This document shows, piece after piece, positions 1 to 64,000 of a stretch of 64,000 nt of DNA. The translations under genes were made by a program, and so were the position numbers. Every line of letters starts with the position of its first letter. Within the stretch, counting starts at the first letter, position 1. The notes beneath the pieces were generated by a model. The model was not told where the DNA came from, did not search any database, and saw nothing but the letters and a program-made list of their open reading frames with translations. This DNA is from Azospirillaceae bacterium (GTDB lineage: Bacteria > Pseudomonadota > Alphaproteobacteria > Azospirillales > Azospirillaceae). Location: positions 1-64,000 of the forward strand of contig DASQNC010000016.1 of the NCBI GenBank assembly GCA_035645145.1, given 5' to 3'.

Positions 1-1
1 C

Positions 2-226
2 GGCATCGACCCGCACACGGTCAGCCCGCACGTGCTGCGCCACGCCTTCGCCACGCACCTGCTCGATCACGGCGCCGACCTGCGCGCCGTGCAGAAGATG
101 CTGGGCCACGCCGACATCGCGACGACCCAGATCTACACCCATGTGGTGACCGACCGGCTGCGCAAGGTGGTCAACGAACACCACCCGCTCGCCCGCACGC
201 CGGAAAAGGACCCGGCGGACGGCTGA
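2..226 (+). CDS. xerD: Tyrosine recombinase XerC/XerD, 3' end only
   Basis: The gene runs in from outside the window; 74 C-terminal residues are visible. They contain the catalytic core of Xer recombinases: the HxLRH box ([12 protein letters not shown]), the LGH histidine ([11 protein letters not shown]) and the tyrosine nucleophile in IYTHV, followed by a short tail. XerC/XerD cut and rejoin dif sites to resolve chromosome dimers. The wording of the boxes fits chromosomal XerD best, but XerC or an integrase cannot be excluded from the C-terminus alone. The last 80 or so bases are duplicated at 1291-1381. Confidence 0.85.
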
Positions 227-624
227 GCGCCGACACGCTCGCCCACCGTCGGCCAATAGTTCGGCGGTAGGAAGGCGCGCTAGGCGCAGCCCAGGCGGCG
301 CCCCAATTGACCTCGCAGCACTCTGACCACCCAGGCCGTCGGCATGAACGATCTGGACCGCGGGCGGTGTGGATTTTGCCGACTGCGAGCAAGCCCCCCC
401 TTCGCAGCCCGCCCCCTTTTGAAGAACGCAAGCCCGAGGGGTGACGTAAGCCACCACCTTCCGTCCGCTACCGTATTTCGCAGTATCGCACACCAGAGGC
501 CAAGGGAGCCCCGACGGTAAGTCCACCAGCTGAGATTTCCTGTACCACCTACCAGTAAATTCATAATTTTCAACAGCAGCATGGAGCTGCCAAAATTAAC
601 AATACTCGACACAAGGACAGGACC
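227..624. other. Intergenic stretch with a decayed scfR-like fossil
   Basis: No gene is seen here. Positions 258-362 resemble, with gaps, the 3' part of scfR (compare 2170-2300): both carry a gaaggcgcgct block, a cagcccaggcg-like block and a caggcc(g/a)tcggcat(g/a) block in the same order. This looks like an older, more decayed copy than the one at 994-1290. Positions 400-530 are similar to 1525-1650 in the second unit. A cataat hexamer (562-567) and a small hairpin (576-590) precede the small gene. Confidence 0.5.
562..590 (+). promoter_or_regulatory. Candidate -10 box and leader hairpin of small gene A
   Basis: A cataat hexamer (562-567) is followed by a 5-bp stem, gcagc/gctgc (576-580 with 586-590), around a 5-nt loop. 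Copy B has the same hexamer (1674-1679) and the same stem (1688-1702) with a different loop. Conservation between diverged copies suggests a promoter and a leader structure; no clear -35 box was identified. Confidence 0.35.
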
Positions 625-957
625 ATGAATAACATCACTGAGATTGGCAAGATCACCAAACGAGTTGCAGGCAGCACCACGGCCAGCGAAATTATCAGCC
701 CAGAGGAAAATTGGGGCGGAGTTGCTATCAAAACCCTATATCTTCAGGCATCACACACCGGTGGCGATGCATATATTTTCGCAGCTAAGAAAACCCCAAG
801 CGTCGGCTCAAACGAACGAATCGTTCTTATGACTTCCGGCACGCACAGTGTCGTTGGACTTCCGCATCCTATCCGACTCCCGCCGGGCTTTGGCCTCTAC
901 ATTATCACCACCTCCACAACCGGTGGCGCACTCGTCACCTACGACCTGGAAGACTAA
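625..957 (+). CDS. Unknown small protein, copy A of a duplicated pair
   Basis: 110 residues, not recognised. It has no signal peptide, transmembrane segment or cysteine. The pattern is alternating hydrophobic and polar, suggesting a small beta-rich fold. It shares with copy B (1734-2069) the N-terminal motif TEIGxxxKRVxG, an IKT motif near residue 35, an ERIxL motif, and a C-terminal RLPPGxGLxI ... VTYDLE block. A ribosome site (aggacagg) precedes the ATG. The gene has visibly more A+T than its neighbours. The C-terminal block is the best conserved part, so it is probably a real, selected protein. A phage-type structural or decoration role is only a guess. Confidence 0.75.
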   Translation: MNNITEIGKITKRVAGSTTASEIISPEENWGGVAIKTLYLQASHTGGDAYIFAAKKTPSVGSNERIVLMTSGTHSVVGLPHPIRLPPGFGLYIITTSTTGGALVTYDLED

Positions 958-966
958 TGAGGCAGG

Positions 967-991
967 CCGGACGGGGCATTGCCCCGTCCGG
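967..991. terminator. Hairpin after small gene A
   Basis: Perfect 12-bp inverted repeat ccggacggggca/tgccccgtccgg with a one-base loop, just after the stop codon of copy A and at the 3' end of the scfR remnant. There is no T run. The matching hairpin of unit 2 (2076-2106) has changed bases but kept the pairing, which supports function as a shared terminator of convergent genes. Confidence 0.55.
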
Positions 992-993
992 TC

Positions 994-1290
994 CTACCCC
1001 ACCCCGATCTGGGCGTAGCTGCTCAGGCCGCGCACATGCTCGTCCACCACCAGCCGGTGGTTCAGCGGCGGAAGGCACGCTGGGCGCAGTCGAGGCGCGG
1101 GCACAGGCGGCAGTTGACCCCGATGGGCGTGGCCGCGCTCCGGTTGCCCAGGTCCAGGCCATCGGCATAGACGATCTGGGCTGCGTGCTGCACGTCGCAG
1201 CCCAGCGCGATGGCGAACTGGCGCGGCGGCACCTTCCACCCGGCCCCGGCGTTGGTCACCGTGCGCGCCACCGACAGGTAGGTCGTGCCG
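994..1290 (-). pseudogene. Truncated scfR 3' fragment
   Basis: Matches the last ~100 codons of the intact scfR gene (2106-2403) at over 90 percent by eye. It lacks everything upstream and ends at the duplication junction. One G is missing near 1063-1070 (cggcggaagg against cggcgggaagg in the intact gene), which shifts the frame just after the cysteine cluster. There is no start and no room for a promoter, so it should be inert. Confidence 0.85.
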
Positions 1291-1381
1291 TACCCACATT
1301 GTGACCGACCGGCTGCGCAAGGTGGTCAACGAACACCACCCGCTGGCGCGCACGCCGGAAAAGGACCGGGCGGACGGCTGA
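1291..1381 (+). pseudogene. Truncated xerD 3' fragment
   Basis: Repeats the last ~80 bases of the recombinase gene, including its stop codon, with about three substitutions. Without the catalytic boxes it cannot encode a recombinase. It marks the left edge of the second duplication unit. Confidence 0.85.
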
Positions 1382-1733
1382 CCACCAATAGGCTCGTCCG
1401 CCGCTGGCCAATAGTTCAACGGAAGGCGCGTTAGGCGCAGCCCAGGCCGTCGGCATGAACAATCTGGCCCCCGGGTGGCGCGGACCTTGCCGACTGCGCG
1501 TGAGCCCCCCCCCCCTACAGCCCCTCTCTTCCTAAGAACGCGAGATGGTGGGGTGACGTAAGCCACCACACCCTGTCCGCCACTGCATTTCGAAGCACCG
1601 CACACCAGAGTCCAGGGAAGCTCCAGCGGTAAGTCCACGCATTGAGTTTATATGTACCGCACAGAAGCCAATTCATAATATCCAACTGCAGCACAGAGCT
1701 GCGAAAGCAACAAACATCAACCAAGAGGACAAA
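1382..1733. other. Intergenic stretch of unit 2 with scfR-like fossil
   Basis: No gene is seen. It is related to 227-624. Positions 1412-1475 carry the same decayed scfR-like blocks as 258-362, but with an internal deletion that joins the cagcccagg and ccgtcggcat blocks. It also holds a C-rich run near 1507-1514, a cataat hexamer (1674-1679) and the gcagc/gctgc hairpin (1688-1702). Confidence 0.5.
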
Positions 1734-2069
1734 ATGGCCAAGGCAACTGAAATCGGGACGCTTTTCAAACGCGTGCAAGGAACGAATCCGGCTGCACTAG
1801 TCATTCACCCCAACCAAAACCCTAGCGGCATCATCATCAAGACCATGACCATTGAAAATGCAGCAAATTCTTCTGTAACCGTTTTTGCCAGCGCTAAAGA
1901 CGGAATCCAAAACAACGCTGATGAACGCATTCTTCTGCATGTGGGCGGGGCCGCTCAAAGCGTCAACACCCTTCCTTATCCTGTCCGACTCCCCCCCGGG
2001 ATGGGCCTCTTTATCAGCGCCCCGGCCGCAGGTGGCGGTGTGTACGTCACCTACGACCTGGAGAACTAA
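1734..2069 (+). CDS. Unknown small protein, copy B of a duplicated pair
   Basis: 111 residues and clearly homologous to copy A (625-957): same length, same N-terminal TEIGxxxKRVxG, a shared IKT and ERILL core, and the C-terminal RLPPGMGLFIS ... VTYDLEN block. The central 50 residues differ strongly. There are no cysteines, membrane segments or signal peptide. An agagga ribosome site lies a few bases before the ATG. The gene ends against a hairpin (2076-2106) and converges on scfR. Function unknown. The flanking non-coding DNA of the two copies is more alike than the coding DNA, so the proteins appear to have diverged fast. Confidence 0.75.
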   Translation: MAKATEIGTLFKRVQGTNPAALVIHPNQNPSGIIIKTMTIENAANSSVTVFASAKDGIQNNADERILLHVGGAAQSVNTLPYPVRLPPGMGLFISAPAAGGGVYVTYDLEN

Positions 2070-2075
2070 TGAGGC

Positions 2076-2106
2076 GGGCCGGGCGGGGCGATGCCCCGCC
2101 CGGCCC
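2076..2106. terminator. Bidirectional hairpin between small gene B and scfR
   Basis: Perfect 14-bp inverted repeat gggccgggcggggc/gccccgcccggccc with a 3-base loop, between the convergent stop codons of copy B and scfR. It has no T run. It probably terminates both genes. Confidence 0.6.
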
Positions 2107-3575
2107 TACCCCACACCGATCTGGGCGTAGCTGCTCAGGCCCCGCACATGCTCGTCCACCACCAGCCGGTGGTTGAGCGGCGGGAAGGCGCGCTGGGTGC
2201 AGTCCAGGCGCGGGCACAGGCGGCAGTTGACCCCAATGGGCGTGGCCGCGCTCCGGCTCCCGAGATCCAGGCCATCGGCATAGACGATCTGCGCCGCGTG
2301 CTGCACGTCGCAGCCCAGCGCGATGGCGAACTGGCGCGGCGGCACCTTCCATCCGGCCCCGGCGTTGGTCACCGTGCGCGCCACCGACAGGTAGGTCGTG
2401 CCGTCGGGCATCTGGGCCAACTGCGTGTGCAGCCGGCCCGGCGTCCGGAAGGCGTCGTGCACATTCCAGCGCGGGCAGGCCCCGCCGAACCGGGCGAAGT
2501 GGAAGCCGGGATCGGCGGAGAAGCGCTTGGACACGTTGCCCGCCGTGTCCACGCGAATCATGAAGAAGGGGACGCCCCTGGCGCCTGGCCGCTGCAACGT
2601 GGTCAGCCGGTGGCTCACCTGCTCGAAGCTGACGCCGAACCGGCTTTGCAGAACCTCCAGGTCGTAGCGCAGGGTGCGCGCGGCCTCCAGGAACCGGCCG
2701 TAGGGCATCATCACCGCGGCGGCGAAGTAGCTGGAGAGGCCCATCAGCAACAGCCGGCGGGCGGCGTCCGACGCCAGCTCCGCCCGCTCCACCAGCCCTT
2801 CCAATAGGTCGCGGTGCTTCAGCAGGGCCACCTGCCCCGCCACCGCAAAGACCCGGCCGGAGGGCGGCAGCATTTCCGACACCAGAAGCCGCCGGGAATG
2901 CCGGTCGAAGCGGCGGGTGGTCTGGCCCATCACCTCCAGAGGCATCAGGCGCACCCGCACGCCATGGGTGCGGTCCAAATAGCGCGACAGGCTGCCGTAC
3001 AGGTCGGCCGCGTCGAGGTCGCCATCGATCCACAGCGCCTCGGCCGCCTGCTCCAACTCCGGGAAATGGTTGCCGCGGGCCTGGAACGCCTCGCCCACCT
3101 CCTCCTGCGGGAAGGCGCCCGACGCCGCGATGGCGGCCCGGTCGCCGCCGCCCTCCCGGCCCAGCGCATCGCCGCCGGCCACCCGTTCGGCCAAGCCCTG
3201 CAAATCCTCGCGCGCCTCGCGGTAGGCGCGGTAGAGCGTCAGGAACGCCTGGCCCAGGGCGGGGGCGGCGGCGGCCACCTCCTTCAGGTCCTGCCCCTTC
3301 ACGTCGGCGTGTTCGAACAGGGGATCGGCCAGCACCTCGCGCAGGCCGGCGACCAGGCGTCCCTCCTCGTCCTCGGCAAAGGCGGCGAGGTCCACGTCGA
3401 AGGTCTGGCCCAACTTGATCAGAAGCGGGACAGTCAGGGCGCGCTGGTTGTTTTCGATCAGATTCAGATAGCTGGGGCTGATGCCGAGCTGCTCGGCCAT
3501 CTGCGCCTGCGTCAGCCGCAGGTCGCGCCGGAGCCGCCGCACCTTGTGTCCCAGGATCGCCTTCCGCTCCGCCAA
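2106..3575 (-). CDS. ScfR/RamB-type short-chain acyl-CoA-responsive regulator
   Basis: 489 residues, full length for the family. The N-terminus is an XRE helix-turn-helix (about residues 8-63; QAQMAEQLGISPSYLNLIEN is the recognition region). A middle IrrE/DUF955-like domain follows, then the ScfR C-terminal domain with a cysteine cluster (C451, C454, C459). In Sinorhizobium, Mycobacterium and Corynebacterium, members control glyoxylate-shunt or propionate genes and sense acyl-CoAs. It is transcribed away from aceA across a 227-bp control region, so regulation of aceA and itself is the likely job. The 3' end is part of the local duplication, but this copy is intact. Confidence 0.85.
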   Translation of the reverse strand: MAERKAILGHKVRRLRRDLRLTQAQMAEQLGISPSYLNLIENNQRALTVPLLIKLGQTFDVDLAAFAEDEEGRLVAGLREVLADPLFEHADVKGQDLKEVAAAAPALGQAFLTLYRAYREAREDLQGLAERVAGGDALGREGGGDRAAIAASGAFPQEEVGEAFQARGNHFPELEQAAEALWIDGDLDAADLYGSLSRYLDRTHGVRVRLMPLEVMGQTTRRFDRHSRRLLVSEMLPPSGRVFAVAGQVALLKHRDLLEGLVERAELASDAARRLLLMGLSSYFAAAVMMPYGRFLEAARTLRYDLEVLQSRFGVSFEQVSHRLTTLQRPGARGVPFFMIRVDTAGNVSKRFSADPGFHFARFGGACPRWNVHDAFRTPGRLHTQLAQMPDGTTYLSVARTVTNAGAGWKVPPRQFAIALGCDVQHAAQIVYADGLDLGSRSAATPIGVNCRLCPRLDCTQRAFPPLNHRLVVDEHVRGLSSYAQIGVG

Positions 3576-3802
3576 GCCGCCCCCCGAATCCGATCTTCCC
3601 CCGACCTCCCGGTGTGCCCCGAACGGCCAGGAAAGTTACAAATATTACATCATCACAGATGTAAACACGCAGACAGTGACAACAAGACCTCTTTCCCGTC
3701 AATGACTTATTGCCGACCCGCGTTGTTGTGCACGAGAGTTGACACGTACCGCAGCGCACCATCGGGTACGCCGCGGAAAACGATCAAGGGGAACACGAGA
3801 CG
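3576..3802. promoter_or_regulatory. Divergent scfR-aceA control region
   Basis: This 227-bp region holds an A+T-rich patch with the imperfect palindrome ttacaaatattac (3636-3648) followed by related tgtaa elements up to about 3665, a plausible binding site for the adjacent regulator. A ttgaca hexamer (3739-3744) could be the -35 box of aceA; the -10 box is weak. Assignment is inference. Confidence 0.35.
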
Positions 3803-5098
3803 ATGGCACCGCTTGACCAGGGCCGCACCGGCAACGGAACCGAGACGGACATCCATGCCCGCCGCTTCGACGGCATCCGGCGCGACTACGGCATGGACGA
3901 GGTCAAGCGCCTGTCCGGGTCCGTGCAAATCCAATACACCCTGGCCGAGATGGGCGCGCGGCGCCTGTGGGAGCTTCTGCACACCCGGCCCTACGTCCAC
4001 TCGCTGGGGGCCTTCACCGGCAACCAGGCGGTGCAGCAGGTCAAGGCGGGGCTGGAGGCGATCTACCTGTCCGGCTGGCAGGTGGCGGCGGATGCCAACC
4101 TCGCCGGCCAGATGTACCCGGACCAGAGCCTGTATCCTGCGAATTCGGTCCCGGCGGTGGTCAAGCGGATCAACAACGCGCTGCAACGCGCCGACCAGAT
4201 CCACACCATGGAGGGCAAACCCGGCCCGTACTGGTTCGCGCCGATCGTGGCCGACGCCGAGGCCGGGTTCGGCGGCCCGCTGAACGCCTTCGAACTGATG
4301 AAGGCGATGATCGAGGCCGGGGCGGCCGGCGTCCACTTCGAGGACCAGTTGGCGTCGGAGAAGAAGTGCGGCCATCTCGGCGGCAAGGTGCTGATCCCGA
4401 CCCAGCAGTTCATCCGCATCCTGAACGCGGCCCGGCTGGGCGCCGACGTGTGCGGCACCTCGACCCTGGTGGTCGCCCGCACCGATGCCGAGAGCGCACA
4501 GCTCCTCACCTCCGACATCGACGAGCGGGACCATCCGTTCATCGACTTCGACCGCGGCCGCACGCCGGAGGGCTTCTACCACCTGAAGCCCGGCCTGGGC
4601 GTGGACCATTGCATCGCCCGCGGCCTCGCCTATGCGCCCTACGCCGACCTTTTGTGGTGGGAAACCTCGAAGCCCAACCTGGACGAGGCGCGCCGCTTCG
4701 CCGAGGCCATCCACAAGCGGTTCCCGGGCAAGCTCCTGGCCTACAACTGCTCGCCCAGCTTCAACTGGCGGGCCAACCTGGACCCGGACACCATCGCCCG
4801 CTTCCAGCAGGAGCTGGGCGCCCTGGGCTACAAGTTCCAGTTCGTGACGCTGGCCAGCTTCCACGCCACCAACCTGGCCGCCTTCGAACTGGCCAAGGGC
4901 TACAAGGCCCGCGGCATGGCCGCCTACTCCGAGATGCAGGAACGCGAGTTCGCCGCCGAGAAGGACGGCTTCACCGCGGTCAAGCACCAGCGCGAAGTCG
5001 GCACCGGCTACTTCGACGCGGTCAGCCTTGCGATCTCGGGCGGGCAGTCATCCACGACGGCCATGAAGGACTCCACCGAGAGCGCGCAGTTCCACTGA
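3803..5098 (+). CDS. aceA: Isocitrate lyase
   Basis: 431 residues, the usual length of the short bacterial class. It splits isocitrate to glyoxylate and succinate, the first step of the glyoxylate shunt. The catalytic signature KKCGHLGGK lies at 187-195 with the active cysteine at 189; the metal-binding DAEAGFGG is at 151-158. The start ATG follows a gggaacacgag stretch. It is divergent from the ScfR-type regulator, and malate synthase lies downstream past a small DUF4170 gene, so the pathway is clustered. A hairpin follows the stop codon. Confidence 0.97.
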
Positions 5099-5137
5099 GA
5101 TCCGCGTGATGCGGCTCCTCGAGCCGCACCCCGTGGT

Positions 5138-5187
5138 GGGCCGCCCCGCAGATGAGCCCCGATGGACGGGCCGGGGCGGCCCTTTTC
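5138..5187 (+). terminator. Probable terminator after aceA
   Basis: Inverted repeat gggccgcccc/ggggcggccc (5138-5147 with 5173-5182) followed by tttt. The loop is about 25 nt. A second small stem, gcggctc/gagccgc (5111-5127), sits just after the aceA stop. Confidence 0.5.
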
Positions 5188-5220
5188 CTTCCAAGGCACC
5201 ACGAGCGCAGGAGGGCGGAC

Positions 5221-5412
5221 ATGATTGGCACACGTTTCTGGGTGGTCGGGGGCGAGTACACCGACACCCGCTTCATCCGGATGCGGGACGGGACCCAGGA
5301 GGTCTTCGGTCCCTTTGCGGACTACGAGGCCGCGCGATCGAAGTGGCAGGAACGCGCCGTTGCCACCCGCTCCCGCGCCTGCGCCCGCTTCACCATCGCC
5401 CGCGAAGGGTGA
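5221..5412 (+). CDS. DUF4170 family small protein
   Basis: 63 residues starting [18 protein letters not shown], with the family pattern of an N-terminal WVVGGEYTD block, a central GPF-x-DYEAA block and a basic C-terminus. The ATG at 5221 is chosen over an upstream start at 5152 because a good ribosome site (aggaggg) lies 5-10 bases before it and the family begins here. The function of DUF4170 is unknown. It sits between isocitrate lyase and malate synthase but is separated from aceA by a probable terminator. Confidence 0.8.
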
Positions 5413-5569
5413 GGCATACACGAACGAACACCGGGGGACGGCCGGCCGGCGGTGGGCCGGCCCGCCTCCGGTGACGTCCGGCGGACAGCTTTGTGGTACC
5501 CCTCTTGCCCGCGCACGGCGCCACCGGCCCTGCTTAAATGAAGACAAACCCAAAGGGAGCCCCCCAGCC

Positions 5570-7198
5570 ATGACCGCCGCCCCCGTTCCGCCCAGCGCGC
5601 CCGCCCTGCCCGGCGTCGAAATCCGCGGGACCATGAAGCCCGGCTACGAGCGGATCCTGACGCCCGAGGCGTTGGCCTTCGTGGTGGACCTGGAGCGCCG
5701 GTTCGGGACCGAACGGCGGAGGCTCCTGGATCTGCGGGCCGAGCGGCAGAAGCGGCTGGACGCGGGCGAAAAGCCGGACTTCCTGCCGGAGACCGCCGCC
5801 ATCCGTGCCGCCGACTGGACCATCGGGCCCCTGCCGCGCGACCTCCAGGACCGGAGGGTGGAGATCACCGGGCCGGTGGACCGCAAGATGGTCATCAACG
5901 CGCTGAACAGCGGCGCGAAGGTGTTCATGGCGGACTTCGAGGACAGCAACACCCCGACCTGGACCAACCAGATCGAGGGCCAGATCAACCTGCGCGACGC
6001 GGTGCGGCGGGAGATCACCTTCACCGACCCCGGGTCGGGCAAGAACTACCGGCTGAACGACGCGGTCGCCGTGCTGAAGGTGCGTCCCCGCGGTTGGCAC
6101 CTGGAGGAAAAGCACGTGCTGGTGGACGGGCGGCCCATGTCGGGCGGGCTGTTCGACTTCGGCCTGTACGCCTTCCACAACGCGCGCGAGCTGCTGGAGC
6201 GCGGGTCCGGCCCGTACTTCTACCTGCCGAAGATGGAAAGCCATCTGGAGGCGCGGCTTTGGAACCTCGTGTTCCTGCATGCCGAGCGGCACCTTGGACT
6301 GCCCACGGGCACCATCAAGGCAACGGTGCTGATCGAGACGATCCTCGCCGCCTTCGAGATGGACGAGATCCTGTGGGAGCTGCGGGAGCATTCGGCCGGG
6401 CTGAACTGCGGCCGCTGGGACTACATCTTCAGCTTCATCAAGAAGCTGCGCAACGACCCGGCCGCGGTCATGCCGGACCGGGCCGAAGTGAGGATGACGA
6501 CGCACTTCCTGCGCTCGTACTCGCTGCTCGCCATCAAAACCTGCCACCGCCGCAACGCGCCCGCCATCGGCGGCATGGCGGCCTTCATTCCGGTCAAGGA
6601 CGACGCGGAGGCCAATGAAAGGGCCTTCGCCCAGGTGCGCGCGGACAAGGAGCGCGAGGCGTCGGACGGGCACGACGGCACCTGGGTGGCGCATCCCGGC
6701 CTCGTGCCGGTGGCGATGGAATGCTTCGACCGCCACATGCCGACGCCGAACCAGATCCACCGCCAGCGGGACGATGTGGCCGTGACCGCGGCCGATCTCC
6801 TGAAGATCCCCGGGGGACCGAAGACCGAAGCCGGTCTGCGCATGAACATCGCCGTGGGCATCGGCTACATCGAGGCGTGGCTGCGCGGCGTGGGTTGTGT
6901 GCCGCTGTTCAACCTGATGGAGGACGCGGCCACGGCGGAAATCAGCCGGACCCAGGTGTGGCAGTGGCTGCACAGGGGCGCCAGGCTCGACGACGGGCGC
7001 CCGGTGGACATGGCCCTTGTGGACAGGACCATCGCCGAGGAGTTGGACGCCTGGAAGGCGCGCGTGGGCGAAAACCGCTTCGGCGCGGGCCGCTACCGGG
7101 AGGCCGCGGACATGATGCGCAGGCTCATCGCCGAAACCGAGTTCACCGAGTTCCTGACCCTGCCCGCCTACGACACCATCGTCAGGGCAGGCGCATAA
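5570..7198 (+). CDS. aceB: Malate synthase A
   Basis: 542 residues, matching the A-type enzyme (about 530). It condenses glyoxylate with acetyl-CoA to malate, completing the glyoxylate shunt. Recognisable blocks are [57 protein letters not shown] (catalytic and Mg-binding region) and [16 protein letters not shown]. The ATG at 5570 follows aaagggag and matches the family start, although the frame is open further upstream. A strong perfect hairpin follows. It presumably responds with aceA to acetate or C2 growth. Confidence 0.97.
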
Positions 7199-7200
7199 CG

Positions 7201-7242
7201 GCGAAACCCCTCCCCCACGCGAACGTGGGGGAGGGGTTTCGC
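7201..7242. terminator. Bidirectional terminator between aceB and ptsN
   Basis: Perfect 19-bp inverted repeat (7201-7219 with 7224-7242) with loop cgaa. It lies between the convergent stops of aceB and ptsN. The stem ends in aaac/gttt, giving a short U or A tract in either direction. Confidence 0.65.
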
Positions 7243-7268
7243 ATTTCCCCAGAAACCGGCCGTCGCCC

Positions 7269-7727
7269 CTACGCCGCGCGGCTGGACTCGGTGTTGGTCA
7301 GAAGCGCGTAGATGGCGTCGGCACTGTCGGCGCCGCGCAGCTTCTCGCACATGTGGGTGTCGCGCAGCAGGCGCGACACCCGCGCCAGCGCCTTCAAATG
7401 GTCGGCGCCCGCCTGTTCCGGCGCCAACAGAAGGAACATCAAGTCCACCGGCTGCTCGTCGATGGAGTCGAAGTCGATCGGCCGCTCCAACCGCGCGAAC
7501 AGGCCGTAGACATTGTCGAGGGTGGGCAGCTTGCCGTGGGGAATGGCAATGCCGTGCCCGACGCCGGTGGTACCAAGGCGTTCGCGCTCCAGCAGCACGT
7601 CGAACACCGCCCGCTCGTGCTGGCCCGTCAGCTCGGCGGCCTTCCGGGCAAGCTCCTGCAACGCCTGTTTCTTCGAGTTGGCGCGCAGGTTGGGGATGAT
7701 GCTCTTCGGCGTCACAAGATCGATCAT
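7269..7727 (-). CDS. ptsN: Nitrogen-regulatory PTS protein EIIA(Ntr)
   Basis: 152 residues, single EIIA type-2 domain. The phosphoryl-accepting histidine is H64 in GHGIAIPHGKL. EIIA(Ntr) receives phosphate from NPr and EI(Ntr) and tunes potassium, nitrogen and carbon responses; it is not a sugar importer. The ATG at 7727 (MIDLVTPKSII) is the conserved family start; the open frame reaches further upstream without similarity. It is the last gene of the minus-strand lptC-lptA-lptB-rpoN-hpf-ptsN series, a classic order in proteobacteria. Confidence 0.93.
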   Translation of the reverse strand: MIDLVTPKSIIPNLRANSKKQALQELARKAAELTGQHERAVFDVLLERERLGTTGVGHGIAIPHGKLPTLDNVYGLFARLERPIDFDSIDEQPVDLMFLLLAPEQAGADHLKALARVSRLLRDTHMCEKLRGADSADAIYALLTNTESSRAA

Positions 7728-7773
7728 AGGGTATCCGGCACGATAGGGTGTCCGAGACCGGGGGTCGGCCTGC

Positions 7774-8379
7774 TCAAGTGCGCGACCCCTTGTCGGAATC
7801 AGCGGGCTCGACCCACCCGATGTTCCCATCGGGGCGGCGGTAGACCATGTTCAGCCGTCCGTGGGCACGGTTGCGGAACAGGAACGCCGGCGCATCCGCC
7901 AGGTCCATCCGCATCACCGCCTCTCCCACGGTCAGCGTCTCAATCACGGTGTCCATCTCCGCAACCACGGCCGGCTGGCCGGGCGCTTCAGACTGATCTA
8001 GATGGTCGTCCGCGGGCTCGGCTTCCAGGACGTATTGCCGCGCCGGAAGCATATCAGCCCCACCACTTCCGGCCGGACCGGCGCGGTGGTGGTCCTTCAA
8101 ACGGCGCTTGTGGCGCCGCAAGCGGTTCACCAGCCGCTCCAGCGCCAGATCGAAGGCGGGATAGGGTTCCGTCGCCTCGCCGCTGGATTGCAGAAGAAGG
8201 CCGCGACCGGCACGGGCCGAAACCTGGGCACGGTAGAGGTGCGCGTCGCGAACCAGGGTGACGGTCGCCTCCACGGGGCGGGTGAAATATCTGCCCACCG
8301 CCGTCGAGAGGGTGTCCTCGATGTATGTCCGGAAGGCGTCGCCGACGTCGATGTTCTTGCCGATGATTGAGACCTGCAT
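7774..8379 (-). CDS. hpf: Long-form ribosome hibernation promoting factor
   Basis: 201 residues. The N-terminal S30AE domain (about 1-105; begins MQVSIIGKNIDVGDAF) binds the 30S subunit. A charged linker and the C-terminal dimerisation domain (about 140-195, including RMDLADAPAFLFRN) mark the long form that makes 100S ribosome dimers. It lies directly downstream of rpoN and 46 bp before ptsN, as in many alphaproteobacteria. Confidence 0.92.
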   Translation of the reverse strand: MQVSIIGKNIDVGDAFRTYIEDTLSTAVGRYFTRPVEATVTLVRDAHLYRAQVSARAGRGLLLQSSGEATEPYPAFDLALERLVNRLRRHKRRLKDHHRAGPAGSGGADMLPARQYVLEAEPADDHLDQSEAPGQPAVVAEMDTVIETLTVGEAVMRMDLADAPAFLFRNRAHGRLNMVYRRPDGNIGWVEPADSDKGSRT

Positions 8380-8440
8380 GGATGCCGCTCACCGCCTGCC
8401 GCAAAGGGGGGGCCGCCGGGCGTGATCGTCACGACCACGC

Positions 8441-9979
8441 TTAAAGGCGCTGCGCCTTTTCCCGCCGGCGCTGGACCGACGAGGAGATCCGCATGGCTTC
8501 ACGGTACTTGGCGACGGTCCGACGTGCAATGTCGACACCATCTGCACGCAGCATCTCCACGATGCTGTCGTCGGACAGGACCTTGCACGGGTCCTCCGCG
8601 TCGATGAGCATTTTGATCTTGTACCGTATGGCTTCCGCGGAAAACGCCGCCTGCCCGTCGGCACCGGCGATGGACGCCGTGAAGAAGTATTTCAGCTCGA
8701 ACACACCCCGCGGCGTCGCCAGGAATTTGTTCGCGGTGACACGGCTGACGGTCGACTCGTGCATCCCGATCGCATCGGCGATGTCGCGCAGGATCAGCGG
8801 GCGGAGATGCTCCACCCCGCGGCGGAAGAACCCGTCCTGCTGGCGGACGATTTCCGTCGCCACCTTCAGGATGGTGGTGGCGCGCTGGTGCAGCGACTTC
8901 ACCAGCCAGTTGGCCGTTTGCAGACGCTCGCTGACATACTCCTTGTCCTGGCGCGAACGGGCCGCGGCGGCCAAGCGCGTGTAGTAGCGCCGGTTCACCA
9001 GCACCCGCGGCAGGGTTTCGGGGTTGAGTTCGACCGACCAGCCGCCGTCGGGCTGCGGCCGCATCAGAATGTCGGGGACCACCGCCTCGACCGCGACCGT
9101 CTCGAACGCCAAGGCCGGCTTGGGATTGAGCGCCTTGATCTCGGCGACCATGTCGGCCAGATCCTCGGCATCGACGTTGCAGACGGCCCGCAACCCCGCA
9201 AAATCACGCTTGGCCAACAGATCCAGGTTGTCCAGAAGCGCCTGCATGCAGGGATCCAGACGGTTCTTCTCCCGAAGCTGGAGGCCCAGGCATTCCTTGA
9301 GCGACCGCGCAAAGATACCCGGCGGATCGAACCGCTGCAGACGGCCGAGCACCGCGTCCACCCGCTCCGGCGGACAGCCGAAACGCTCGGCCACCTGCAC
9401 CGGGTCGCCGGCCAGATAGCCGGCCTCGTCCAGCATTTCGATCAGGGCCAGGGCGATCAGACGATCCGCCGGTTTCCGCAGGTCCACCTGCACCTGTTGC
9501 AGCAGGTGGTCGCGCAGGGACGGGCCGCGGGCGGCCTGCTCCATCTCGAACGCATCATCGAACCCCTGCCCGCCACCCTGGCCGCGGACAAAGGACTCGG
9601 CCCCGTCCAGCCCGGCCTCGCCCGGGTCGGACACGGTGAAGACGTTCCCGAAATCCGCGTCCAGCGGTGCGTTGTCGCCAACTGCGAAATGCTCGCTCGA
9701 CGTCTGGTCGACCGTGTCGCGCATGGGGCCCGGCGGGGCCGCGTCGCGGCCGTCACCCTCACCCTCCATGGCGCCGGCCTCGCGCCCGTCCGTCTCGCCG
9801 CCCTCCGGACCACCGTCCACGTCGGCGCGTTCCAGCAAGGGGTTCTGATCCAGCTCGCCTTGGACGAACTCCTGAAGGTCGAGGCTGGACAACTGCAGCA
9901 GCTTGATCGCCTGCTGCAGCTGCGGGGTCATGACGAGCGTCTGGGCCTGGCGGAATTCCAGGCGTTGAACAAGGGCCAT
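8441..9979 (-). CDS. rpoN: RNA polymerase sigma-54 factor
   Basis: 512 residues. The glutamine-rich activator-interaction region I is at 1-50 (MTPQLQQAIKLLQLSSLDLQ), an acidic variable region II follows (about 55-140), then the core-binding domain, the helix-turn-helix and the C-terminal RpoN box ARRTVAKYRE that reads the -24 element. It directs RNA polymerase to nitrogen-fixation, flagellar and similar promoters with enhancer-binding proteins. It follows lptB by 12 bp. A small hairpin aaaggcg/cgccttt (8443-8459) overlaps its stop codon. Confidence 0.96.
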   Translation of the reverse strand: MALVQRLEFRQAQTLVMTPQLQQAIKLLQLSSLDLQEFVQGELDQNPLLERADVDGGPEGGETDGREAGAMEGEGDGRDAAPPGPMRDTVDQTSSEHFAVGDNAPLDADFGNVFTVSDPGEAGLDGAESFVRGQGGGQGFDDAFEMEQAARGPSLRDHLLQQVQVDLRKPADRLIALALIEMLDEAGYLAGDPVQVAERFGCPPERVDAVLGRLQRFDPPGIFARSLKECLGLQLREKNRLDPCMQALLDNLDLLAKRDFAGLRAVCNVDAEDLADMVAEIKALNPKPALAFETVAVEAVVPDILMRPQPDGGWSVELNPETLPRVLVNRRYYTRLAAAARSRQDKEYVSERLQTANWLVKSLHQRATTILKVATEIVRQQDGFFRRGVEHLRPLILRDIADAIGMHESTVSRVTANKFLATPRGVFELKYFFTASIAGADGQAAFSAEAIRYKIKMLIDAEDPCKVLSDDSIVEMLRADGVDIARRTVAKYREAMRISSSVQRRREKAQRL

Positions 9980-9991
9980 CGACCGTCCGGT

Positions 9992-10855
9992 CTAGAGGCT
10001 GAACCGATCCCCCAGGTAAACCCGCCGCACCTCCTGGTGCGACACGATCTCCGTGGGCCTGCCCTCCATTAGTACCATACCGTCATGCAAGATGTATGCC
10101 CAGTCGACGATGTCCAACGTTTCGCGCACGTTGTGGTCGGTGATCAGGACACCGATGCCGCGATCGCGCAAATGGCTGACCAGTTCGCGGATGTCGCCGA
10201 TCGCGATCGGGTCGATGCCGGCGAAGGGCTCGTCCAGCAGCATGAAATGGGGTTGCAGGCCAAGGGCGCGGGCGATCTCGACGCGCCGCCGCTCGCCGCC
10301 CGACAGCGCCATCGCCGGGGTGCGGCGCAAGTGGGTGATCGAGAATTCGGCCAGCAGGTCGTCCAGCATCTGCTCGCGCACGTCCCGGTCGGGCTCAACC
10401 ACTTCCAGGACGGCGCGGATGTTCTCCTCGACCGTCATGCCGCGGAAGATGGACGGCTCCTGCGGCAGGTAGCCGATGCCCAGCCGAGCGCGGCGGTACA
10501 TGGGCAGGGTCGTGATGTCCTGCCCGTCGAGCGTGATCGAGCCGGTATCCGGCTGGATCAACCCCATGATGGCGTAGAAGGAGGTCGTCTTGCCGGCGCC
10601 GTTGGGGCCCAGCAGGCCCACGGCCTCGCCCCGCTGGACCGAGAACGAGACGTCGCGCAGCACCGGCCGGCGCTTGTAGTGCTTTCCGATGCGGAAGGCG
10701 GCCAGCCCCTGGTTGTCCGCCACCAGCCGCGGACGTGCCGATCCGGTTTCCCCCGGGCCGACGCCGGGACCGCCCGGAGAGGCATCGCGGGACTCGGCCC
10801 CGTGCTCGGGCAGTGGCACCAGATGGGGGGGTGTGGGTGTGTTGCGCGGGGTCAT
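9992..10855 (-). CDS. lptB: LPS export ABC transporter ATP-binding protein LptB
   Basis: 287 residues. ATPase that powers LPS extraction from the inner membrane by LptFG. Walker A GPNGAGKTT, signature LSGGERRRVEIARAL and Walker B MLLDEPFAGID are intact. Compared with the ~240-residue E. coli protein it has an extra ~45-residue proline- and glycine-rich N-terminus before the ABC domain (which begins near LAAFRIGKHYKRRP). The ATG at 10855 is chosen because lptA stops 5 bp upstream. It lies between lptA and rpoN. Confidence 0.95.
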   Translation of the reverse strand: MTPRNTPTPPHLVPLPEHGAESRDASPGGPGVGPGETGSARPRLVADNQGLAAFRIGKHYKRRPVLRDVSFSVQRGEAVGLLGPNGAGKTTSFYAIMGLIQPDTGSITLDGQDITTLPMYRRARLGIGYLPQEPSIFRGMTVEENIRAVLEVVEPDRDVREQMLDDLLAEFSITHLRRTPAMALSGGERRRVEIARALGLQPHFMLLDEPFAGIDPIAIGDIRELVSHLRDRGIGVLITDHNVRETLDIVDWAYILHDGMVLMEGRPTEIVSHQEVRRVYLGDRFSL

Positions 10856-10859
10856 GGCG

Positions 10860-11843
10860 TCAGTTCCGCGGCGCTGCGGAGGAAGGTGCAGCGGGCGGGG
10901 GGGCGGGCGGGGCCGCGGCGGGCGGCGGGGCCGGCGCCCCCGGTTGGGCGGGACGCGCGCCCCCCTGGCCGGGGCCAACCAACCCCTCCCCCGGGCGCTG
11001 GCCCGGCACGAACAGGCCGCGGACCCGCTGGGGCGGCTGGTTCGCGGCCGGCAGCGCGGCGGCGGGGCTGCGAATCATGCGGCTGATCCCGGTGCGGAAA
11101 TCCACCTCCGCCGCCTCCCCGTTCAACTGGTTCTGGCCGCGCGTGGCGCGCACGTCGCCCAGCACCGTGGCCACGTTCCGGCGCACGTCGTACACCGCCT
11201 CGCGGCCGCGGACCACGTCGGTCTCCGTCACGATCACGACGCCGCCGCGGGCATCGAGGCGCTCGATCTCGCTGGCGCCACCCGCCCCATCGGCGATCAG
11301 CGCGACCAGGGTGTCGGCGGACACGCGGTTCGCCCCCCGGATGGCGAGCGCGTCCCCCCGGGCCACGGCCAGCCGCTCCCGCTCCCAGAACTCCAGGGAG
11401 TCCTTGGCGGTCACGATGTCGTTCCGGGTCACCATGCGCAGATTGTCCCCGGTCACCAGCGCGACCTGCTGGTCGATGTCGTAGACGGCGCGCTGTCCGT
11501 ACACCTGCCGGGACGGCGACACGATGCTGACATTGCCCTCGGCCATCAGGCGGTAGATCTCGGTCCCGCCGGCCGCCGCATCCCGGTAATAGCCGACGAG
11601 CACGTCGGCGTTGATGGTGGTCTCCCCGCGCGTCGCCGAAGCCCGGCCGCGGGCGACATAGGCGCGCTGCTGCTCGTGCAGCTCGATGGCCTGGTCGGCG
11701 GTCACTTCGAGGGGCTGCGGGCCATCGCCGCCGCCGAGGACCTGGGCGGACACCGGGCCGCCGGCCAGCCAGACGAGGCCCAGCCACACGGTGGCCAGGG
11801 CGGCGAGGGCCGGCCCGGCGGCGGAACGGGCATGGCGCGTCAT
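10860..11843 (-). CDS. lptA: LPS transport periplasmic protein LptA (long form)
   Basis: 327 residues. A signal peptide (MTRHARSAAGP ... GGPVSAQ) is followed by OstA/LptA-type beta repeats. There seem to be two related segments (about 38-120 and 125-245), each with conserved GxxxIxAD and AxYD(I/V) patterns. The last ~65 residues are a proline/alanine-rich tail. E. coli LptA is about 185 residues, so this form is unusually long. It forms the periplasmic bridge carrying LPS to LptDE. The ATG overlaps the lptC stop as ATGA (11840-11843). Confidence 0.88.
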   Translation of the reverse strand: MTRHARSAAGPALAALATVWLGLVWLAGGPVSAQVLGGGDGPQPLEVTADQAIELHEQQRAYVARGRASATRGETTINADVLVGYYRDAAAGGTEIYRLMAEGNVSIVSPSRQVYGQRAVYDIDQQVALVTGDNLRMVTRNDIVTAKDSLEFWERERLAVARGDALAIRGANRVSADTLVALIADGAGGASEIERLDARGGVVIVTETDVVRGREAVYDVRRNVATVLGDVRATRGQNQLNGEAAEVDFRTGISRMIRSPAAALPAANQPPQRVRGLFVPGQRPGEGLVGPGQGGARPAQPGAPAPPPAAAPPAPPPAAPSSAAPRN

Positions 11844-12565
11844 TGGTTGGCCGCCCCCCCGGTGGGCGCAGCGCCGGCCGCCGACGTCAGCTTCGCCCGG
11901 CTGGGGCCGCTGAAAACGACCGTCCGGCCGCTGTCGAACATGCGGAAACCTTCGGCATTGATCTCGCCGAACGCCCCCTGTCCGCTCACCGCGCGGTCGC
12001 CCCACCCGATGCCCTGGCCGGTCAGGTAGTGCATCTCCTCGGTGCCGAATTCGTAGCCGTTGTCCTGGTTCACCCGAACGCTCCCGAGGAGCAGCAGCTT
12101 GCCCGTCTGCTCGTTATAGCGCCCCCGCTCGGCGGAGATCGATATCCAAGCGCCGCCCGAGGTCGTGATCTCCGCGAACGGGCGGATCATGTCGATGACG
12201 GCGGCGTCCTGGCTCGGCCGCCAAGCGCGCTGGGCGTTGATGGAATAGGGCCGGCCCTCCTTGTCGGTGCCGGAATGGACGGCGTTCACCAGGGTGACAC
12301 TGCCCTGTTCCACCCGCAGGACCGGATCGGTGTCCTGCAGGCTCGGCCAGCTTGCGATTCCGACCACCACGCCGATGGCAGCCAGCCCGAACAGGATCTT
12401 CGTTAGCGACACGAACCGGCTGTAGCCGCGGCCCACGGGCCGCGTCGCGCCCGCCCGGGCGCGCGCGGAAATCCAGTCGGCCCGCCGGGCGGGGGTCGGC
12501 CTCGGCTCCGGTTTGCGGCCCCCGGAAGGTGTCGGGCCAGGGGGTATGGAATCCGCGACGGACAT
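11840..12565 (-). CDS. lptC: LPS export periplasmic protein LptC
   Basis: 241 residues. A basic, proline-rich cytoplasmic N-terminus (about 1-52) precedes one transmembrane helix (about 54-72, ILFGLAAIGVVVGIASW) and a periplasmic beta-jellyroll LptC domain. It receives LPS from LptBFG and hands it to LptA. It is the first gene of the lptC-lptA-lptB run, translationally coupled to lptA by a 4-bp overlap; kdsD is 69 bp upstream. Confidence 0.9.
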   Translation of the reverse strand: MSVADSIPPGPTPSGGRKPEPRPTPARRADWISARARAGATRPVGRGYSRFVSLTKILFGLAAIGVVVGIASWPSLQDTDPVLRVEQGSVTLVNAVHSGTDKEGRPYSINAQRAWRPSQDAAVIDMIRPFAEITTSGGAWISISAERGRYNEQTGKLLLLGSVRVNQDNGYEFGTEEMHYLTGQGIGWGDRAVSGQGAFGEINAEGFRMFDSGRTVVFSGPSRAKLTSAAGAAPTGGAANQ

Positions 12566-12634
12566 GCGTGCCGATCCGAACTGACCGCGCCGGTCGATGG
12601 CGTGAGGGGCGGGACGGTGGCCGCCGGCCGCCGC

Positions 12635-13642
12635 TCAGGCCACGCCGGCGCTGAGGATGTCGTGGATCCGGATGAGGCCGCGCGGCTTCTGGTCCGCTTC
12701 CACGACGAACAGGACGCTGATGTGGGGCCTCTGCCCGTTCATCCAACCCAACGCGTCCGCGGCCAAAGCGCCGGGGTGGATGGTCTTGGGACCGCGGGTC
12801 ATGACCTCGGCGACGGTCTTTTCCAGCAAGCGGGCGTCCATATGGCGCCGCAGGTCGCCATCGGTGATGATTCCAGCCAAACGCCCCTCGCCGTCCTGGA
12901 TGCCGACCACGCCGAAGCCCTTGGCGCTCATCACGATGATGGCCTCGGACATGCGGGCGTCCATGGGCACGAGCGGCAGCTCGTCGCCGGTGTGCATGAT
13001 GTCGCCGACACGCAGCAGCTTCGCCCCCAGCTTGCCGCCGGGATGGAAGATGCCGAACTCCTCGGCCGAGAAGCCCCTGCGCTCGAGCAACGCCCCGGCC
13101 AACCCGTCGCCGAGCGCCATCATCATGGTGGTGGAGGTGGTCGGCGCCAGTCCCAACGGACACGCCTCGCGCAGGTCCGGCAGCAGCAGCACGACATCGG
13201 CCTGTTCGGCCAATGCCGAACGGGCCCGGCTGGTGATGGCGACCAGCGGGATGCGGAAGCGGCGGGTAAAGGTCAGGACGGCGGCCAGTTCGGGGGTGTC
13301 GCCGGAATTGGACAGCGCCACCACGGCATCGTCGGGCGCGATCATGCCGAGGTCGCCGTGGCTGGCTTCGGCCGGATGCACGAACAGCGCCGGCGTCCCG
13401 GTCGAGGCGAGCGTGGCGGCGATCTTGCGGGCGACGTGGCCGCTCTTGCCCATGCCGGTCACGACCACCCGGCCGCGGACCGATGCCAACGCCTCGACCG
13501 CCTGGCGGAAGCGGTCGTCCAGGGCCCCGGCCAGGGCGGTCAGGGCCGCGGCCTCGTAGCCGAGGATCCGGCGGGCCACCGCAATGTCGTCATGGGCGGC
13601 CCCGGTGCGCGAGCCGGCGGAAAGGGAAGCTTGGTCAGTCAT
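12635..13642 (-). CDS. kdsD: Arabinose-5-phosphate isomerase
   Basis: 335 residues. An N-terminal SIS sugar-isomerase domain (about 30-185, with VVVTGMGKSGHVARKIAATL and the LSNSGDTPEL loop) is followed by two CBS domains (about 210-330). It converts ribulose-5-phosphate to arabinose-5-phosphate, the first step towards Kdo. The start MTDQASL at 13642 fits the family better than the open frame from 13696. It lies upstream of lptC, so Kdo synthesis and LPS export are linked on one strand. Confidence 0.93.
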   Translation of the reverse strand: MTDQASLSAGSRTGAAHDDIAVARRILGYEAAALTALAGALDDRFRQAVEALASVRGRVVVTGMGKSGHVARKIAATLASTGTPALFVHPAEASHGDLGMIAPDDAVVALSNSGDTPELAAVLTFTRRFRIPLVAITSRARSALAEQADVVLLLPDLREACPLGLAPTTSTTMMMALGDGLAGALLERRGFSAEEFGIFHPGGKLGAKLLRVGDIMHTGDELPLVPMDARMSEAIIVMSAKGFGVVGIQDGEGRLAGIITDGDLRRHMDARLLEKTVAEVMTRGPKTIHPGALAADALGWMNGQRPHISVLFVVEADQKPRGLIRIHDILSAGVA

Positions 13643-13736
13643 CGTGTGGGGCACCATGCGCCATCGCCGGCCGGCATGCAAACGGACCGCGGTCAAGCGA
13701 CCCCTCCGCGCCTCGCTGCGCGGGACTGGCGGCGGA

Positions 13737-14348
13737 TCAGTGCGAGAAGATGTCCATGTCGGCCCAGCCGCCGAGATCCAGAAGCGCCCGGGTGGGCAGG
13801 AATCGGAAACAGCTTTCGGCCAGTTCGGTCCGGCCCTCGCGGGCCAGCATCGCGTCCAGCTTCGCCTTGACCTGATGCAGGTGCAGCACGTCCGAGGCGG
13901 CGTACTTCAACTGCTCGGGCGTCAGTTCGTCGGCCCCCCAGTCCGAACTCTGCTGCTGCTTGGACAGCTCGATGTTCAGAAGATCCCGGACCAGATCCTT
14001 CAGGCCATGCCGGTCGGTGAAGGTGCGGACCAGCTTGGAAGCGATCTTCGTGCAATAGACCGGCTCGGCCAGCACGCCCAGATAGGCATGCATGACGGCC
14101 ACGTCGAAGCGCGCGAAGTGGAACAGCTTCAGCACCGACCGGTCGGCGAGCAGCCGCTTCAGGTTCGGCGCGTCATACACGCCCTTCGGCATGCGGACCA
14201 CATGGCAGTTGCCGTCCCCGGCCGAAAGCTGGACGACACACAAGCGGTCACGTGCGGGATTGAGGCCCATCGTTTCCGTGTCGATGGCGACGACGGGACC
14301 GAGATGGAGACCGTCGGGGAGGTCGCCTTCGTGCAGTTCGATGGCCAA
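13737..14348 (-). CDS. RNase D-like 3'-5' exonuclease (short form)
   Basis: 203 residues, a stand-alone DEDDy exonuclease domain. The three motifs are visible: VVAIDTETMGL (Exo I), FHFARFD (Exo II) and YAASDVLHLH (Exo III with the tyrosine). It lacks the HRDC domains of full-length RNase D (about 370 residues), as is common in alphaproteobacteria. Probable role: trimming of tRNA or other RNA 3' ends. The start appears to be TTG at 14348 (no ATG or GTG fits the family N-terminus). tRNA-Leu lies 118 bp upstream on the same strand. Confidence 0.85.
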   Translation of the reverse strand: MAIELHEGDLPDGLHLGPVVAIDTETMGLNPARDRLCVVQLSAGDGNCHVVRMPKGVYDAPNLKRLLADRSVLKLFHFARFDVAVMHAYLGVLAEPVYCTKIASKLVRTFTDRHGLKDLVRDLLNIELSKQQQSSDWGADELTPEQLKYAASDVLHLHQVKAKLDAMLAREGRTELAESCFRFLPTRALLDLGGWADMDIFSH

Positions 14349-14466
14349 TTGGGGCTCCGCGCCTGAAAACCGCGGCGGCTCGCATTTGGATCCGCGGCGG
14401 GGAGTGAGGCCGGCGCCCGGAGATCTTTGGGATCCCCGTCAAGCGCCGACAACCTCATTACCGAAG

Positions 14467-14553
14467 TGGTGCCCAGGAGAAGACTCGAACTTCCACGGTA
14501 TTTCTACCACAGGTACCTGAAACCTGCGCGTCTACCAATTCCGCCACCTGGGC
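14467..14553 (-). tRNA. tRNA-Leu(CAG)
   Basis: 87 nt read on the minus strand. A 7-bp acceptor stem gcccagg/cctgggc, D arm with ggcggaattggtagacgc, anticodon stem caggt/acctg around loop TTCAGGT (anticodon CAG), a long variable arm typical of leucine tRNAs, T arm ttcgagtc, and an encoded CCA end (14467-14469). Confidence 0.95.
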
Positions 14554-14716
14554 TCGGTGCGGAGCGATGTGATATTCGCACGGACGGGGTATGTCAACAC
14601 GCTTTTTGCAAAATTTTGCAACCGGGCCGACCGGGCCCCACGGACCCCCTATGCCCGCAAGGCGTCGTTGGTTATAAGCACGCCAAATTTCCAGGCATCT
14701 CACAGCGGGACGCGGC

Positions 14717-15673
14717 ATGGCTTACGGGTATTCGGTCGCGACGGTCTTCGGCGGCACCGGCTTCATCGGACGCTACATCGTGCGCCGATTGGCAAAGGCC
14801 GGCTGCATCGTGCGCGTGGCCTCGCGCCATCCGTCCAAGGCCAATTTCCTGCGCACGGCCGGCCATGTCGGCCAGATCGTGCCGATGGCGTGCAACATCC
14901 ACGACGACGCGTCGGTGGCCGCCGTGCTCCAGGGCGCAAACCTGGTCGTCAACATGGTCGGCATCCTGCACGAGTCGAGGAACAGCACTTTCGACACGGT
15001 GCAGGCCACGGCATCGGAGCGGATCGCCCGCATCGCCGCGGCGGAGGGCGCCACCCGCCTCCTCCACTTCTCCGCGATCGGCGCCGATCCGTCCGCCAAG
15101 TCCGACTACGCCCGCACCAAGGGCCTGGGCGAAGCCGCGGTGCGGGCCGCCTTCCCGAACGCCACGATCCTGCGCCCGTCCGTCGTGTTCGGTGCCGAGG
15201 ACCAGTTCTTCAACCGGTTCGCCGCGATGTCCGAACTGGCGCCGGCCCTGCCCCTGATCGGCGGCGGCACCACCCGGTTCCAGCCGGTGTACGTGGCCGA
15301 CGTCGCGGATGCCGCCCTGGGCTGCCTGCAGGATGGGGCGACCATGGGCATGACGTTCGAGCTGGGCGGACCGCGCGTCTACACCCTGCGCGAAGTGCTG
15401 GAAATGGTGCTGACCGAAACGCGCCGGAACCGGATGCTGCTGCCGCTGTCCTGGGGCTTCGCCGAGACACTGGCCGGCCTTCTCGGACGCCTGCCGAATC
15501 CGCCGCTCACCCGGGACCAGGTGGAACTGCTGAAACGGGACAATGTGGTCTCGCCGGACATGCCAGGACTGCCGGCGCTGGGCATCCAGCCCACCGCCGT
15601 CGAGATGATCCTGCCCACCTACCTGGACAAGTACCGCATCGGCGGCCGCTTCCGCAGCCGCCTGACGGCCTGA
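14717..15673 (+). CDS. NDUFA9-like NAD(P)-binding protein (complex I-associated)
   Basis: 318 residues, atypical short-chain dehydrogenase fold. The nucleotide-binding loop TVFGGTGFIGRYIVRRL is at about 8-24. It continues as one Rossmann domain with an HFSAIGAD block and a degenerate YARTKGLGE catalytic region. It matches the alphaproteobacterial relatives of mitochondrial NDUFA9, a complex I accessory subunit. It stands alone, divergent from the tRNA-Leu gene. A true enzymatic role is not established. Confidence 0.85.
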   Translation: MAYGYSVATVFGGTGFIGRYIVRRLAKAGCIVRVASRHPSKANFLRTAGHVGQIVPMACNIHDDASVAAVLQGANLVVNMVGILHESRNSTFDTVQATASERIARIAAAEGATRLLHFSAIGADPSAKSDYARTKGLGEAAVRAAFPNATILRPSVVFGAEDQFFNRFAAMSELAPALPLIGGGTTRFQPVYVADVADAALGCLQDGATMGMTFELGGPRVYTLREVLEMVLTETRRNRMLLPLSWGFAETLAGLLGRLPNPPLTRDQVELLKRDNVVSPDMPGLPALGIQPTAVEMILPTYLDKYRIGGRFRSRLTA

Positions 15674-15748
15674 CCGCCCCTCCTGGCCGCACCGGGGCAC
15701 GCGCTCCCTGACGTTCCCGGCCGGCGGCCCCGGACCCGGATGTCCGGC

Positions 15749-16174
15749 TCAACTCCCCGGCTGGCGGCGCAGTTGTTCGAGTTCCTCGGGCCGCACCTGC
15801 GGTTCGAGTGGACGCAGCGGCTCGGATATGCCCCACGCCACCCGGGACACGAGCAGCGAATTCAGGCACGCCTCGTGCGATGCCCGCGCCTCGTCGTTCA
15901 GGGACGGGCCGCGGCGCAGGACGCGCCCGAGCAGAGAGGGGCTGCGGTCCCAAACGGATGTCGAGACCCATAGAAGGTTCACATTGGCCTGACACGGCAG
16001 CGACAGGTCCGCGTCGAGGTCGCCGCGCGCCCGGAGCAACTCCGCGCTCGGCACGGTCGGCACGGCCGCGGAGGTCGCCGTCATTTCCGGGCGCGCACCG
16101 GCGCAGGCTGCCAGCGCCGCGGCAGCGCCCAGGGGCAGCAGGTTGCGGAGCATCGTCTTGTACGGCAGCGTCAT
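15749..16174 (-). CDS. Putative small lipoprotein, unknown
   Basis: 141 residues from the start MTLPYKTMLRN. A lipoprotein signal is visible: basic start, hydrophobic LLPLGAAAALAA, then a cysteine in the lipobox LAAC. The mature part is helical and charged, with two further cysteines (SLPCQAN and HEACLNS) and a proline- and glutamate-rich end. No family recognised. An upstream in-frame start at 16216 would add 14 residues before the signal. Divergent from the FkbM gene. Confidence 0.65.
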   Translation of the reverse strand: MTLPYKTMLRNLLPLGAAAALAACAGARPEMTATSAAVPTVPSAELLRARGDLDADLSLPCQANVNLLWVSTSVWDRSPSLLGRVLRRGPSLNDEARASHEACLNSLLVSRVAWGISEPLRPLEPQVRPEELEQLRRQPGS

Positions 16175-16342
16175 CTTCGGCACCTCGGACAGGCTTGGAC
16201 ACGGCGGACGAACCATCGCCCGGCTAAGGCTGCGTCGTTGTTAATGGTTCCATTAATGGTTTCCTGATCGAATGCGATCTGCAAGTTGCTGCGCACCCGC
16301 TGCTGCAATTGCACGGATCCGCCAGGGTTAAAAGGTCAGCAT

Positions 16343-17518
16343 ATGGACGAAGCGGTAGCCGATGAGCTTTGGACGACCCTGGAGGCGCGCCTTTCAGCCC
16401 TGGACGCGAGCAGCGGCGACCTGACCGCGGTGGAAGACGAAGCCGACCGCGCGATCCGGCTGGAAGGGCGCCCCCTGGCCCTGCTGGCTGCGGGCTCGCA
16501 GGTCGGTGGGCCGTTTGTCCGTCGGGCATGCGAGACACTGGACGTGCGGCTTCTGGTGGACAACGCGGCCGCCGGCCAGCCTGTCGCGGGCCGCCCTACG
16601 GAACCCGAGGTTGCGCTGGCCGACGCGGCGCGCAGGCATCCAGGCTTGGTCGCCGTGATCTGCGGCTTCTCAATGCGCACGGTGGCCCATTTCCGGAACG
16701 TCGCGGCCGCCGCCGGCGTGCCGAGCCTCGTCCTTCCCCAGGCCCTGCACCGCTTCGGCATGCTCGGTCCGGACGAGGCGAACCATTGGCTGCGCCACGG
16801 GCATCCGGAAGTCGTTCGCGACGTCGCGCGGCGCGTGCGCGCGGGCGGTTACTATGTCGATCCGCTGAGCCGGGCCACGGCGGCCGCAGTGATGCTGTAC
16901 CGGCTGACATGGAATCCGACTTGGCTCGATGCCGTCCGGAGGCCAGGCAGCGAGGAGTATGTCAGCCCGGACGCGTTTCCCTTGCAGCCCGGCGAGGTCA
17001 TCGTGGACGGCGGCGCGTACACGGGCGATACGGTCGAGGTGTTCCATCGCGCGACCAAGGGGGCCTACGGGCACATCCACGCGTTCGAGCCCGATCCGAC
17101 CAACTTCGAAAGGCTCCAGGACACCGCGGCGCGCCTCGGGCGGGTGGCGGCATACAAGGCCGGACTCTGGTCCGAGACGACCGAATTGCGGTTCGAACCC
17201 CTCGGCGGATTGGGCAGCCGCTTCGCCGAGCATGGGGATCTGCGGGTCCCCGTGCTCGCGCTGGACGATGTCGAAGGCTTGGCGCCGACCCTGGTCAAGC
17301 TGGACGTCGAAGGTGCGGAGGCAGCCGCACTCCGCGGCGGCGCGAAGCTGATCAGTCGGCTCGGCCCCAAGATTGCCGCGGCGGCGTACCACCGGCCGGA
17401 GGACTTGGTCGAGCTACCCGAATTGCTGCGGGGCCTGCGCAAGGACTACCAGTTCCGTCTGCTGCACCACGGCGACGCCCTGTACGAGACGGTTCTGTAC
17501 GCCTGGAGGGCAGGTTAG
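16343..17518 (+). CDS. FkbM family methyltransferase with extra N-terminal domain
   Basis: 391 residues. The C-terminal ~190 residues form an FkbM-type SAM-dependent methyltransferase: GEVIVDGGAYTGDTVEVF (SAM loop, about 215-232), HAFEPDPTNFERL (acidic ribose contact) and PTLVKLDVEGAEAAAL. The N-terminal ~200 residues (with an LAAGSQVGGPFVRRACE segment) are not recognised; they resemble a nucleotide-binding-like alpha/beta region. Such enzymes usually methylate sugars of surface glycans or natural products. The ATG at 16343 is preceded by aaaggt. It stands alone, 96 bp before mdh. Confidence 0.8.
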   Translation: MDEAVADELWTTLEARLSALDASSGDLTAVEDEADRAIRLEGRPLALLAAGSQVGGPFVRRACETLDVRLLVDNAAAGQPVAGRPTEPEVALADAARRHPGLVAVICGFSMRTVAHFRNVAAAAGVPSLVLPQALHRFGMLGPDEANHWLRHGHPEVVRDVARRVRAGGYYVDPLSRATAAAVMLYRLTWNPTWLDAVRRPGSEEYVSPDAFPLQPGEVIVDGGAYTGDTVEVFHRATKGAYGHIHAFEPDPTNFERLQDTAARLGRVAAYKAGLWSETTELRFEPLGGLGSRFAEHGDLRVPVLALDDVEGLAPTLVKLDVEGAEAAALRGGAKLISRLGPKIAAAAYHRPEDLVELPELLRGLRKDYQFRLLHHGDALYETVLYAWRAG

Positions 17519-17572
17519 CCCGCCTCCCCCCAGGCCCCGGCGCGGCTTGCCCCGGCCCGCGTTTCGGGCTAG

Positions 17573-18577
<1,005 letters not shown>

Positions 18578-18606
18578 GAATGCCGCGGAACCCGACTTGA
18601 ACATCG

Positions 18607-18646
18607 GCGGCCGGGCCCGGCAACGGGTCCGGCCGCTGCCGTTTTT
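18607..18646 (+). terminator. Rho-independent terminator of mdh
   Basis: Stem gcggccgggcccg/cgggtccggccgc (18607-18619 with 18624-18636, one G-T pair), loop gcaa, then tgccg and five T (18642-18646). Confidence 0.75.
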
Positions 18647-18678
18647 CGCCCCACTCCCCAGCCCCCGGGCGATCCCGC

Positions 18679-19194
18679 TCAGCTGATGAGGTCCACCTGC
18701 TCCGGCGTCAGATTGCCGGGGACGATGGTCAAGGGTACGCGCAGGCGCATCACGCCCTTCCCGGTCAGATAGCTGACCAGCGGGCCCGGCCCTTCGGGCC
18801 CGGTGCCGGCACCCAGCACCAGAACGGAAATGGTCGGGTCCTCGTCGATGGTCTTGAGCACCTCGTCGCGGAGGCTGCCTTCGCGGATATAGAGCGCGGG
18901 CATGGTGCCGGCGATGGTGTTCACCTGCTTGGCCAGGCGCTGGACCGTCTGTTCGGCCTCGGTCCGGCGTTCCTCCTGCATCAGGGCCTCCACCGCCCCC
19001 CAATGCTGGAGTCCCGTCGGCTCCATCACGTACAGCAGCGCCACATGGCCGCCCGTGGAGCGCGCCCGGCGTGCGGCATAGTGGATGGCCACCCCCATCT
19101 CGGCGGTCTCGTCCACCACGCACAGGAAGATGCGCGGGGCGGCAGGGGTGGCCCGGGACGACACTTGCGGGGCGGAGGTTGGCGCGTCTGTCAT
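18679..19194 (-). CDS. Universal stress protein
   Basis: 171 residues. Single Usp alpha/beta domain from RIFLCVVDETAEM to the C-terminus, with the LVLGAGTGPEGPGPLVSYL stretch near the family's ATP-binding GxxG-S/T loop. The role is stress tolerance; whether it binds ATP is unclear because the loop is modified. Start MTDAPTS at 19194 is chosen over the open frame to 19278. It lies 13 bp downstream of the TIGR02186 gene and is probably cotranscribed with it and the TauE-type exporter. Confidence 0.87.
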   Translation of the reverse strand: MTDAPTSAPQVSSRATPAAPRIFLCVVDETAEMGVAIHYAARRARSTGGHVALLYVMEPTGLQHWGAVEALMQEERRTEAEQTVQRLAKQVNTIAGTMPALYIREGSLRDEVLKTIDEDPTISVLVLGAGTGPEGPGPLVSYLTGKGVMRLRVPLTIVPGNLTPEQVDLIS

Positions 19195-19207
19195 CGGAAC
19201 CGGCGGA

Positions 19208-19972
19208 TCAGGAACGACGGAACATGGCGGCGGCCCCCCAACCGGCGGCAACCGCGCCGAGAACCGCGAGGATGCCATAATACAGGCTTTGCCGTTTCGC
19301 GAATTCCGAGATCTCGGCGCTGAACCCGACCTTGCTGACCACCAGGGGCGTGGTCTGGGCGTTCACGACCTGGCCGTTGCGGATCTGGTAGACCCCGACC
19401 GAATAGAGCCCGGTGCTCACGTTGGATGGGAAGTAGACGTTGGTCCGGAAAAGCCGCTCTCCCAGGACGGCCACCTGCCCGGTTCCGGTCCCATACAGGC
19501 CCATGCCCTGCTTTTCCTGGATCAGGGCCGCTCGGAAGCGGGCGATCTTGCCCGGGGGGACGGACGGATCGACGGGCCGCGCGCGCATCTGATCCAACCC
19601 GATTTCATGCCGCGCCCGCTCCGCCTCGGGAAGGATCCGCTCGACCGGCTGGGTGGCGGCGACGACGTAGAAGCTCGGCACTTGGGTGAAGGCGACGCTC
19701 TCGACGTTCATCCACAGGCCGGCGACCCGGCCGCGCCGACGCACCACGGCCTCCTGCTCCGGCCCCCGCACGACGACCACGATGTCGCCAGGCCGGTCCG
19801 TCGTGCCGAACAGGACCACGTCGGTGCCGACGAAACCCGTCGTGATGGCGATGAGGTGGCTGGACAAATCGGCCACCAGCCCCTGTGCCCGCGCGCCCGG
19901 CGCCCAGGACAACAGGGCCAGCACAGCCGCCAGCCAGTGCCCCAACCGGGAAGATGGCCCGCGACACCTCAT
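19208..19972 (-). CDS. TIGR02186 family membrane-anchored protein
   Basis: 254 residues. An N-terminal signal sequence ends near PGARAQG, a beta-rich extracytoplasmic domain follows, and one C-terminal transmembrane helix (about 230-250, YYGILAVLGAVAAGWGAAAMF) ends in FRRS. It belongs to the alphaproteobacterial TIGR02186/Alph_Pro_TM family of unknown function. Its ATG overlaps the stop of the upstream TauE gene as ATGA (19969-19972), so the two are translationally coupled. This suggests an accessory role for the exporter, by inference. Confidence 0.85.
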   Translation of the reverse strand: MRCRGPSSRLGHWLAAVLALLSWAPGARAQGLVADLSSHLIAITTGFVGTDVVLFGTTDRPGDIVVVVRGPEQEAVVRRRGRVAGLWMNVESVAFTQVPSFYVVAATQPVERILPEAERARHEIGLDQMRARPVDPSVPPGKIARFRAALIQEKQGMGLYGTGTGQVAVLGERLFRTNVYFPSNVSTGLYSVGVYQIRNGQVVNAQTTPLVVSKVGFSAEISEFAKRQSLYYGILAVLGAVAAGWGAAAMFRRS

Positions 19973-20889
19973 TGCCCGGCCGAGACCAGCGTAAGGGAGA
20001 ACAGGTTGCTTGGCGGAACCACCAGATCCAGGCCCAGGCGGATGGCAACCCCCAGCACCAGAACGGCCAGAAGGGCGCGGGCCTGATCGCCGCGGAGCCG
20101 CGCCCCGGCGGAGGTCCCGAACTGCGCCCCCACCACGCCGCCCGCCAGCAGCAGCAGCGCCAGCATGATGTCCACCGTCTCGTTGAGCCAGGCTTGCAGA
20201 AGCGTGGCGAGCGCGGTGGTGAAGATGATCTGGAACAGCGATGTGCCGGCCACCAGGGCCGTCGGCATGCCCAGGAGATAGATCATCGCCGGGACCAGGA
20301 TGAAGCCGCCGCCGATGCCCATGATCGACACCAGAACGCCGCCGACGAAACCGATACCGGCCGGCAGGAAGGCGCTGATGTAGAGGCGCGACCGCGGAAA
20401 GCGCATTTTCAGCGGTAGGCCGTGCATCCAGTTGTGCTGGTGCAGCTTCCGGCGCACCGGCGCCCGCTTTTCGCGCAGCAGCGTCCGTACACTCTCCCAC
20501 AGCATCAGGCCGCCCACCACGCCCAGGAACAGGACGTAGGTGAGCGCGATCACCATGTCGATCTGACCAAGCCGGCTCAGCAGGTTGAAGAGCAGAACCC
20601 CCAGCAGGGTGCCGAACAGGCTGCCGGCGAGCATCACCGCAGCCATCTTCACGTCCACGTTCCGCCGCCGCCAGTGCGCCAGGACGCCGGACACGCTGGC
20701 CGCCACCAGCTGATTGGCCTGGGTGCCGACCGACACGGCCGGCGGAATGCCGATGAAGATCAGCAGCGGGGTCATCAGGAAACCGCCGCCCACGCCGAAC
20801 ATGCCCGACAGGAAGCCGACCGCTGCGCCCATCGTCAGCACGAGCAGCGCATCGACCGACATTTCGGCTATGGGAAGATAGACCTGCAT
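19969..20889 (-). CDS. TauE/SafE (TSUP) family anion exporter
   Basis: 306 residues with about eight hydrophobic segments. It shows the two family repeats, each led by a glycine-rich motif: GFLSGMFGVGGGFLMTPLL (about 25-43) and GVLVSIMGIGGGFILVPAM (about 185-203). TSUP proteins move sulfite, sulfoacetate or other small organosulfur anions across the inner membrane; the substrate is not readable here. First gene of a coupled run with the TIGR02186 gene and the Usp gene. Confidence 0.88.
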   Translation of the reverse strand: MQVYLPIAEMSVDALLVLTMGAAVGFLSGMFGVGGGFLMTPLLIFIGIPPAVSVGTQANQLVAASVSGVLAHWRRRNVDVKMAAVMLAGSLFGTLLGVLLFNLLSRLGQIDMVIALTYVLFLGVVGGLMLWESVRTLLREKRAPVRRKLHQHNWMHGLPLKMRFPRSRLYISAFLPAGIGFVGGVLVSIMGIGGGFILVPAMIYLLGMPTALVAGTSLFQIIFTTALATLLQAWLNETVDIMLALLLLAGGVVGAQFGTSAGARLRGDQARALLAVLVLGVAIRLGLDLVVPPSNLFSLTLVSAGQ

Positions 20890-20968
20890 GGACCCGGGGC
20901 GGGTGCGGGGCGTCCGCTAGGAATACTCCCCGGGACGGTTACGGAAAAGAACGGACCGGGGCCCGTTT

Positions 20969-21577
20969 TCATCCGTCGGTGCGTGAATGCGCCAGTGTGG
21001 CAGCAATGACACGCGCGGCGTCCAGCAGCCGGTCGAACGGCAGGCCCTTGCGCCCTTCCTGGCCACCGACCTCCGTGGGGAAAGGCGGCACATGGATGAA
21101 ACCGGCCACCAGATCGGGGCGATGATGCCGGACGGCATAGAAGACATGGTTGCAGATGTACCCGCCCGCATCCCGGCTGGTCCCGACGGGAAGACCGGCC
21201 GCGTCCAGGGCCGCCGTCAGGGCCTGGACCGGCAGGCCGGTGCGGTAGGCGACCGGCGCCGCCGGATCGATCGGGCGGCCGGTCCGCACCAGCCCGTCGG
21301 CATCGGGCGACGGCGCGTCGTCCAGGTTCAGCGCAACCTGTTCGATCAGCAGCTTGTCCGTGGAAAAGGCCAGGCCGAAGTTGACCACCGCGTCCGGGCG
21401 CACCCGGTTGACCAGATCCCGCACCAGCGCCGCCGAACGGTCGTAGACGACGGGCAGCACCTCGGCCGTCACGTCGCAACCGGGCAGCCCGACCTCGCGC
21501 ACGGCCTCGACCAGCTTCTCGGTCGGGTTGACCGGGTGGTGCAGGAAACGCTGGAATCCGGTGATCAGCAGGCGCAT
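20969..21577 (-). CDS. pcp: Pyroglutamyl-peptidase I
   Basis: 202 residues. Cysteine peptidase (family C15) removing N-terminal pyroglutamate. It begins MRLLITGFQRF, has the glutamate-bearing EQVALNLDDA region, the catalytic cysteine in DAGGYICNHVFY and the catalytic histidine in GFIHVPP. Short gene with its own flanks, between trpS and the TauE gene on the minus strand. Confidence 0.9.
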   Translation of the reverse strand: MRLLITGFQRFLHHPVNPTEKLVEAVREVGLPGCDVTAEVLPVVYDRSAALVRDLVNRVRPDAVVNFGLAFSTDKLLIEQVALNLDDAPSPDADGLVRTGRPIDPAAPVAYRTGLPVQALTAALDAAGLPVGTSRDAGGYICNHVFYAVRHHRPDLVAGFIHVPPFPTEVGGQEGRKGLPFDRLLDAARVIAATLAHSRTDG

Positions 21578-21701
21578 GGGCAGGCTCGGTTCGCAGGTGG
21601 GATTGCAGCCGTCGGGGCGACATTAACAGCCGTCGGCGCCTCCGCCCAACCCGGATCGGATGCGGGCGGCGTCCGCTTGAAACGCCGCCCCGAACGGCCC
21701 G

Positions 21702-22703
21702 TCACACGCGCAGCAGGCCGATGATGTCCTTCAGCTCCGCCAGATGCTTGTACGCCAGTTCGCCGGCACGCTCCGCGCCGCGCTTCAGCAGGCGGTCGAG
21801 TTCGGCCTTGTCCGACATCAGGTGGCGCATGCGTTCGGTGATCGGGGCCAGGACCTCCACCGACACATCCACCAGCTCCTTCTTGAAGCCCGAGAACTGC
21901 GCGCCGGCGATCGTGTCCAGTGCCTGCTGGCGGCTGATGCCGCGCAGGGCCGCGTAAATGGTGACCAGGTTGTCGGCCTCGGGCCGCTCCTCCAGCTCCT
22001 TCACGGTGGCCGGCAGCGGCTCGGGATCGGTCTTGGCCTTGCGGAACTTCTGCGCGATGGCGTCCGCGTCGTCGGTCAGGTTGATGCGGCTGTAGTCCGA
22101 GGGGTCGGACTTCGACATCTTCTTCGTGCCGTCGCGCAGGCTCATGACGCGCGTGGCCTCGCCCAGGATCTGCGGTTCGGGCAGCGGGAAATACTCCACC
22201 CCGTAGTGCCGGTTGAAGGCGCCGGCGATGTCGCGGGCCAGTTCCAGGTGCTGCTTCTGGTCCTCGCCCACCGGCACGTGGGTCGCCTTGTAGCCCAGGA
22301 TGTCGGCCGCCATCAGCACCGGATAGGCGTACAGGCCCAGCACCGCCTCGTCCCGCTGCCGGCCCTGGCTCTTCTCCTTGAACTGGGTCATCCGGTTCAG
22401 CCAGCCCAGCGGTGCGTGGCAGGACAGGATCCAGTTCAGCTCGGCGTGCATGGACACGGCGGACTGGTTGAAGATGATGCTGCGCTCCGGGTCGATGCCG
22501 GCCGCGATGTAGGCGGCCGCGACCTCGCGGGTGTTGTTGCGCAACACCTCGGGGTCCTGGGGCAGCGTCAGCGCGTGCAGGTCCACGACGCAGAAGATGC
22601 ATTCGTAGCCGTCCTGCATCCCCACCCAGTTCCGCAGCGCGCCCAGGTAGTTGCCCAGGTGAAGCTGACGGGTCGGCTGCATGCCGGAGAAGATGCGGTT
22701 CAC
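21702..22703 (-). CDS. trpS: Tryptophanyl-tRNA synthetase
   Basis: 333 residues, usual length for bacterial TrpS. Class I synthetase with the HIGH-type motif in [17 protein letters not shown] and KMSKS as [13 protein letters not shown]. Charges tRNA-Trp. The start is GTG at 22703 ([11 protein letters not shown]), which gives the conserved family N-terminus; the open frame to 22811 has no similarity. It lies downstream of murJ on the same strand, a frequent alphaproteobacterial pairing. Confidence 0.96.
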
Positions 22704-22826
22704 GGGTGGAACTCCATGTGCCTGAACGGGGGTGCCGGAACGGGGCGTGTCGAAGGCGCAGTAGATCCTTCGCCGAGCCGCCCAGGTCAAGACCGCCGGG
22801 ACGGGACGCACGCTCGGGAAGGGCGC

Positions 22827-24395
22827 TCAGGATGCGGGTTGCGGGGCCTTCCGGCGCAACACGGCCTTCATCTCGCCCAGTGGCGCACCGCCGGTCAGAT
22901 GGGCCAGGACGAAGTACAGGGCCGCACCGGCGCCCACCAACAGGCCGAGGGCGGCGAAACGGATCGGCAGCGACGCCGCGAACCAGGGCGCCAGCAGATA
23001 GCCGCCGGCCGCCAGCGCCGCCCCCATCGCGCCCGCACAGACGATCAGGCGCGGCGCCCGCCGCTTCAACCGGTCGTCGATGGTCAGGTGCCCGCGCCGG
23101 CGCAGGCCGGTCGCCAGCAGCGCGACGTTCAGATAGGCCGTGACGCAGGTGGCAAGGGCGATCCCGACATGCCCCATCAGATGGATCAGGACGAAGCCCA
23201 ACGCGCCGTTCGCCACCGCGATCACCACCGCGATGCGGACCGGACCCATCGTGTCCTGCCGCGCGAAGAACGCGGTCGACAGCACCTTCACCAGCACATA
23301 GGCGGGAATGCCCAGGGCATAGGCGGCCAACGCCCAGGCGGTGGCCGCGGTGTCGGCCGGCCCGAAGGCGCCGCGCTCGAACAGCACCTGGATCACCGGA
23401 TGGGCGGACACCACCAGGGCCACCCCTGCGGGAAGCCCGAGCAGCAGCGCGAATTCCAGGCCGCGCGACAGGTAGTGGCGCACCGCGTCGTGGTTGCCCG
23501 CCTCGACGTTGCGCGACAGCACCGGCAGCAGCGCCGTGCCGACGGCGATGCCGATCACGCCCAACGGCAACTGGTTCAACCGGTCGGCGTAGTACAGATA
23601 CGAGACGGCGCCGGTGGGCAGCAGCGACGCCAGCACAAGGTCCACCAGGACATTGACCTGCATGATGCCGCCGCCCAGCGCCGCCGGCCCCATCAGCACG
23701 AACAGGCGCCGGACCCGCGGCTCGAACCGGGGCAGGCGCAGCCGCAGGGACAGGCCGTGCCGGTGGGCCGCCCAGGCCATCCACACCAGTTGGACCGCCC
23801 CCGACAGGGTGACGGCCACGGCCAGCATGCGCGCGACATCACCCCCGATCCACCAAGCCAGCAGCATCGCCAGGATCTGCACCAGGTTGAACGCCACCGG
23901 TGCCGCCGCGAAGGGACCGAAGCTGTTCAGCGAGTTCAGGACCCCGCCGTACAGCGTCACCAGTGAGATCAGCAGCAGGTAGGGGAAGGTGATCCGGGTC
24001 AACTCGACGGCCAACCCGTATTTGGCCGGCTCGTCGGCGAATCCGGGGGCGAGGAACGCCATCAGCCACGGCATCCCCCACATCATCAGGGCCGAGAACG
24101 GCACGACCACCGCGATCATGACGGCCAGGCAGCGTTCGGCGAACAGGTGCGCGGCGGCCCGTCCCCGGCCCTGCAGTTCGGCATTGAACAGCGGCACGAA
24201 AGCCACGCTGAACGCGCCCTCGCCGAACAGGCGGCGGAAGAGGTTCGGCAGCTTGAGGGCGACGAAGAACGCGTCCGACACCGGTCCGGCGCCCAGCAAT
24301 GCCGCATTCAGGATGTCGCGGGCGAACCCGGCCACACGGCTCAACATCGTGAGGCCGCCAACCGTGGCGATGGCGCGGGCGAAGCTGAAGTTCAT
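22827..24395 (-). CDS. murJ: Lipid II flippase MurJ
   Basis: 522 residues with about 14 hydrophobic segments of the MATE-like MviN fold. N-terminal hallmark: TVGGLTMLSRVAGFARDI, followed by DAFFVALKLPNLFRRLFGEGAFSVAF. It flips lipid II to the periplasm for peptidoglycan synthesis. The ATG at 24395 (MNFSFARA) matches the family; the frame extends upstream without similarity. Followed by trpS. Confidence 0.95.
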   Translation of the reverse strand: MNFSFARAIATVGGLTMLSRVAGFARDILNAALLGAGPVSDAFFVALKLPNLFRRLFGEGAFSVAFVPLFNAELQGRGRAAAHLFAERCLAVMIAVVVPFSALMMWGMPWLMAFLAPGFADEPAKYGLAVELTRITFPYLLLISLVTLYGGVLNSLNSFGPFAAAPVAFNLVQILAMLLAWWIGGDVARMLAVAVTLSGAVQLVWMAWAAHRHGLSLRLRLPRFEPRVRRLFVLMGPAALGGGIMQVNVLVDLVLASLLPTGAVSYLYYADRLNQLPLGVIGIAVGTALLPVLSRNVEAGNHDAVRHYLSRGLEFALLLGLPAGVALVVSAHPVIQVLFERGAFGPADTAATAWALAAYALGIPAYVLVKVLSTAFFARQDTMGPVRIAVVIAVANGALGFVLIHLMGHVGIALATCVTAYLNVALLATGLRRRGHLTIDDRLKRRAPRLIVCAGAMGAALAAGGYLLAPWFAASLPIRFAALGLLVGAGAALYFVLAHLTGGAPLGEMKAVLRRKAPQPAS

Positions 24396-24477
24396 CGGCG
24401 GGGACGGGTTGCGGGAGGGATCGGACCGGGCGTGTTTAAGGCCCAATTTGGGCGGCGGTCGGGCATGGTCCTTTGGA

Positions 24478-25080
24478 TCAGAACACCAACGACGGCGTAC
24501 CCATCGCGAGCAGCACATACACCCCCGCCGCCATCAGCGCCCAGGGCATGAACCGCGGCAACCAACGGCGGACGGGCGCGGCGATCCGAGGATGCGTCGC
24601 AATGCGCCAGGCCAGCCAGCACCAAGCCCCCGCCAGCGCCAGGAACACCGCCGCCAGGGCCACCGACGCGGACGGCCCCTGCGCCGTGAACAAGGGCACG
24701 TAGACACCGATGTTGTCGGCACCGTTGGCGATGGTGACCGCCGCGACGGCCAGCGCAGGGTGGACGGACGGTGCGCCCTGGACGGACTCGGACACGCCGT
24801 CCTCCTCGTCGTCCTCGACCAGTTCCCTGACGCCGATCACGATGGGCACGAACCCCAGCAATCCCACCCACGGCGCCGGGAAGACGAGCAGCAGGCGGGC
24901 GGCCGCCAGACCGGCCACGACCAGCACCAGAATGCCGAGCATCTGGCCAGCGACCACCGCACCCGGCCGCCAACGCGGATTGGCGAAGAAGGCGGTCAAA
25001 AGCAGCAGGTCGTCCACGTCGGTCGCGGCAATGGCCAGCGCACCGGCGCCGAGAATTCCGGCCCAATCCCCGTCCGTCAT
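24478..25080 (-). CDS. Cad-family (cadmium resistance-type) transporter
   Basis: 200 residues, five or six hydrophobic segments. It shows the family's two inverted halves, each with an acidic motif: LAIAATDVDDLLLLTAFFAN at the N-terminus and VTIANGADNIGVYVPLF in the middle. An acidic cytoplasmic loop (VEDDEEDG) separates them. The family was named for cadmium resistance in staphylococci; the substrate here is unknown. The start overlaps the stop of the upstream methyltransferase by 4 bp (25077-25080). Confidence 0.8.
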   Translation of the reverse strand: MTDGDWAGILGAGALAIAATDVDDLLLLTAFFANPRWRPGAVVAGQMLGILVLVVAGLAAARLLLVFPAPWVGLLGFVPIVIGVRELVEDDEEDGVSESVQGAPSVHPALAVAAVTIANGADNIGVYVPLFTAQGPSASVALAAVFLALAGAWCWLAWRIATHPRIAAPVRRWLPRFMPWALMAAGVYVLLAMGTPSLVF

Positions 25081-25838
25081 CGGACAAGCGCACCCGGCTT
25101 CTTGCGCAGCAGGTAGAAAACGTAGCCGTACGCCTCGGCGTACCGGCGGTACAGATCGACCTCGGCGTCGATGGCGTCCAACAGGCGGACCCAGGCCGTG
25201 TCGCCGCCGTGACTGCGGCGCATCCCGGCCACCCGGACCGACAACGGGTCGTAGTACTCGTCCCACCATGCCGAAGCGGGCAGCGCGAAGGTCTCCACGA
25301 TCCGGTAGCCGGCAGCCTCGGCCGCGGCGCAGTTCTCACCCACCGTGGCCATGGCCGGATGATTGGCGGCCCAGAACGCGGCGGCCGGTGCCGGAGGCCG
25401 GTCAACGAGCCAGGTGAGTTCGGTGACGGCCATGGCGCCGCCGGTTTCCAGCAACGGCCGCCATGCCGCCAGGGCCGCGGCGAAACCCATGATGTATGCC
25501 GCCCCTTCCGACCAGATCAGGTCGAAGCTCCCGGGCGGGAACGGCAGCGCCCGCATGTCCGCCTGCCGAGTAGCGATGCGATCCGCCAAGCCGAGATCCG
25601 CCGCGGCGTCCGCCAGCCGCGACAGACCCGCCGGATCCACGTCCACGGCCGTCACATGCCCGCCCGTCCCGCGCGCCAGCACCAACGCCTGCCGGCCCGG
25701 CCCGCAACCGATGTCCAGCACCCGCGGGGCCGGCGGCAGCCGGCCCAGCCGGGCCAGCGCCTCGGCGGTGGCGGCATCGGACCCGGGCCCGCTCCGCGGC
25801 AGGCCACGGATCAGGTCGCGCAGACGGTCCGGGTCCAT
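25077..25838 (-). CDS. SAM-dependent methyltransferase (class I)
   Basis: 253 residues. Glycine-rich SAM motif VLDIGCGPGRQALVLA (about 40-55), acidic motif AVDVDPAGL, and motif IV-like FDLIWSEGAAYIMGF. The C-terminal half has aromatic-rich WWDEYYDPL and YGYVFYLLRKK segments seen in small-molecule methyltransferases. Substrate unknown. It overlaps the Cad-family gene by 4 bp and abuts the zincin gene at 25838, so three genes appear to form one operon. Confidence 0.83.
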   Translation of the reverse strand: MDPDRLRDLIRGLPRSGPGSDAATAEALARLGRLPPAPRVLDIGCGPGRQALVLARGTGGHVTAVDVDPAGLSRLADAAADLGLADRIATRQADMRALPFPPGSFDLIWSEGAAYIMGFAAALAAWRPLLETGGAMAVTELTWLVDRPPAPAAAFWAANHPAMATVGENCAAAEAAGYRIVETFALPASAWWDEYYDPLSVRVAGMRRSHGGDTAWVRLLDAIDAEVDLYRRYAEAYGYVFYLLRKKPGALVR

Positions 25839-26266
25839 CAGTCGGACCCGAGGCCGGAGCCGTCGCCGGCCTCCAGCGCCTCCATGTCCTCGTCGGAAAA
25901 GCCGAAATGGTGGCCGATCTCGTGGATCAGCACATGGCGGACCAGATGCGCCAGGTCCTCGCCCGTCTCGATCCAGAAATCCAGGATGGGCCGGCGATAG
26001 AGGAAGATCATGTCCAGGTCGCCGGGCTGGTCGCCGACGCTCTTGCGCGTCAGGTCCACGCCCCGGTACAGGCCGAGCAGGTCGAACGGGCTTTCCAGCT
26101 CCATCTCCGTCTCGGTCTCGGCGTCGGGGAACTCCTCGACCCGGATGACCACATTGCCCACATGGCGGAGCAGCGGCACCGGGATCGTGGCGAGGGCATC
26201 CTCGGCCATCGCCTCGATCTCATCGAGGGTTGGCGCGGTCGTGAAGCGGCGGGTCGGCTCGATCAT
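25838..26266 (-). CDS. Metallopeptidase (zincin) family protein
   Basis: 142 residues from MIEPTRRF. Contains the zinc-protease motif HEIGHHFGFSDEDM near residues 117-130, preceded by VRHVLI, as in the DUF1025/PF06262 'metallopeptidase family protein' group of alphaproteobacteria. Small, cytosolic, no signal peptide. Starts at 26278 or 26302 are also possible; none has a strong ribosome site. The substrate is unknown. Confidence 0.85.
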   Translation of the reverse strand: MIEPTRRFTTAPTLDEIEAMAEDALATIPVPLLRHVGNVVIRVEEFPDAETETEMELESPFDLLGLYRGVDLTRKSVGDQPGDLDMIFLYRRPILDFWIETGEDLAHLVRHVLIHEIGHHFGFSDEDMEALEAGDGSGLGSD

Positions 26267-26349
26267 GGCCCGAATCATAGGAGCGCTTGACCGCGCCGCC
26301 AAGCCATGCCACGAGCCCCACCGCGTCCATTCACCAAACGAGGCGGACC

Positions 26350-26643
26350 ATGGTGCGGAAACTGACCGAGACCGAACGGCAGGCGGCGCTGGCGCAGTTG
26401 CCGGACTGGGCGCCGGGAACCGACCGCGACTCGATTCGCCGGGTTTTCCAGTTCCGCGACTTCAACGAGGCCTGGGGCTTCATGAACCGGGTCGCCCTGA
26501 AGGCCGAACGCATGGACCACCATCCCGAATGGTTCAACGTCTACAACCGGGTCGATGTGACGCTCACGACCCACGATGCGGGCGGCCTGACGGCCAAGGA
26601 TGTGGAGTTGGCGCGGTTCATGGACGCCGCGGCAACGCCTTGA
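26350..26643 (+). CDS. 4a-hydroxytetrahydrobiopterin dehydratase (PCD)
   Basis: 97 residues, the whole length of the family. The active-site stretch [19 protein letters not shown] carries the conserved histidines, and the end is [13 protein letters not shown]. It recycles the pterin cofactor of aromatic hydroxylases and may act on molybdopterin-related pterins where no hydroxylase exists. ATG at 26350 follows gaggcgg. Divergent from the zincin gene. Confidence 0.93.
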
Positions 26644-26749
26644 CAATCGTGGCCGGACACCGGTCGCGACCGGTCCGCCACCCCCTTCGCGGGAAAAGTG
26701 CACCGGCGGGCTTGACACGCCCGCGCCGACGCCCGAACCCTCCGCCGCC

Positions 26750-28375
26750 ATGACCCAGACCCCCGTCCTTTCCATTCGCGACCTCACCATCGACCTGCCG
26801 CGCGGCGCCGACCGGCCGCACGCGGTGCAGGGCGTGTCGCTGGACCTCCACCCGCGGGAAATCCTGTGCGTGGTGGGGGAATCCGGCTCCGGCAAATCCA
26901 TGACGGCCGGCGCGGTCATGGGCCTGCTGCCGCGCGCCCTGCGGGTGCGGTCGGGCCGGATCCTGTTCGAGGGCGAAAATCTGCTGAGCCTGCCCGAACC
27001 GCGGATGCGGCAGCTGCGCGGCCGGCGCCTGGGCATGATCTTCCAGGAGCCGATGACGGCCCTGAACCCCGTCCTGAAGGTGGGCGAGCAGGTGGAAGAG
27101 GTGTTCCGCATCCACGGCATCGGCGAGCCGGCCGAGCGGCGGGCACGGATGCTGGAGCTGTTGGCGGCGGTCGGCCTGCCCGACCCGGAAGCCCTGGCCC
27201 GAAGCCACCCGTTCCGGCTGTCCGGTGGCCAGCGGCAGCGGGTGATGATCGCCATGGCATTGGCGCTGGAGCCGGCCGTCCTGATCGCGGACGAGCCGAC
27301 CACCGCGCTGGACGTCACCACCCAGATGCAGATCCTGCGCCTGATCAAGCGCATCCAGGCCGACCGCGGAACGGGCGTCCTGTTCATCACGCACGACTTC
27401 GGCGTGGTGGCCGAGATCGCCGACCGGGTGGCCGTGATGCGGCACGGCCAGGTCGTCGAGGCCGGCCCCACCGCGGATGTCCTGACCCGGCCGCAGCACC
27501 CCTACACCCGCGGCCTGATCGCCGCCGTGCCCCACCTGGAGCCGCCCCGTCCGGATGGCCGGGGCGAGGCCGCGGCGCCCGTCCTGCTCGCGGCCAAGGG
27601 GGTCACGAAGACCTACCACCGGGGCGGCGGGCTTTTGCGCAAGGGAACCGTCGTCAAGGCCGTCCACGACGCGGATTTCATCCTGCGCCGCGGCGAGACG
27701 CTGGGCCTGGTGGGCGAGTCCGGATCCGGGAAATCCACCCTGGCCCGGTGCGTCGTCCGGCTGATCGATCCGGAGGAAGGCGAAATCCGGTTCGACGGGA
27801 CCGATCTGCGTCCGCTGGGCAAGGGCGGGCTGAAGCCGTTCCGTCGGCGCATCCAGATGGTGTTCCAGGACCCGTTCGCCTCGCTGGATCCCCGCATGCG
27901 GGTCGGCGACATCATCGCGGAAGGGCCGCGCACGCACGGGGTCCGCAAATCCGAGGCCCTTGCCAAGGCGCGGGACCTGCTGGGGCTGGTTGGCCTGGAT
28001 CCGTCGGCGGCGGACCGCTATCCCCACGAATTCTCGGGCGGGCAGCGCCAGCGCATCGGCATCGCCCGGGCGCTTGCCATGGAGCCGGATCTTCTGGTCG
28101 CGGACGAGCCGGTGTCGGCGCTGGACGTGTCGGTGCAGGCGCAGATCCTGGACCTGCTGGCCGGAATCCGTCAGCGGCTGGGCCTGACCATGCTGTTCAT
28201 CACCCACGACCTGCGGGTGGCGGCGCAGGTCTGCGACCGGGTCGCGGTGATGCGGCGCGGCGCCATCGTCGAGCAGGGCCCCACGGCCGAGGTGTTCGGT
28301 GCCCCGAAGCACCCGTACACCCGCGAACTCCTGGACGCCATCCCGGGGCGGGACTGGCGGCCGGCGGCGGCCTGA
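26750..28375 (+). CDS. Fused dipeptide/oligopeptide ABC transporter ATPase (DppD-DppF type)
   Basis: 541 residues with two complete ABC domains (about 1-265 and 285-541). First domain: Walker A GESGSGKSM, signature LSGGQRQRVMIAMAL, Walker B VLIADEPTTALD. Second: GESGSGKSTL, FSGGQRQRIGIARAL, LLVADEPVSALD. Both have the oligopeptide-type C-terminal extension (QHPYTRGL and KHPYTREL). It energises uptake of peptides, nickel or similar. No permease lies next to it; a binding protein with two permeases but no ATPase is found at 36642-40014. Start MTQTPVLSIRDL. Confidence 0.93.
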   Translation: MTQTPVLSIRDLTIDLPRGADRPHAVQGVSLDLHPREILCVVGESGSGKSMTAGAVMGLLPRALRVRSGRILFEGENLLSLPEPRMRQLRGRRLGMIFQEPMTALNPVLKVGEQVEEVFRIHGIGEPAERRARMLELLAAVGLPDPEALARSHPFRLSGGQRQRVMIAMALALEPAVLIADEPTTALDVTTQMQILRLIKRIQADRGTGVLFITHDFGVVAEIADRVAVMRHGQVVEAGPTADVLTRPQHPYTRGLIAAVPHLEPPRPDGRGEAAAPVLLAAKGVTKTYHRGGGLLRKGTVVKAVHDADFILRRGETLGLVGESGSGKSTLARCVVRLIDPEEGEIRFDGTDLRPLGKGGLKPFRRRIQMVFQDPFASLDPRMRVGDIIAEGPRTHGVRKSEALAKARDLLGLVGLDPSAADRYPHEFSGGQRQRIGIARALAMEPDLLVADEPVSALDVSVQAQILDLLAGIRQRLGLTMLFITHDLRVAAQVCDRVAVMRRGAIVEQGPTAEVFGAPKHPYTRELLDAIPGRDWRPAAA

Positions 28376-28538
28376 CCGCCCTACGGACGTATTTGTTCCC
28401 CGGCTTGAACCGGGCGGGGGCGGCCGGCGAACCCGCCCGCCCCGGGACGGGAAGATGCCGCCTCCCCGAAATCCTCCCTTGGCCGGCACCGGCCCACCCC
28501 TTAGCATCCGGGGCAAAGGAACAAACCAGGGGAGGACC

Positions 28539-29945
28539 ATGACAGCGCACACATCGGCGCACCGGGGCAATTCCGCAGCCAGCCGCGACATCGCCCACGT
28601 CCTGAAGCCGTACACGAACCTGAAGAAGCACCAGACCACCGGATCGCTGATGATCGCGCGCGGCGACGGCATCCGGGTCTACGACGAGGCCGGCAAGGAA
28701 TACATCGAGGGGATGGCCGGCCTGTGGTGCGCGTCGCTGGGGTTCAGCGAGAAGCGCCTGGCCAAGGCCGCGGCCGAGGCGATGGACCGCCTGCCGTTCT
28801 ACCATTCGTTCACGCACAAGGGGCACGACGTCGCCGCGGACCTGGCGGAAAAGCTGCTGTCCATCGCCCCGGTGCCGATGTCCAAGGTGTTCTTCGCCAG
28901 TTCGGGGTCGGAAGCCAACGACACCGTGGTGAAGATGGTCTGGTACTACAACAACGCGCTGGGCCGCCCCCAGAAGAAGAAGATCATCTCGCGCCAGCGC
29001 GCCTACCACGGCGTCACCGTCGCGTCGGCCAGCCTGACCGGGCTGCCCAACAACCACCGCAGCTTCGACCTGCCGATCGCGAACATCCTGCACGTCGAAT
29101 GCCCGCACCACTACCGGTACGCCGAGCCGGGCGAAAGCGAAGAGGCCTTTGCCGCGCGCCTGGCCGACAGCCTGGAGCGGCGCATCCTGGAGGAAGGGCC
29201 GGACACCATCGCGGCCTTCATCGCCGAGCCCGTCATGGGTGCCGGCGGCGTGATCCTGCCACCCAAGGGCTATTTCGCGCGCGTGCAGGAGATCCTGCGC
29301 AAGTACGACATCCTGTTCATCGCCGACGAGGTCATCTGCGGCTTCCACCGCACCGGCGAGATGTGGGGCAGCCAGACGTACGGGTTGAAACCCGACATCC
29401 TGACCACCGCCAAGGCCCTGTCGGCGGCCTACCTGCCGATTTCGGCGGTGATGGTGAACGAGCAGGTCTATCAGGTGCTGGCCGGCGAGAGCGACCGGAT
29501 CGGCACCTTCGGCCACGGCTTCACCTACACCGGCCACCCGGTCGCGGCCGCGGTGGCGTTGGAAACCCTGCGCATCTACGAGGAGGACCGGATCGGCGAG
29601 CATGTGAAGCGGGTGTCGCCGCGCTTCCTTGAGCACCTCCGGCGCCTCGCCGACCGGCCGCTGGTGGGCGATGCCCGTGGCGTCGGCCTGACGGGCGGCG
29701 TGGAACTGATGGCGGACAAAAAGAACCGCATCCCGTTCCCGGCCGAGGCGATGGTGCCCACATACCTGATCGCCCGCGCCCACGAACACGGCGTGATCCT
29801 GCGCCCGATCATGGACGTGATCGCGTTCTGTCCGCCGCTGATCATCGACGAGGCCGGCATCGACGAGATGTTCCGCCGCTTCGATCTGGCGCTGCGCGAC
29901 ACCGAGGCGATGGTTGCCGAACAGGGCTTGGCAAAGGTCACATGA
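28539..29945 (+). CDS. Class III aminotransferase (omega-amino acid:pyruvate type)
   Basis: 468 residues. PLP enzyme of the 4-aminobutyrate/beta-alanine/taurine-pyruvate group: SSGSEANDTVVKM (phosphate-binding), ISRQRAYHGVTVASASLTG, IADEVICGFHRTGEMWG (aspartate to PLP) and the Schiff-base lysine in TTAKALSAAYLPIS. The amino donor is not certain. ATG at 28539 follows a strong ggggagga site. The next gene, a 2-hydroxyacid dehydrogenase, overlaps by 4 bp, so the keto or aldehyde product may be reduced by its partner. Confidence 0.9.
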   Translation: MTAHTSAHRGNSAASRDIAHVLKPYTNLKKHQTTGSLMIARGDGIRVYDEAGKEYIEGMAGLWCASLGFSEKRLAKAAAEAMDRLPFYHSFTHKGHDVAADLAEKLLSIAPVPMSKVFFASSGSEANDTVVKMVWYYNNALGRPQKKKIISRQRAYHGVTVASASLTGLPNNHRSFDLPIANILHVECPHHYRYAEPGESEEAFAARLADSLERRILEEGPDTIAAFIAEPVMGAGGVILPPKGYFARVQEILRKYDILFIADEVICGFHRTGEMWGSQTYGLKPDILTTAKALSAAYLPISAVMVNEQVYQVLAGESDRIGTFGHGFTYTGHPVAAAVALETLRIYEEDRIGEHVKRVSPRFLEHLRRLADRPLVGDARGVGLTGGVELMADKKNRIPFPAEAMVPTYLIARAHEHGVILRPIMDVIAFCPPLIIDEAGIDEMFRRFDLALRDTEAMVAEQGLAKVT

Positions 29946-30877
29946 AGCCGGACATCCTCAGCATCGCTCCGATCCGCCCCGACCAGCAGCGTATGCTGGA
30001 GGAACGGTTCACGGTCCACCGCCTCTACGAGGCGGCGGACCCGGGCGCGCTGCTGGGGACGTGCGGAGAGCGCATCCGGGGCGTGTCCACCACCGGGTTC
30101 GTCGGCTGCGGCCGGGACCTGATGGAACAGTTGCCGAACCTCGAGATTGTCGCCTGCATGGCGGTCGGTGTGGATGCCGTGGACGTGGCCTATGCCAAGT
30201 CCCGCGGCATCCACGTCACCAACACGCCCGACGTGCTGAACGACTGCGTGGCCGACCTGACGCTGGGGCTGCTGATCGCATCCGCCCGGCGTCTGGTCGT
30301 GGCCGACCGTTTCGTCCGTACGGGCGAATGGCGGAAGGCGCCGATGCCGCTGGCCACCTCGCTCGGCGCCAAGCGGTTGGGGATCGTGGGGCTGGGGCGG
30401 ATCGGCCTGGCCGTCGCCAGGCGCGCGGAACCGTTCGGCCTGACCGTGGCCTACCACAACCGGCGGCAGCGGACGGACGTGCCGTACCGCTACTACGACA
30501 ACCTGACCGAACTGGCACGGAACAGCGACTTCCTGGCGATCATCACACCGGGCGGGCCGGAGACGCGGCGGCTCATCGACCGTGCGGTGCTGGACGCGCT
30601 GGGACCACAGGGAACGCTCATTAACGTGGCCCGCGGCAGTGTGGTGGACGAGCCGGCGTTGGTCGCCGCCCTTCAGGAGGGGCGCCTGGGCGCCGCAGCC
30701 CTCGACGTCTTCGAGGACGAACCCCAGGTGCCCGAAGCCCTGCTTGCCATGGACAATGTGGTGCTCGCACCGCATGTCGGCAGCGCAACGGTGGAGACTC
30801 GCGCCGCCATGGCCCAACTGGTCGTGGACAACCTGATCGCCCACTTCGACGGCCGGCCCCTACCGACGCCCGTTTGA
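29942..30877 (+). CDS. D-2-hydroxyacid dehydrogenase (glyoxylate/hydroxypyruvate reductase-like)
   Basis: 311 residues. NAD(P) loop LGIVGLGRIGLAVARR (about 141-156), then the catalytic arginine in NVARGSVVDE, the glutamate in DVFEDEP and the histidine in LAPHVGSATVETR. Reduces a 2-keto acid to the D-hydroxy acid. It is translationally coupled to the aminotransferase (ATGA, 29942-29945), suggesting a short pathway: transamination followed by reduction of the keto acid. Confidence 0.9.
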   Translation: MKPDILSIAPIRPDQQRMLEERFTVHRLYEAADPGALLGTCGERIRGVSTTGFVGCGRDLMEQLPNLEIVACMAVGVDAVDVAYAKSRGIHVTNTPDVLNDCVADLTLGLLIASARRLVVADRFVRTGEWRKAPMPLATSLGAKRLGIVGLGRIGLAVARRAEPFGLTVAYHNRRQRTDVPYRYYDNLTELARNSDFLAIITPGGPETRRLIDRAVLDALGPQGTLINVARGSVVDEPALVAALQEGRLGAAALDVFEDEPQVPEALLAMDNVVLAPHVGSATVETRAAMAQLVVDNLIAHFDGRPLPTPV

Positions 30878-30923
30878 GTGGCTGCACGATCCGAGGGGAA
30901 CCCGGTTCGCAAGGCCCGTTCGT

Positions 30924-31532
30924 CTAGCTTTGGCCCGGCGCCCGGAGCCCGGTCTCGAAGATCGCCGTTGCGCACCGCACCAGTTCCTCGCGGGCGGGTT
31001 CCCCCGTCAACTCCTCCGCCAGCTGGCCATCCAGGATGAGCTGCGCCAGCCCATGCACCAGTGACCAGGCGGCCACGGTCGCGGCACGTTCGGGCCACCG
31101 CCCGCTCCGGGCGATGGCGGTGCTCAGGAATGACAAGGCAGCCTGCGCCGTCTCCATCAGTTCCGGGTGACGGCTCTTTTGGATCTCGTCCCCGAACATC
31201 AGGCGGAACAGTCCGCGGTTGGCGAGGGCGAAATCAACATAGGCCTGTCCCATGGCCTGCAGCGAGCCCACCGCCTGCGCGGCACGCAGTGCCTGGGCCA
31301 AATCGGCAAAGCCCTCCGTCGCAACCGCCGCCAGCATCGCCTCCCGCGTGGGAAAATGACGGTAGGGCGCATTGTGGGAAACGCCTGCGGTTCGGGCGAC
31401 CTCGCGCAGGCTGACAGCCGCACTCCCCCGTGCTTCGAGAATGCGTCTTGCCCCCGCGATCAGGGACGCGCGGAGGTCGCCATGGTGATAGCTGCGCGCC
31501 TCCGATGGACCGGTAGTTGACACTGTCCACAC
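30924..31532 (-). CDS. TetR/AcrR family regulator
   Basis: 202 residues. N-terminal helix-turn-helix with LREVARTAGVSHNAPYRHFP (about 42-61), preceded by the YHHGDLRASLI stretch typical of one TetR subgroup. The C-terminal ligand domain resembles the TetR_C WHG type (HGLAQLILDG). The start is GTG, at 31532 or 31523. It is divergent from a DoxX gene, and two matching 15-bp palindromes lie at its start, so it probably represses both. Confidence 0.88.
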   Translation of the reverse strand: MWTVSTTGPSEARSYHHGDLRASLIAGARRILEARGSAAVSLREVARTAGVSHNAPYRHFPTREAMLAAVATEGFADLAQALRAAQAVGSLQAMGQAYVDFALANRGLFRLMFGDEIQKSRHPELMETAQAALSFLSTAIARSGRWPERAATVAAWSLVHGLAQLILDGQLAEELTGEPAREELVRCATAIFETGLRAPGQS

Positions 31533-31557
31533 CCGACTTTAAGTTGACAGTGACAAC
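31516..31557. promoter_or_regulatory. Two 15-bp operator palindromes between tetR and doxX
   Basis: GTTGACACTGTCCAC (31516-31530) and GTTGACAGTGACAAC (31543-31557) both fit GTTGnCAnTGnCAAC, the second perfectly and the first with one mismatch. Centres are 27 bp apart, between the two divergent genes and overlapping the tetR start. They are likely sites for the adjacent TetR protein. Confidence 0.6.
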
Positions 31558-31598
31558 ATACGGTCGGGCCACCAGGCCGTCAATGCGGGGAGGCCAGC

Positions 31599-32105
31599 AT
31601 GCTCTTCTTTGTCCTGATGGCATTCATGACGGGTTTGGCTGCCCTTGCCGGGCGCGCGGGCATTCCAGGCTTCGGCGACTGGCCGGCACGCATGCGGTGG
31701 GGCATGGCAGTCGCACTTGTGTTTGCCGGAACGGACCATCTTCTGACGCCCGGACGCTATCTGCCCATGATGCCGGCCTTCGTCCCACACCCGTTGGAAG
31801 TCGTGTATTTCACAGGCCTGTGCGAACTCGCGGGGGCGCTCGGCCTGCTGGTTCCGCGGCTGCGCCGGGCGGCGGCCATCGCCTTGGCCGTCTATTTCGT
31901 CTGCGTGTTTCCCGCGAACATCAAAAACGCAGTGGAAGGTTTGTCGGTCGACGGACTGCCGACGGCGTCCTGGTATTACTGGATCCGGCTGGCGTTCCAG
32001 CCGCTGGTCATCTGGTGGGCGTTGGCCTGCGGCGGTGTGATCGCCCTTCGCCGTTCGGCCGCGCGGCCCAAAGCGGTCAACGGCACGTCCGGAGCATCCA
32101 CCTAA
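31599..32105 (+). CDS. DoxX-like membrane protein
   Basis: 168 residues with four hydrophobic segments: MLFFVLMAFMTGLAAL, WGMAVALVFAGTDHLL, the ELAGALGLLVPRLRRAAAIAL region, and LAFQPLVIWWALACGG. GTDHL and the PMMPAFVPHP loop match the DoxX-like family of small inner membrane proteins. Role unclear; some members work in oxidative-stress or thiol responses. Controlled most likely by the divergent TetR regulator. A terminator follows. Confidence 0.85.
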   Translation: MLFFVLMAFMTGLAALAGRAGIPGFGDWPARMRWGMAVALVFAGTDHLLTPGRYLPMMPAFVPHPLEVVYFTGLCELAGALGLLVPRLRRAAAIALAVYFVCVFPANIKNAVEGLSVDGLPTASWYYWIRLAFQPLVIWWALACGGVIALRRSAARPKAVNGTSGAST

Positions 32106-32149
32106 CCCTCGGATCGGCAGGCACCCGGAAGCTCGAACCGCACGAACGA

Positions 32150-32182
32150 AAAGGGCCGGTCCAGAAACTGGACCGGCCCTTT
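32150..32182. terminator. Bidirectional terminator after doxX-like gene
   Basis: Perfect 15-bp inverted repeat (32150-32164 with 32168-32182), loop aaa, with aaa/ttt at the stem base. It serves the DoxX-like gene and the small minus-strand gene at 32202-32345. Confidence 0.7.
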
Positions 32183-32201
32183 CGGCGTGGTGGTCGGACG
32201 C

Positions 32202-32345
32202 TCAGCTGATGTCGTGCTTGGCGTCGACCTTCTTGACCTTCGACCCTTCCTTCTTGCCCTTGCGGTCATCCTGGGCAACGGCGGTCATGGCCTTGTTCAT
32301 TTCGGCGCCGAGGCGCTCTTTCCAATAGCTGCTGAACCCGTGCAC
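32202..32345 (-). CDS. Unknown 47-residue protein
   Basis: A short frame starting with GTG at 32345 and preceded by a ggagacagg ribosome site: VHGFSSYWKERLGAEMNKAM, then a very basic lysine-rich tail ending DAKHDIS. The N-terminal half could be an amphipathic helix and the tail is disordered and charged. Not recognised. The terminator just after its stop codon and the good ribosome site support it as a gene. Confidence 0.5.
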   Translation of the reverse strand: MHGFSSYWKERLGAEMNKAMTAVAQDDRKGKKEGSKVKKVDAKHDIS

Positions 32346-32466
32346 GTCCTGTCTCCAATGGCTGCACCGCGCCGGCCGGAACGGATGCCCAGGCGGACGC
32401 TTCGGGGGTGGAGTAAACGGCGAACGGCGGCGGGATGCAACACCCGCCGCTGTCGCGTCTCATCCG

Positions 32467-34173
32467 TTAGACGGTGATGCTGGTACCGGCGTAGGCAACC
32501 AGTTCCAGCTTGCCGTTGGTCAGGCGAAGACCGGTCTGACCCACGACATTCTCGGACCCGGTCGGTCCTGTGGCCTGGTTCAGACGCACGGAGGTGAAGG
32601 AAGTGCCGTTGTATGTCAGGGCGAACAGGCGGTTGTAGTCCGGAATCTTGCCGGTGGAGGCGGCGCTGAGGTTCAGCACTCCGTCGCTTTCGGCGGCCAG
32701 ATCATCCAGCAGGTCCTGAACATTCATGCCAGCGCCCGAGGCCGCATCGAATCCGAACAGCTCGTCGTACTGCAGGGTGCCGTCGCCATTGAACATGGTT
32801 CCGTCACCATTCCTGTCGTAAGCCAGCATGACCTGAGGCCGGCTGAACAGGCCCGCCAAGTTACCTGCCACAGTCATGGCATCATTCTGGGCCTGGGTTG
32901 GATTCGTGGCGCCGGTGGTGTTGATTTCCGACCCCATCGCCGGGCGCACGTTCAGGAACACGGCCCCGCCGTTGGTGTCCGTCGCGTCACTCGTCATCTT
33001 GAGAACGGCCCCCAGCGCATTATCGTCTGGGAACAGGTTCCTGAAGTCGGTAGTCGTCTGGGACATTGGAGTTTGCGAGGCCGCCGCCATCTGCCCGCTG
33101 AAGTCAAGCCCCGTCCCCCCGGCATCAGGCAAGTTCACATCGAACCCCCGCTGGGTATAGACGGTGACCTCCAGCTTGCCCGTGGACGAAAGCTGCAGCG
33201 CGGTCTGCGCCGCCGTGTACTCCGTATATCCGCTGGCCCCAACCGAGGTGGTCGCAACCGAGGACTGGTTCAGGCGGACGGACGTGCCATCCGACCGCAG
33301 CACCATCAAGCGATTGCCGACATCGCCCAATTCATCCAGCTCCACACGGTTGCCGGCGGACTGGAGCAGACTGCCCAGGCTGCGCCCGGCGCTGGCCACG
33401 TAGATATCGTTCAGCGACGGCCCCGTCTTGCCAGCGGAGTCGAACCCGAACAGTTCCTGTTCACCATTGATGGAACCGTCGTTGTTCAGGTCGTACCCGA
33501 TCAACCCCTGCCCCTGACCGAACCGGTCGGTGATCTCCTTGGCCTGGGCCGTAACCTGCCGCTCGTAGACGTCGTAGTTGTCGTCGGTGCGACCTGCGAT
33601 ATCGGTGTACGGGTTGGCAGCGCGCTCCGAGCCGGTGCCGGCCCGGATGTTCACAAACAGGGCGCCACCGTTGCCGCTTTCCGGCACCGTGCTGGGACCG
33701 CTGGTCTTGGCCAGCACCTGGTCCAGCTTCGCCTGCGGATCCGGCGTGGAACCGAAGGACCACAGACTGCGGTAGGCGCGGCGCGTGTCCTCGCTGGCAT
33801 CGGCCGAGCGCGATTCCAGGCGCCCCGTGAAGTCGAGCGCCGCTGTCGTCGACCCAGTCGAGCCCGGCGCATTCGACGACCAGGAGCCGGACCGGTACGA
33901 GCCGGACGTCTGCCCGCCACTGGACAGGATGAGTCCATTCGGAGAGGAACTGCCGCTGGACGAGCCGCGGTAGGTCTTCTTCTGGTCTTCGCTCAGACGC
34001 AACCACGCCTGCTCGCGAGCGATTGCGGTGATACCCGGATTGCTCAGGAAGCTTGAGGGGGGCGGATCGGTGTAGGTGCTCTTCTGCTCCTTGTTGAGCC
34101 GCTCCCACATCAACTCGCGCACCGTCTGCGTTGCGGTCGAGTAGAAATTCGACGGAATCGATGTGATCGACAT
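32467..34173 (-). CDS. Cysteine-free repeat protein with calcium-binding-type loops, unknown
   Basis: 568 residues; family not recognised. Architecture: (1) residues ~5-75 hold two short helical repeats, each with W-x-RL-xx-(E/D)QK-x-TY; (2) a serine/glycine-rich linker (~76-115); (3) two long repeats (~115-350 and ~355-568), each beginning LDF(T/S)G, with a GGA(L/V)F(V/L)N(I/V)R block, an aspartate-rich loop (DLNNDGSINGEQELFGFD or DRNGDGTMFNGDG plus YDELFGFD), an SVRLNQ block and a closing L-x-L-xx-(T/G)GKLE(V/L)xxY. The loops resemble EF-hand or dockerin calcium sites. There is no cysteine and no Sec signal peptide. Cysteine-free, repetitive, calcium-loop proteins are often secreted without Sec, so an extracellular or surface role is plausible but inferred. 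Confidence 0.85.
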   Translation of the reverse strand: MSITSIPSNFYSTATQTVRELMWERLNKEQKSTYTDPPPSSFLSNPGITAIAREQAWLRLSEDQKKTYRGSSSGSSSPNGLILSSGGQTSGSYRSGSWSSNAPGSTGSTTAALDFTGRLESRSADASEDTRRAYRSLWSFGSTPDPQAKLDQVLAKTSGPSTVPESGNGGALFVNIRAGTGSERAANPYTDIAGRTDDNYDVYERQVTAQAKEITDRFGQGQGLIGYDLNNDGSINGEQELFGFDSAGKTGPSLNDIYVASAGRSLGSLLQSAGNRVELDELGDVGNRLMVLRSDGTSVRLNQSSVATTSVGASGYTEYTAAQTALQLSSTGKLEVTVYTQRGFDVNLPDAGGTGLDFSGQMAAASQTPMSQTTTDFRNLFPDDNALGAVLKMTSDATDTNGGAVFLNVRPAMGSEINTTGATNPTQAQNDAMTVAGNLAGLFSRPQVMLAYDRNGDGTMFNGDGTLQYDELFGFDAASGAGMNVQDLLDDLAAESDGVLNLSAASTGKIPDYNRLFALTYNGTSFTSVRLNQATGPTGSENVVGQTGLRLTNGKLELVAYAGTSITV

Positions 34174-34294
34174 GGAACTCGCCTTCTGAGCAATCTACCC
34201 CTTCTGAGCAGGACCAGAAAGTAGCACACCCCACCCACCTGGGCAATCGGCGCGCGAAGACATGCGGATGCGCGGCGACACCACGGCCCGAACC

Positions 34295-35338
34295 TTAAAC
34301 GCCCGCGCCCGTCAGAGCCGCGACGAACGTGTTCCCGGTGGCCCGGCGCAGATCCATGATGCCGGTCTCCACATGGCGGCTGGGATGGACCCGGTTGGTC
34401 AGGAGCGCCCATGCGGCGCCATGTCCGAAATCCATCCACAGTCCGGTCCCGGTGAAGCCGGTGTGGCCGATCGTGTCGGGCGAGCACAGCGCCCCGCCCG
34501 GCCAGCCCGGATGCCGCCGGTCCCATCCCAGGCCCCGCATCCCGGCCCCCAGTTGCCCCTGCGGGCGGCGCATCTCGTCCAGCGAGGCGCGCGACAGAAT
34601 CCGGCCGTCCATCATGGCGGACGCGAAATCCAGGACCGCATCGATGGTGCCGAACAGACCGGCATGCCCGGCCAGACCGCCCAGCGCGAACGCGTTCTCG
34701 TCGTGCACCTCGCCCCGGATCACGCGGCCGCGCCACATGCAGCGCTCCGTGGCCGCGCAGCGTGCCGGGTCGGGCCGCGCCGTGAAGCCGAAACCGTCCA
34801 AGTGCGCCAGATCGGCCAGGGGCCGGCCATGGGCACGTTCCAGGATCAGGCCGAGCAGGATGAAATTGATGTCGGAATAAGCGGGCTCACCGATCGGCCA
34901 ATCGCGCTGGAGCACCAGGGCCTTCAACCTCTCCGCGCCCTCGCCCCAGGTGTAGACGGGCTCAACCGCCGGAAGGCCGGTCTGGTGGGCGAGGCACTGG
35001 CGAATCGTCAGCCGACGGACGGCGGCGTCGGGGCGGTATTGGAAAAAATCCGGCAGGTGCCGCGACAGGGGATCGTCCAGATCCAGCCGCCCGGCTTCGA
35101 CCAGCTTCATGATCCCGGTGGTGGTGGAGATCACCTTGGTCAGGCTGGCCAAGTCGAACACCGTCCCGCGGTCGGCGGCCACGGCGTCGGGCACCAGTTG
35201 GGCCTGCCCGGCCCAACGCACCACGGCCTGTCCACCGGGCGTGACGGCGCCGAACACGGCGCAGGGGATGCGCCCGGCGGCAACGGCTTCGGCCGCGGGC
35301 TTGAAGGCCGCATCGACGGCGGCCGCGAGGGACGTCAT
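34295..35338 (-). CDS. Serine hydrolase of the beta-lactamase/PBP-C class
   Basis: 347 residues, no signal peptide. The SxxK nucleophile is in DLASLTKVIST, the YxN motif is YSDIN, and the third motif GHTGFTGTGLW is the HxG form seen in esterases and D-aminopeptidases of this class rather than true beta-lactamases. Its ATG overlaps the anmK stop as ATGA (35335-35338). Coupling to anmK suggests a role in cell-wall fragment turnover, by inference. Confidence 0.87.
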   Translation of the reverse strand: MTSLAAAVDAAFKPAAEAVAAGRIPCAVFGAVTPGGQAVVRWAGQAQLVPDAVAADRGTVFDLASLTKVISTTTGIMKLVEAGRLDLDDPLSRHLPDFFQYRPDAAVRRLTIRQCLAHQTGLPAVEPVYTWGEGAERLKALVLQRDWPIGEPAYSDINFILLGLILERAHGRPLADLAHLDGFGFTARPDPARCAATERCMWRGRVIRGEVHDENAFALGGLAGHAGLFGTIDAVLDFASAMMDGRILSRASLDEMRRPQGQLGAGMRGLGWDRRHPGWPGGALCSPDTIGHTGFTGTGLWMDFGHGAAWALLTNRVHPSRHVETGIMDLRRATGNTFVAALTGAGV

Positions 35339-36420
35339 GCCTTCCTCCGGGGTGCGCGGTGCAGACGGCCACCGGGCATCGGCTCCGGCGCGCCGGTGGT
35401 CGTGGGCAGCGACAAGGGCCGCCCGTGCAGCGAGCGCACCGCGAGGAAGCCGAAGGCCTGCGCCTCCAGCGCGTCGCCTTCCCAACCGACCGCCTCGACC
35501 GGATCCACCGGGACCTGCAGCGCGGATTGCAGCCGCCGCATCATGGTGCCGTTGTGGCGCCCTCCCCCCGTCACCAGCCAGCGCATCGGCGCCTCGGGCA
35601 GGTGGCGGCGCGCCTGGGCCACGGACTCGACGGTGAAGGCGGCCAGGGTGGCAGCCCCGTCCTCAGCCGACAGGTGGGCCACCGTCCCGATGTCGAAGGC
35701 ATTCCGGTCCAACGATTTCGGCGGAACCCGGTCGAAGAAGGGATGGGACATCAGGCGGGCGAGTGCGTCCGCGTCCACCCGCCCCGTCGCCGCAAGGGCG
35801 CCATCGGCGTCGAATGCGGCGCCGGTATGCCGCAGCATCCAGTCGTCCAGCAGCGCATTCCCCGGCCCGGTGTCGAATGCCAGGATCGCCCCGTCGCCCA
35901 GATAGGTGACGTTGCCGACTCCGCCCAGGTTCAGGATCGCGACCGGCCGCCCCAGATCGGCGGCCAGCGCCGCATGGTACAACGGGACCAGCGGAGCGCC
36001 CTCGCCGCCCGCGGCCACGTCGGCGGTGCGGAAATCGTTGACCACATCGATGCCGAGCGACGCGGCGAGCCGGGCGCCGTCGCCGATCTGGCGGGTGAAC
36101 CGCCGCTCCGGCCGGTGCAGCACCGTCTGCCCGTGGAACCCGACCACATCGACCGAGGCGGGATCGATGCCGTGCTCGTCCAGGAAGCGCAGGACGGCGT
36201 AGGCATGGGCATCGGTGACCGCCGCTTCGAGAGCGTGCAGCGGATCGTGCTCGGCACGCGCCGAATCGGCGACGACGGCGCCCAGTTCGGCCCGGACGGG
36301 GGCAAGATAGGGATATGTGGCGAACGCATCCCGCCGGGTAACGCGCTCCCCGTCCGTCTCGATCAAAGCCACGTCGATGCCGTCCATCGACGTCCCGCTC
36401 ATCAATCCGATCGCCCGCAC
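35335..36420 (-). CDS. anmK: Anhydro-N-acetylmuramic acid kinase
   Basis: 361 residues. Phosphorylates 1,6-anhydroMurNAc from recycled peptidoglycan to MurNAc-6-phosphate. The N-terminal phosphate loop is RAIGLMSGTSMDGIDVAL, the VVGFHGQTVLH block is present, and FDTGPGNALLDDWM precedes the C-terminal substrate region (VTGGGRHNGTMM). The start is taken as GTG at 36420, which puts the family N-terminus first; the open frame begins at 36480. First gene of a pair with the serine hydrolase. Confidence 0.94.
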   Translation of the reverse strand: MRAIGLMSGTSMDGIDVALIETDGERVTRRDAFATYPYLAPVRAELGAVVADSARAEHDPLHALEAAVTDAHAYAVLRFLDEHGIDPASVDVVGFHGQTVLHRPERRFTRQIGDGARLAASLGIDVVNDFRTADVAAGGEGAPLVPLYHAALAADLGRPVAILNLGGVGNVTYLGDGAILAFDTGPGNALLDDWMLRHTGAAFDADGALAATGRVDADALARLMSHPFFDRVPPKSLDRNAFDIGTVAHLSAEDGAATLAAFTVESVAQARRHLPEAPMRWLVTGGGRHNGTMMRRLQSALQVPVDPVEAVGWEGDALEAQAFGFLAVRSLHGRPLSLPTTTGAPEPMPGGRLHRAPRRKA

Positions 36421-36641
36421 GAATGCCCCTCCGGCCGCCGAAAACGGGCGGAGAAGACCATGCCCCCCGGTCCGCCGCAAGCCCGCCGGATACCCGCCCC
36501 GCGCACCGGCCCAAGTCCCGTGTGGCCGTGCGGATTGACCCGGGGGGTGCGGCAGTGTCAGATGCGGCGCTCAAGAACAACCGTGCGATCCCTCATCATC
36601 CGGACACGCCGGGTCCACCAGACATGCCAGGGGAGACTACC

Positions 36642-38165
36642 TTGACCTTCCTTCGCCGTTTTGCCGGCTCCGCCGCCTCCGCCGTCCTGCTGGCCGGCAC
36701 CGCGGCGGCCGCCCTGACCGTGGACATCCGGGCGGCATCCGCCCAAACGCTGGAAATCGCCACCGACGCCTCGCCCACGGGGCTCGACCCGCATGTGGCG
36801 ACGGCCTTTTCCACCCAGCTGATCACCAACGTTGTGTACGAGGGCCTGACCGCCATCGACAAGGATCTGCGGGTGGTCCCGGCGCTGGCGACGGAATGGA
36901 CGGTCGGGGACGAGGGCAAGACCTACACGTTCAAGCTCCGCCCCAACGTCACCTTCCACGACGGCAAGCCGATGACCTCGGCCGATGTGGCGGCCTCGGT
37001 GAAGCGGATCACGGACCCCAAGACCGGTTCGCCGCTGGCCAGCCGCTTCACGGTCATCGACGCGGTCGAGACGCCGGACGCCGGCACCGTCGTGTTCAAG
37101 CTGAAGGAACCGTCGGCGCCCCTGCTGTCGCAGTTGGCCCAGCTTTCGATCCTGCCGGCCGAACCCGGTGTGGACCTCGGTCGCCGGACCGTCGGCACCG
37201 GCCCGTTCAAGCTGGCGCGCTGGGTCCCCGACACCTACCTGCAACTCGACAAGCACGCGGGTTATTGGGACCAGGGCCTGCCGAAGCTGGCGTCGGTGAA
37301 GTTCAACATCGTCCCGGACGCCACGGCGCGGCAAACGGGTCTTTCCGGCGGCACCTACCACCTGCTGCCGGTGGTTGACGCGGCGACCGCCCAGGCACTT
37401 GCCAACCGGCCGAACGTGAAGGTGGAGCAGACGCTCGACCTCGCCTACACGCTGGTCGGCCTGAACACGTCCAAGCCGCCGTTCGACAACGCCAAGGTCC
37501 GCGAGGCGGTCAACACCGCCATCGACCGCGGCCAGATCGTCCAGGCCGTCTACTTCGGCAAGGCGCAGCCGGCCGGCCCCGTGTCGCCGGCCCTGACCGA
37601 CTGGGCCGTGCCGACGACCGAATTCGCCTGCTACAAGCCCGATCCCGCGAAGGCGCGCCAACTGCTCCAGGAGGCCGGACTGTCGGCCCCGGTGAAGTTC
37701 ACGATGAACGTCATCGGCACGGTCCCGGCCGCGGTCGAGGCCGCCCAGGTCGTCCAGGCGCAACTGGGCCAGGCCGGGTTCCAGGTGGAACTGAACGTTC
37801 AGGAACAGGGCCGCTTCATCCAGGATTGGCGCAACGCCAACTTCGATGCGTTCGCATCCCTGAACGGCGGCAACGTCGACCCCGACGACTACCTGTACCG
37901 CACCTTCCGCACCGGCGGATCCACCAACGTCTTCAAGTTCTCCGACCCGCAGCTCGATTCGCTGCTGGACCGGGCCCGGGCCACGTCCGACAAGGGGCAG
38001 CGGCAGGCACTCTACCGTCAGGCGCAAACGGCGCTCGCCTGCCAGGGTCCGGTCGCGCATTTGGCCTACGGGCAGTTTTTCACAGCCGTCCGGACCAATG
38101 TGGAAGGCTACGAGGTGACCGCCACGCGCTCCACCCGGTCGCTCCGGTCCGTCTCGCTGAAGTAA
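36642..38165 (+). CDS. Peptide ABC transporter substrate-binding protein
   Basis: 507 residues, family 5 (DppA/OppA-type) periplasmic binding protein. The signal peptide runs from MTFLRRFAGSAA to about AASAQ. The mature protein starts with TLEIATDASPTGLDPH and has the family blocks VYEGLTAIDKDLRVVPALAT and VTFHDGKPMTSADV. The start is probably TTG at 36642, with aggggag seven bases upstream; an ATG at 36624 in frame is the alternative. A strong hairpin separates it from two permease genes. The ligand is probably a peptide, perhaps a cell-wall peptide given anmK next door, but this is inference. Confidence 0.9.
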   Translation: MTFLRRFAGSAASAVLLAGTAAAALTVDIRAASAQTLEIATDASPTGLDPHVATAFSTQLITNVVYEGLTAIDKDLRVVPALATEWTVGDEGKTYTFKLRPNVTFHDGKPMTSADVAASVKRITDPKTGSPLASRFTVIDAVETPDAGTVVFKLKEPSAPLLSQLAQLSILPAEPGVDLGRRTVGTGPFKLARWVPDTYLQLDKHAGYWDQGLPKLASVKFNIVPDATARQTGLSGGTYHLLPVVDAATAQALANRPNVKVEQTLDLAYTLVGLNTSKPPFDNAKVREAVNTAIDRGQIVQAVYFGKAQPAGPVSPALTDWAVPTTEFACYKPDPAKARQLLQEAGLSAPVKFTMNVIGTVPAAVEAAQVVQAQLGQAGFQVELNVQEQGRFIQDWRNANFDAFASLNGGNVDPDDYLYRTFRTGGSTNVFKFSDPQLDSLLDRARATSDKGQRQALYRQAQTALACQGPVAHLAYGQFFTAVRTNVEGYEVTATRSTRSLRSVSLK

Positions 38166-38182
38166 AAAGGCAGCCCCTGTTC

Positions 38183-38214
38183 CGCCCCGCCGCCGGGTGA
38201 CCGGCGGCGGGGCG
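38183..38214 (+). terminator. Intercistronic hairpin between binding protein and permease genes
   Basis: Perfect 14-bp inverted repeat cgccccgccgccgg/ccggcggcggggcg around loop gtga, with no T run. It is probably an attenuator or mRNA-stabilising stem that keeps binding-protein expression above that of the permeases. Confidence 0.6.
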
Positions 38215-38239
38215 TCCTGTATCCGGCCCGAAGAACCCC

Positions 38240-39190
38240 ATGATCCGTCTGATTTTGAACCGGCTGGTCGACCTGCTGTTCGTACTGTTCGGCGTGTCGA
38301 TCATTGCCTTCCTGATGATCCGCCTCATTCCCGGCGATGCCGTCCAGATCATGCTCGGCGCCAACTCCGAGGTGACGCCGGAGGCGTTGGCGGAACTGCG
38401 GTCGCGCCTGGGCCTCGACCAGCCGGTGCTGCTCCAGTACGCATCCTGGCTGGGCGCCGTGCTGCAGGGGAACCTCGGCGAGTCGGTGTGGACGGGCGCC
38501 CCGGTGGCCGAGGAGATCCTGGGCCGCGTCTGGGTGACCCTCGAACTCCTGGTCCTGGCGCTGGCGTTCGCGTCCGTGCTGGCGGTCCCCGCCGGGGTCG
38601 CCATGGCCTATGTCCGGGGGGCGGCCGGAGACTACCTGATCCGCGTTGTGACCATCGCCGGGGTGACGGTGCCCAGCTTCTGGCTCGGCACGCTTCTGCT
38701 GTATGCGGCGGACGCCTGGATGCCGGCCTGGCCGGCTGTCGGCTGGGTTCCGTTCGCCGACGATCCGCTCGGCAATCTCATGCGCATGGTGCTGCCGACC
38801 CTGGCATTGGGCCTGCCGATCCTGGCGTCGCTGTCGCGCATCGTGCGGTCGGCCATGCTGGACGCGCTGGGACAGGACTACATCCGCACCGCCCGTGCCA
38901 AGGGCGCCCCGGAACGCCTTGTGCTGTTCCGCCACGCGCTGCGCAATGCGCTGATTCCCTTCGTCACCAGCGTCGGCATCACCGCCGGCTACCTGTTCGG
39001 CGGCACCATCGTGATCGAGCAGGTGTTCGCCCTGCCCGGACTGGGACGACTGGTCGTCGGCGCCATCGCCGAACGCAACTACCCCTTGATCCAGGCGGCC
39101 ATCCTGCTGGTGACCAGCGGCTTCGTCATCATCAACTTCCTGGTGGACCTGACCTATCTGGCCATCGATCCGCGCGCGAGGGCGGCATGA
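38240..39190 (+). CDS. Peptide ABC transporter permease (DppB type)
   Basis: 316 residues, six transmembrane helices. N-terminal RLVDLLFVLFGVSIIAFLM and the long periplasmic loop after helix 1 match the DppB/OppB type. The ATPase-docking EAA loop is near RTARAKGAPERLVLFRHALR (about 214-233). Coupled to the next permease by a 4-bp overlap (39187-39190). Confidence 0.93.
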   Translation: MIRLILNRLVDLLFVLFGVSIIAFLMIRLIPGDAVQIMLGANSEVTPEALAELRSRLGLDQPVLLQYASWLGAVLQGNLGESVWTGAPVAEEILGRVWVTLELLVLALAFASVLAVPAGVAMAYVRGAAGDYLIRVVTIAGVTVPSFWLGTLLLYAADAWMPAWPAVGWVPFADDPLGNLMRMVLPTLALGLPILASLSRIVRSAMLDALGQDYIRTARAKGAPERLVLFRHALRNALIPFVTSVGITAGYLFGGTIVIEQVFALPGLGRLVVGAIAERNYPLIQAAILLVTSGFVIINFLVDLTYLAIDPRARAA

Positions 39191-40014
39191 CCCGGTATTT
39201 GCCCCGACACCCCCTGCTTTGGATCGGACTGGTCCTCGTCCTCGTCCAAGTGGCGCTGGCGGCATTCGCGCCTTGGGTCGCTCCGACCGATCCGCTGAAG
39301 CAATCGATCCTGCACCGGCTGCGGCCACCGTCGCCCGAATTCTGGCTGGGCACCGACAATTTCGGCCGTGACGTGCTGTCCCGCGTGCTGCATGGCTACC
39401 GGTCGAGCCTTCTGATCAGCGGCGCTTCGGTGTTGGGCGCGCTCGTGGTGGGCGGGGCGCTTGGGATCGCGGCGGCCTACTACAAGGGTTGGGCCGACCG
39501 GGTGATCATGCGGGCCATGGACCTGCTGTTCGCTTTCCCGATCATCCTGTTGGCGATCGGCATCATCGCGGTGCTGGGCCCGCAGACGGGAACGACGGCG
39601 GTGGCGATCGGCATCGTCTATGTGCCCATCTTCGCGCGCCTGCTGCGTGGCCCGGCCCTGGTGCTGGCGGAGAGTGAGTTCGTGGAGGCCGCAAAGGCGC
39701 TGGGCGTGTCGGACCTGCGCATCATGCTTGGCCACATCGTGCCGAACCTGGCCAGCGTGATCCTGGTGCAGGCGTCGCTGTCGCTGTCGACCGCCATCCT
39801 GGTGGAGGCGTCCCTGAGCTTCCTCGGCATCGGCACGCAGCCGCCGACCCCGTCGCTCGGCCTGATGCTGTCGGAAAGCCGGAGCTTCCTTCTCATCTCG
39901 CCGTGGCCCAGCATTTTCGCCGGTGCCGCGATCCTGATGGCGGCGTTCGGGTTCAACCTGCTGGGCGATGCCCTGCGCGACACGCTCGACCCCCGCCTGC
40001 GCGGAGAGGACTGA
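39187..40014 (+). CDS. Peptide ABC transporter permease (DppC type)
   Basis: 275 residues. An N-terminal membrane helix (WIGLVLVLVQVALAAFAPWV), then a conserved HRLRPPSPEFWLGTDNFGRD block and five further helices. The EAA loop is EAAKALGVSDLRIMLGHIVP. It ends with the typical GDALRDTLDPRLRGED tail. It lacks an adjacent ATPase; the fused ATPase at 26750-28375 is a candidate partner. Confidence 0.93.
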   Translation: MTRYLPRHPLLWIGLVLVLVQVALAAFAPWVAPTDPLKQSILHRLRPPSPEFWLGTDNFGRDVLSRVLHGYRSSLLISGASVLGALVVGGALGIAAAYYKGWADRVIMRAMDLLFAFPIILLAIGIIAVLGPQTGTTAVAIGIVYVPIFARLLRGPALVLAESEFVEAAKALGVSDLRIMLGHIVPNLASVILVQASLSLSTAILVEASLSFLGIGTQPPTPSLGLMLSESRSFLLISPWPSIFAGAAILMAAFGFNLLGDALRDTLDPRLRGED

Positions 40015-40060
40015 ACGGAGCCGCGCACCGCGGGGCCGCCACGCGGAAGGACAGGCAGCC

Positions 40061-40903
40061 ATGGCCAACCACCCCATCGTCGCCCTGCGCAAGGCGCTGA
40101 AGCGCCGGTTCGGCAGCGTTCCGCCGGTCGAGCCGGCGACACGGGGGCTCGAGCAACTGGCCGGCATGGCGGCCCGCGGGTCCTGCCGCGACTTCGCCGA
40201 CCGCCCCGTGGATCCGGGGCTGGTGCGGCTGCTGTGCGCCGTCGCCCTTTCGGCGCCCAGCAAGAGCGACCTGCAGCAGCGGGACATCGTCATCGTCGAC
40301 GAACCACCGCTGCGCGCCCGCCTGGATCTGCTGGCGGGCCGCGAAGCCTGGATCCGCGCCGCCCCGGTGATGGTGGTCTTCTGCGCCAACAACCGGCGCC
40401 AGCGCCAAATCCAGGGCTGGCGCGACCGCCCCTTCGCCAACGACCACCTGGACGCTTTCTTCAATGCATCGATCGATGCCGGCATTGCCATGGCGGCCTT
40501 CATCACCGCCGCGGAGGCTGCCGGGCTCGGCTGTTGCCCGTTGAGCGTGCTGCGCAACAACGCCGACGCGGTGAGCGACCTGCTGCATCTGCCCGACCAC
40601 GTCTTTCCGGTCGCCGGCCTGGTGCTGGGCTGGCCCGCGGGTCCCGGCGAGATCAGCCCCCGCCTTCCGCTGGAGGCGACCGTGCACATGAACCGCTTCG
40701 ACGAGGCGGGCATCGAGCAGGCGGTGGCGGAGTACGACCGCCGCCGGGCGGAGATCCAGCCCTACCCGCGGCAGCGCAACGAGGCCCGTTTCGGCCACAG
40801 CGGGGCCTATGGCTGGTCCGAGGACAAGGCACGGCAGTACGCCGAGCCCCAGCGGGCCGATTTCGGCGCCTTCATCCGCCGCAAGGGTTTCGACCTCGGC
40901 TGA
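40061..40903 (+). CDS. Nitroreductase family protein (FMN-dependent, NfsA-like)
   Basis: 280 residues. FMN-binding blocks: RGSCRDFADRPVDPGL (early RxSxR-like motif), ALSAPSKSDLQQRDIV (about 64-79), and AEAAGLGCCPLSVLRNN. The C-terminal extension ending YAEPQRADFGAFIRRKGFDL resembles the NfsA group. Reduces nitro, quinone or flavin substrates with NAD(P)H; the physiological one is unknown. It is 46 bp after the permease operon on the same strand. Confidence 0.85.
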   Translation: MANHPIVALRKALKRRFGSVPPVEPATRGLEQLAGMAARGSCRDFADRPVDPGLVRLLCAVALSAPSKSDLQQRDIVIVDEPPLRARLDLLAGREAWIRAAPVMVVFCANNRRQRQIQGWRDRPFANDHLDAFFNASIDAGIAMAAFITAAEAAGLGCCPLSVLRNNADAVSDLLHLPDHVFPVAGLVLGWPAGPGEISPRLPLEATVHMNRFDEAGIEQAVAEYDRRRAEIQPYPRQRNEARFGHSGAYGWSEDKARQYAEPQRADFGAFIRRKGFDLG

Positions 40904-41028
40904 CCGGGCGTTTCACCACGGCGCGGTGTCCGTGCCGGCCCACGGTATAGTCCGTCAGGCCAGTTGGAACGCGCACCGTCCCGCCCTGATGTAAGTCCCG
41001 GCCAAGCCGATCCGGGTGGGGCGGGACG

Positions 41029-41640
41029 ATGGAATTGCGCGCAAAGGCTATCCGTCGGCTTGGCACAGCCGGGATCCTGCTCACCACCATCCCGCTCTGG
41101 ACGGCGCAGGCGCAGCCGGCACCGGCCAGGGCCGGCGAACCGGTCGCGGCCCTCACGCTGTTCGGTGCCCGCATGACCGACAATTCCTTCGACGAGGTGC
41201 TGACCGCGCGCGGCATGGAATGGCGGGACACGTATCTGCTGGGGATCGCCGGGTCGCGCCGGATCGGCCGGCTTCTCGACCATTTCGACATCGAGGCGGA
41301 ACTGCAGACCGCCCGCCACTTCGGCGGCAACCACCATTGGGAATTCAACGCGGCGGTGATCGGCCGCTGGAGCGGCTTCCCATGGCGGCGGCACCTCCAC
41401 ACCAGCATCGCCTGGGGCATCGGGCCGTCCTACGCCACCCGCACCCCTCCCGAGGAGGTGGAACGAAGCGGGACGTCCGGCCGGCTGCGGGTCTATTGGG
41501 TCGCCGAACTGGAAGCCGGCCCGCCCGCGGCACCGTGGAGCGTGCTCACCCGGCTCCACCACCGCTCCACCGGGTTCGGCCTGCTGGGCGAGGAGGGGGG
41601 CTCGAACTGGGTGACGGTGGGGGTTCGCTGGCGGTTCTGA
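41029..41640 (+). CDS. Outer-membrane beta-barrel, PagL/acyloxyacyl hydrolase-like
   Basis: 203 residues. A signal peptide (cleavage near TAQAQP) is followed by alternating beta strands, ending in VTVGVRWRF with the terminal phenylalanine of outer-membrane barrels. RLHHRSTGFGLLGEEGGSN resembles the lipid A 3-O-deacylase (PagL) active region, where His, Ser and Glu are catalytic; here an H-R-S and nearby glutamates are present, though the Ser-Glu spacing is shorter than in Pseudomonas PagL. Possible lipid A deacylase, next to lpxD. Confidence 0.65.
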   Translation: MELRAKAIRRLGTAGILLTTIPLWTAQAQPAPARAGEPVAALTLFGARMTDNSFDEVLTARGMEWRDTYLLGIAGSRRIGRLLDHFDIEAELQTARHFGGNHHWEFNAAVIGRWSGFPWRRHLHTSIAWGIGPSYATRTPPEEVERSGTSGRLRVYWVAELEAGPPAAPWSVLTRLHHRSTGFGLLGEEGGSNWVTVGVRWRF

Positions 41641-41664
41641 GGACGGGGGAAACGCCTTGCGGCG

Positions 41665-42753
41665 TCACCCCTCCGTCGTGCCCAGCCCCAGGCGGCGTTT
41701 GACCTCGGCCATGTCCATCAGCAACTGGCGCAGCTTGCGCACGCCGCGCACTTGGCTGATGTAGTCGCGGTGCGGCACCGCCGGGTTGCCGCCGTAGACC
41801 GCGCGCGGCGCAAGGTCGGTGCCGACGCCTGCGCTGGCCCCCACCACCACGTCGTCGCCGATCCGAATGTGGTCGGCCACGCCCACCTGGCCCGCCAGCA
41901 CCACCCGGTCGCCGATCACCGTGCTGCCGGCAACGCCCACCTGCCCGCAAAGCATGCAGTTCCGGCCCACGACCACGTTGTGGCCGATCATGACCAGGTC
42001 GTCGATCTTGGTGTGGTCGCCGATCCGGGTCGGCGTCAGCGTTCCGCGGTCGATGGCGGTCAGGGCGCCGATCTCGACATCGTCGCCGATCTCCACCGTT
42101 CCGAGCGACGCGATCCGGACGATCTGGCGGTTCAGCGCCGCCTCCTCGACCCGCCCGCTCGACCGGGCGCTTTCCACGCTGCCCCGCTCGGGCGTGACGA
42201 AGCTGAACCCGTCGGCCCCGATGGAGGCGTTGTGGTGGACGATGACGCGTTGGCCCAGGCGGCAGCCCGCCCCGACGCGCACACCGGCATGCAGGATCGA
42301 GTCGCCCCCTATCACGGCCCCCGGCCCCACCGAGACATGGGGATACAGGACGCAACCGGGGCCGATGCGGGCCCCGCGGCCGACATAGACGAAGGGACCG
42401 ATCGCCGCACCCGCGCCGATCTCGGCTCCGGGTTCGACCACGGCGGACGGGTGGACACCCGGCTCGACCCAAGGGGGCGGCTGGAAGGCGTTGTTCACGT
42501 GGGCCATGGCGTAGCGCGGCCGACCCACCTCGATGTAGCCGTCAACGGCACCGGGCGGCACGTCCGCCCCCGCGGCAACGACCGCCGCGCGGGCCTTGGA
42601 CGCGGGCAGCAGGGCGAGCAGATCCGGCTGCATCGCCATGGCGAGATCCGTCTGCCCGACCGCATCGGACGGGTGCACCGGCCGGACGACCTCGATCTCG
42701 CCGTCGCCGGTCAGCGTGCCGCCGATCCGGGCGGCGAGTTCCTTCAATTTCAT
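41665..42753 (-). CDS. lpxD: UDP-3-O-acylglucosamine N-acyltransferase
   Basis: 362 residues, usual length. The N-terminal LpxD domain (about 1-95) is followed by a left-handed beta helix of hexapeptide repeats (about 100-310, such as [20 protein letters not shown]) and a C-terminal helix. The catalytic histidine region is [16 protein letters not shown]. It adds the second 3-hydroxyacyl chain in lipid A synthesis. The ATG at 42753 ([12 protein letters not shown]) is the family start. It stands apart from the lpxA/fabZ cluster it often belongs to. Confidence 0.95.
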
Positions 42754-42893
42754 GCGCTTGACCGTCCAGGCGGGGAAATGTTCAAACCGGAGCGCACCTA
42801 TAGCAGCCCCCCTGCCGGGGCGGAAGCGGGCTGCCCCAATTGGGTCACCCTTTCGAGTAAATTTTCTCTTATTTCTGTCGCATTTAGCGCACA

Positions 42894-42957
42894 AAGCTGA
42901 GCTTGCTTCTCAGCTTGGCGAAAGCCAGAATGGTAAACACCCCATTCGATTGGGGTG
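42894..42957 (+). other. Two stem-loops in the lpxD-murA intergenic region (murA leader)
   Basis: Two hairpins lie upstream of murA: aagctgag/ctcagctt (42894-42916, 7-nt loop) and cacccca/tggggtg (42938-42957, loop ttcgat). They follow an unusually A+T-rich stretch (42858-42885) that may hold the murA promoter. Function unknown. Confidence 0.4.
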
Positions 42958-43010
42958 GCTTCCATCAAGGCCACTGCCGGACGGCAGGGCGCAACCGAGG
43001 AACAGGGCGC

Positions 43011-44276
<1,266 letters not shown>

Positions 44277-44296
44277 CCCCCGTCCATTCCGCTTGA

Positions 44297-44335
44297 ACGG
44301 GCCGTCCCCGGCTTCGCGGGGACGGCCCGTTTTTC
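44297..44335 (+). terminator. Rho-independent terminator of murA
   Basis: 14-bp perfect stem acgggccgtccccg/cggggacggcccgt (44297-44310 with 44317-44330), loop gcttcg, then a T run (44330-44334). The convergent tsaE may also use it. Confidence 0.85.
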
Positions 44336-44343
44336 TTGCCGGT

Positions 44344-44799
44344 CTACCCGCCCAGCCGCGCAACCTTGACCCGCCGCGCCTCCGGCCCCGTGCTCTCCAG
44401 CGTCACGTCGATTCGCCGGGCGGGCAGCAGCGTTCCGAGCCGGTCCGGCCATTCGACCAGCGCGATCCCGCCGGCCAGCGCCTCCTCCCAGCCCAGTTCG
44501 AACACCTCGTCGGGACCGGACAGCCGGTACAGGTCGAAGTGCCAGACAGTGCCGGCCGGGGTGTCGTAGGTCTGGACCAGGGTGAAGGTGGGGCTCGGCA
44601 CCTCCTCCCCCGGATTGCCGGTCAGCGTCCGGACGGCGGCGCGGGCGAAGGCCGTCTTGCCGGCCCCCAGGTCGCCGCGCAGTGCGACCACGTCGCCCGG
44701 CCGCAGGGTCCGGGCGACCTCGGCGGCCAATGCCAGGGTCGCCCCCTCGTCCCGACAATGCACGGCACGTTCCGCCGGGTGCTCTACGGGGTTGCGCAT
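44344..44799 (-). CDS. tsaE: tRNA threonylcarbamoyladenosine biosynthesis ATPase TsaE
   Basis: 151 residues from MRNPVEHPAE. P-loop RGDLGAGKTAFARA, the HFDLYRL motif and the VEWPDRL motif are the family signature. Works with TsaB/TsaD to make t6A37 in tRNA. An upstream ATG at 44850 would overlap the divergent FNR gene by a few bases; the internal start fits the family better. In many alphaproteobacteria tsaE precedes amgK-murU-addB-addA on the same strand; here it is reversed and amgK is missing. Confidence 0.92.
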   Translation of the reverse strand: MRNPVEHPAERAVHCRDEGATLALAAEVARTLRPGDVVALRGDLGAGKTAFARAAVRTLTGNPGEEVPSPTFTLVQTYDTPAGTVWHFDLYRLSGPDEVFELGWEEALAGGIALVEWPDRLGTLLPARRIDVTLESTGPEARRVKVARLGG

Positions 44800-44848
44800 C
44801 GGCGGCCCACCCGACAATTCTTCGGCATCATCGTTTCCGGGAGTTTCC

Positions 44849-45871
44849 ATGTCGGCGTCCCCTCACCGCACCGACGTCGCGATCATCGGCGCCGGCCCTG
44901 TCGGCCTCTTCGCGATCTTCGAATGCGGCATGCTCCGCCTCAAGTGCCACGTGATCGATGCGCTGGACATGGTGGGCGGCCAATGCGCCGCGCTTTATCC
45001 GGAAAAACCCATCTACGACATCCCGGGGCACCCTGCCATCGACGCGGCGGCGCTGATCGACAATCTGGCCCGGCAGGCCGAACCGTTCGCCCCCGTCTAC
45101 CACCTGGGCCAGCAGGTGATGCGGCTGGAGCGCACGCCCGAGGACCGCTGGCTGCTGGAGACCAGCACCGGCACCCGGATCGATGCGAAGTGCGTGGTGC
45201 TGGCCGCCGGGGTCGGCGCTTTCGGCCCGAACAAGCCGCCGCTCGACGGCATCGAAGCGTACGAGGGCACCTCGGTCTTCTACATGGTCAAGCGCCGCCA
45301 GGACTTCGCGGGCAAGCGCGTGGTGATCGCCGGCGGCGGCGACAGCGCCGTTGACTGGGCCATCTCGCTGTCCGAGGTGGCGAAATCGGTCCAGGTCGTG
45401 CACCGCCGGCCCAAGTTCCGCGCCGCCCCCGAAAGCGCCGCCCGGATGGAGGAATTGGCGAAGCAGGGACGGATCGAACTGGTGGTGCCCTACCAGCTCG
45501 ATGGGCTGGAGGGCGACGGGCGGCAACTGTCCGGGGTGCGAGTCGCCGATCTGGACGGCAACACGCGGCTGCTGGAAGCCAACGTCCTGCTGCCCTTCTT
45601 CGGGCTGGCCATGAACCTCGGGCCGATCGCCGACTGGGGCCTGAACCTGGAGCGCAACCACATCACCGTGGACCCGCTGACCATGGCCACCAACGCGCCG
45701 GGCGTCTTCGCCATCGGCGACATCGCCACATACCCGAAGAAATTGAAACTGATCCTGTGCGGCTTCCACGAGGCCGCCATGGCGTCCCATGCGGTCTTCC
45801 CGCTGGTCCACCCCGGCGAAGTGCTGCACTTCGAGTATTCCACGACCAAGGGCGTTCCCGGGGCGGCGTGA
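44849..45871 (+). CDS. Ferredoxin(flavodoxin)-NADP reductase, thioredoxin-reductase-like
   Basis: 340 residues. FAD loop VAIIGAGPVGLFAIFECG (N-terminus) and NADP loop VVIAGGGDSAVDWAISLSE (about 154-172). It lacks the CxxC of thioredoxin reductase, placing it with the YumC-type ferredoxin-NADP reductases. The C-terminal FAIGDIATYPKKLKLILCGF block binds FAD. It moves electrons between NADPH and ferredoxin or flavodoxin. Divergent from tsaE. Confidence 0.92.
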   Translation: MSASPHRTDVAIIGAGPVGLFAIFECGMLRLKCHVIDALDMVGGQCAALYPEKPIYDIPGHPAIDAAALIDNLARQAEPFAPVYHLGQQVMRLERTPEDRWLLETSTGTRIDAKCVVLAAGVGAFGPNKPPLDGIEAYEGTSVFYMVKRRQDFAGKRVVIAGGGDSAVDWAISLSEVAKSVQVVHRRPKFRAAPESAARMEELAKQGRIELVVPYQLDGLEGDGRQLSGVRVADLDGNTRLLEANVLLPFFGLAMNLGPIADWGLNLERNHITVDPLTMATNAPGVFAIGDIATYPKKLKLILCGFHEAAMASHAVFPLVHPGEVLHFEYSTTKGVPGAA

Positions 45872-46040
45872 CCGGGGCGCCACACCTGCTGCAGGCGGAG
45901 ATTGCCGGGCGGCCGGCGGCGCGGATAAGGTTTCAGAACCCGGATGGCATGCCACCGGGTGCTTCCACCCAGGGTTCCCTGCCCGAGGACGCGCCGATGC
46001 CAGCCCGCTCTCCCAACGCTCCGCGTACCGCAAGGACCCC

Positions 46041-46772
46041 ATGACCCGGATCACCCGTGCCATCGTGCTTGCGGCCGGTCTCGGCCTGCGCCTGCGCCCT
46101 CTCACCGACAGCCGGCCCAAGGCACTGGTGGAAGTCGGCAAGCGGCCGCTGATCGACCACGCGCTGGACCAGTTGGCGGCCGGCGGGGTCGAGGAGGTGG
46201 TGGTCAACCTGCACCACCACGCCGACATGCTGGCGACCCATCTGGCGGACCGCGCCACCCCGAAGATCACCCTGTCCCGCGAGCCGCAGCTCATGGGCAC
46301 CGGCGGCGGCATCCGCAAGGCGCTGCCGCTTCTGGGTGCGGACCCGTTCTTCGCGGTGGATTGCGACACGCTGCGGCTGGACGGCCCCACCCCGGCACTG
46401 CGCCGGATGGCCGAAGCCTGGGATCCCGACCGCATGGATGCTCTGATTCTCGCGGCGCCGACCGCCAAGGGCATCGGCATGCCCGATCATGGCGTCCTGT
46501 TCCTGGACCCCGAGGGACGGGCGCGGCTGCCCGGCGAAAGCGAGATCGCCCCCTACGCCTTCGCCTCGGTCCAGTTGCTGTCCCCGGCGCTGGTCGCCAA
46601 GCGGACGGAGGAGCCCTTCTCCTACAAGGAGCTGTGGCGCTTGGCCGAGGCCGAAGGCCGCTTGTGGGGCATGGTCCATGACGGCGCCTGCCTGCAGGTT
46701 CTGACCCCGGAGTCGGTCGAGGAAGCCGACGCACTCCTCGACGAACGGATGGCGCGCTGGGTCGAGCCGTGA
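46041..46772 (+). CDS. MurU-like nucleotidyltransferase
   Basis: 243 residues. N-terminal nucleotide-binding signature VLAAGLGLRLRPLTDSRPKALVEVG (first half residues 9-23) and the VDCDTLR metal region. It matches N-acetylmuramate-1-phosphate uridylyltransferase (MurU), which with the kinase AmgK bypasses early peptidoglycan synthesis; other sugar-phosphate nucleotidyltransferases are possible. No amgK lies next to it in this window. It overlaps addB by 4 bp. Confidence 0.82.
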   Translation: MTRITRAIVLAAGLGLRLRPLTDSRPKALVEVGKRPLIDHALDQLAAGGVEEVVVNLHHHADMLATHLADRATPKITLSREPQLMGTGGGIRKALPLLGADPFFAVDCDTLRLDGPTPALRRMAEAWDPDRMDALILAAPTAKGIGMPDHGVLFLDPEGRARLPGESEIAPYAFASVQLLSPALVAKRTEEPFSYKELWRLAEAEGRLWGMVHDGACLQVLTPESVEEADALLDERMARWVEP

Positions 46773-49759
46773 ACGACGCGGCACCGGGCCTCTACACCAT
46801 CCCGGCGGGCACCCCCTTCGTCGACGCGCTGGCCGCGGGATTGGAAGACTTATCCCCGGGCGACCCGCTGGGCCTTGCCCGCGTCACCGTCCTTCTGCCC
46901 AACCGCCGGGCCGCGCGCTCCCTGCGCGAGGCGTTCCTGCGCCGGTCGGGCGGGCGGCCGCTGCTGCTGCCGCGCATGATGCCGCTGGGCGACATCGATC
47001 CGGGCGAACTGGTGCTTGCCGCGGGGCTCGACCTGCCACCGGTCATGCCGGAGCTGCGCCGCCGCCTCCTGCTGGCCCGGCTGGTGATGCAACGCAAGGA
47101 CCTGGCCACCCTGCCCGGCCAGGCGGTGGCGTTGGCGGGCGAGCTGGGGCGGCTGCTGGACAGGGTGGTGACCGAACGCGCCGATTGGGCCGGCCTGTCC
47201 GCCCTGGTGCCCGAGGATTATGCGGAGCACTGGCAACGCACCATCGCGTTCCTGGAAATCGTCAGCCGGGTCTGGCCGGACGTGCTGGCGGAGGAAGGCG
47301 CCATCGACGCCGCCGACCACCGCAACCGGCTGCTGGAAGGGCTGGCCGCCCACTGGCGCGTCAACCCGCCCGACGGCTGGGTGGTCGCGGCCGGCTCCAC
47401 CGGGTCGGCGCCGGCAACCGCCGACCTGATGGACACCATCGCCCGCCTGCCCCGCGGCATGATCGTGCTGCCGGGATTGGACCGGCATCTGGACGAGGCG
47501 TCCTGGGACGAGGTCGCCGCGGACGAAGCCCACCCGCAGCACGGGCTCTGCCGTCTGCTGGCCCGCCTGGGGGCCACGCGGCGCGACGTGCGGGACTGGC
47601 CGGCCGCCCGGGGCACCGAGCCGGAAACCACCCGCGGCCGCGCCGTGCTTCTGGCCGAGGCCATGCGGCCGGCGGCAACGACCGACGCTTGGCGCGAGCG
47701 GCCCGTCATCCACGACGGCGCATTGGCCGGGCTGGTGCGGGTCGACTGTCCGGCCCCCCAGGACGAGGCGACGGTCATCGCGCTCCTGATGCGGGAGACG
47801 CTGGAGACGCCGGGCAGGACGTGCGCCCTGGTGACGCCCGACCGCCCGCTCGCCCGGCGGGTGGCGGCGGCGCTTCGCCGCTGGGGTGTGGATGTCGACG
47901 ATTCCGCCGGCCGGCCGCTGCGCGACACGCCTGTCGGCGCCTATCTGCGGCTGGTGGCCGACTGCGCGCTGGCCCAGGCGGCCCCCGTGGCACTGCTGTC
48001 CCTGCTGAAGCACCCGCTGGCATCGGGCGGGCGATCCCAGCCCGTGTTCCGGTCGCTGGTTCGTGCGTTGGAAATGGCCGTCCTGCGCGGACCGAAGCCG
48101 GGGCCGGGCTTCGAAGGGCTGCGCCAAGCCCTGCGGTCGCCCGACGCACGGTTCGGCCGCGAGCACGGCCGGGACGAGCTGCTGGCCTTCGTCGACGACC
48201 TGGACACCCGGCTGGGCCCGCTGACCGCCCTGCTGACCAGCCCGGCGCAGCCGCCGGAGGCGGTGCTGGAAGCGCACATGGCCGCGGCCGAGGCACTGGC
48301 CGACGCCGAGGACACCCCCGGACAGGAGGGAGCCGGCCCGCTGCGCCTGTGGCGGCACGAGGACGGCGAGGCCGCGGCCGCCCTGGTGGCCGAGATCGCC
48401 GAGGCGATCCGCGGCTTCCCGGCCGTGGAGGGGACCGACTACCCGCCCCTGTTCGAGGCGCTGATCGCCGGGGCCGTGGTCCGGCCGCGCTACGGCCTGC
48501 ACCCGCGGCTGCACGTCCTCGGCCTGCTGGAAGCGCGGCTCCAGCATTTCGACCGCATGATCCTGGGTGGGTTGAACGAGGGGGTCTGGCCCGCGGACCC
48601 GGCCATCGACCCCTGGATGTCGCGTCCGATGCGCAAGGCCTTCGGCCTGCCGGCCCCCGAACGCGAGGTGGGTCTGGCCGCCCACGACTTCGTGCAGGCG
48701 GCCTCGTGCGCGGAGGTCTTCCTGACCCGCGCCGACCGGGCGGGCGGGGCGCCGACGGTGCCGGCGCGCTGGCTGACACGGCTCGACACGGCCATCAAGG
48801 CGGCCGGGCTGGACCCCGGCGCGCTCCGCCGCGACGGCCGGCCCTGGCTGGCCCGCGCCCGTGCGCTCGACCGTCCGGCCGAGGTGCGCGCCATCGCCCC
48901 GCCGGCCCCCTGCCCGCCGGTGGCGCTGCGCCCGCGCGCCCTGTCGGTGACGCAGATCGAGACCTGGATGCGCGACCCCTATGCCATCCACGCGCGCTGG
49001 GTGCTGAAGCTGAAGCCGCTCGAACCGCTGGAGGCCGATCCCGGCGCCGCGGAACGGGGCACCTTCATCCACACCGCGCTGGACGCCTTCGTGCGGGCAC
49101 ACCCGGTGGGCGAGCTGCCGCCGGACGCCTTGGACCGGCTGCTGGCGGCGGGGGTCGAGGCCTTCGGGCCGGCGCTGGGGCGGCCGGAGGTCTGGTCCTT
49201 CTGGTGGCCGCGGTTCGAACGGGTGGCGCAATGGTTCCTGGAGCGGGAGCGCGAGCGGCGCCTTTACGCCGTCACCGTTGCGACCGAGGTCGAAGGCGGC
49301 CTGACCGTTGACGGTCTTGCGGGGCCTTTCACGGTCCGCGGCAAGGCCGACCGCATCGACCGGCTGGCGGACGGAACCCTGTCGATCATCGACTACAAGA
49401 CCGGCGGCGTGCCCGGCGCGGCCGACGTGCGCGCCGGCCTGTCGCCCCAGTTGCCGCTGGAGGCCGCGATGGCCGCGGCGGGCGGCTTTGCCGGCGTGCC
49501 GGCGGGCCCGGTGGGCGAGCTGGCGTTCTGGCGCCTGACCGGCGGCGATCCGCCCGGCGAGGTGAAGGCCCTGCGCGAAGAGGCGATGGAACTGGCGGCG
49601 GCGGCACGGACGGGGCTGGAAGCATTGGTGCGGCTGTTCGACGATCCCGCCACGCCCTACCGCGCGGTGCCGCGGCCGGCCCACGCCCCGCGCTTCAGCG
49701 ACTATGCCCACCTGGCCCGGGTGCAGGAGTGGGCGGTCGCCGCGGATGGCGGGGAGTGA
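46769..49759 (+). CDS. addB: Double-strand break repair protein AddB (alphaproteobacterial type)
   Basis: 996 residues. A helicase-like but degenerate N-terminus (VTVLLPNRRAARSLREAFL, without a Walker A GKT), and a C-terminal RecB-type nuclease domain with ERGTFIHTALDAFV (about 768-781) and the D-x-K motif in LSIIDYKTGG. The C-terminus contains no cysteines, so the iron-sulfur cluster of Bacillus AddB is absent. With AddA it processes DNA ends for RecA. GTG start overlapping the upstream stop (46769-46772); addA starts 11 bp downstream. Confidence 0.93.
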   Translation: MNDAAPGLYTIPAGTPFVDALAAGLEDLSPGDPLGLARVTVLLPNRRAARSLREAFLRRSGGRPLLLPRMMPLGDIDPGELVLAAGLDLPPVMPELRRRLLLARLVMQRKDLATLPGQAVALAGELGRLLDRVVTERADWAGLSALVPEDYAEHWQRTIAFLEIVSRVWPDVLAEEGAIDAADHRNRLLEGLAAHWRVNPPDGWVVAAGSTGSAPATADLMDTIARLPRGMIVLPGLDRHLDEASWDEVAADEAHPQHGLCRLLARLGATRRDVRDWPAARGTEPETTRGRAVLLAEAMRPAATTDAWRERPVIHDGALAGLVRVDCPAPQDEATVIALLMRETLETPGRTCALVTPDRPLARRVAAALRRWGVDVDDSAGRPLRDTPVGAYLRLVADCALAQAAPVALLSLLKHPLASGGRSQPVFRSLVRALEMAVLRGPKPGPGFEGLRQALRSPDARFGREHGRDELLAFVDDLDTRLGPLTALLTSPAQPPEAVLEAHMAAAEALADAEDTPGQEGAGPLRLWRHEDGEAAAALVAEIAEAIRGFPAVEGTDYPPLFEALIAGAVVRPRYGLHPRLHVLGLLEARLQHFDRMILGGLNEGVWPADPAIDPWMSRPMRKAFGLPAPEREVGLAAHDFVQAASCAEVFLTRADRAGGAPTVPARWLTRLDTAIKAAGLDPGALRRDGRPWLARARALDRPAEVRAIAPPAPCPPVALRPRALSVTQIETWMRDPYAIHARWVLKLKPLEPLEADPGAAERGTFIHTALDAFVRAHPVGELPPDALDRLLAAGVEAFGPALGRPEVWSFWWPRFERVAQWFLERERERRLYAVTVATEVEGGLTVDGLAGPFTVRGKADRIDRLADGTLSIIDYKTGGVPGAADVRAGLSPQLPLEAAMAAAGGFAGVPAGPVGELAFWRLTGGDPPGEVKALREEAMELAAAARTGLEALVRLFDDPATPYRAVPRPAHAPRFSDYAHLARVQEWAVAADGGE

Positions 49760-49769
49760 GGCCACGGCG

Positions 49770-52700
49770 ATGACCATACTCGATCAGGCCGCCACCGGCC
49801 CCGTCGCCATCGACCCCACCGTCCTGCAACGGCGGGCGTCCGATCCGGCCGCGTCGGTGTGGGTCGGCGCGTCCGCGGGGACCGGCAAGACCAAGGTCCT
49901 GACCGACCGGGTGCTGCGGCTGATGCTGGCCGGCACGCCGCCCCACCGCATCCTGTGCATCACCTTCACCAAGGCCGCCGCCGCCGAGATGGCGAACCGG
50001 ATCAACGCCACGCTCGGCGATTGGGCCGCCCTGCCCGAAGCGGATCTGGCGGCGCGGCTGGCCGACCTCGGTGGCGAGCGCCCCGAACCGGAACGGGTGG
50101 TCAAGGCCCGGCGGCTGTTCGCCGAGGTGGTGGACTGTCCGGGCGGGATGCGGATCCTGACCATCCACGCCTTCGCCCAATCCCTGCTGCGCCGCTTCCC
50201 GCTGGAGGCCGAGCTTCCGCCCAACTTCGAGGTGATGGACGAGCGCAACGCCGCCGAACTCCTGTGGGAGGCCCGGCGCGTCGTCCTGGTCAAGGCGCGC
50301 GAGGAGCCCGATACCCCGCTGGGAACCGCAGTGGCCCGGATCGCCGCGGCCGTCAGCGAGGACGAATTCGCCGACCTGCTGGCGGAGCTGGCACGCGAGC
50401 GCGGACGGCTGGACCAGGCCTTCGCCGATGGTGGGCTCGACGGCGCCATCGCGGAATTGCGCCGGCACCTGGGCCTTGAACCGGGCGAAACGGTGGAAAG
50501 CCTGCTCGCGGCGGCGTGCGCCGACGGGGCCTTCGACGTGGCCGGGCTGCGCGAGGCCTGCCGCGCCCTGGCCGGCGGCTCCAAGACCGATACGGAGCGG
50601 GCCGAAGGCATCGGGCGCTGGCTGGAGGATGCCGCCGCGCGGACCCTGAACTGGACCGCCTATCTCCGGAACTACCTCACCGCCGAAGGCGAGGTGCGCA
50701 AGACGCTGGCGACCAAGAAGGTCGCCGACGGGTTCCCGGCCGCGGTGGCGGCGCTGGAGGCCGAGGCCGCCCGTCTGATCGCCGTGGCGGCAAAACTGCG
50801 GTCGGCGCAGGTCGCCGCCTACACCGAGTCCCTGCTGGTCCTGGGCGACGCCCTGACCGGCCGCTATCGCCGGCTGAAGGAGCAGCGCGCGCAGCTCGAT
50901 TTCGACGACCTGATCCTGAAGGCACGGGACCTGCTGGAGCGGCCGGGCGTGGCCCCATGGGTGCTGTTCAAGCTCGACGGCGGCATCGACCATCTGCTGA
51001 TCGACGAGGCGCAGGACACCAACCCCGACCAGTGGGCGGTGGCCCGGCTGCTGGCCGAGGAGTTCTTCAGCGGCCTTGGCGCGCGCGAGCCGTTGCGCAC
51101 CCTGTTCGTGGTGGGCGACGAGAAGCAGTCGATCTTCAGCTTCCAGCGTGCCGATCCGGCGGAATTCCTGCGCATGCGGCGCCATTTCGCCGAACGTTGC
51201 GAGGCCGCGGGCACGCCGTTGCGCGTGGTCGATCTGGCGGTCTCGTTCCGGTCGGTCGGGGCCGTGCTGAAATGCGTGGACGCGGTGTTCGCCGAGCCGG
51301 CCGCGCGCGACGGCGTGCTGTCGGACCCGGACGCCCGGATCGAGCACCTGCCCTTCCGACGGCTGCACGGCGGCGAGGTGGAGCTGTGGCCCCCCGTGGT
51401 GCCCGAGGATGATCCGGCGGAACCCGAACCGTGGGCGCCGCCGGTCACACCGGAACGCGGCACCAGCCCCCAGGCCCGCCTCGCCCATGTGGTCGCGGCC
51501 CGGATCGCCAATTGGATCCAGGAGGGCAACGAGCTTCCCGCCCGTGGCCGTCTGGTCCGGGCCGACGACGTGATGGTGCTGGTGCGCCGGCGCAGCGCCT
51601 TCGTCGTGGAACTGGTGCGCGCGCTCAAGGAGCGGCGGGTGGCGGTGGCCGGCGTGGACCGCATGGTCCTGACCGGCCAGTTGCCGGTGCAGGACCTGCT
51701 GGCGCTTGGGCAGTTCCTGCTGCTGCCCGAGGACGACCTGACCCTGGCCGTGGTCCTGAAGACCCCGCTGGTGGGGCTGGGCGAGGACGAGCTGCTGGAT
51801 CTCGCGGCCGGACGGCGGGGCACCTTATGGCAGGCTTTGCAGGCGCGTTCGCACGAACCGGTGTTCGCGCCGGCCCATGCCTGGCTCAAGGCCCTGATGG
51901 CGCGGGCCGACTTTGCCCCGCCCTATGAGCTGTTCGCCGGGATCCTGGGCGGTGCCTGCCCGGCCGATCCCAAGGGCAGCGGCCGGCGGGCGATGCTGCG
52001 GCGCCTGGGCCCCGATGCCGAGGATCCGCTGGACGAGTTCCTGACCGCGTGCCTCGCGTTCGAGACCACCAACCCGCCCTCCCTCCAGGGTTTCCTGCAC
52101 TGGCTCCAGGCCAGCGAGGCGGAGATCAAGCGCGAGCTGGAACAGGCCGGCGGCGCCGTCCGCATCATGACGGTCCACGGGTCCAAGGGCCTGCAGGCGC
52201 CGGTCGTGGTGCTGCCCGACACGCTGGCCGCCCCCGACCAGAGCCCGCCGATCCTGTGGCCCCACGGCGGGGACGGTCGGCGCGTGCCGCTGTGGGCGCC
52301 GCGCCGGGCCATGGAGGACGCCGCCTGCCGGCGTGCCCGCGCCCAGGCCGACCAGCGCCGCGACCAGGAATACCGGCGGCTCCTCTACGTGGCCCTGACC
52401 CGGGCCGAGGACCGGCTCGTGGTCTGCGGTTACCAAGGCCGTCGGGCCCCGGCCCCAAGCTGCTGGTACCGTCTGGTGGAGGGCGCCTTGTCGCGGATCG
52501 CCGAGGCCTGCGCCTTCGACTTCGGCGCCCTGTCGCCGCTGGGCTGGGCGGGCCCCGGATGGCGCTATCACGAGGCGCAGGCGACCACGCCCGTGGACAA
52601 GCGCGGCCACGCCGCCACCGGCATCGGCGATGCGGGGGAATTGCCGGCCTGGGCCCTGGCCCCGGCGCCCGACGAGCCGACACCCAGCCGGCCGTTGACG

Positions 52701-53261
52701 CCGTCCCGGCCCAGCGAACCCGAACCGGCCGTCCGCTCGCCCCTGGGCCGGGAGGACGAGGCGTGGCGCTTCCGCCGCGGCCTGCTGATCCACCGGCTGT
52801 TGCAGACCCTGCCCGATTTGGCCCCCGACCGCCGTGCCGAGGCCGGCGCCCGCTTCCTCGCCAGCCCGCAGCACCGGCTGGATCCGGCCCGGCAGGCCGC
52901 ACTCCTGGCCGAGGTGCTGGCGGTGCTGGACGATCCCCGGTTCGCCCGCGTCTTCGGTCCCGGCAGCCTGGCCGAGGTGCCGGTGGTGGGCCGGATCGGG
53001 GACAAGGTGCTGTCCGGCCAGATCGACCGCGTCCTGGTGACGGACGAGGCGGTCTGGATCGTGGATTTCAAGACCAACCGCCCACCGCCCAGCGCGGTCC
53101 GGGACGTGGCGCCGGTCTACCTGGGGCAGATGGCCGCCTATCGCGCCGCCGTCTCCACCATATGGCCGGGCCGTCCCGTCCGCTGCGCGCTGTTGTGGAC
53201 GGATGCGCCGCGGCTGATGGAGCTGCCGGACGCGGTGCTCGACGGGATCGCGGTGGGATGA
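49770..53261 (+). CDS. addA: AddA helicase-nuclease
   Basis: 1163 residues. UvrD/Rep-type helicase: Walker A VGASAGTGKTKVLTD (about 31-45), motif II HLLIDEAQDTNPDQW, motif III VVGDEKQSIFSFQ, motif V HGSKGLQAPVVVLPD, motif VI YVALTRAEDRL. The C-terminal RecB nuclease domain has RRGLLIHRLLQTLPD and the catalytic D-x-K in WIVDFKTNRPP. It is the motor and second nuclease of AddAB. The ATG at 49770 is chosen; an in-frame ATG at 49746 is possible. trxA follows. Confidence 0.95.
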   Translation: MTILDQAATGPVAIDPTVLQRRASDPAASVWVGASAGTGKTKVLTDRVLRLMLAGTPPHRILCITFTKAAAAEMANRINATLGDWAALPEADLAARLADLGGERPEPERVVKARRLFAEVVDCPGGMRILTIHAFAQSLLRRFPLEAELPPNFEVMDERNAAELLWEARRVVLVKAREEPDTPLGTAVARIAAAVSEDEFADLLAELARERGRLDQAFADGGLDGAIAELRRHLGLEPGETVESLLAAACADGAFDVAGLREACRALAGGSKTDTERAEGIGRWLEDAAARTLNWTAYLRNYLTAEGEVRKTLATKKVADGFPAAVAALEAEAARLIAVAAKLRSAQVAAYTESLLVLGDALTGRYRRLKEQRAQLDFDDLILKARDLLERPGVAPWVLFKLDGGIDHLLIDEAQDTNPDQWAVARLLAEEFFSGLGAREPLRTLFVVGDEKQSIFSFQRADPAEFLRMRRHFAERCEAAGTPLRVVDLAVSFRSVGAVLKCVDAVFAEPAARDGVLSDPDARIEHLPFRRLHGGEVELWPPVVPEDDPAEPEPWAPPVTPERGTSPQARLAHVVAARIANWIQEGNELPARGRLVRADDVMVLVRRRSAFVVELVRALKERRVAVAGVDRMVLTGQLPVQDLLALGQFLLLPEDDLTLAVVLKTPLVGLGEDELLDLAAGRRGTLWQALQARSHEPVFAPAHAWLKALMARADFAPPYELFAGILGGACPADPKGSGRRAMLRRLGPDAEDPLDEFLTACLAFETTNPPSLQGFLHWLQASEAEIKRELEQAGGAVRIMTVHGSKGLQAPVVVLPDTLAAPDQSPPILWPHGGDGRRVPLWAPRRAMEDAACRRARAQADQRRDQEYRRLLYVALTRAEDRLVVCGYQGRRAPAPSCWYRLVEGALSRIAEACAFDFGALSPLGWAGPGWRYHEAQATTPVDKRGHAATGIGDAGELPAWALAPAPDEPTPSRPLTPSRPSEPEPAVRSPLGREDEAWRFRRGLLIHRLLQTLPDLAPDRRAEAGARFLASPQHRLDPARQAALLAEVLAVLDDPRFARVFGPGSLAEVPVVGRIGDKVLSGQIDRVLVTDEAVWIVDFKTNRPPPSAVRDVAPVYLGQMAAYRAAVSTIWPGRPVRCALLWTDAPRLMELPDAVLDGIAVG

Positions 53262-53412
53262 CGGGCATCGATCGCGGCCCGTGCCCCGGATGCCATGCAC
53301 CGGTGGCAACCCAGCCCCGGCTTGACCGTTCCGGGACGGCGCCCCTAAGTATGGATGGCATGGCAACGCGGCCCACCAGCAGTTGGACCGCTTGGGCTCG
53401 CGGAGGAATTCA

Positions 53413-53736
53413 ATGAGCGCGACGACGAAGATCACGGACGCCAGCTTTGAAAACGACGTACTGAAGGCGTCGGGTCCGGTGCTGGTGGATTTCTGGGCCG
53501 AATGGTGCGGCCCCTGCAAGATGATCGCCCCGGCGCTCGACGAGCTGGCGGCCCAGATGCAGGGCAAGCTGACCGTCGCCAAGCTGAACATCGACGACAA
53601 TCCGTCCACGCCGACCAAGTACGGCGTGCGCGGCATCCCGACGCTGATGATCTTCAAGAACGGCCAGGTTGCCGCCACCAAGATCGGCGCCCTGCCCAAG
53701 CAGCAGCTCATCGACTGGGTGAAGTCGGTCGTCTGA
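53413..53736 (+). CDS. trxA: Thioredoxin
   Basis: 107 residues, single thioredoxin fold. The redox pair is WCGPC (C32, C35), and the cis-proline lies in [12 protein letters not shown] at 53413 follows a strong ggagg site. General disulfide reductase. A hairpin terminator follows (53765-53797). Confidence 0.97.
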
Positions 53737-53764
53737 ACAACGGCGGCCCCGGCCGATCCCCGCA

Positions 53765-53797
53765 CGCCCCGCGGCTGGTCCGCGGGGCGCTTCGATT
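53765..53797 (+). terminator. Probable terminator of trxA
   Basis: 10-bp perfect stem cgccccgcgg/ccgcggggcg (53765-53774 with 53780-53789), loop ctggt, followed by the moderately T-rich cttcgattt. Confidence 0.6.
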
Positions 53798-53885
53798 TGC
53801 CCGCGGCCTGCCACCCCGCCCCCTTGGCCTGGGGGACCTGCACCGCTATGGTGCGCCCTCCCGAACGGCGGAACGGTCCGCACCC

Positions 53886-55099
<1,214 letters not shown>

Positions 55100-55103
<4 letters not shown>

Positions 55104-55942
55104 CGGCACCGCTGGTTCCGGGCCGTATCGAGCGGCGGTTCGAGGCACTGCGGCGGGAAGGCCGCGCCGCGCTGGTCACGTTCGTGACCGCGGGCGACCC
55201 CGATCCCGCGACGTCGGCCGCCCTCCTGGCGGGCCTGCCGGCCGCCGGCGCCGACGTGATCGAGATCGGCATGCCCTTCACCGATCCGATGGCCGACGGG
55301 CCGTCGATCCAGGCGGCGAGCCTGCGGGCCCTGAAGGCCGGGCAAACCCTCGCGAAGACCCTGGCGATGGTGGCCGATTTCCGCCGCACGGACGCGGACA
55401 CGCCCATCGTGCTCATGGGCTACTACAACCCCATCCACAATTACGGCGTGGACCGTTTCCTGAAGGATGCGGTGGCGGCCGGCGTGGACGGGTTGATCGT
55501 CGTGGACCTGCCGCCGGAAGAGGACGCGGAGCTTTGCCTGCCGGCCCTGGCCGCCGGGATCCGCTTCATCCGCCTCGCCACCCCGACGACGGACGAGGTG
55601 CGGTTGCCGGCCGTGCTCGCCAACACCGCCGGCTTCGTCTACTACGTCTCCGTCACCGGGATCACCGGAGGGGCGTCCGCCGACGCCGCGGTGGTGGCAC
55701 AGGCGGTCGCACGGCTGAAGCGGCATACCGACCTGCCGGTGGCGGTGGGCTTCGGCATCCGCACGCCGGAGGCCGCGGCCGCCGTCGCCCGTGTCGCCGA
55801 CGCCGCGGTGGTCGGATCGGCCATCGTGGACCGGGTGCAGGCCGGCCTGGATGCCGCCGGCCGGGCCAGACCGGGCCTGGCGGACGATGTCCTGGGCTTC
55901 GTCCGGTCGCTTTCCCACGGTGTGCGCACCGCGCGCGCCTGA
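55100..55942 (+). CDS. trpA: Tryptophan synthase alpha chain
   Basis: 280 residues, TIM barrel. It splits indole-3-glycerol phosphate to indole, which is channelled to TrpB. The catalytic glutamate is in [18 protein letters not shown] and the catalytic aspartate in [10 protein letters not shown]; the phosphate-binding VAVGFGI and VVGSAIV blocks are present. GTG start overlapping the trpB stop. accD follows 29 bp later. Confidence 0.97.
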
Positions 55943-55971
55943 TCAGAGTTTCGCAGCGGAATACACCTCAG

Positions 55972-56991
55972 ATGAACTGGCTCACCAATTTCGTCCGGCC
56001 GAAGATCCGCGCCCTGTACGCCCGCAAGGAGGTGCCGGACAACCTTTGGCACAAGTGCCCCAACTGCGAGGCGATGATCTTCCACCGCGAATTGGAAGAG
56101 AACCTGCACGTCTGCCAGCATTGCGGCTTCCACATGCGGATCGACCCGCATCAGCGCCTGCGGATGCTGTTCGACGACGGGGCATACCAGGCGATCGAGC
56201 TGCCGAAGGTGCTGGTCGACCCGCTGAAGTTCCGCGACACCAAGCGCTACACCGACCGTCTGAAGGAAGCCCAGGCCAAGACCAGCCGCCCGGATGCCAT
56301 CGTCGTGGCGCACGGAAAGATGGGGGGCACGGCCGCAGTGGCGGCCGCCTTCGACTTCGGCTTCATGGGCGGATCCATGGGCATGGCCGTGGGCGAAGGG
56401 CTGGTGGCCGCAGCGAAGCTGGCGGTTCTCCAGGATGCCCCGCTGATCGTCGTCCCGGCGTCGGGCGGTGCGCGCATGCAGGAAGGCATCCTGTCCCTGA
56501 TGCAGATGCCGCGCAGCGTCGTCGCGGTGGAACAGGTCAAGGAAAAGGGCCTGCCCTACATCGTGGTGCTGACCGACCCCACCACGGGCGGCGTCAGCGC
56601 GTCCTTCGCCATGCTGGGCGACATCCATATCGCCGAGCCGCGCGCCCAGATCGGTTTCGCCGGCCAGCGCGTGATCGAGGGCACCGTGCGCGAGACCCTG
56701 CCCGAAGGCTTCCAGACGGCCGAATACCTGCTGGAACACGGCATGGTGGACATGGTGGTCCACCGCAAGGATCTTCGCACCACCCTGATCCGCGTGATCG
56801 ACCTGCTGCGCCGCCCCGTGCCGCCGGCGCAGATCGTCCCGCTGCCCGTCGGCGACGCCGGTTCGCGGGCGGCCCGGACGCCGGTTGCGGACGCGGCGGT
56901 CGTCGACGCCGCCGAGAAGACGCCGGAGACCACGGCCACTGTGGGCGGCGCCTCGGCGGTCCGTGCGAATGGCGACGCGCCCCAACGCTGA
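55972..56991 (+). CDS. accD: Acetyl-CoA carboxylase carboxyltransferase subunit beta
   Basis: 339 residues. N-terminal zinc ribbon with C29, C32, C48 and C51 (HKCPNCEAM ... HVCQHCGFH), then the crotonase-like carboxyltransferase domain with PASGGARMQEGILSLMQM and FAGQRVIEGTVRE. The final ~45 residues are a variable alanine-rich tail. Transfers carboxyl from biotin to acetyl-CoA for fatty acid synthesis. The trpB-trpA-accD-folC order is common in alphaproteobacteria. folC overlaps its end. Confidence 0.96.
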   Translation: MNWLTNFVRPKIRALYARKEVPDNLWHKCPNCEAMIFHRELEENLHVCQHCGFHMRIDPHQRLRMLFDDGAYQAIELPKVLVDPLKFRDTKRYTDRLKEAQAKTSRPDAIVVAHGKMGGTAAVAAAFDFGFMGGSMGMAVGEGLVAAAKLAVLQDAPLIVVPASGGARMQEGILSLMQMPRSVVAVEQVKEKGLPYIVVLTDPTTGGVSASFAMLGDIHIAEPRAQIGFAGQRVIEGTVRETLPEGFQTAEYLLEHGMVDMVVHRKDLRTTLIRVIDLLRRPVPPAQIVPLPVGDAGSRAARTPVADAAVVDAAEKTPETTATVGGASAVRANGDAPQR

Positions 56992-58324
56992 GGTGCCGCG
57001 GGGCTCGGGGACTCCGGACGGCCGCCCGGCCACGCGGTCGGATCCGATCCTCGAGCGCCTGACGCATCTGCACCCCAAGCTGATCGACCTGTCGCTCGAC
57101 CGGTTGTGGGGGCTTCTCGACCGGCTGGGCAACCCGCACCGGCACCTGCCGCCCGTCGTGCATGTGGCGGGCACCAACGGCAAGGGATCGACGGTCGCCT
57201 TCCTGCGGGCAATGCTGGAGGCCGCGGGCCACCGGGTGCATGTCTACACCTCGCCGCATCTGGTCCGGTTCCACGAACGCATCCGCCTGGCCGGCCGGCT
57301 GATCGAGGACGACGCCCTGGCGGCACTGCTGGTGGAGATCGAGGCCGCGAACGCGGGCGATCCGATCACCTTTTTCGAAGTCACGACCTGCGCCGCGTTC
57401 CTGGCCTTCGCCCGCACGCCCGCGGATGTCGTGCTGCTGGAAACCGGTTTGGGCGGTCGGCTGGATGCGACCAATGTGGTGGAACGGCCGGTCTGCACGG
57501 CCATCACCCGCGTCTCGTTCGACCACATGCATTTCCTGGGCGACACGCTGGCGGCCATCGCCGGCGAGAAGGCCGGGATCATGAAGCCGGGGGTTCCCGC
57601 AGTGGTCGCGCCCCAGCTCGGCGACGAGGTGGTGGGCGTCTTCCGCACGCGGGCCGCCGCGCTGGGGTGCGACCTGCGCCTTTACGGCGAGGCATGGCGG
57701 ACCGAGCCGACGGCCGACGGCTTCCGCTTCCAAAGCGCCGCGCGGACGCTCGACCTGCCGCCACCGGGTTTGCTGGGCGCGCACCAGATCCTGAACGCCG
57801 GCACCGCCATCGCCTGCCTGGAGCATGTCCCACTGGCCGTGCCGGATGCAGCCGTGCGCACCGGCCTGCACACGGTGGAGTGGCCGGCGCGCTTGCAGCG
57901 CCTGCGCCGGGGGCCCCTGCCCACCGGGCTGCCCGCCGGCTGGGAGCTGTGGCTCGACGGTGCCCACAACGACAGCGGCGGCGAAGTGCTGGCCGCACAA
58001 GCCGGGGTTTGGGCGCGGTCCGACGGGCTGCCCCTGGACATCATCTTCGGCGGATTGAACACCCGCGATCCCGCGGATGTGCTCCGGCCGTTGCAGCCGT
58101 ACATCACGCGGTTCCGCGGCGTGACCATCCCCGATACGCCCAATGCGCTGACGGCCGACGCGATCACCGCCGCGGCCGTCCGGGCGGGTGTGGGTGGCCC
58201 GCTGCCGGCCGATGGCGTGGCGGCGGCCCTGGCCGACCTGACCACCCTGCCGGCGGGGCCCCGCCGGATCCTGATCTGCGGCTCCCTGTACCTGGCCGGC
58301 AGCGTCCTCACGGAGAATGGTTGA
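56969..58324 (+). CDS. folC: Bifunctional folylpolyglutamate/dihydrofolate synthase
   Basis: 451 residues, Mur-ligase-like fold. P-loop VVHVAGTNGKGSTVAFLRAM (about 62-81), YTSPHLVRFHERIRLAG, and ETGLGGRLDATN are the FolC signature. Adds glutamate to dihydropteroate and folates. The ATG at 56969 overlaps the accD end by 23 bp; the open frame begins earlier at 56885. The EamA gene overlaps its stop by 8 bp. Confidence 0.93.
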   Translation: MATRPNAEVPRGSGTPDGRPATRSDPILERLTHLHPKLIDLSLDRLWGLLDRLGNPHRHLPPVVHVAGTNGKGSTVAFLRAMLEAAGHRVHVYTSPHLVRFHERIRLAGRLIEDDALAALLVEIEAANAGDPITFFEVTTCAAFLAFARTPADVVLLETGLGGRLDATNVVERPVCTAITRVSFDHMHFLGDTLAAIAGEKAGIMKPGVPAVVAPQLGDEVVGVFRTRAAALGCDLRLYGEAWRTEPTADGFRFQSAARTLDLPPPGLLGAHQILNAGTAIACLEHVPLAVPDAAVRTGLHTVEWPARLQRLRRGPLPTGLPAGWELWLDGAHNDSGGEVLAAQAGVWARSDGLPLDIIFGGLNTRDPADVLRPLQPYITRFRGVTIPDTPNALTADAITAAAVRAGVGGPLPADGVAAALADLTTLPAGPRRILICGSLYLAGSVLTENG

Positions 58325-59267
58325 ACACATGACCGGAGGCGTGGAGCGGGTCGAGGGGGGAGCGGGCCGGGCGATCGGGAGGCAGACGGACCGGGTCCCC
58401 ACGGGCATCGTGCTGATGATCGGCACCGTCTTCCTGTTCGCCGCCATGGACACGGTGGTGAAATACCTGTCCCAGCACTATCCGGTTCTGCAGATCGTCT
58501 GGGCGCGTTACGCCTTCCACATGCTGTTCATGCTGCCCGTCCTGGTCCGACTGGGCCCGAGGCGGCTGCTGACCACGGGCCGGCCCGGCCTGCAGGTCCT
58601 CCGGGCGTTCCTGCTGCTGGCCACCACGCTGCTGTTCTTCACCGCGATACGCTTCATCCCGCTCGCCCAGGCAAGCGCGATCGGCTTCGTCGGCCCGCTG
58701 CTGGTCACGGCCATGTCCGCCCTGCTCCTGAAGGAGCGGGTGGGCCCCCGCCGCTGGACCGCTGTCCTGGTGGGCTTCATCGGAGTGCTGGTGATCATCC
58801 GGCCCGGCTTCGGCATGGTGCATTGGGCGGCATCCCTGCCCTTGTTCATGGCCGTATGCTTCGCCGTCTACCAGATCGTCACCCGCATCCTGACCCGGAC
58901 CGAGGATGCGTCCACCACCCTGTTCTGGACCGGCGGCATCGCGGCGCTGGCGATGAGCGCAATCGTCCCGCTCGCCTGGACGCAGCCGGACGCGGCCGGC
59001 TGGGCGCTGCTGGCCTGCGTCGGCCTGCTGGGCGCCCTGTCCCACTGGCTGATGATCAAGGCGTACGAGCGGGCGCCGGCATCCATCCTGGCGCCCTACA
59101 ACTACACCAACCTGTTCTGGACCATTCCCATCGGCTTCGTGGTGTTCGGCGATGTGCCGGATGTTTGGATGTTGTCCGGCGCGGCCATCGTGATCGCCTG
59201 CGGGCTTTACGTCTGGTGGCGGGAGCGGCAGTTGGCCCGGATCGCGGCCGCATCCGCCCCAAGCTAG
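58317..59267 (+). CDS. EamA/DMT family transporter
   Basis: 316 residues, ten predicted transmembrane segments in two EamA repeats (about 30-162 and 172-305). LLLATTLLFFTAIRFIPLAQ and ASAIGFVGPLLVTAMSALLL are typical of the family. It probably exports an amino acid or other metabolite; substrate unknown. The ATG overlaps the folC stop; a second ATG at 58329 is possible. Its stop codon overlaps that of the next, convergent gene in the tetramer CTAG. Confidence 0.87.
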   Translation: MVEHMTGGVERVEGGAGRAIGRQTDRVPTGIVLMIGTVFLFAAMDTVVKYLSQHYPVLQIVWARYAFHMLFMLPVLVRLGPRRLLTTGRPGLQVLRAFLLLATTLLFFTAIRFIPLAQASAIGFVGPLLVTAMSALLLKERVGPRRWTAVLVGFIGVLVIIRPGFGMVHWAASLPLFMAVCFAVYQIVTRILTRTEDASTTLFWTGGIAALAMSAIVPLAWTQPDAAGWALLACVGLLGALSHWLMIKAYERAPASILAPYNYTNLFWTIPIGFVVFGDVPDVWMLSGAAIVIACGLYVWWRERQLARIAAASAPS

Positions 59268-59692
59268 CGCTCGGCCGAGGTGTCCGGCACGGGATCCGCG
59301 GGCGCGGAGGTTGGCAGGGAGGCGGACTGCCGCGCCGCCTGGAGCTGCCCCGCCAGATCGCGGATGTAGTCCAGCAATCCATGGATCAGGCGGATCAGCA
59401 TTGGATCCGCCTCGTGCATGGCCTCGCGGACGGTCGTGGCCGGGATTTCCAGCACCACCGTTTCCTCCTCGGCGCTGGCGTTGGCCATGCGGGGTTTCCG
59501 GTCCATGATCGCCATTTCACCGAACAAGGCCCCGGTTCCGGCGCGGCCGACAATATCGCGCCGGTCGCCCGCGGCACGGCGCCAGATGACGATCGCCCCC
59601 GTCTCCACGAAGTACAGGTGGGTGCCCGGATCCCCCTGGCGGAAGATCAGTTCGCCGGGCTGGTAGGTGCGCCTTTGGAATGCGGCCGGCAT
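59264..59692 (-). CDS. Cyclic nucleotide-binding domain protein (no DNA-binding domain)
   Basis: 142 residues. A single Crp-type cNMP-binding beta roll: FRQGDPGTHLYFVETGAIVIW, then the phosphate-binding cassette GALFGEMAIMDRKPRMANA. A short C-terminal helix follows, with no helix-turn-helix, so it is not a transcription factor by itself. A stand-alone sensor or regulatory subunit is likely. Start MPAAFQRR at 59692; the open frame extends to 59767. Confidence 0.85.
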   Translation of the reverse strand: MPAAFQRRTYQPGELIFRQGDPGTHLYFVETGAIVIWRRAAGDRRDIVGRAGTGALFGEMAIMDRKPRMANASAEEETVVLEIPATTVREAMHEADPMLIRLIHGLLDYIRDLAGQLQAARQSASLPTSAPADPVPDTSAER

Positions 59693-59825
59693 GGGTCGGC
59701 CCCCGGTCTGTCCGCGCTTTTGCCCCGGAACGGTCGGTTTCCGCGGGCGGCCTGTCAAGCCGCGCAATCAACGTACACTTTGGTGTTGTATCTGATATTT
59801 GCACATCTGCATTGCGCGGATTGAC

Positions 59826-59853
59826 TTGACACAGCCCCCGGCCTGCTTAAATC
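59826..59853 (+). promoter_or_regulatory. Candidate sigma-70 promoter of the met operon
   Basis: ttgaca (59826-59831), a 16-bp spacer, and taaatc (59848-59853). A transcript starting near 59860 would begin shortly before the SAM-II element. Confidence 0.5.
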
Positions 59854-59883
59854 TGCGTGCACCACCGGCATGCGGCCGGCGGT

Positions 59884-59931
59884 CGCGGTGATTTGAGGGG
59901 CAGCTTGCGCCGCGAAAACAAACGCTAAAGC
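59884..59931 (+). ncRNA. SAM-II riboswitch (metA motif)
   Basis: The conserved SAM-II core is readable in order: GGTGATTTGA (59887-59896), CTTGC (59904-59908), then AACGCTAAAG (59921-59930). Stem P1 pairs cgcgg (59884-59888) with ccgcg (59910-59914), and the 3' strand after it can form the pseudoknot. SAM-II elements are known from alphaproteobacteria, where bound S-adenosylmethionine represses methionine genes, usually at translation. Here it precedes a leader ORF and the metNIQ uptake genes, consistent with that role. Confidence 0.85.
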
Positions 59932-59981
59932 GCCACGACGGCGAAGTCGTGGTTCCCCCGCATTTTGGAGGACCGCGCATC

Positions 59982-60101
59982 ATGCGTTCCAATCCGTTCC
60001 GCCGTCTCCGCCGCCCTCTGGCGGCTTGGTGCGCCGTCCCGAATCAGGACCGGCATCCGGACCGAATGCCGGTCCCCGGCCGCCTCTGTCGACGCGGCTG
60101 A
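59982..60101 (+). CDS. Possible 39-residue leader peptide
   Basis: An ATG 9 bases after a strong ggagga site (59967-59972) opens a 39-codon frame beginning MRSNPFRRLRRPLAAWCAV, rich in arginine and proline, ending at TGA 60099-60101. Not recognised. It is the first start codon after the SAM-II riboswitch, so it may be the frame whose translation the riboswitch controls. A 10-bp hairpin (60047-60075) lies within its 3' half. Confidence 0.4.
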   Translation: MRSNPFRRLRRPLAAWCAVPNQDRHPDRMPVPGRLCRRG

Positions 60102-60206
60102 TCGTCCGCTTCCCGGGCGGGCGCCAGACGTCGGCACGGGAAACATTCCGGCAATCCAACGAACGCCAGTCGTCCGCGCCAGTGCTTGGCGCGATGGAGC
60201 GAACGC

Positions 60207-60407
60207 ATGTCCAACGCCTTTGTGATCGAAGCCGCCGGTGAAGCGGCCGGTGTGGTGGTGCGCGAGGAGCGCGGCTACCGGTTCTACGCCGCGGCCCGGC
60301 CCTTCTTTCCCTTGGAAGCCCAAGCATTCCGCCGTCCCGAAGACGCCAGCCGGGCCGCGGAACGGCTCGTTGCCGCGCGTGGGAACGCCAACCGGCCCCA
60401 GGTTTGA
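60207..60407 (+). CDS. Unknown 66-residue protein in the met operon
   Basis: Starts MSNAFVIEAAGEAAGVVVRE. It seems to be a small alpha/beta protein: two beta strands (FVIEA, AGVVVRE), an aromatic GYRFYAAARPFFPLE segment, and a C-terminal helix (RRPEDASRAAERLVAA). No cysteine, membrane segment or signal. The ggag site 8 bases upstream is modest. The next gene starts 2 bp after its stop, so they are probably cotranslated. Family not recognised; coding is supported by its place in the operon. Confidence 0.6.
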   Translation: MSNAFVIEAAGEAAGVVVREERGYRFYAAARPFFPLEAQAFRRPEDASRAAERLVAARGNANRPQV

Positions 60408-60408
60408 C

Positions 60409-60600
60409 ATGCCAACCTCGTCCCTGGTCGAACCCGTGTCCACGCAGGCCCTGGTGTTCGCGTCCGTCCTCCTCGCGGCCATCCTGTGGGTGCTGCCACG
60501 GCTCCTGCAGGATCCGGACGACACCGACTTCCGCGCGACCATCGCGGACGGCAACGACGAGGCCTTGCACATCGCCCTGTCGGCGACACTCTGCCTGTAG
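60409..60600 (+). CDS. Unknown 63-residue single-span membrane protein in the met operon
   Basis: Starts MPTSSLVEPVSTQ. One transmembrane segment (ALVFASVLLAAILWVLPRLL, about 14-33) is followed by an acidic segment (QDPDDTDFRATIADGNDEAL) and a short hydrophobic end. Not recognised. Its stop lies 9 bp before the GTG of metN. It may be a small subunit or regulator of the methionine transporter, which is inference from position only. Confidence 0.55.
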   Translation: MPTSSLVEPVSTQALVFASVLLAAILWVLPRLLQDPDDTDFRATIADGNDEALHIALSATLCL

Positions 60601-60609
60601 GAGACACCG

Positions 60610-61653
60610 GTGATACGTTTGGAGGAATTGCACCGGACCTTTGCCGGCCCGCACGGGCCGGTGGAGGCGCTGGCCGGTGTGGATTTGACGGTCCGCGAGG
60701 GTGAGGTCTTCGGCATCATCGGCCGCAGCGGCGCCGGCAAATCGACCCTGGTGCGCTGCATCAACCTGCTGGAACGCCCGGACGGCGGGCGCGTGATCGT
60801 CGATGGCCGCGATCTGACCAAGCTCGACCGCAACGGGTTGAATGCCGCCCGGCGCGGCATGGGCATGGTGTTCCAGCACTTCAACCTGCTGACGTCGCGC
60901 ACCGTGCTGGACAATGTGGCGTTCCCCCTGGAACTGGCGGGGGCGTCCCGGCGGGAAGCACGGGCCAGGGCGCTGCCGCTGCTGGATCTGGTCGGCTTGG
61001 CCGACAAGCGCGACCAGTACCCGGCCCGGCTGTCGGGCGGGCAGAAGCAGCGCGTCGGCATTGCCCGCGCCCTTGCGCACGGGCCGAAGGTGCTCCTGTG
61101 CGACGAGGCGACGTCCGCCCTCGACCCCGAGACCACGGACCAGATCCTGAACCTGATCCGCTCGGTGCGCGACCGCTTGAACCTGACCGTTGTCCTGATC
61201 ACCCACGAGATGTCGGCGGTGAAGGCCATCGCCGACCGCGTGGCGGTGATGGAGCGCGGTCGCGTGATCGAGCAGGGCCGCGTGTACGACGTGTTCACCC
61301 GCCCCCAGACCGCCACCACGCGGCGCTTCGTGGCCGAGGTGATCGGGCACGGGTTGCCGCCGGCGATCCTGGACCGCGTGCCCCCGCACGTGCCCCTGCT
61401 GCGGGTCCAGTTCGCGGGTCCGAACGCCGACCGTCCGGTGGTGGCCGAGGTGGCCCGCCGCTTCGATGTCGACTTTTCCATCCTGTTCGGCCGCGTCGAC
61501 GAGATCCGCGGCGAGCCCTTCGCGATCATGACCCTGGCCGCCCACGGCGCGCCGGAGCGCATCGCCGCCGCAACATCCTGGATGCGGTCCCTGTCCCTGG
61601 ACGTCGAGGAGATTGCCCGTGCTGACGCCGGCCATGATCGATCTGCTGCTTGA
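60610..61653 (+). CDS. metN: Methionine ABC transporter ATP-binding protein
   Basis: 347 residues. ABC domain with Walker A GRSGAGKSTLVRC (about 38-50), signature LSGGQKQRVGIARAL and Walker B VLLCDEATSALD, followed by the C-terminal NIL domain (about 265-340) that binds methionine for feedback inhibition in E. coli MetN. GTG start after aggaga. Overlaps metI. Expression probably falls when SAM binds the upstream riboswitch. Confidence 0.94.
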   Translation: MIRLEELHRTFAGPHGPVEALAGVDLTVREGEVFGIIGRSGAGKSTLVRCINLLERPDGGRVIVDGRDLTKLDRNGLNAARRGMGMVFQHFNLLTSRTVLDNVAFPLELAGASRREARARALPLLDLVGLADKRDQYPARLSGGQKQRVGIARALAHGPKVLLCDEATSALDPETTDQILNLIRSVRDRLNLTVVLITHEMSAVKAIADRVAVMERGRVIEQGRVYDVFTRPQTATTRRFVAEVIGHGLPPAILDRVPPHVPLLRVQFAGPNADRPVVAEVARRFDVDFSILFGRVDEIRGEPFAIMTLAAHGAPERIAAATSWMRSLSLDVEEIARADAGHDRSAA

Positions 61654-62275
61654 GGCATTCTGGCAGACGCTCGCGATGGTGGGCATCGCGGGCGGTATCG
61701 CGACCGCGGTGGGCCTGCCGCTGGGGCTTGTGCTGCTGACCACCGCCCCCGGCCACCTGTTCGCGGCCCCCTGGGCCAACCGGGTGCTGGGCCTGGTCGT
61801 CAATTCCCTGCGGTCCACCCCCTTCATCATCCTGATGGTCGCCATCGTGCCCCTGACCCGGGTGCTGGTCGGCACGTCGATCGGGACCGAGGCCGCCATC
61901 GTGCCGTTGGCCATCGCCGCGACCGCCTTCATCGCCCGCCTGTTCGAGGCGGCGTTGCGCGAGGTCGACCGCGGCCTGATCGAGGCCGCCCAGGCGATGG
62001 GCGCCACCCGGTTGCAGATCGTGGCGAAGGTCCTGATCCCCGAGGCCCTGCCCGGCCTGATCGCGGCCGTCACGATCACCCTGGTCAGCCTGGTCGGCTA
62101 TTCGGCGATGGCCGGCGCGGTCGGCGGCGGCGGCCTGGGGGACCTGGGCATCCGCTTCGGTTACCAGCGCTTCATGCCCGAGGTCATGGCGATCGTCGTG
62201 GTGGCCCTGATCCTGTTCGTCCAGGCCGTGCAGTCGGCCGGCGACCTGCTGGTGCGCCGCCTGTCCCACCGCTAG
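61619..62275 (+). CDS. metI: Methionine ABC transporter permease
   Basis: 218 residues, five transmembrane helices. VVNSLRSTPFIILMVAIVPLTR and the EAA loop EAAQAMGATRLQIVAKVLIPEAL are characteristic, as is the GAVGGGGLGDLGIRFGYQRF end region. GTG at 61619 is preferred because gagga lies 8 bases upstream; a TTG at 61613 is also in frame. Overlaps metN by 35 bp. Confidence 0.94.
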   Translation: MLTPAMIDLLLEAFWQTLAMVGIAGGIATAVGLPLGLVLLTTAPGHLFAAPWANRVLGLVVNSLRSTPFIILMVAIVPLTRVLVGTSIGTEAAIVPLAIAATAFIARLFEAALREVDRGLIEAAQAMGATRLQIVAKVLIPEALPGLIAAVTITLVSLVGYSAMAGAVGGGGLGDLGIRFGYQRFMPEVMAIVVVALILFVQAVQSAGDLLVRRLSHR

Positions 62276-62341
62276 GCGGTGCGGCCACCCGAATCCTTAC
62301 GACACACGGCAACCAAGCAAACCAAGCAACGGAGAAATGCA

Positions 62342-63151
62342 ATGATCCGCCTGTCCCGCCGCGCCCTGCTGGGTGCCACCGCCGCGCTCGCCCTCGCGGC
62401 CACCCTGCCGTCGACCGTGAACGCCCAGGGCACCCCGCTCCGCGTCGGCGTCACCGCCGGTCCGCACGCCCAGATCCTGGAAGTGGTCGCCCGCGTTGCC
62501 GCCCGCGATGGGCTGCAAATCAAGGCGGTCGAGTTCAGCGACTACATCCAGCCGAACGCCGCCCTGTCCACCGGGGATCTGGATGCGAACAGCTACCAGC
62601 ACCAACCCTTCCTGGACCAGCAGGTGAAGGATCGGGGCTACAAGCTCGTATCCGTCGCCAAGACGGTGATCTTCCCCATGGGCATCTACTCGCAGAAGAT
62701 CAAATCCATTGCCGAGCTGCCGGAGGGCGGGCGCATCGGCATCCCGAACGATCCCACCAACGGCGGCCGGGCGCTCGCGGTGCTGGCCAAGGCCGGGGCG
62801 TTCCAACTGCGCGAGGGCCTGGACTTCCGCGCCACCGTGGCCGACATCGTCCAGAACCCGAAGCGGCTGCGCGTGGTGGAGATCGACGCGGCCCAGATCC
62901 CGCGTGCGCTGCCCGACCTGGACGCGGCGGCCATCAACACGAACTACGCCCTGCCGGCCGGGTTGAACCCGGTGCGCGATGCCATCGCCGTCGAGAGCAG
63001 CGAAAGCCCCTACGCGAACCTGATCGCGGTGCGCGAGCAGGACCGGGCCCGGCCCGAGATCGTGAAGCTGGTGAAGGCCTACCACTCGGACGAGGTGAAG
63101 CGCTTCATCCAGGAAACCTTCCAAGGCTCGGTCGTCCCGGCCTGGCAATAA
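62342..63151 (+). CDS. metQ: Methionine-binding protein of the MetNIQ transporter
   Basis: 269 residues, NlpA/MetQ family. Signal peptide with an RRALLG start and cleavage near STVNAQG. Mature blocks: VGVTAGPHAQILEVV, ALSTGDLDANSYQHQPFLDQ, GIPNDPTNGGRALAVL and AAINTNYALPAGL. Unlike E. coli MetQ, the signal has no lipobox cysteine, so it should be a soluble periplasmic protein. It is 66 bp after metI with a clear ggagaa site. Confidence 0.95.
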   Translation: MIRLSRRALLGATAALALAATLPSTVNAQGTPLRVGVTAGPHAQILEVVARVAARDGLQIKAVEFSDYIQPNAALSTGDLDANSYQHQPFLDQQVKDRGYKLVSVAKTVIFPMGIYSQKIKSIAELPEGGRIGIPNDPTNGGRALAVLAKAGAFQLREGLDFRATVADIVQNPKRLRVVEIDAAQIPRALPDLDAAAINTNYALPAGLNPVRDAIAVESSESPYANLIAVREQDRARPEIVKLVKAYHSDEVKRFIQETFQGSVVPAWQ

Positions 63152-63165
63152 GGTCCGGCGCCCAC

Positions 63166-63642
63166 TTATTCCTGCGGCCCGGTTTTCCGGGCCCGCAGGT
63201 TGTTCTGCACATGGGTGACGCCGAGGACATCGTGCACGATGTCCTCGGCCCTGCGCTTCGCATCGCGGCTGTCCACGGTGCCGTCCAGCGTGACCTCGCC
63301 GCTCACCACCATGATGCGGATGTCGGTTGCGTCCACGAACGGATCGTCGGTCAGCACCTCGTGCACATCCTCGGAGATCCGTGCATCCGCACGCCGGTAG
63401 CCCTGCGGCCCGCGTCCGCGGAAATCCGGACCACGAACGGCCCCGAGCTGCCGGCGCGCGGATTCCTGCAATGCGTACTGGGGCGGCATCTCGCCGATGG
63501 CACGGCCGAGATAGCCGTGGATGTCGTCCCGTCCGGAGCCCGGCCCGCCGGAACCGGTGTCCTTGTCGGGGCGGCCTTCGGGACGGCTTTCGTCCCTTGC
63601 CCCTGCGGGGTCGTGGACCTGGTCGAGGCGGGTGTCGGGCAT
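63166..63642 (-). CDS. BON domain protein
   Basis: 158 residues from MPDTRLDQVHD, with aggagg before the ATG. The N-terminal ~75 residues are polar and low in complexity (many D, G, R, P). A YRRADARISEDVHEVL block follows, then a BON domain (about 100-150, with IRIMVVSGEVTLDGTV and GVTHVQNNL). BON domains bind phospholipid or other envelope partners. No signal peptide or membrane segment is visible, so the location is unclear. An upstream in-frame start at 63798 is unlikely. Confidence 0.85.
   Translation of the reverse strand: MPDTRLDQVHDPAGARDESRPEGRPDKDTGSGGPGSGRDDIHGYLGRAIGEMPPQYALQESARRQLGAVRGPDFRGRGPQGYRRADARISEDVHEVLTDDPFVDATDIRIMVVSGEVTLDGTVDSRDAKRRAEDIVHDVLGVTHVQNNLRARKTGPQE
63171..63199. 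terminator. Possible hairpin terminator between metQ and the BON gene
   Basis: cctgcggcccgg (63171-63182) pairs with ccgggcccgcagg (63187-63199) with one bulged base and loop tttt. It overlaps the last codons of the BON gene and is followed on the plus strand by the weak ttgttct tract, so it may end metQ transcripts. Confidence 0.4.
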
Positions 63643-63815
63643 GCCGGCCTCCTGTCGCTGCGTTCGCGCACGCTCAACCCGGTGCGCGCGGGACCGTTCC
63701 GGGATCGCCGGCCGGAATGGCGAGATCGGGGATGGGCAGCCGCGCACGTCCTGACTATGCTCGCGCCGCCCGTCCACCGGGACGGCGAACATCGACATCA
63801 GGACGCGAGCGTATC

Positions 63816-64000
63816 GTGGGCATCCAGGCCGCCCCGCAGGATCTGGGAACGATCCTCTTTTCCGACGGCTTTCCCGACCATGTGTTGCTGGACTCCGGCG
63901 ATGGCCGGAAGCTGGAGCGCTATGGCCGGATCGTGGTCGACCGGCCCGAGCCGCAGGCCATGTGGGCCCGCCGCCTGCCGCCGGAGGTTTGGAACCGCGC
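63816..64000 (+). CDS. Class I SAM-dependent (rRNA-type) methyltransferase, N-terminus
   Basis: Partial: 61 complete codons before the window ends. GTG start, no in-frame alternative just upstream. The segment HVLLDSGDGRKLERYGRI followed by VVDRPEPQAMWARRLPPEVW matches the N-terminus of proteins annotated in alphaproteobacteria as class I SAM-dependent methyltransferases, related to the RlmI/RlmK rRNA methylases. The SAM-binding domain lies outside the window. Confidence 0.7.
   Translation, partial: MGIQAAPQDLGTILFSDGFPDHVLLDSGDGRKLERYGRIVVDRPEPQAMWARRLPPEVWNR

Follow-up and report, generated by a model that had tools for sequence, protein, structure and literature searches.

Two divergent alleles of a phage-related jelly-roll gene, probably stacked by recombination between lineages, in the xerC–scfR interval of an Azospirillaceae bacterium

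Several described systems resemble, in one respect or another, the pair of small genes (A and B) reported here. XepA and YomS, from the lytic cassette of a Bacillus subtilis prophage, are ~110-residue beta-sandwich proteins (PMC6834076, 6i5o), and YomS is pentameric and 12.9 kDa in size (PMC6834076). The products of A and B share this size and architecture and have relatives in prophage lysis cassettes, but they have no detectable sequence similarity to XepA or YomS (PDB searches at E 5 with alignment profiles A2 and A8) and their genes stand alone on the chromosome. The cement, vertex and turret proteins of phages, such as those of KHP40 (7dou), PR772 (6q5u chain O) and HFTV1 (8qpg), are single jelly rolls like A and B in fold and size and are among the structures that the models of both match best; their identity to A and B is, however, 4–13%, a likeness of fold class only. 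Described elsewhere are com-like genes in front of llpA, cargo positions in tailocins or prophages, and Com-linked bacteriocin cargo (PMC6240691). For the arrangement of the genes, the closest precedent is the orphan immunity-gene arrays of the Vibrio cholerae type VI secretion system (T6SS), where one-sided insertions in succession stack divergent small genes and homology-facilitated illegitimate recombination has been proposed (PMC5361080). Unlike those arrays, our locus has no effector gene, and the fragments between its genes come from housekeeping xerC and scfR. Allele stacking by illegitimate recombination is already known; here it is caught together with an internal control.

We analyzed a window that takes up the first 64 kb of contig C16 (252 kb) in a 3.9-Mb draft genome. 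It opens with the 3' end of the intact copy of xerC, encoding a tyrosine recombinase (positions 2–226, + strand; Pfam Phage_integrase), after which comes an old, degenerate remnant of the 3' end of scfR (233–365, − strand; its local alignment scores 74, whereas 500 shuffles reach 31 at most). After an A+T-rich region come an inverted repeat, GCAGC-N5-GCTGC (576–590), gene A (625–957, + strand, 110 residues) and a terminator-like hairpin that has no T-run (964–995, + strand; minimum free energy −32.9 kcal/mol for 955–1003, z −4.9). The pairing of this hairpin is preserved in the second copy, A-U having become G-C with both sides changed. A 3' fragment of scfR follows (994–1291, − strand), joined at what we read as an illegitimate junction (1291|1292), where no clear microhomology was seen by eye, to a dead 3' tail of xerC (1292–1381, + strand; 93% identical to 137–226). 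Next are the old scfR remnant once more, here with a 40-nt deletion (1392–1447, − strand; alignment score 38, shuffles 29 at most), a second GCAGC-N5-GCTGC repeat (1688–1702) and gene B (1734–2069, + strand, 111 residues). Another terminator-like hairpin (2076–2106, + strand; −38.9 kcal/mol for 2067–2115, z −4.8) separates B from the convergent, intact scfR (2106–3575, − strand), which encodes the short-chain fatty acyl-CoA regulator (Pfam ScfRs, Peptidase_M78 and HTH_3). Past scfR lie ORFs that we named by eye as isocitrate-lyase-like and malate-synthase-like. The inverted repeat occurs twice on the plus strand of the whole window, both times upstream of the pair and at nearly equal distances from the respective genes; it is a possible operator. 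A Com-like ORF called by eye upstream of A (344–520) was dropped: it partly overlaps the scfR remnant and is absent from the second copy. Judged from ORFs and Pfam matches, neither A nor B has a phage gene beside it in the window. A profile search found a third family member in the same genome (contig C36), near a ClpA-like gene; weak matches on contigs C69, C51 and C63 were not confirmed by the profile and were taken as noise.

The original prediction, which had described a pair of unknown, A+T-rich genes with shared end motifs beside an scfR fragment of over 90% identity, holds on these points. Both ORFs are intact, the end motifs are shared, the proteins are 41% identical (E 9e-27), the G+C content is 52% in A and 54% in B against 69% in the window, and the scfR fragment is 95.3% identical to the intact gene. 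The older scfR remnants, the dead xerC tail and the C36 member had escaped it. The two copies make up a tandem unit of ~1.1 kb, and with a blastn E of 2e-164 for the repeat a chance resemblance was rejected. Identity between the units drops smoothly toward the gene, from 93% in the xerC tail through 82, 72 and then 66% in the upstream non-coding DNA to 52, 47 and 72% in successive thirds of the gene, and is 83% in the spacer after the gene and 95% in the scfR tail. Divergence in the genes thus far exceeds that of the scfR fragment, but it exceeds that of their own upstream non-coding DNA, which has itself diverged strongly, to a moderate degree only.

At silent sites the contrast with the captured fragments is strong. 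Between A and B, dS is ~1.6 (1.62) and dN 0.60, giving a dN/dS of 0.37, and the silent sites are near or at saturation over the first ~80 codons. By the NG86 method, the scfR tail has a dS of 0.172 and a dN of 0.009, and the xerC tail a dS of 0.174 and a dN of 0.040, so that silent divergence agrees on the two flanks. The A/B gene is thus roughly tenfold more divergent than its flanks, with no sign of positive selection, and such an excess at silent sites means that selection on the protein cannot be its cause. The family is otherwise under purifying selection: among the Pseudomonas phage copies, the median dN/dS is 0.08 (66 pairs). Diversifying selection, one of the causes that had been suggested, accordingly finds no backing in the data. 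The pattern named beforehand as counting against the proposal was a dN/dS well below 1 together with divergence equal to that of the flanks; the first is what we found, whereas the divergence of the genes does not equal that of the flanks. In the tree, A and B group together as sisters (support 94/91), with end branches of 1.39 for A and 0.4 for B. Either the strains are young compared with the alleles, or a more distant source supplied a replacement for one allele before the two were joined.

How the scfR fragment came to differ from intact scfR can be read from codon positions, as decay in place would spread differences over all three. Besides a single 1-nt deletion, the fragment carries 14 substitutions, 12 of them silent and at third positions and two changing an amino acid (P = 8e-5 against an expectation of one-third). 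Under a softer expectation, with half of the changes arising on the working copy, 16 of the 20 differences in the scfR and xerC fragments combined are silent (P = 0.035). The older remnant serves as an internal control: its 21 mismatches at 233–365 fall 6, 9 and 6 on the first, second and third codon positions, and the contrast with the younger fragment is significant (6 against 12 at third positions, of 21 and 14; Fisher P = 0.0012). This absence of codon bias is what real decay looks like at this locus. Polarised by the majority base in the scfR genes of ten relatives, which are ~65–71% identical and so allow a rough polarisation, the fragment has the commoner base at ~9 of the 14 sites. Together, the silent codon pattern, the equal dS of the flanks and the unbiased remnant lead us to conclude that the two units diverged mostly as working loci, in two lineages. 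The fragment had been called dead in the original prediction, but it was working while most of its differences arose. The comparison also provides a cheap sequence test of whether a dead fragment beside a duplicate has decayed in place or has been captured from another strain, and the older remnant in the same locus makes the locus its own control.

We consider it highly likely that A and B are two alleles stacked by recombination between lineages, and the arrival of a second allele, which the original prediction had listed among its options, is supported by the flank dS values and by an scfR codon pattern typical of two working genes. A and B would be alleles of one accessory gene situated between the convergent xerC and scfR, and at first two separate lineages would each have carried one of them alone. 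Part of the locus from one lineage would then have entered the other, joined through homology on one side and illegitimately on the opposite side (1291|1292), giving the order xerC–A–scfR' fragment–xerC' fragment–B–scfR. At the time of joining, the alleles would already have been very different, and xerC and scfR different only at the level of strains. What lies between the copies is in keeping with stacking: truncated flank genes that have diverged as coding sequence. The simplest route would be homologous recombination on one side combined with an illegitimate join on the other, a process described for transformable bacteria and proposed for the stacked immunity genes of V. cholerae (PMC5361080, PMC3240628). 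The old scfR remnant 5' of both genes suggests an earlier rearrangement of a similar kind in the interval. This reading draws on one genome of the species, with the incoming unit presumably from another strain.

Two accounts that begin with a tandem duplication within one genome have to be set against stacking. If the duplicated genes had then diverged fast under diversifying selection while the flanks drifted, the tandem arrangement and the concentration of differences in the middle of the protein would be explained, and ordinary tandem duplication does exist in the family. Saturated silent sites in the first ~80 codons beside a flank dS of 0.17 are, however, more than this account can bear: selection at the protein level cannot lift dS tenfold, the dN/dS is that given above, and the differences in the scfR fragment are silent. 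We regard it as very improbable. An account in which recombination with a distant allele exchanged one of the duplicated genes together with the DNA upstream of it, whether or not the flanks also underwent gene conversion, fares somewhat better, although it is still distinctly unlikely. It would produce a smooth gradient of divergence centred on the gene, and the long end branch of A relative to B fits it, but it predicts neither the equal dS of the two flanks nor the 12 silent changes of 14 in the scfR fragment, which the duplication would have left dead from the outset. Recombinational replacement of one copy had also been put forward in the original prediction; alongside stacking, replacement of the middle is a possible additional step. 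In one relative (G028), two nearly identical secreted family members stand in tandem, ~600 nt apart (L139:5282–6305), an ordinary duplication of recent date, in contrast to the pair in the window.

Stacking at this site can be viewed against what the interval holds elsewhere. The xerC–scfR interval is a site of variable cargo. In another species of the genus (G001), a different ORF and a malate-synthase-like gene adjoin xerC, and the family gene is absent from this genome, the only other species of the genus that was searched. In a further relative (G003), the interval contains genes for a BglII-type restriction endonuclease and an MT-A70 methyltransferase (L076:4196–5548). In our own assembly, the remainder of the intact xerC is on contig C9, which ends inside the gene with an exact 141-nt overlap with the start of the window. 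The assembly breaks at base 142, the first base that differs between the two versions of xerC. This position suggests, as circumstantial evidence, a second strain with the other version of xerC in the sample.

We then asked to what family A and B belong. The original prediction had not recognised one, and indeed neither protein matched a model above threshold in Pfam, NCBIfam or PADLOC (for the last, nothing up to E 1, which removes a known anti-phage defence gene from consideration). The nearest phage cluster is phrog_31751, of uncharacterised function, which is matched by the Pseudomonas phage relatives; A and B themselves fall short of it. Single-protein searches with B retrieved nothing from phages, viral contigs or genome contigs, and single-protein viral searches with the proteins of L039, L040 and L100, as well as with alignment A4, retrieved no relatives; those we describe came via alignments. 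The family signature, IG...N-xx-G-xx-I-R/K-T...LP-x-G-x-G-L...T-Y-D-L, of which alignment A2 has five invariant columns, is present in A and B, and the profile recovers A, B and the C36 copy. Profile searches recovered relatives from 12 of 82 genomes in the taxonomic family, from 6 of 385 in the class and from 4 of 398 in the phylum.

Many of these relatives lie in prophages or tailocins, so that a phage context, which the original prediction had proposed to look for, exists for much of the family, though not for the immediate surroundings of A and B. In two Azospirillaceae prophages (L141, L142) the gene has a GH108 endolysin gene on one side and a GTA-type holin gene on the other, in a third (L143) it adjoins the holin gene, and on plasmid p7 of A. 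argentinense it follows a phage lysozyme gene. In Pseudomonas prophages it is upstream of the holin gene and, in 16 of 25 cases by a strict pattern, behind a Com-like regulator; the same slot also holds a ColM gene (L024) or B-lectin genes (L026, L027, L107), and in L025 and L038 a second, divergent family member. The gene is also found in tail clusters that resemble tailocins (L106, L124). In three prophages with P2_N/P2_C genes for capsids of the corticovirus (PM2) type (a T. marina plasmid, G043 and G700), the family forms the C-terminal domain, with IG, NxxGxxIRT and TYDL, of proteins of 238–425 residues that, read from gene order, are probably spike or vertex proteins; in contrast, A and B stand alone, away from capsid genes. 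Single-domain members with signal peptides, as judged by eye, also occur on chromosomes outside prophages, so that a phage or tailocin neighbourhood is common and not universal. A and B begin directly at the domain, as the phage forms do, and no signal peptide was seen in them by eye. We take the phage kinship of the family to be very probable. Beyond an uncharacterised PHROG the family is undescribed; as far as our searches show, its spread over tailed prophages, tailocins, corticovirus-type-capsid prophages and secreted proteins is likewise new. It links lysis-cassette genes, tailocin cargo, probable spike domains of corticovirus-type-capsid prophages and secreted bacterial proteins into one small family. 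Prophages with P2-type (corticovirus-like) capsids were seen in two genomes (L100:3877–9599, L101:7572–15195). In Pseudomonas graminis, B-lectin (LlpA-like) genes flank the family gene on both sides, with a Com-like gene in front (L107:4792–8084). Between the Com-like and the family gene of L124 is a 214-residue protein (L124:5223–5867) with an apparent signal peptide and no Pfam match.

Jelly rolls recur in unrelated proteins. An AlphaFold model of A, built from 14 sequences, is an all-beta, single jelly roll (pLDDT 88.6, pTM 0.81), and that of B, from a shallower alignment, is also all-beta (pLDDT 74.7); both were modelled as monomers. The best match among solved structures is the trimeric cement protein of phage KHP40 (7dou; Z 9.0 for B and 8.0 for A, over 96–99 residues at 2.9 Å). 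Ena spore appendage subunits and a pentameric capsid protein from a phage (4e27, Z 7.6) are further matches, and YomS lies lower (6i5o, Z 6.4, rmsd 4.5 Å over 92 residues). As nucleoplasmin, TNF/C1q and viral jelly rolls prevail in the list of PDB folds, we drew no function from it; the models place A and B in the jelly-roll class only, a Z of ~8 being near the level of unrelated jelly rolls.

The account that we find best as a whole combines stacking with a phage-derived binding or assembly protein, and we lean towards it rather than away from it. A and B would be made in the cytoplasm as single jelly-roll domains of phage origin; the domain would most likely assemble as a small ring or trimer and bind a surface target, on the virion or after release by lysis, and the two alleles would differ in binding specificity. 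By analogy, the relatives in prophage lysis cassettes and XepA/YomS suggest a late, lysis-linked role, and the relatives in spike domains suggest surface binding. We infer oligomerisation, binding and release alike, and a surface-binding or assembly function is accordingly a tentative proposal. If the alleles do bind different targets, the locus would represent a new kind of strain-specific interaction gene.

It is unlikely, if conceivable, that A and B are small bacteriocins released by lysis, or partners of bacteriocins, with two specificities. Such a role would suit the Pseudomonas relatives, which share a Com-linked cargo slot with ColM (L024) and B-lectin genes (L026, L027 and both sides in L107) and occur as two divergent copies in L025 and L038, but most such prophages carry the family gene without a recognisable bacteriocin, A and B have neither a known toxin domain nor an immunity gene beside them, and the corticovirus-type and endolysin–holin settings do not need it. 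An action at the membrane during lysis, as accessories of the XepA/YomS kind, seems to us equally doubtful: the position of relatives between endolysin and holin in Azospirillum prophages and the size and fold class shared with YomS speak for it, whereas the PDB searches gave no sequence match to XepA or YomS, YomS itself has no cytotoxic effect (PMC6834076), no lysis genes adjoin A or B, and many relatives have signal peptides and lie outside prophages. A broader and speculative possibility, unlikely in its full extent, is that the domain is a mobile surface-binding module common to corticovirus-type-capsid prophages, tailed prophages, tailocins and bacterial secretomes, and that xerC–scfR is a hypervariable locus that keeps and stacks its alleles, for example as decoys blocking receptors for phages or bacteriocins, or as narrow-range killing proteins.

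Several known roles were tried and set aside. The match of B to DUF2345 (PF10106) reaches 14.3 bits against a Pfam cut-off of 30.7. LlpA/LlpB lectin bacteriocins were rejected, as neither A nor B has a Pfam B_lectin match while neighbours of the family gene in L026 and L107 do. ColM immunity proteins (Cmi, PmiA, PmiB) were rejected in that the models of A and B are all-beta and soluble, not of the membrane type, and no ColM gene is near either. In L024, where ColM and the family gene occur together, a 147-residue, immunity-like ORF that appears by eye to be membrane-embedded already follows ColM.

Follow-up and report, generated by a model that had tools for sequence, protein, structure and literature searches.

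Tandem repeats with calcium-type loops in a cysteine-free Azospirillaceae protein may be distant relatives of the self-processing module of RTX proteins

The closest described counterpart of the protein analysed here is the self-processing module (SPM) found in FrpC and other RTX proteins. As described in PMC7078468, four Ca2+ sites drive folding of the module out of an unfolded chain. The site D462-E474, an EF-like loop, ends in the ligand E474, which is also the first residue of a tetrapeptide E-L-F-G; two further residues of this tetrapeptide, L475 and G477, line the port that surrounds the bond to be cut. The SPM is described there as restricted to a subset of RTX proteins, and the carriers studied are type I secreted RTX proteins.

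The whole analysed stretch, called here the window, comprises 64,000 nucleotides of a contig from an Azospirillaceae bacterium. It contains on the minus strand a gene at 32467-34173 (ATG at 34173, stop ending at 32467), for which the original prediction gave the correct coordinates and which is single-copy in its own 3.89-Mb genome. The encoded protein of 568 aa was expected to be cysteine-free and is so; it also has no histidine, its pI is 4.55, and its STNGD fraction (0.454) exceeds that of every other gene call of 200 aa or more in the window (44 calls in all, made by a simple GC3 method). The related proteins are similar in this respect (pI 4.3-4.6, STNGD 0.44-0.47). Cysteine is absent from all ten proteins of the taxonomic family, and one relative from outside it (L042) has a single cysteine by sequence. 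From the cysteine rate of the window, the expected chance of finding none in 568 residues is 0.6%; since ten of the 44 gene calls are likewise devoid of cysteine, its absence is not rare by itself.

The protein had been called unrecognised, and indeed no Pfam, NCBIfam or PHROG family reached its cut-off: the NCBIfam search gave one chance match (E 0.94), the PHROGs search none, and a single-sequence search of the PDB was equally empty. A confident match to a known cytoplasmic family was looked for and none was found. We found no published description of the family in the open PMC papers, to which the literature searches were limited. This is a real family, unnamed in any library searched. Several other identities were ruled out, namely an RNA element (no Rfam match), a phage protein (no PHROG match), plasmid-borne relatives (no match) and relatives with a viral fold (no match at E<=0.001).

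The protein begins with two copies of a helical W/LT module of about 35 residues (PSxF...R..MWxRL...QKxTY). Module 1 covers residues 1-36 (34066-34173, minus strand) and module 2 residues 37-70 (33964-34065, minus strand), and both match the module profile A5 (E 1.8e-14 and, at 33967-34068, 8.2e-16), which was itself partly built from these two modules. Aligned with each other they score 61, and the best of 1000 shuffles reaches only 35, which substantiates the short N-terminal repeats proposed at the outset. Above noise, the profile matches only the proteins of this family and one divergent gene neighbouring the relative in genome G033. That gene (L015:7664-9232, plus strand), which is divergent from the relative, has two copies of the N-terminal module ahead of an STG-rich stretch, and also a His/Gly-rich part.

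A Ser/Gly/Thr-rich linker (residues 71-112; 33838-33963, minus strand), recognised by its sequence and its low pLDDT in the full-length model, leads to the two long repeats. Repeat R1 (residues 113-349; 33127-33837, minus strand) is supported by BLASTP, model, structural comparison, profile and hhalign, and repeat R2 (residues 356-568; 32470-33108, minus strand) by BLASTP and the shuffle test. The repeats, of about 215-237 residues, are 33% identical in a BLASTP alignment of 236 columns (E 3e-21), and their local score of 213 was reached in none of 1000 shuffles (mean 40, maximum 82), so that the long duplication, too, is as it had been predicted. In the core alignment the invariant positions of R1 are F61, F106, D116, N118, G121, E128-L-F-G131, R176, L180, S186 and G220. 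The full-length AF2 model is poor (pLDDT 51); a model of R1 built from six sequences reached pLDDT 72.4 and pTM 0.74.

Each repeat carries one aspartate-rich loop followed directly by LFGFD. In R1 the EF-like loop DLNNDGSINGEQE comprises 13 residues (228-240; 33454-33492, minus strand), and in R2 it is a longer variant of 19 residues (453-471; 32761-32817, minus strand). All 12 proteins compared have the 13-residue spacing followed by LFG, as in the SPM loop D462-E474 followed by L475-F-G477. The strict pattern of loop plus ELFG occurs once when the window is read in all six frames (116,145 residues), in this gene. The view that the repeated FGFD is distinctive is supported in part, as ELFG is common to the SPM.

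The original prediction also likened the loops to EF-hand or dockerin sites, and this holds for their calcium type only. The D-x-N-x-D-G loop is the same as that of the EF-hand and dockerin families (PF13202, PF00036, PF00404), and ligands and spacing match the Ca2+ site D462-E474 of the FrpC SPM. However, Pfam gave only sub-threshold EF-hand matches on the loops (14.8, 13.2 and 10.2 bits; cut-offs about 25), with the curated PF13202 and PF00036 models at 14.8 and 13.2 bits against cut-offs of 25.9 and 25.4. The dockerin duplication is missing, and the canonical EF-hand loop has 12 residues, unlike the R1 loop with its 13 residues plus LFG. An ordinary EF-hand or dockerin was ruled out because the scores for all three Pfam families fall below their curated cut-offs, and calcium binding by the putative loop sites is supported at the level of sequence.

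A profile of the family searched against all PDB chain sequences gave two matches at E<=10, both to the SPM of FrpC (6sjx and 6sjw, E 0.0091 and 0.0094). Many EF-hand chains are deposited in the PDB. No ordinary EF-hand chain appeared among the matches at E<=10, and the search thus acts as its own built-in control. With hhalign, the core aligned to four SPM sequences with probability 94.3 and E 1e-7, over 41 columns only; the loop is where the two sequence methods coincide, and the remainder of the domain is unaligned by sequence. Foldseek with the R1 model found nothing in the PDB at E<=0.001, and the SPM was not among the 50 matches listed, which were unrelated and weak. The SPM fold consists of two perpendicular beta-sheets in which the N and C strands lie next to each other. 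In a structural second look with VIA, the best of 997 chains for the R1 model was again 6sjx (Z 3.7, rmsd 4.2, 102 aligned residues, 21% identity; runner-up at Z 2.6), where a Z below 8 may reflect merely a common arrangement and middling values are frequent.

One can suggest from these scores, and from an hhalign alignment restricted to 41 columns, that the repeats are unrelated to the SPM and that an EF-hand-like or dockerin-like loop arose independently in a new fold. We regard this as unlikely, given that only the SPM, among all PDB chains, matches the profile despite the abundance of EF-hand chains, that the structural comparison picks the same entry, and that the loop is of 13 residues plus LFG rather than of the canonical 12. 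Distant relationship to the Ca2+-dependent SPM of FrpC and similar RTX proteins is the best explanation for the repeats, a reading that is supported but weak.

The FrpC/ApxIVA SPM (6sjw, 6sjx) is thus the best match by profile and by structure, with the same EF-like loop bearing D-x-N-x-[DN]-G ligands and passing directly into LFG, and Ca2+-dependence would be expected of the present family as well. The differences are nevertheless considerable. The Asp-Pro that forms the scissile bond directly before strand 1 of the SPM is absent from the family sequences compared; the residues at this place are NGG in both window repeats and in the relatives from G052 and G033, RG in G054, DS in Skermanella and KE in another alphaproteobacterial family (f122). 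No conserved second loop corresponding to D499-D511 or D521-E532 of the SPM was seen after ELFG on reading the alignments; isolated D/G-rich stretches in single relatives (L019, G001) might still be such loops. The window protein is, moreover, a short tandem pair with its own N-terminal module, and GGxGxDxUx nonapeptide repeats were found in none of the 12 proteins, by which an RTX protein was ruled out.

Short proteins with an SPM do exist in other Proteobacteria (L048/L107, L096, L101 and L099). They are of about 378-386 aa, show no evident RTX repeats and carry the SPM in their C-terminal part; unlike in the present family, their SPM still starts, as judged by eye, with Asp-Pro-Leu and has the EF loops that follow, and no N-terminal W/LT module was seen in them. 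In three genomes (L105, L106 and L107) the surroundings of a stand-alone SPM protein, about 380 aa long, include secA and argJ (gene names by eye) and, directly adjoining it, another protein of about 370-390 aa; no RTX repeats are evident.

Since the scissile Asp-Pro and the two downstream EF-like loops were not found, we call the repeats SPM-like rather than SPM. The absence of Asp-Pro at its place, together with the failure to find the second and third loops, suggests that the module is probably silent in cutting, a Ca2+-locked scaffold and not a clip-and-link enzyme.

A conserved [N/D]-P dipeptide is present elsewhere than at the SPM site, between the first strand and a long helix. It is N187-P188 in R1 (33610-33615, minus strand), where proline occupies all nine rows of alignment A10, and N424-P425 in R2 (32899-32904, minus strand; alignment A10 and composition shuffles); in Skermanella and in the G202 and G305 relatives it is Asp-Pro. 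It was found in seven of the eight segments checked, the exception being G001, which is not in A10. Its occurrence in six lineages has an uncorrected chance product of 1.3e-4 by composition shuffles, for a motif picked after it had been seen. Clip-and-link activity might persist with a moved scissile bond, Ca2+ bound in the loop triggering cleavage at [N/D]-P by side-chain attack, and the reactive ends so formed tethering the protein covalently to the cell surface or a flagellum, but we consider this highly improbable; a helix-capping role for the dipeptide is the simpler reading.

The gene is present in 10 of the 82 genomes of the taxonomic family, which also make up the entire order in the collection used. 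The carriers are both genomes of its own genus, G001, G054, a single genome (G033) of the 45 in genus g3, and all five of genus g13, two of which are named Skermanella, a genus placed in Azospirillaceae by the NCBI lineage. At E<=1e-4, 7 of 385 genomes matched in the class sample; in the phylum sample 9 of 398 did, two of them (L100 and L103) without an ORF that could be read. Beyond the taxonomic family, G202 and G305 of f122 (L043, L042) were the only genomes seen to have proteins resembling this one; where the other class and phylum matches were read, they proved to be SPM proteins or RTX-like proteins of great length. A scan of genome contigs with the single protein gave 144 pattern matches and none was confirmed. 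In the relative from the same genus (G052) the C terminus is extended by a part that by eye resembles an Ig-like domain and has no Pfam match. A second G052 gene (L013:7318-7740, minus strand), cut by the contig end, encodes a GKLE-like end of the core and an Ig-like-looking tail, and this genome therefore seems to hold a tandem pair. About 1.3 kb past the intact G202 gene lies a partial second copy (L053:6479-6871, plus strand).

We give roughly an even chance to the explanation that we find best, namely that the gene encodes a stand-alone, calcium-folded and probably extracellular structural or adhesive protein composed of two tandem SPM-like domains, a doubled N-terminal module and a flexible linker. 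By analogy with the SPM, the chain would stay mostly unfolded while in the cytosol, where Ca2+ is low, and leave the cell without a Sec signal. Outside, Ca2+ would bind the 13-residue EF-like loop through D1, N3, D5 and E13, as its sequence suggests, the last ligand starting ELFG; as in the SPM, this binding would lock the beta-strands round the ELFG corner and fold the domain. Of all parts, the N-terminal module, always frontmost and present in a second gene of one relative, seems the likeliest to target or anchor the protein. Both the Ca2+-driven folding outside the cell and the structural or adhesive role are inferred. Against this explanation stand the weak and local SPM match (E 0.009, Z 3.7, 41 columns, nothing by Foldseek), the poor full-length model, the two downstream calcium sites that are not evident, and the failure to see a secretion gene beside the gene or RTX nonapeptides in the proteins.

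The strongest 12-residue mean starting in the first 30 residues is only 0.28 on the Kyte-Doolittle scale, and so no signal peptide is visible, as had been claimed; the corresponding maximum is below 1.0 in 11 of the 12 proteins and 1.66 in that of G305. Together with the acidic, STNGD-rich and cysteine-free composition, the Ig-like-looking tail in G052 and the flagellar neighbourhood in G054, this low hydropathy makes a non-Sec-exported surface protein or appendage component plausible, while the other neighbourhoods, which are non-flagellar, and the negative promoter comparison with flagellins (both below) are neutral or speak against it.

The lack of a visible signal peptide is equally what one would see in a cytoplasmic or envelope calcium buffer or sensor that is never exported. 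The solitary gene, with no secretion gene seen beside it, is compatible with this, as are the stand-alone SPM proteins by secA, which place SPM modules outside RTX giants. We consider it improbable: SPM-type folding requires Ca2+ above the cytosolic supply (PMC7078468), the composition appears typical of secreted proteins, and cysteine is consistently missing, although this last point is tempered by the cysteine-free gene calls of the window.

If the protein is exported, two routes may be considered. The original proposal was to look for a type I system elsewhere in the genome, and three HlyD-type adaptors over cut-off were found there, together with FlaF and five Flagellin_N matches, which makes both the type I and the flagellar route possible. 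Secretion through one of the genome's HlyD/TolC systems in trans would agree with the route of the SPM carriers studied (PMC7078468) and with an acidic, cysteine-free protein. Nevertheless, this route seems somewhat unlikely to us, as RTX repeats are wanting in all 12 proteins, no T1SS gene was noticed by eye in those neighbourhoods of relatives that were read, and the C termini are unconserved; the C-terminal strand looks intradomain rather than a free signal, a strand at the same place ending R1 internally.

The second route is the flagellum, for which the N-terminal module would be a flagellar type III signal and the protein a flagellin-associated calcium protein that decorates or regulates the filament. 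The relative in G054 (MAG Rhodospirillaceae bin98; L014:7071-8063, minus strand) has as same-strand neighbours a FlaG-like gene (E 0.0042, below cut-off) on one side and, on the other, genes for FlaF (5e-25) and flagellin (Flagellin_N, 1.5e-24). Flagellin is present in all nine other carrier genomes of the taxonomic family and in the own genome; there, three of the flagellin genes seem to stand alone as well, and the solitary setting of the window gene is thus not unusual. The absence of cysteine and the low N-terminal hydropathy also fit, and the G001 and G202/G305 relatives have an insert that we take, by eye, to resemble Flagellin_IN. This domain was not detected by Pfam in these three proteins, however, and neither Flagellin_N/C nor any other flagellar Pfam domain was found in the proteins of the window, G052, G054, G001, G202 and G305. 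Of the neighbourhoods read (the window, G052, G054, G033, G001, the g13 loci L017 and L019-L021, and G202/G305), only that of G054 is flagellar by eye, and no type I system was seen adjoining the gene in the others. One flagellar neighbourhood among about seven independent ones has, by our rough estimate, a chance of about 1 in 10, and 72 of the 82 family genomes lack the gene.

Promoters were also compared. A conserved sigma54-like site, GGCAC-N5-TTGC, lies upstream of all five g13 (Skermanella) relatives (L017-L021), but at none of 18 Skermanella flagellins and at one of the 27 flagellins scanned among the relatives, a set left from 36 rows after removal of six without a locus and three short G033 fragments (L124, L130, L134). 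The same five genes have a sigma70-like site further upstream and the conserved leader GCAGAACG, and because of this sigma70-like site the sigma54 reading is only tentative. One flagellin of the own genome (contig C36, L086) has upstream TTGGCACACGAATTGCTT, a sigma54-like promoter. Co-regulation with flagellins is not supported by this comparison of putative promoters, and flagellar export as a whole likewise strikes us as somewhat unlikely.

The gene had been described as standing alone, and its neighbours are unrelated to it; a possible 47-aa Lys-rich ORF (VHGFSSYW...KHDIS; 32202-32345, minus strand), with a GTG start and an SD-like GGAGACAGG, nevertheless follows downstream on the same strand. 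No relatives of it were found in the loci fetched. Past this ORF, at about 32150-32182, is a perfect 12-bp hairpin; the terminator scan reported none by its rule.

If the reading of a calcium-folded protein with SPM-like repeats is true, the tandem, apparently non-cutting and RTX-free proteins of Azospirillaceae would represent the use of a calcium-locked fold as a plain building block, and the stand-alone SPM proteins found elsewhere broaden the range of the module. The SPM also underlies the NeissLock tool for covalent coupling, and non-cutting distant relatives that still fold would make it easier to tell Ca2+-driven folding and catalysis apart.
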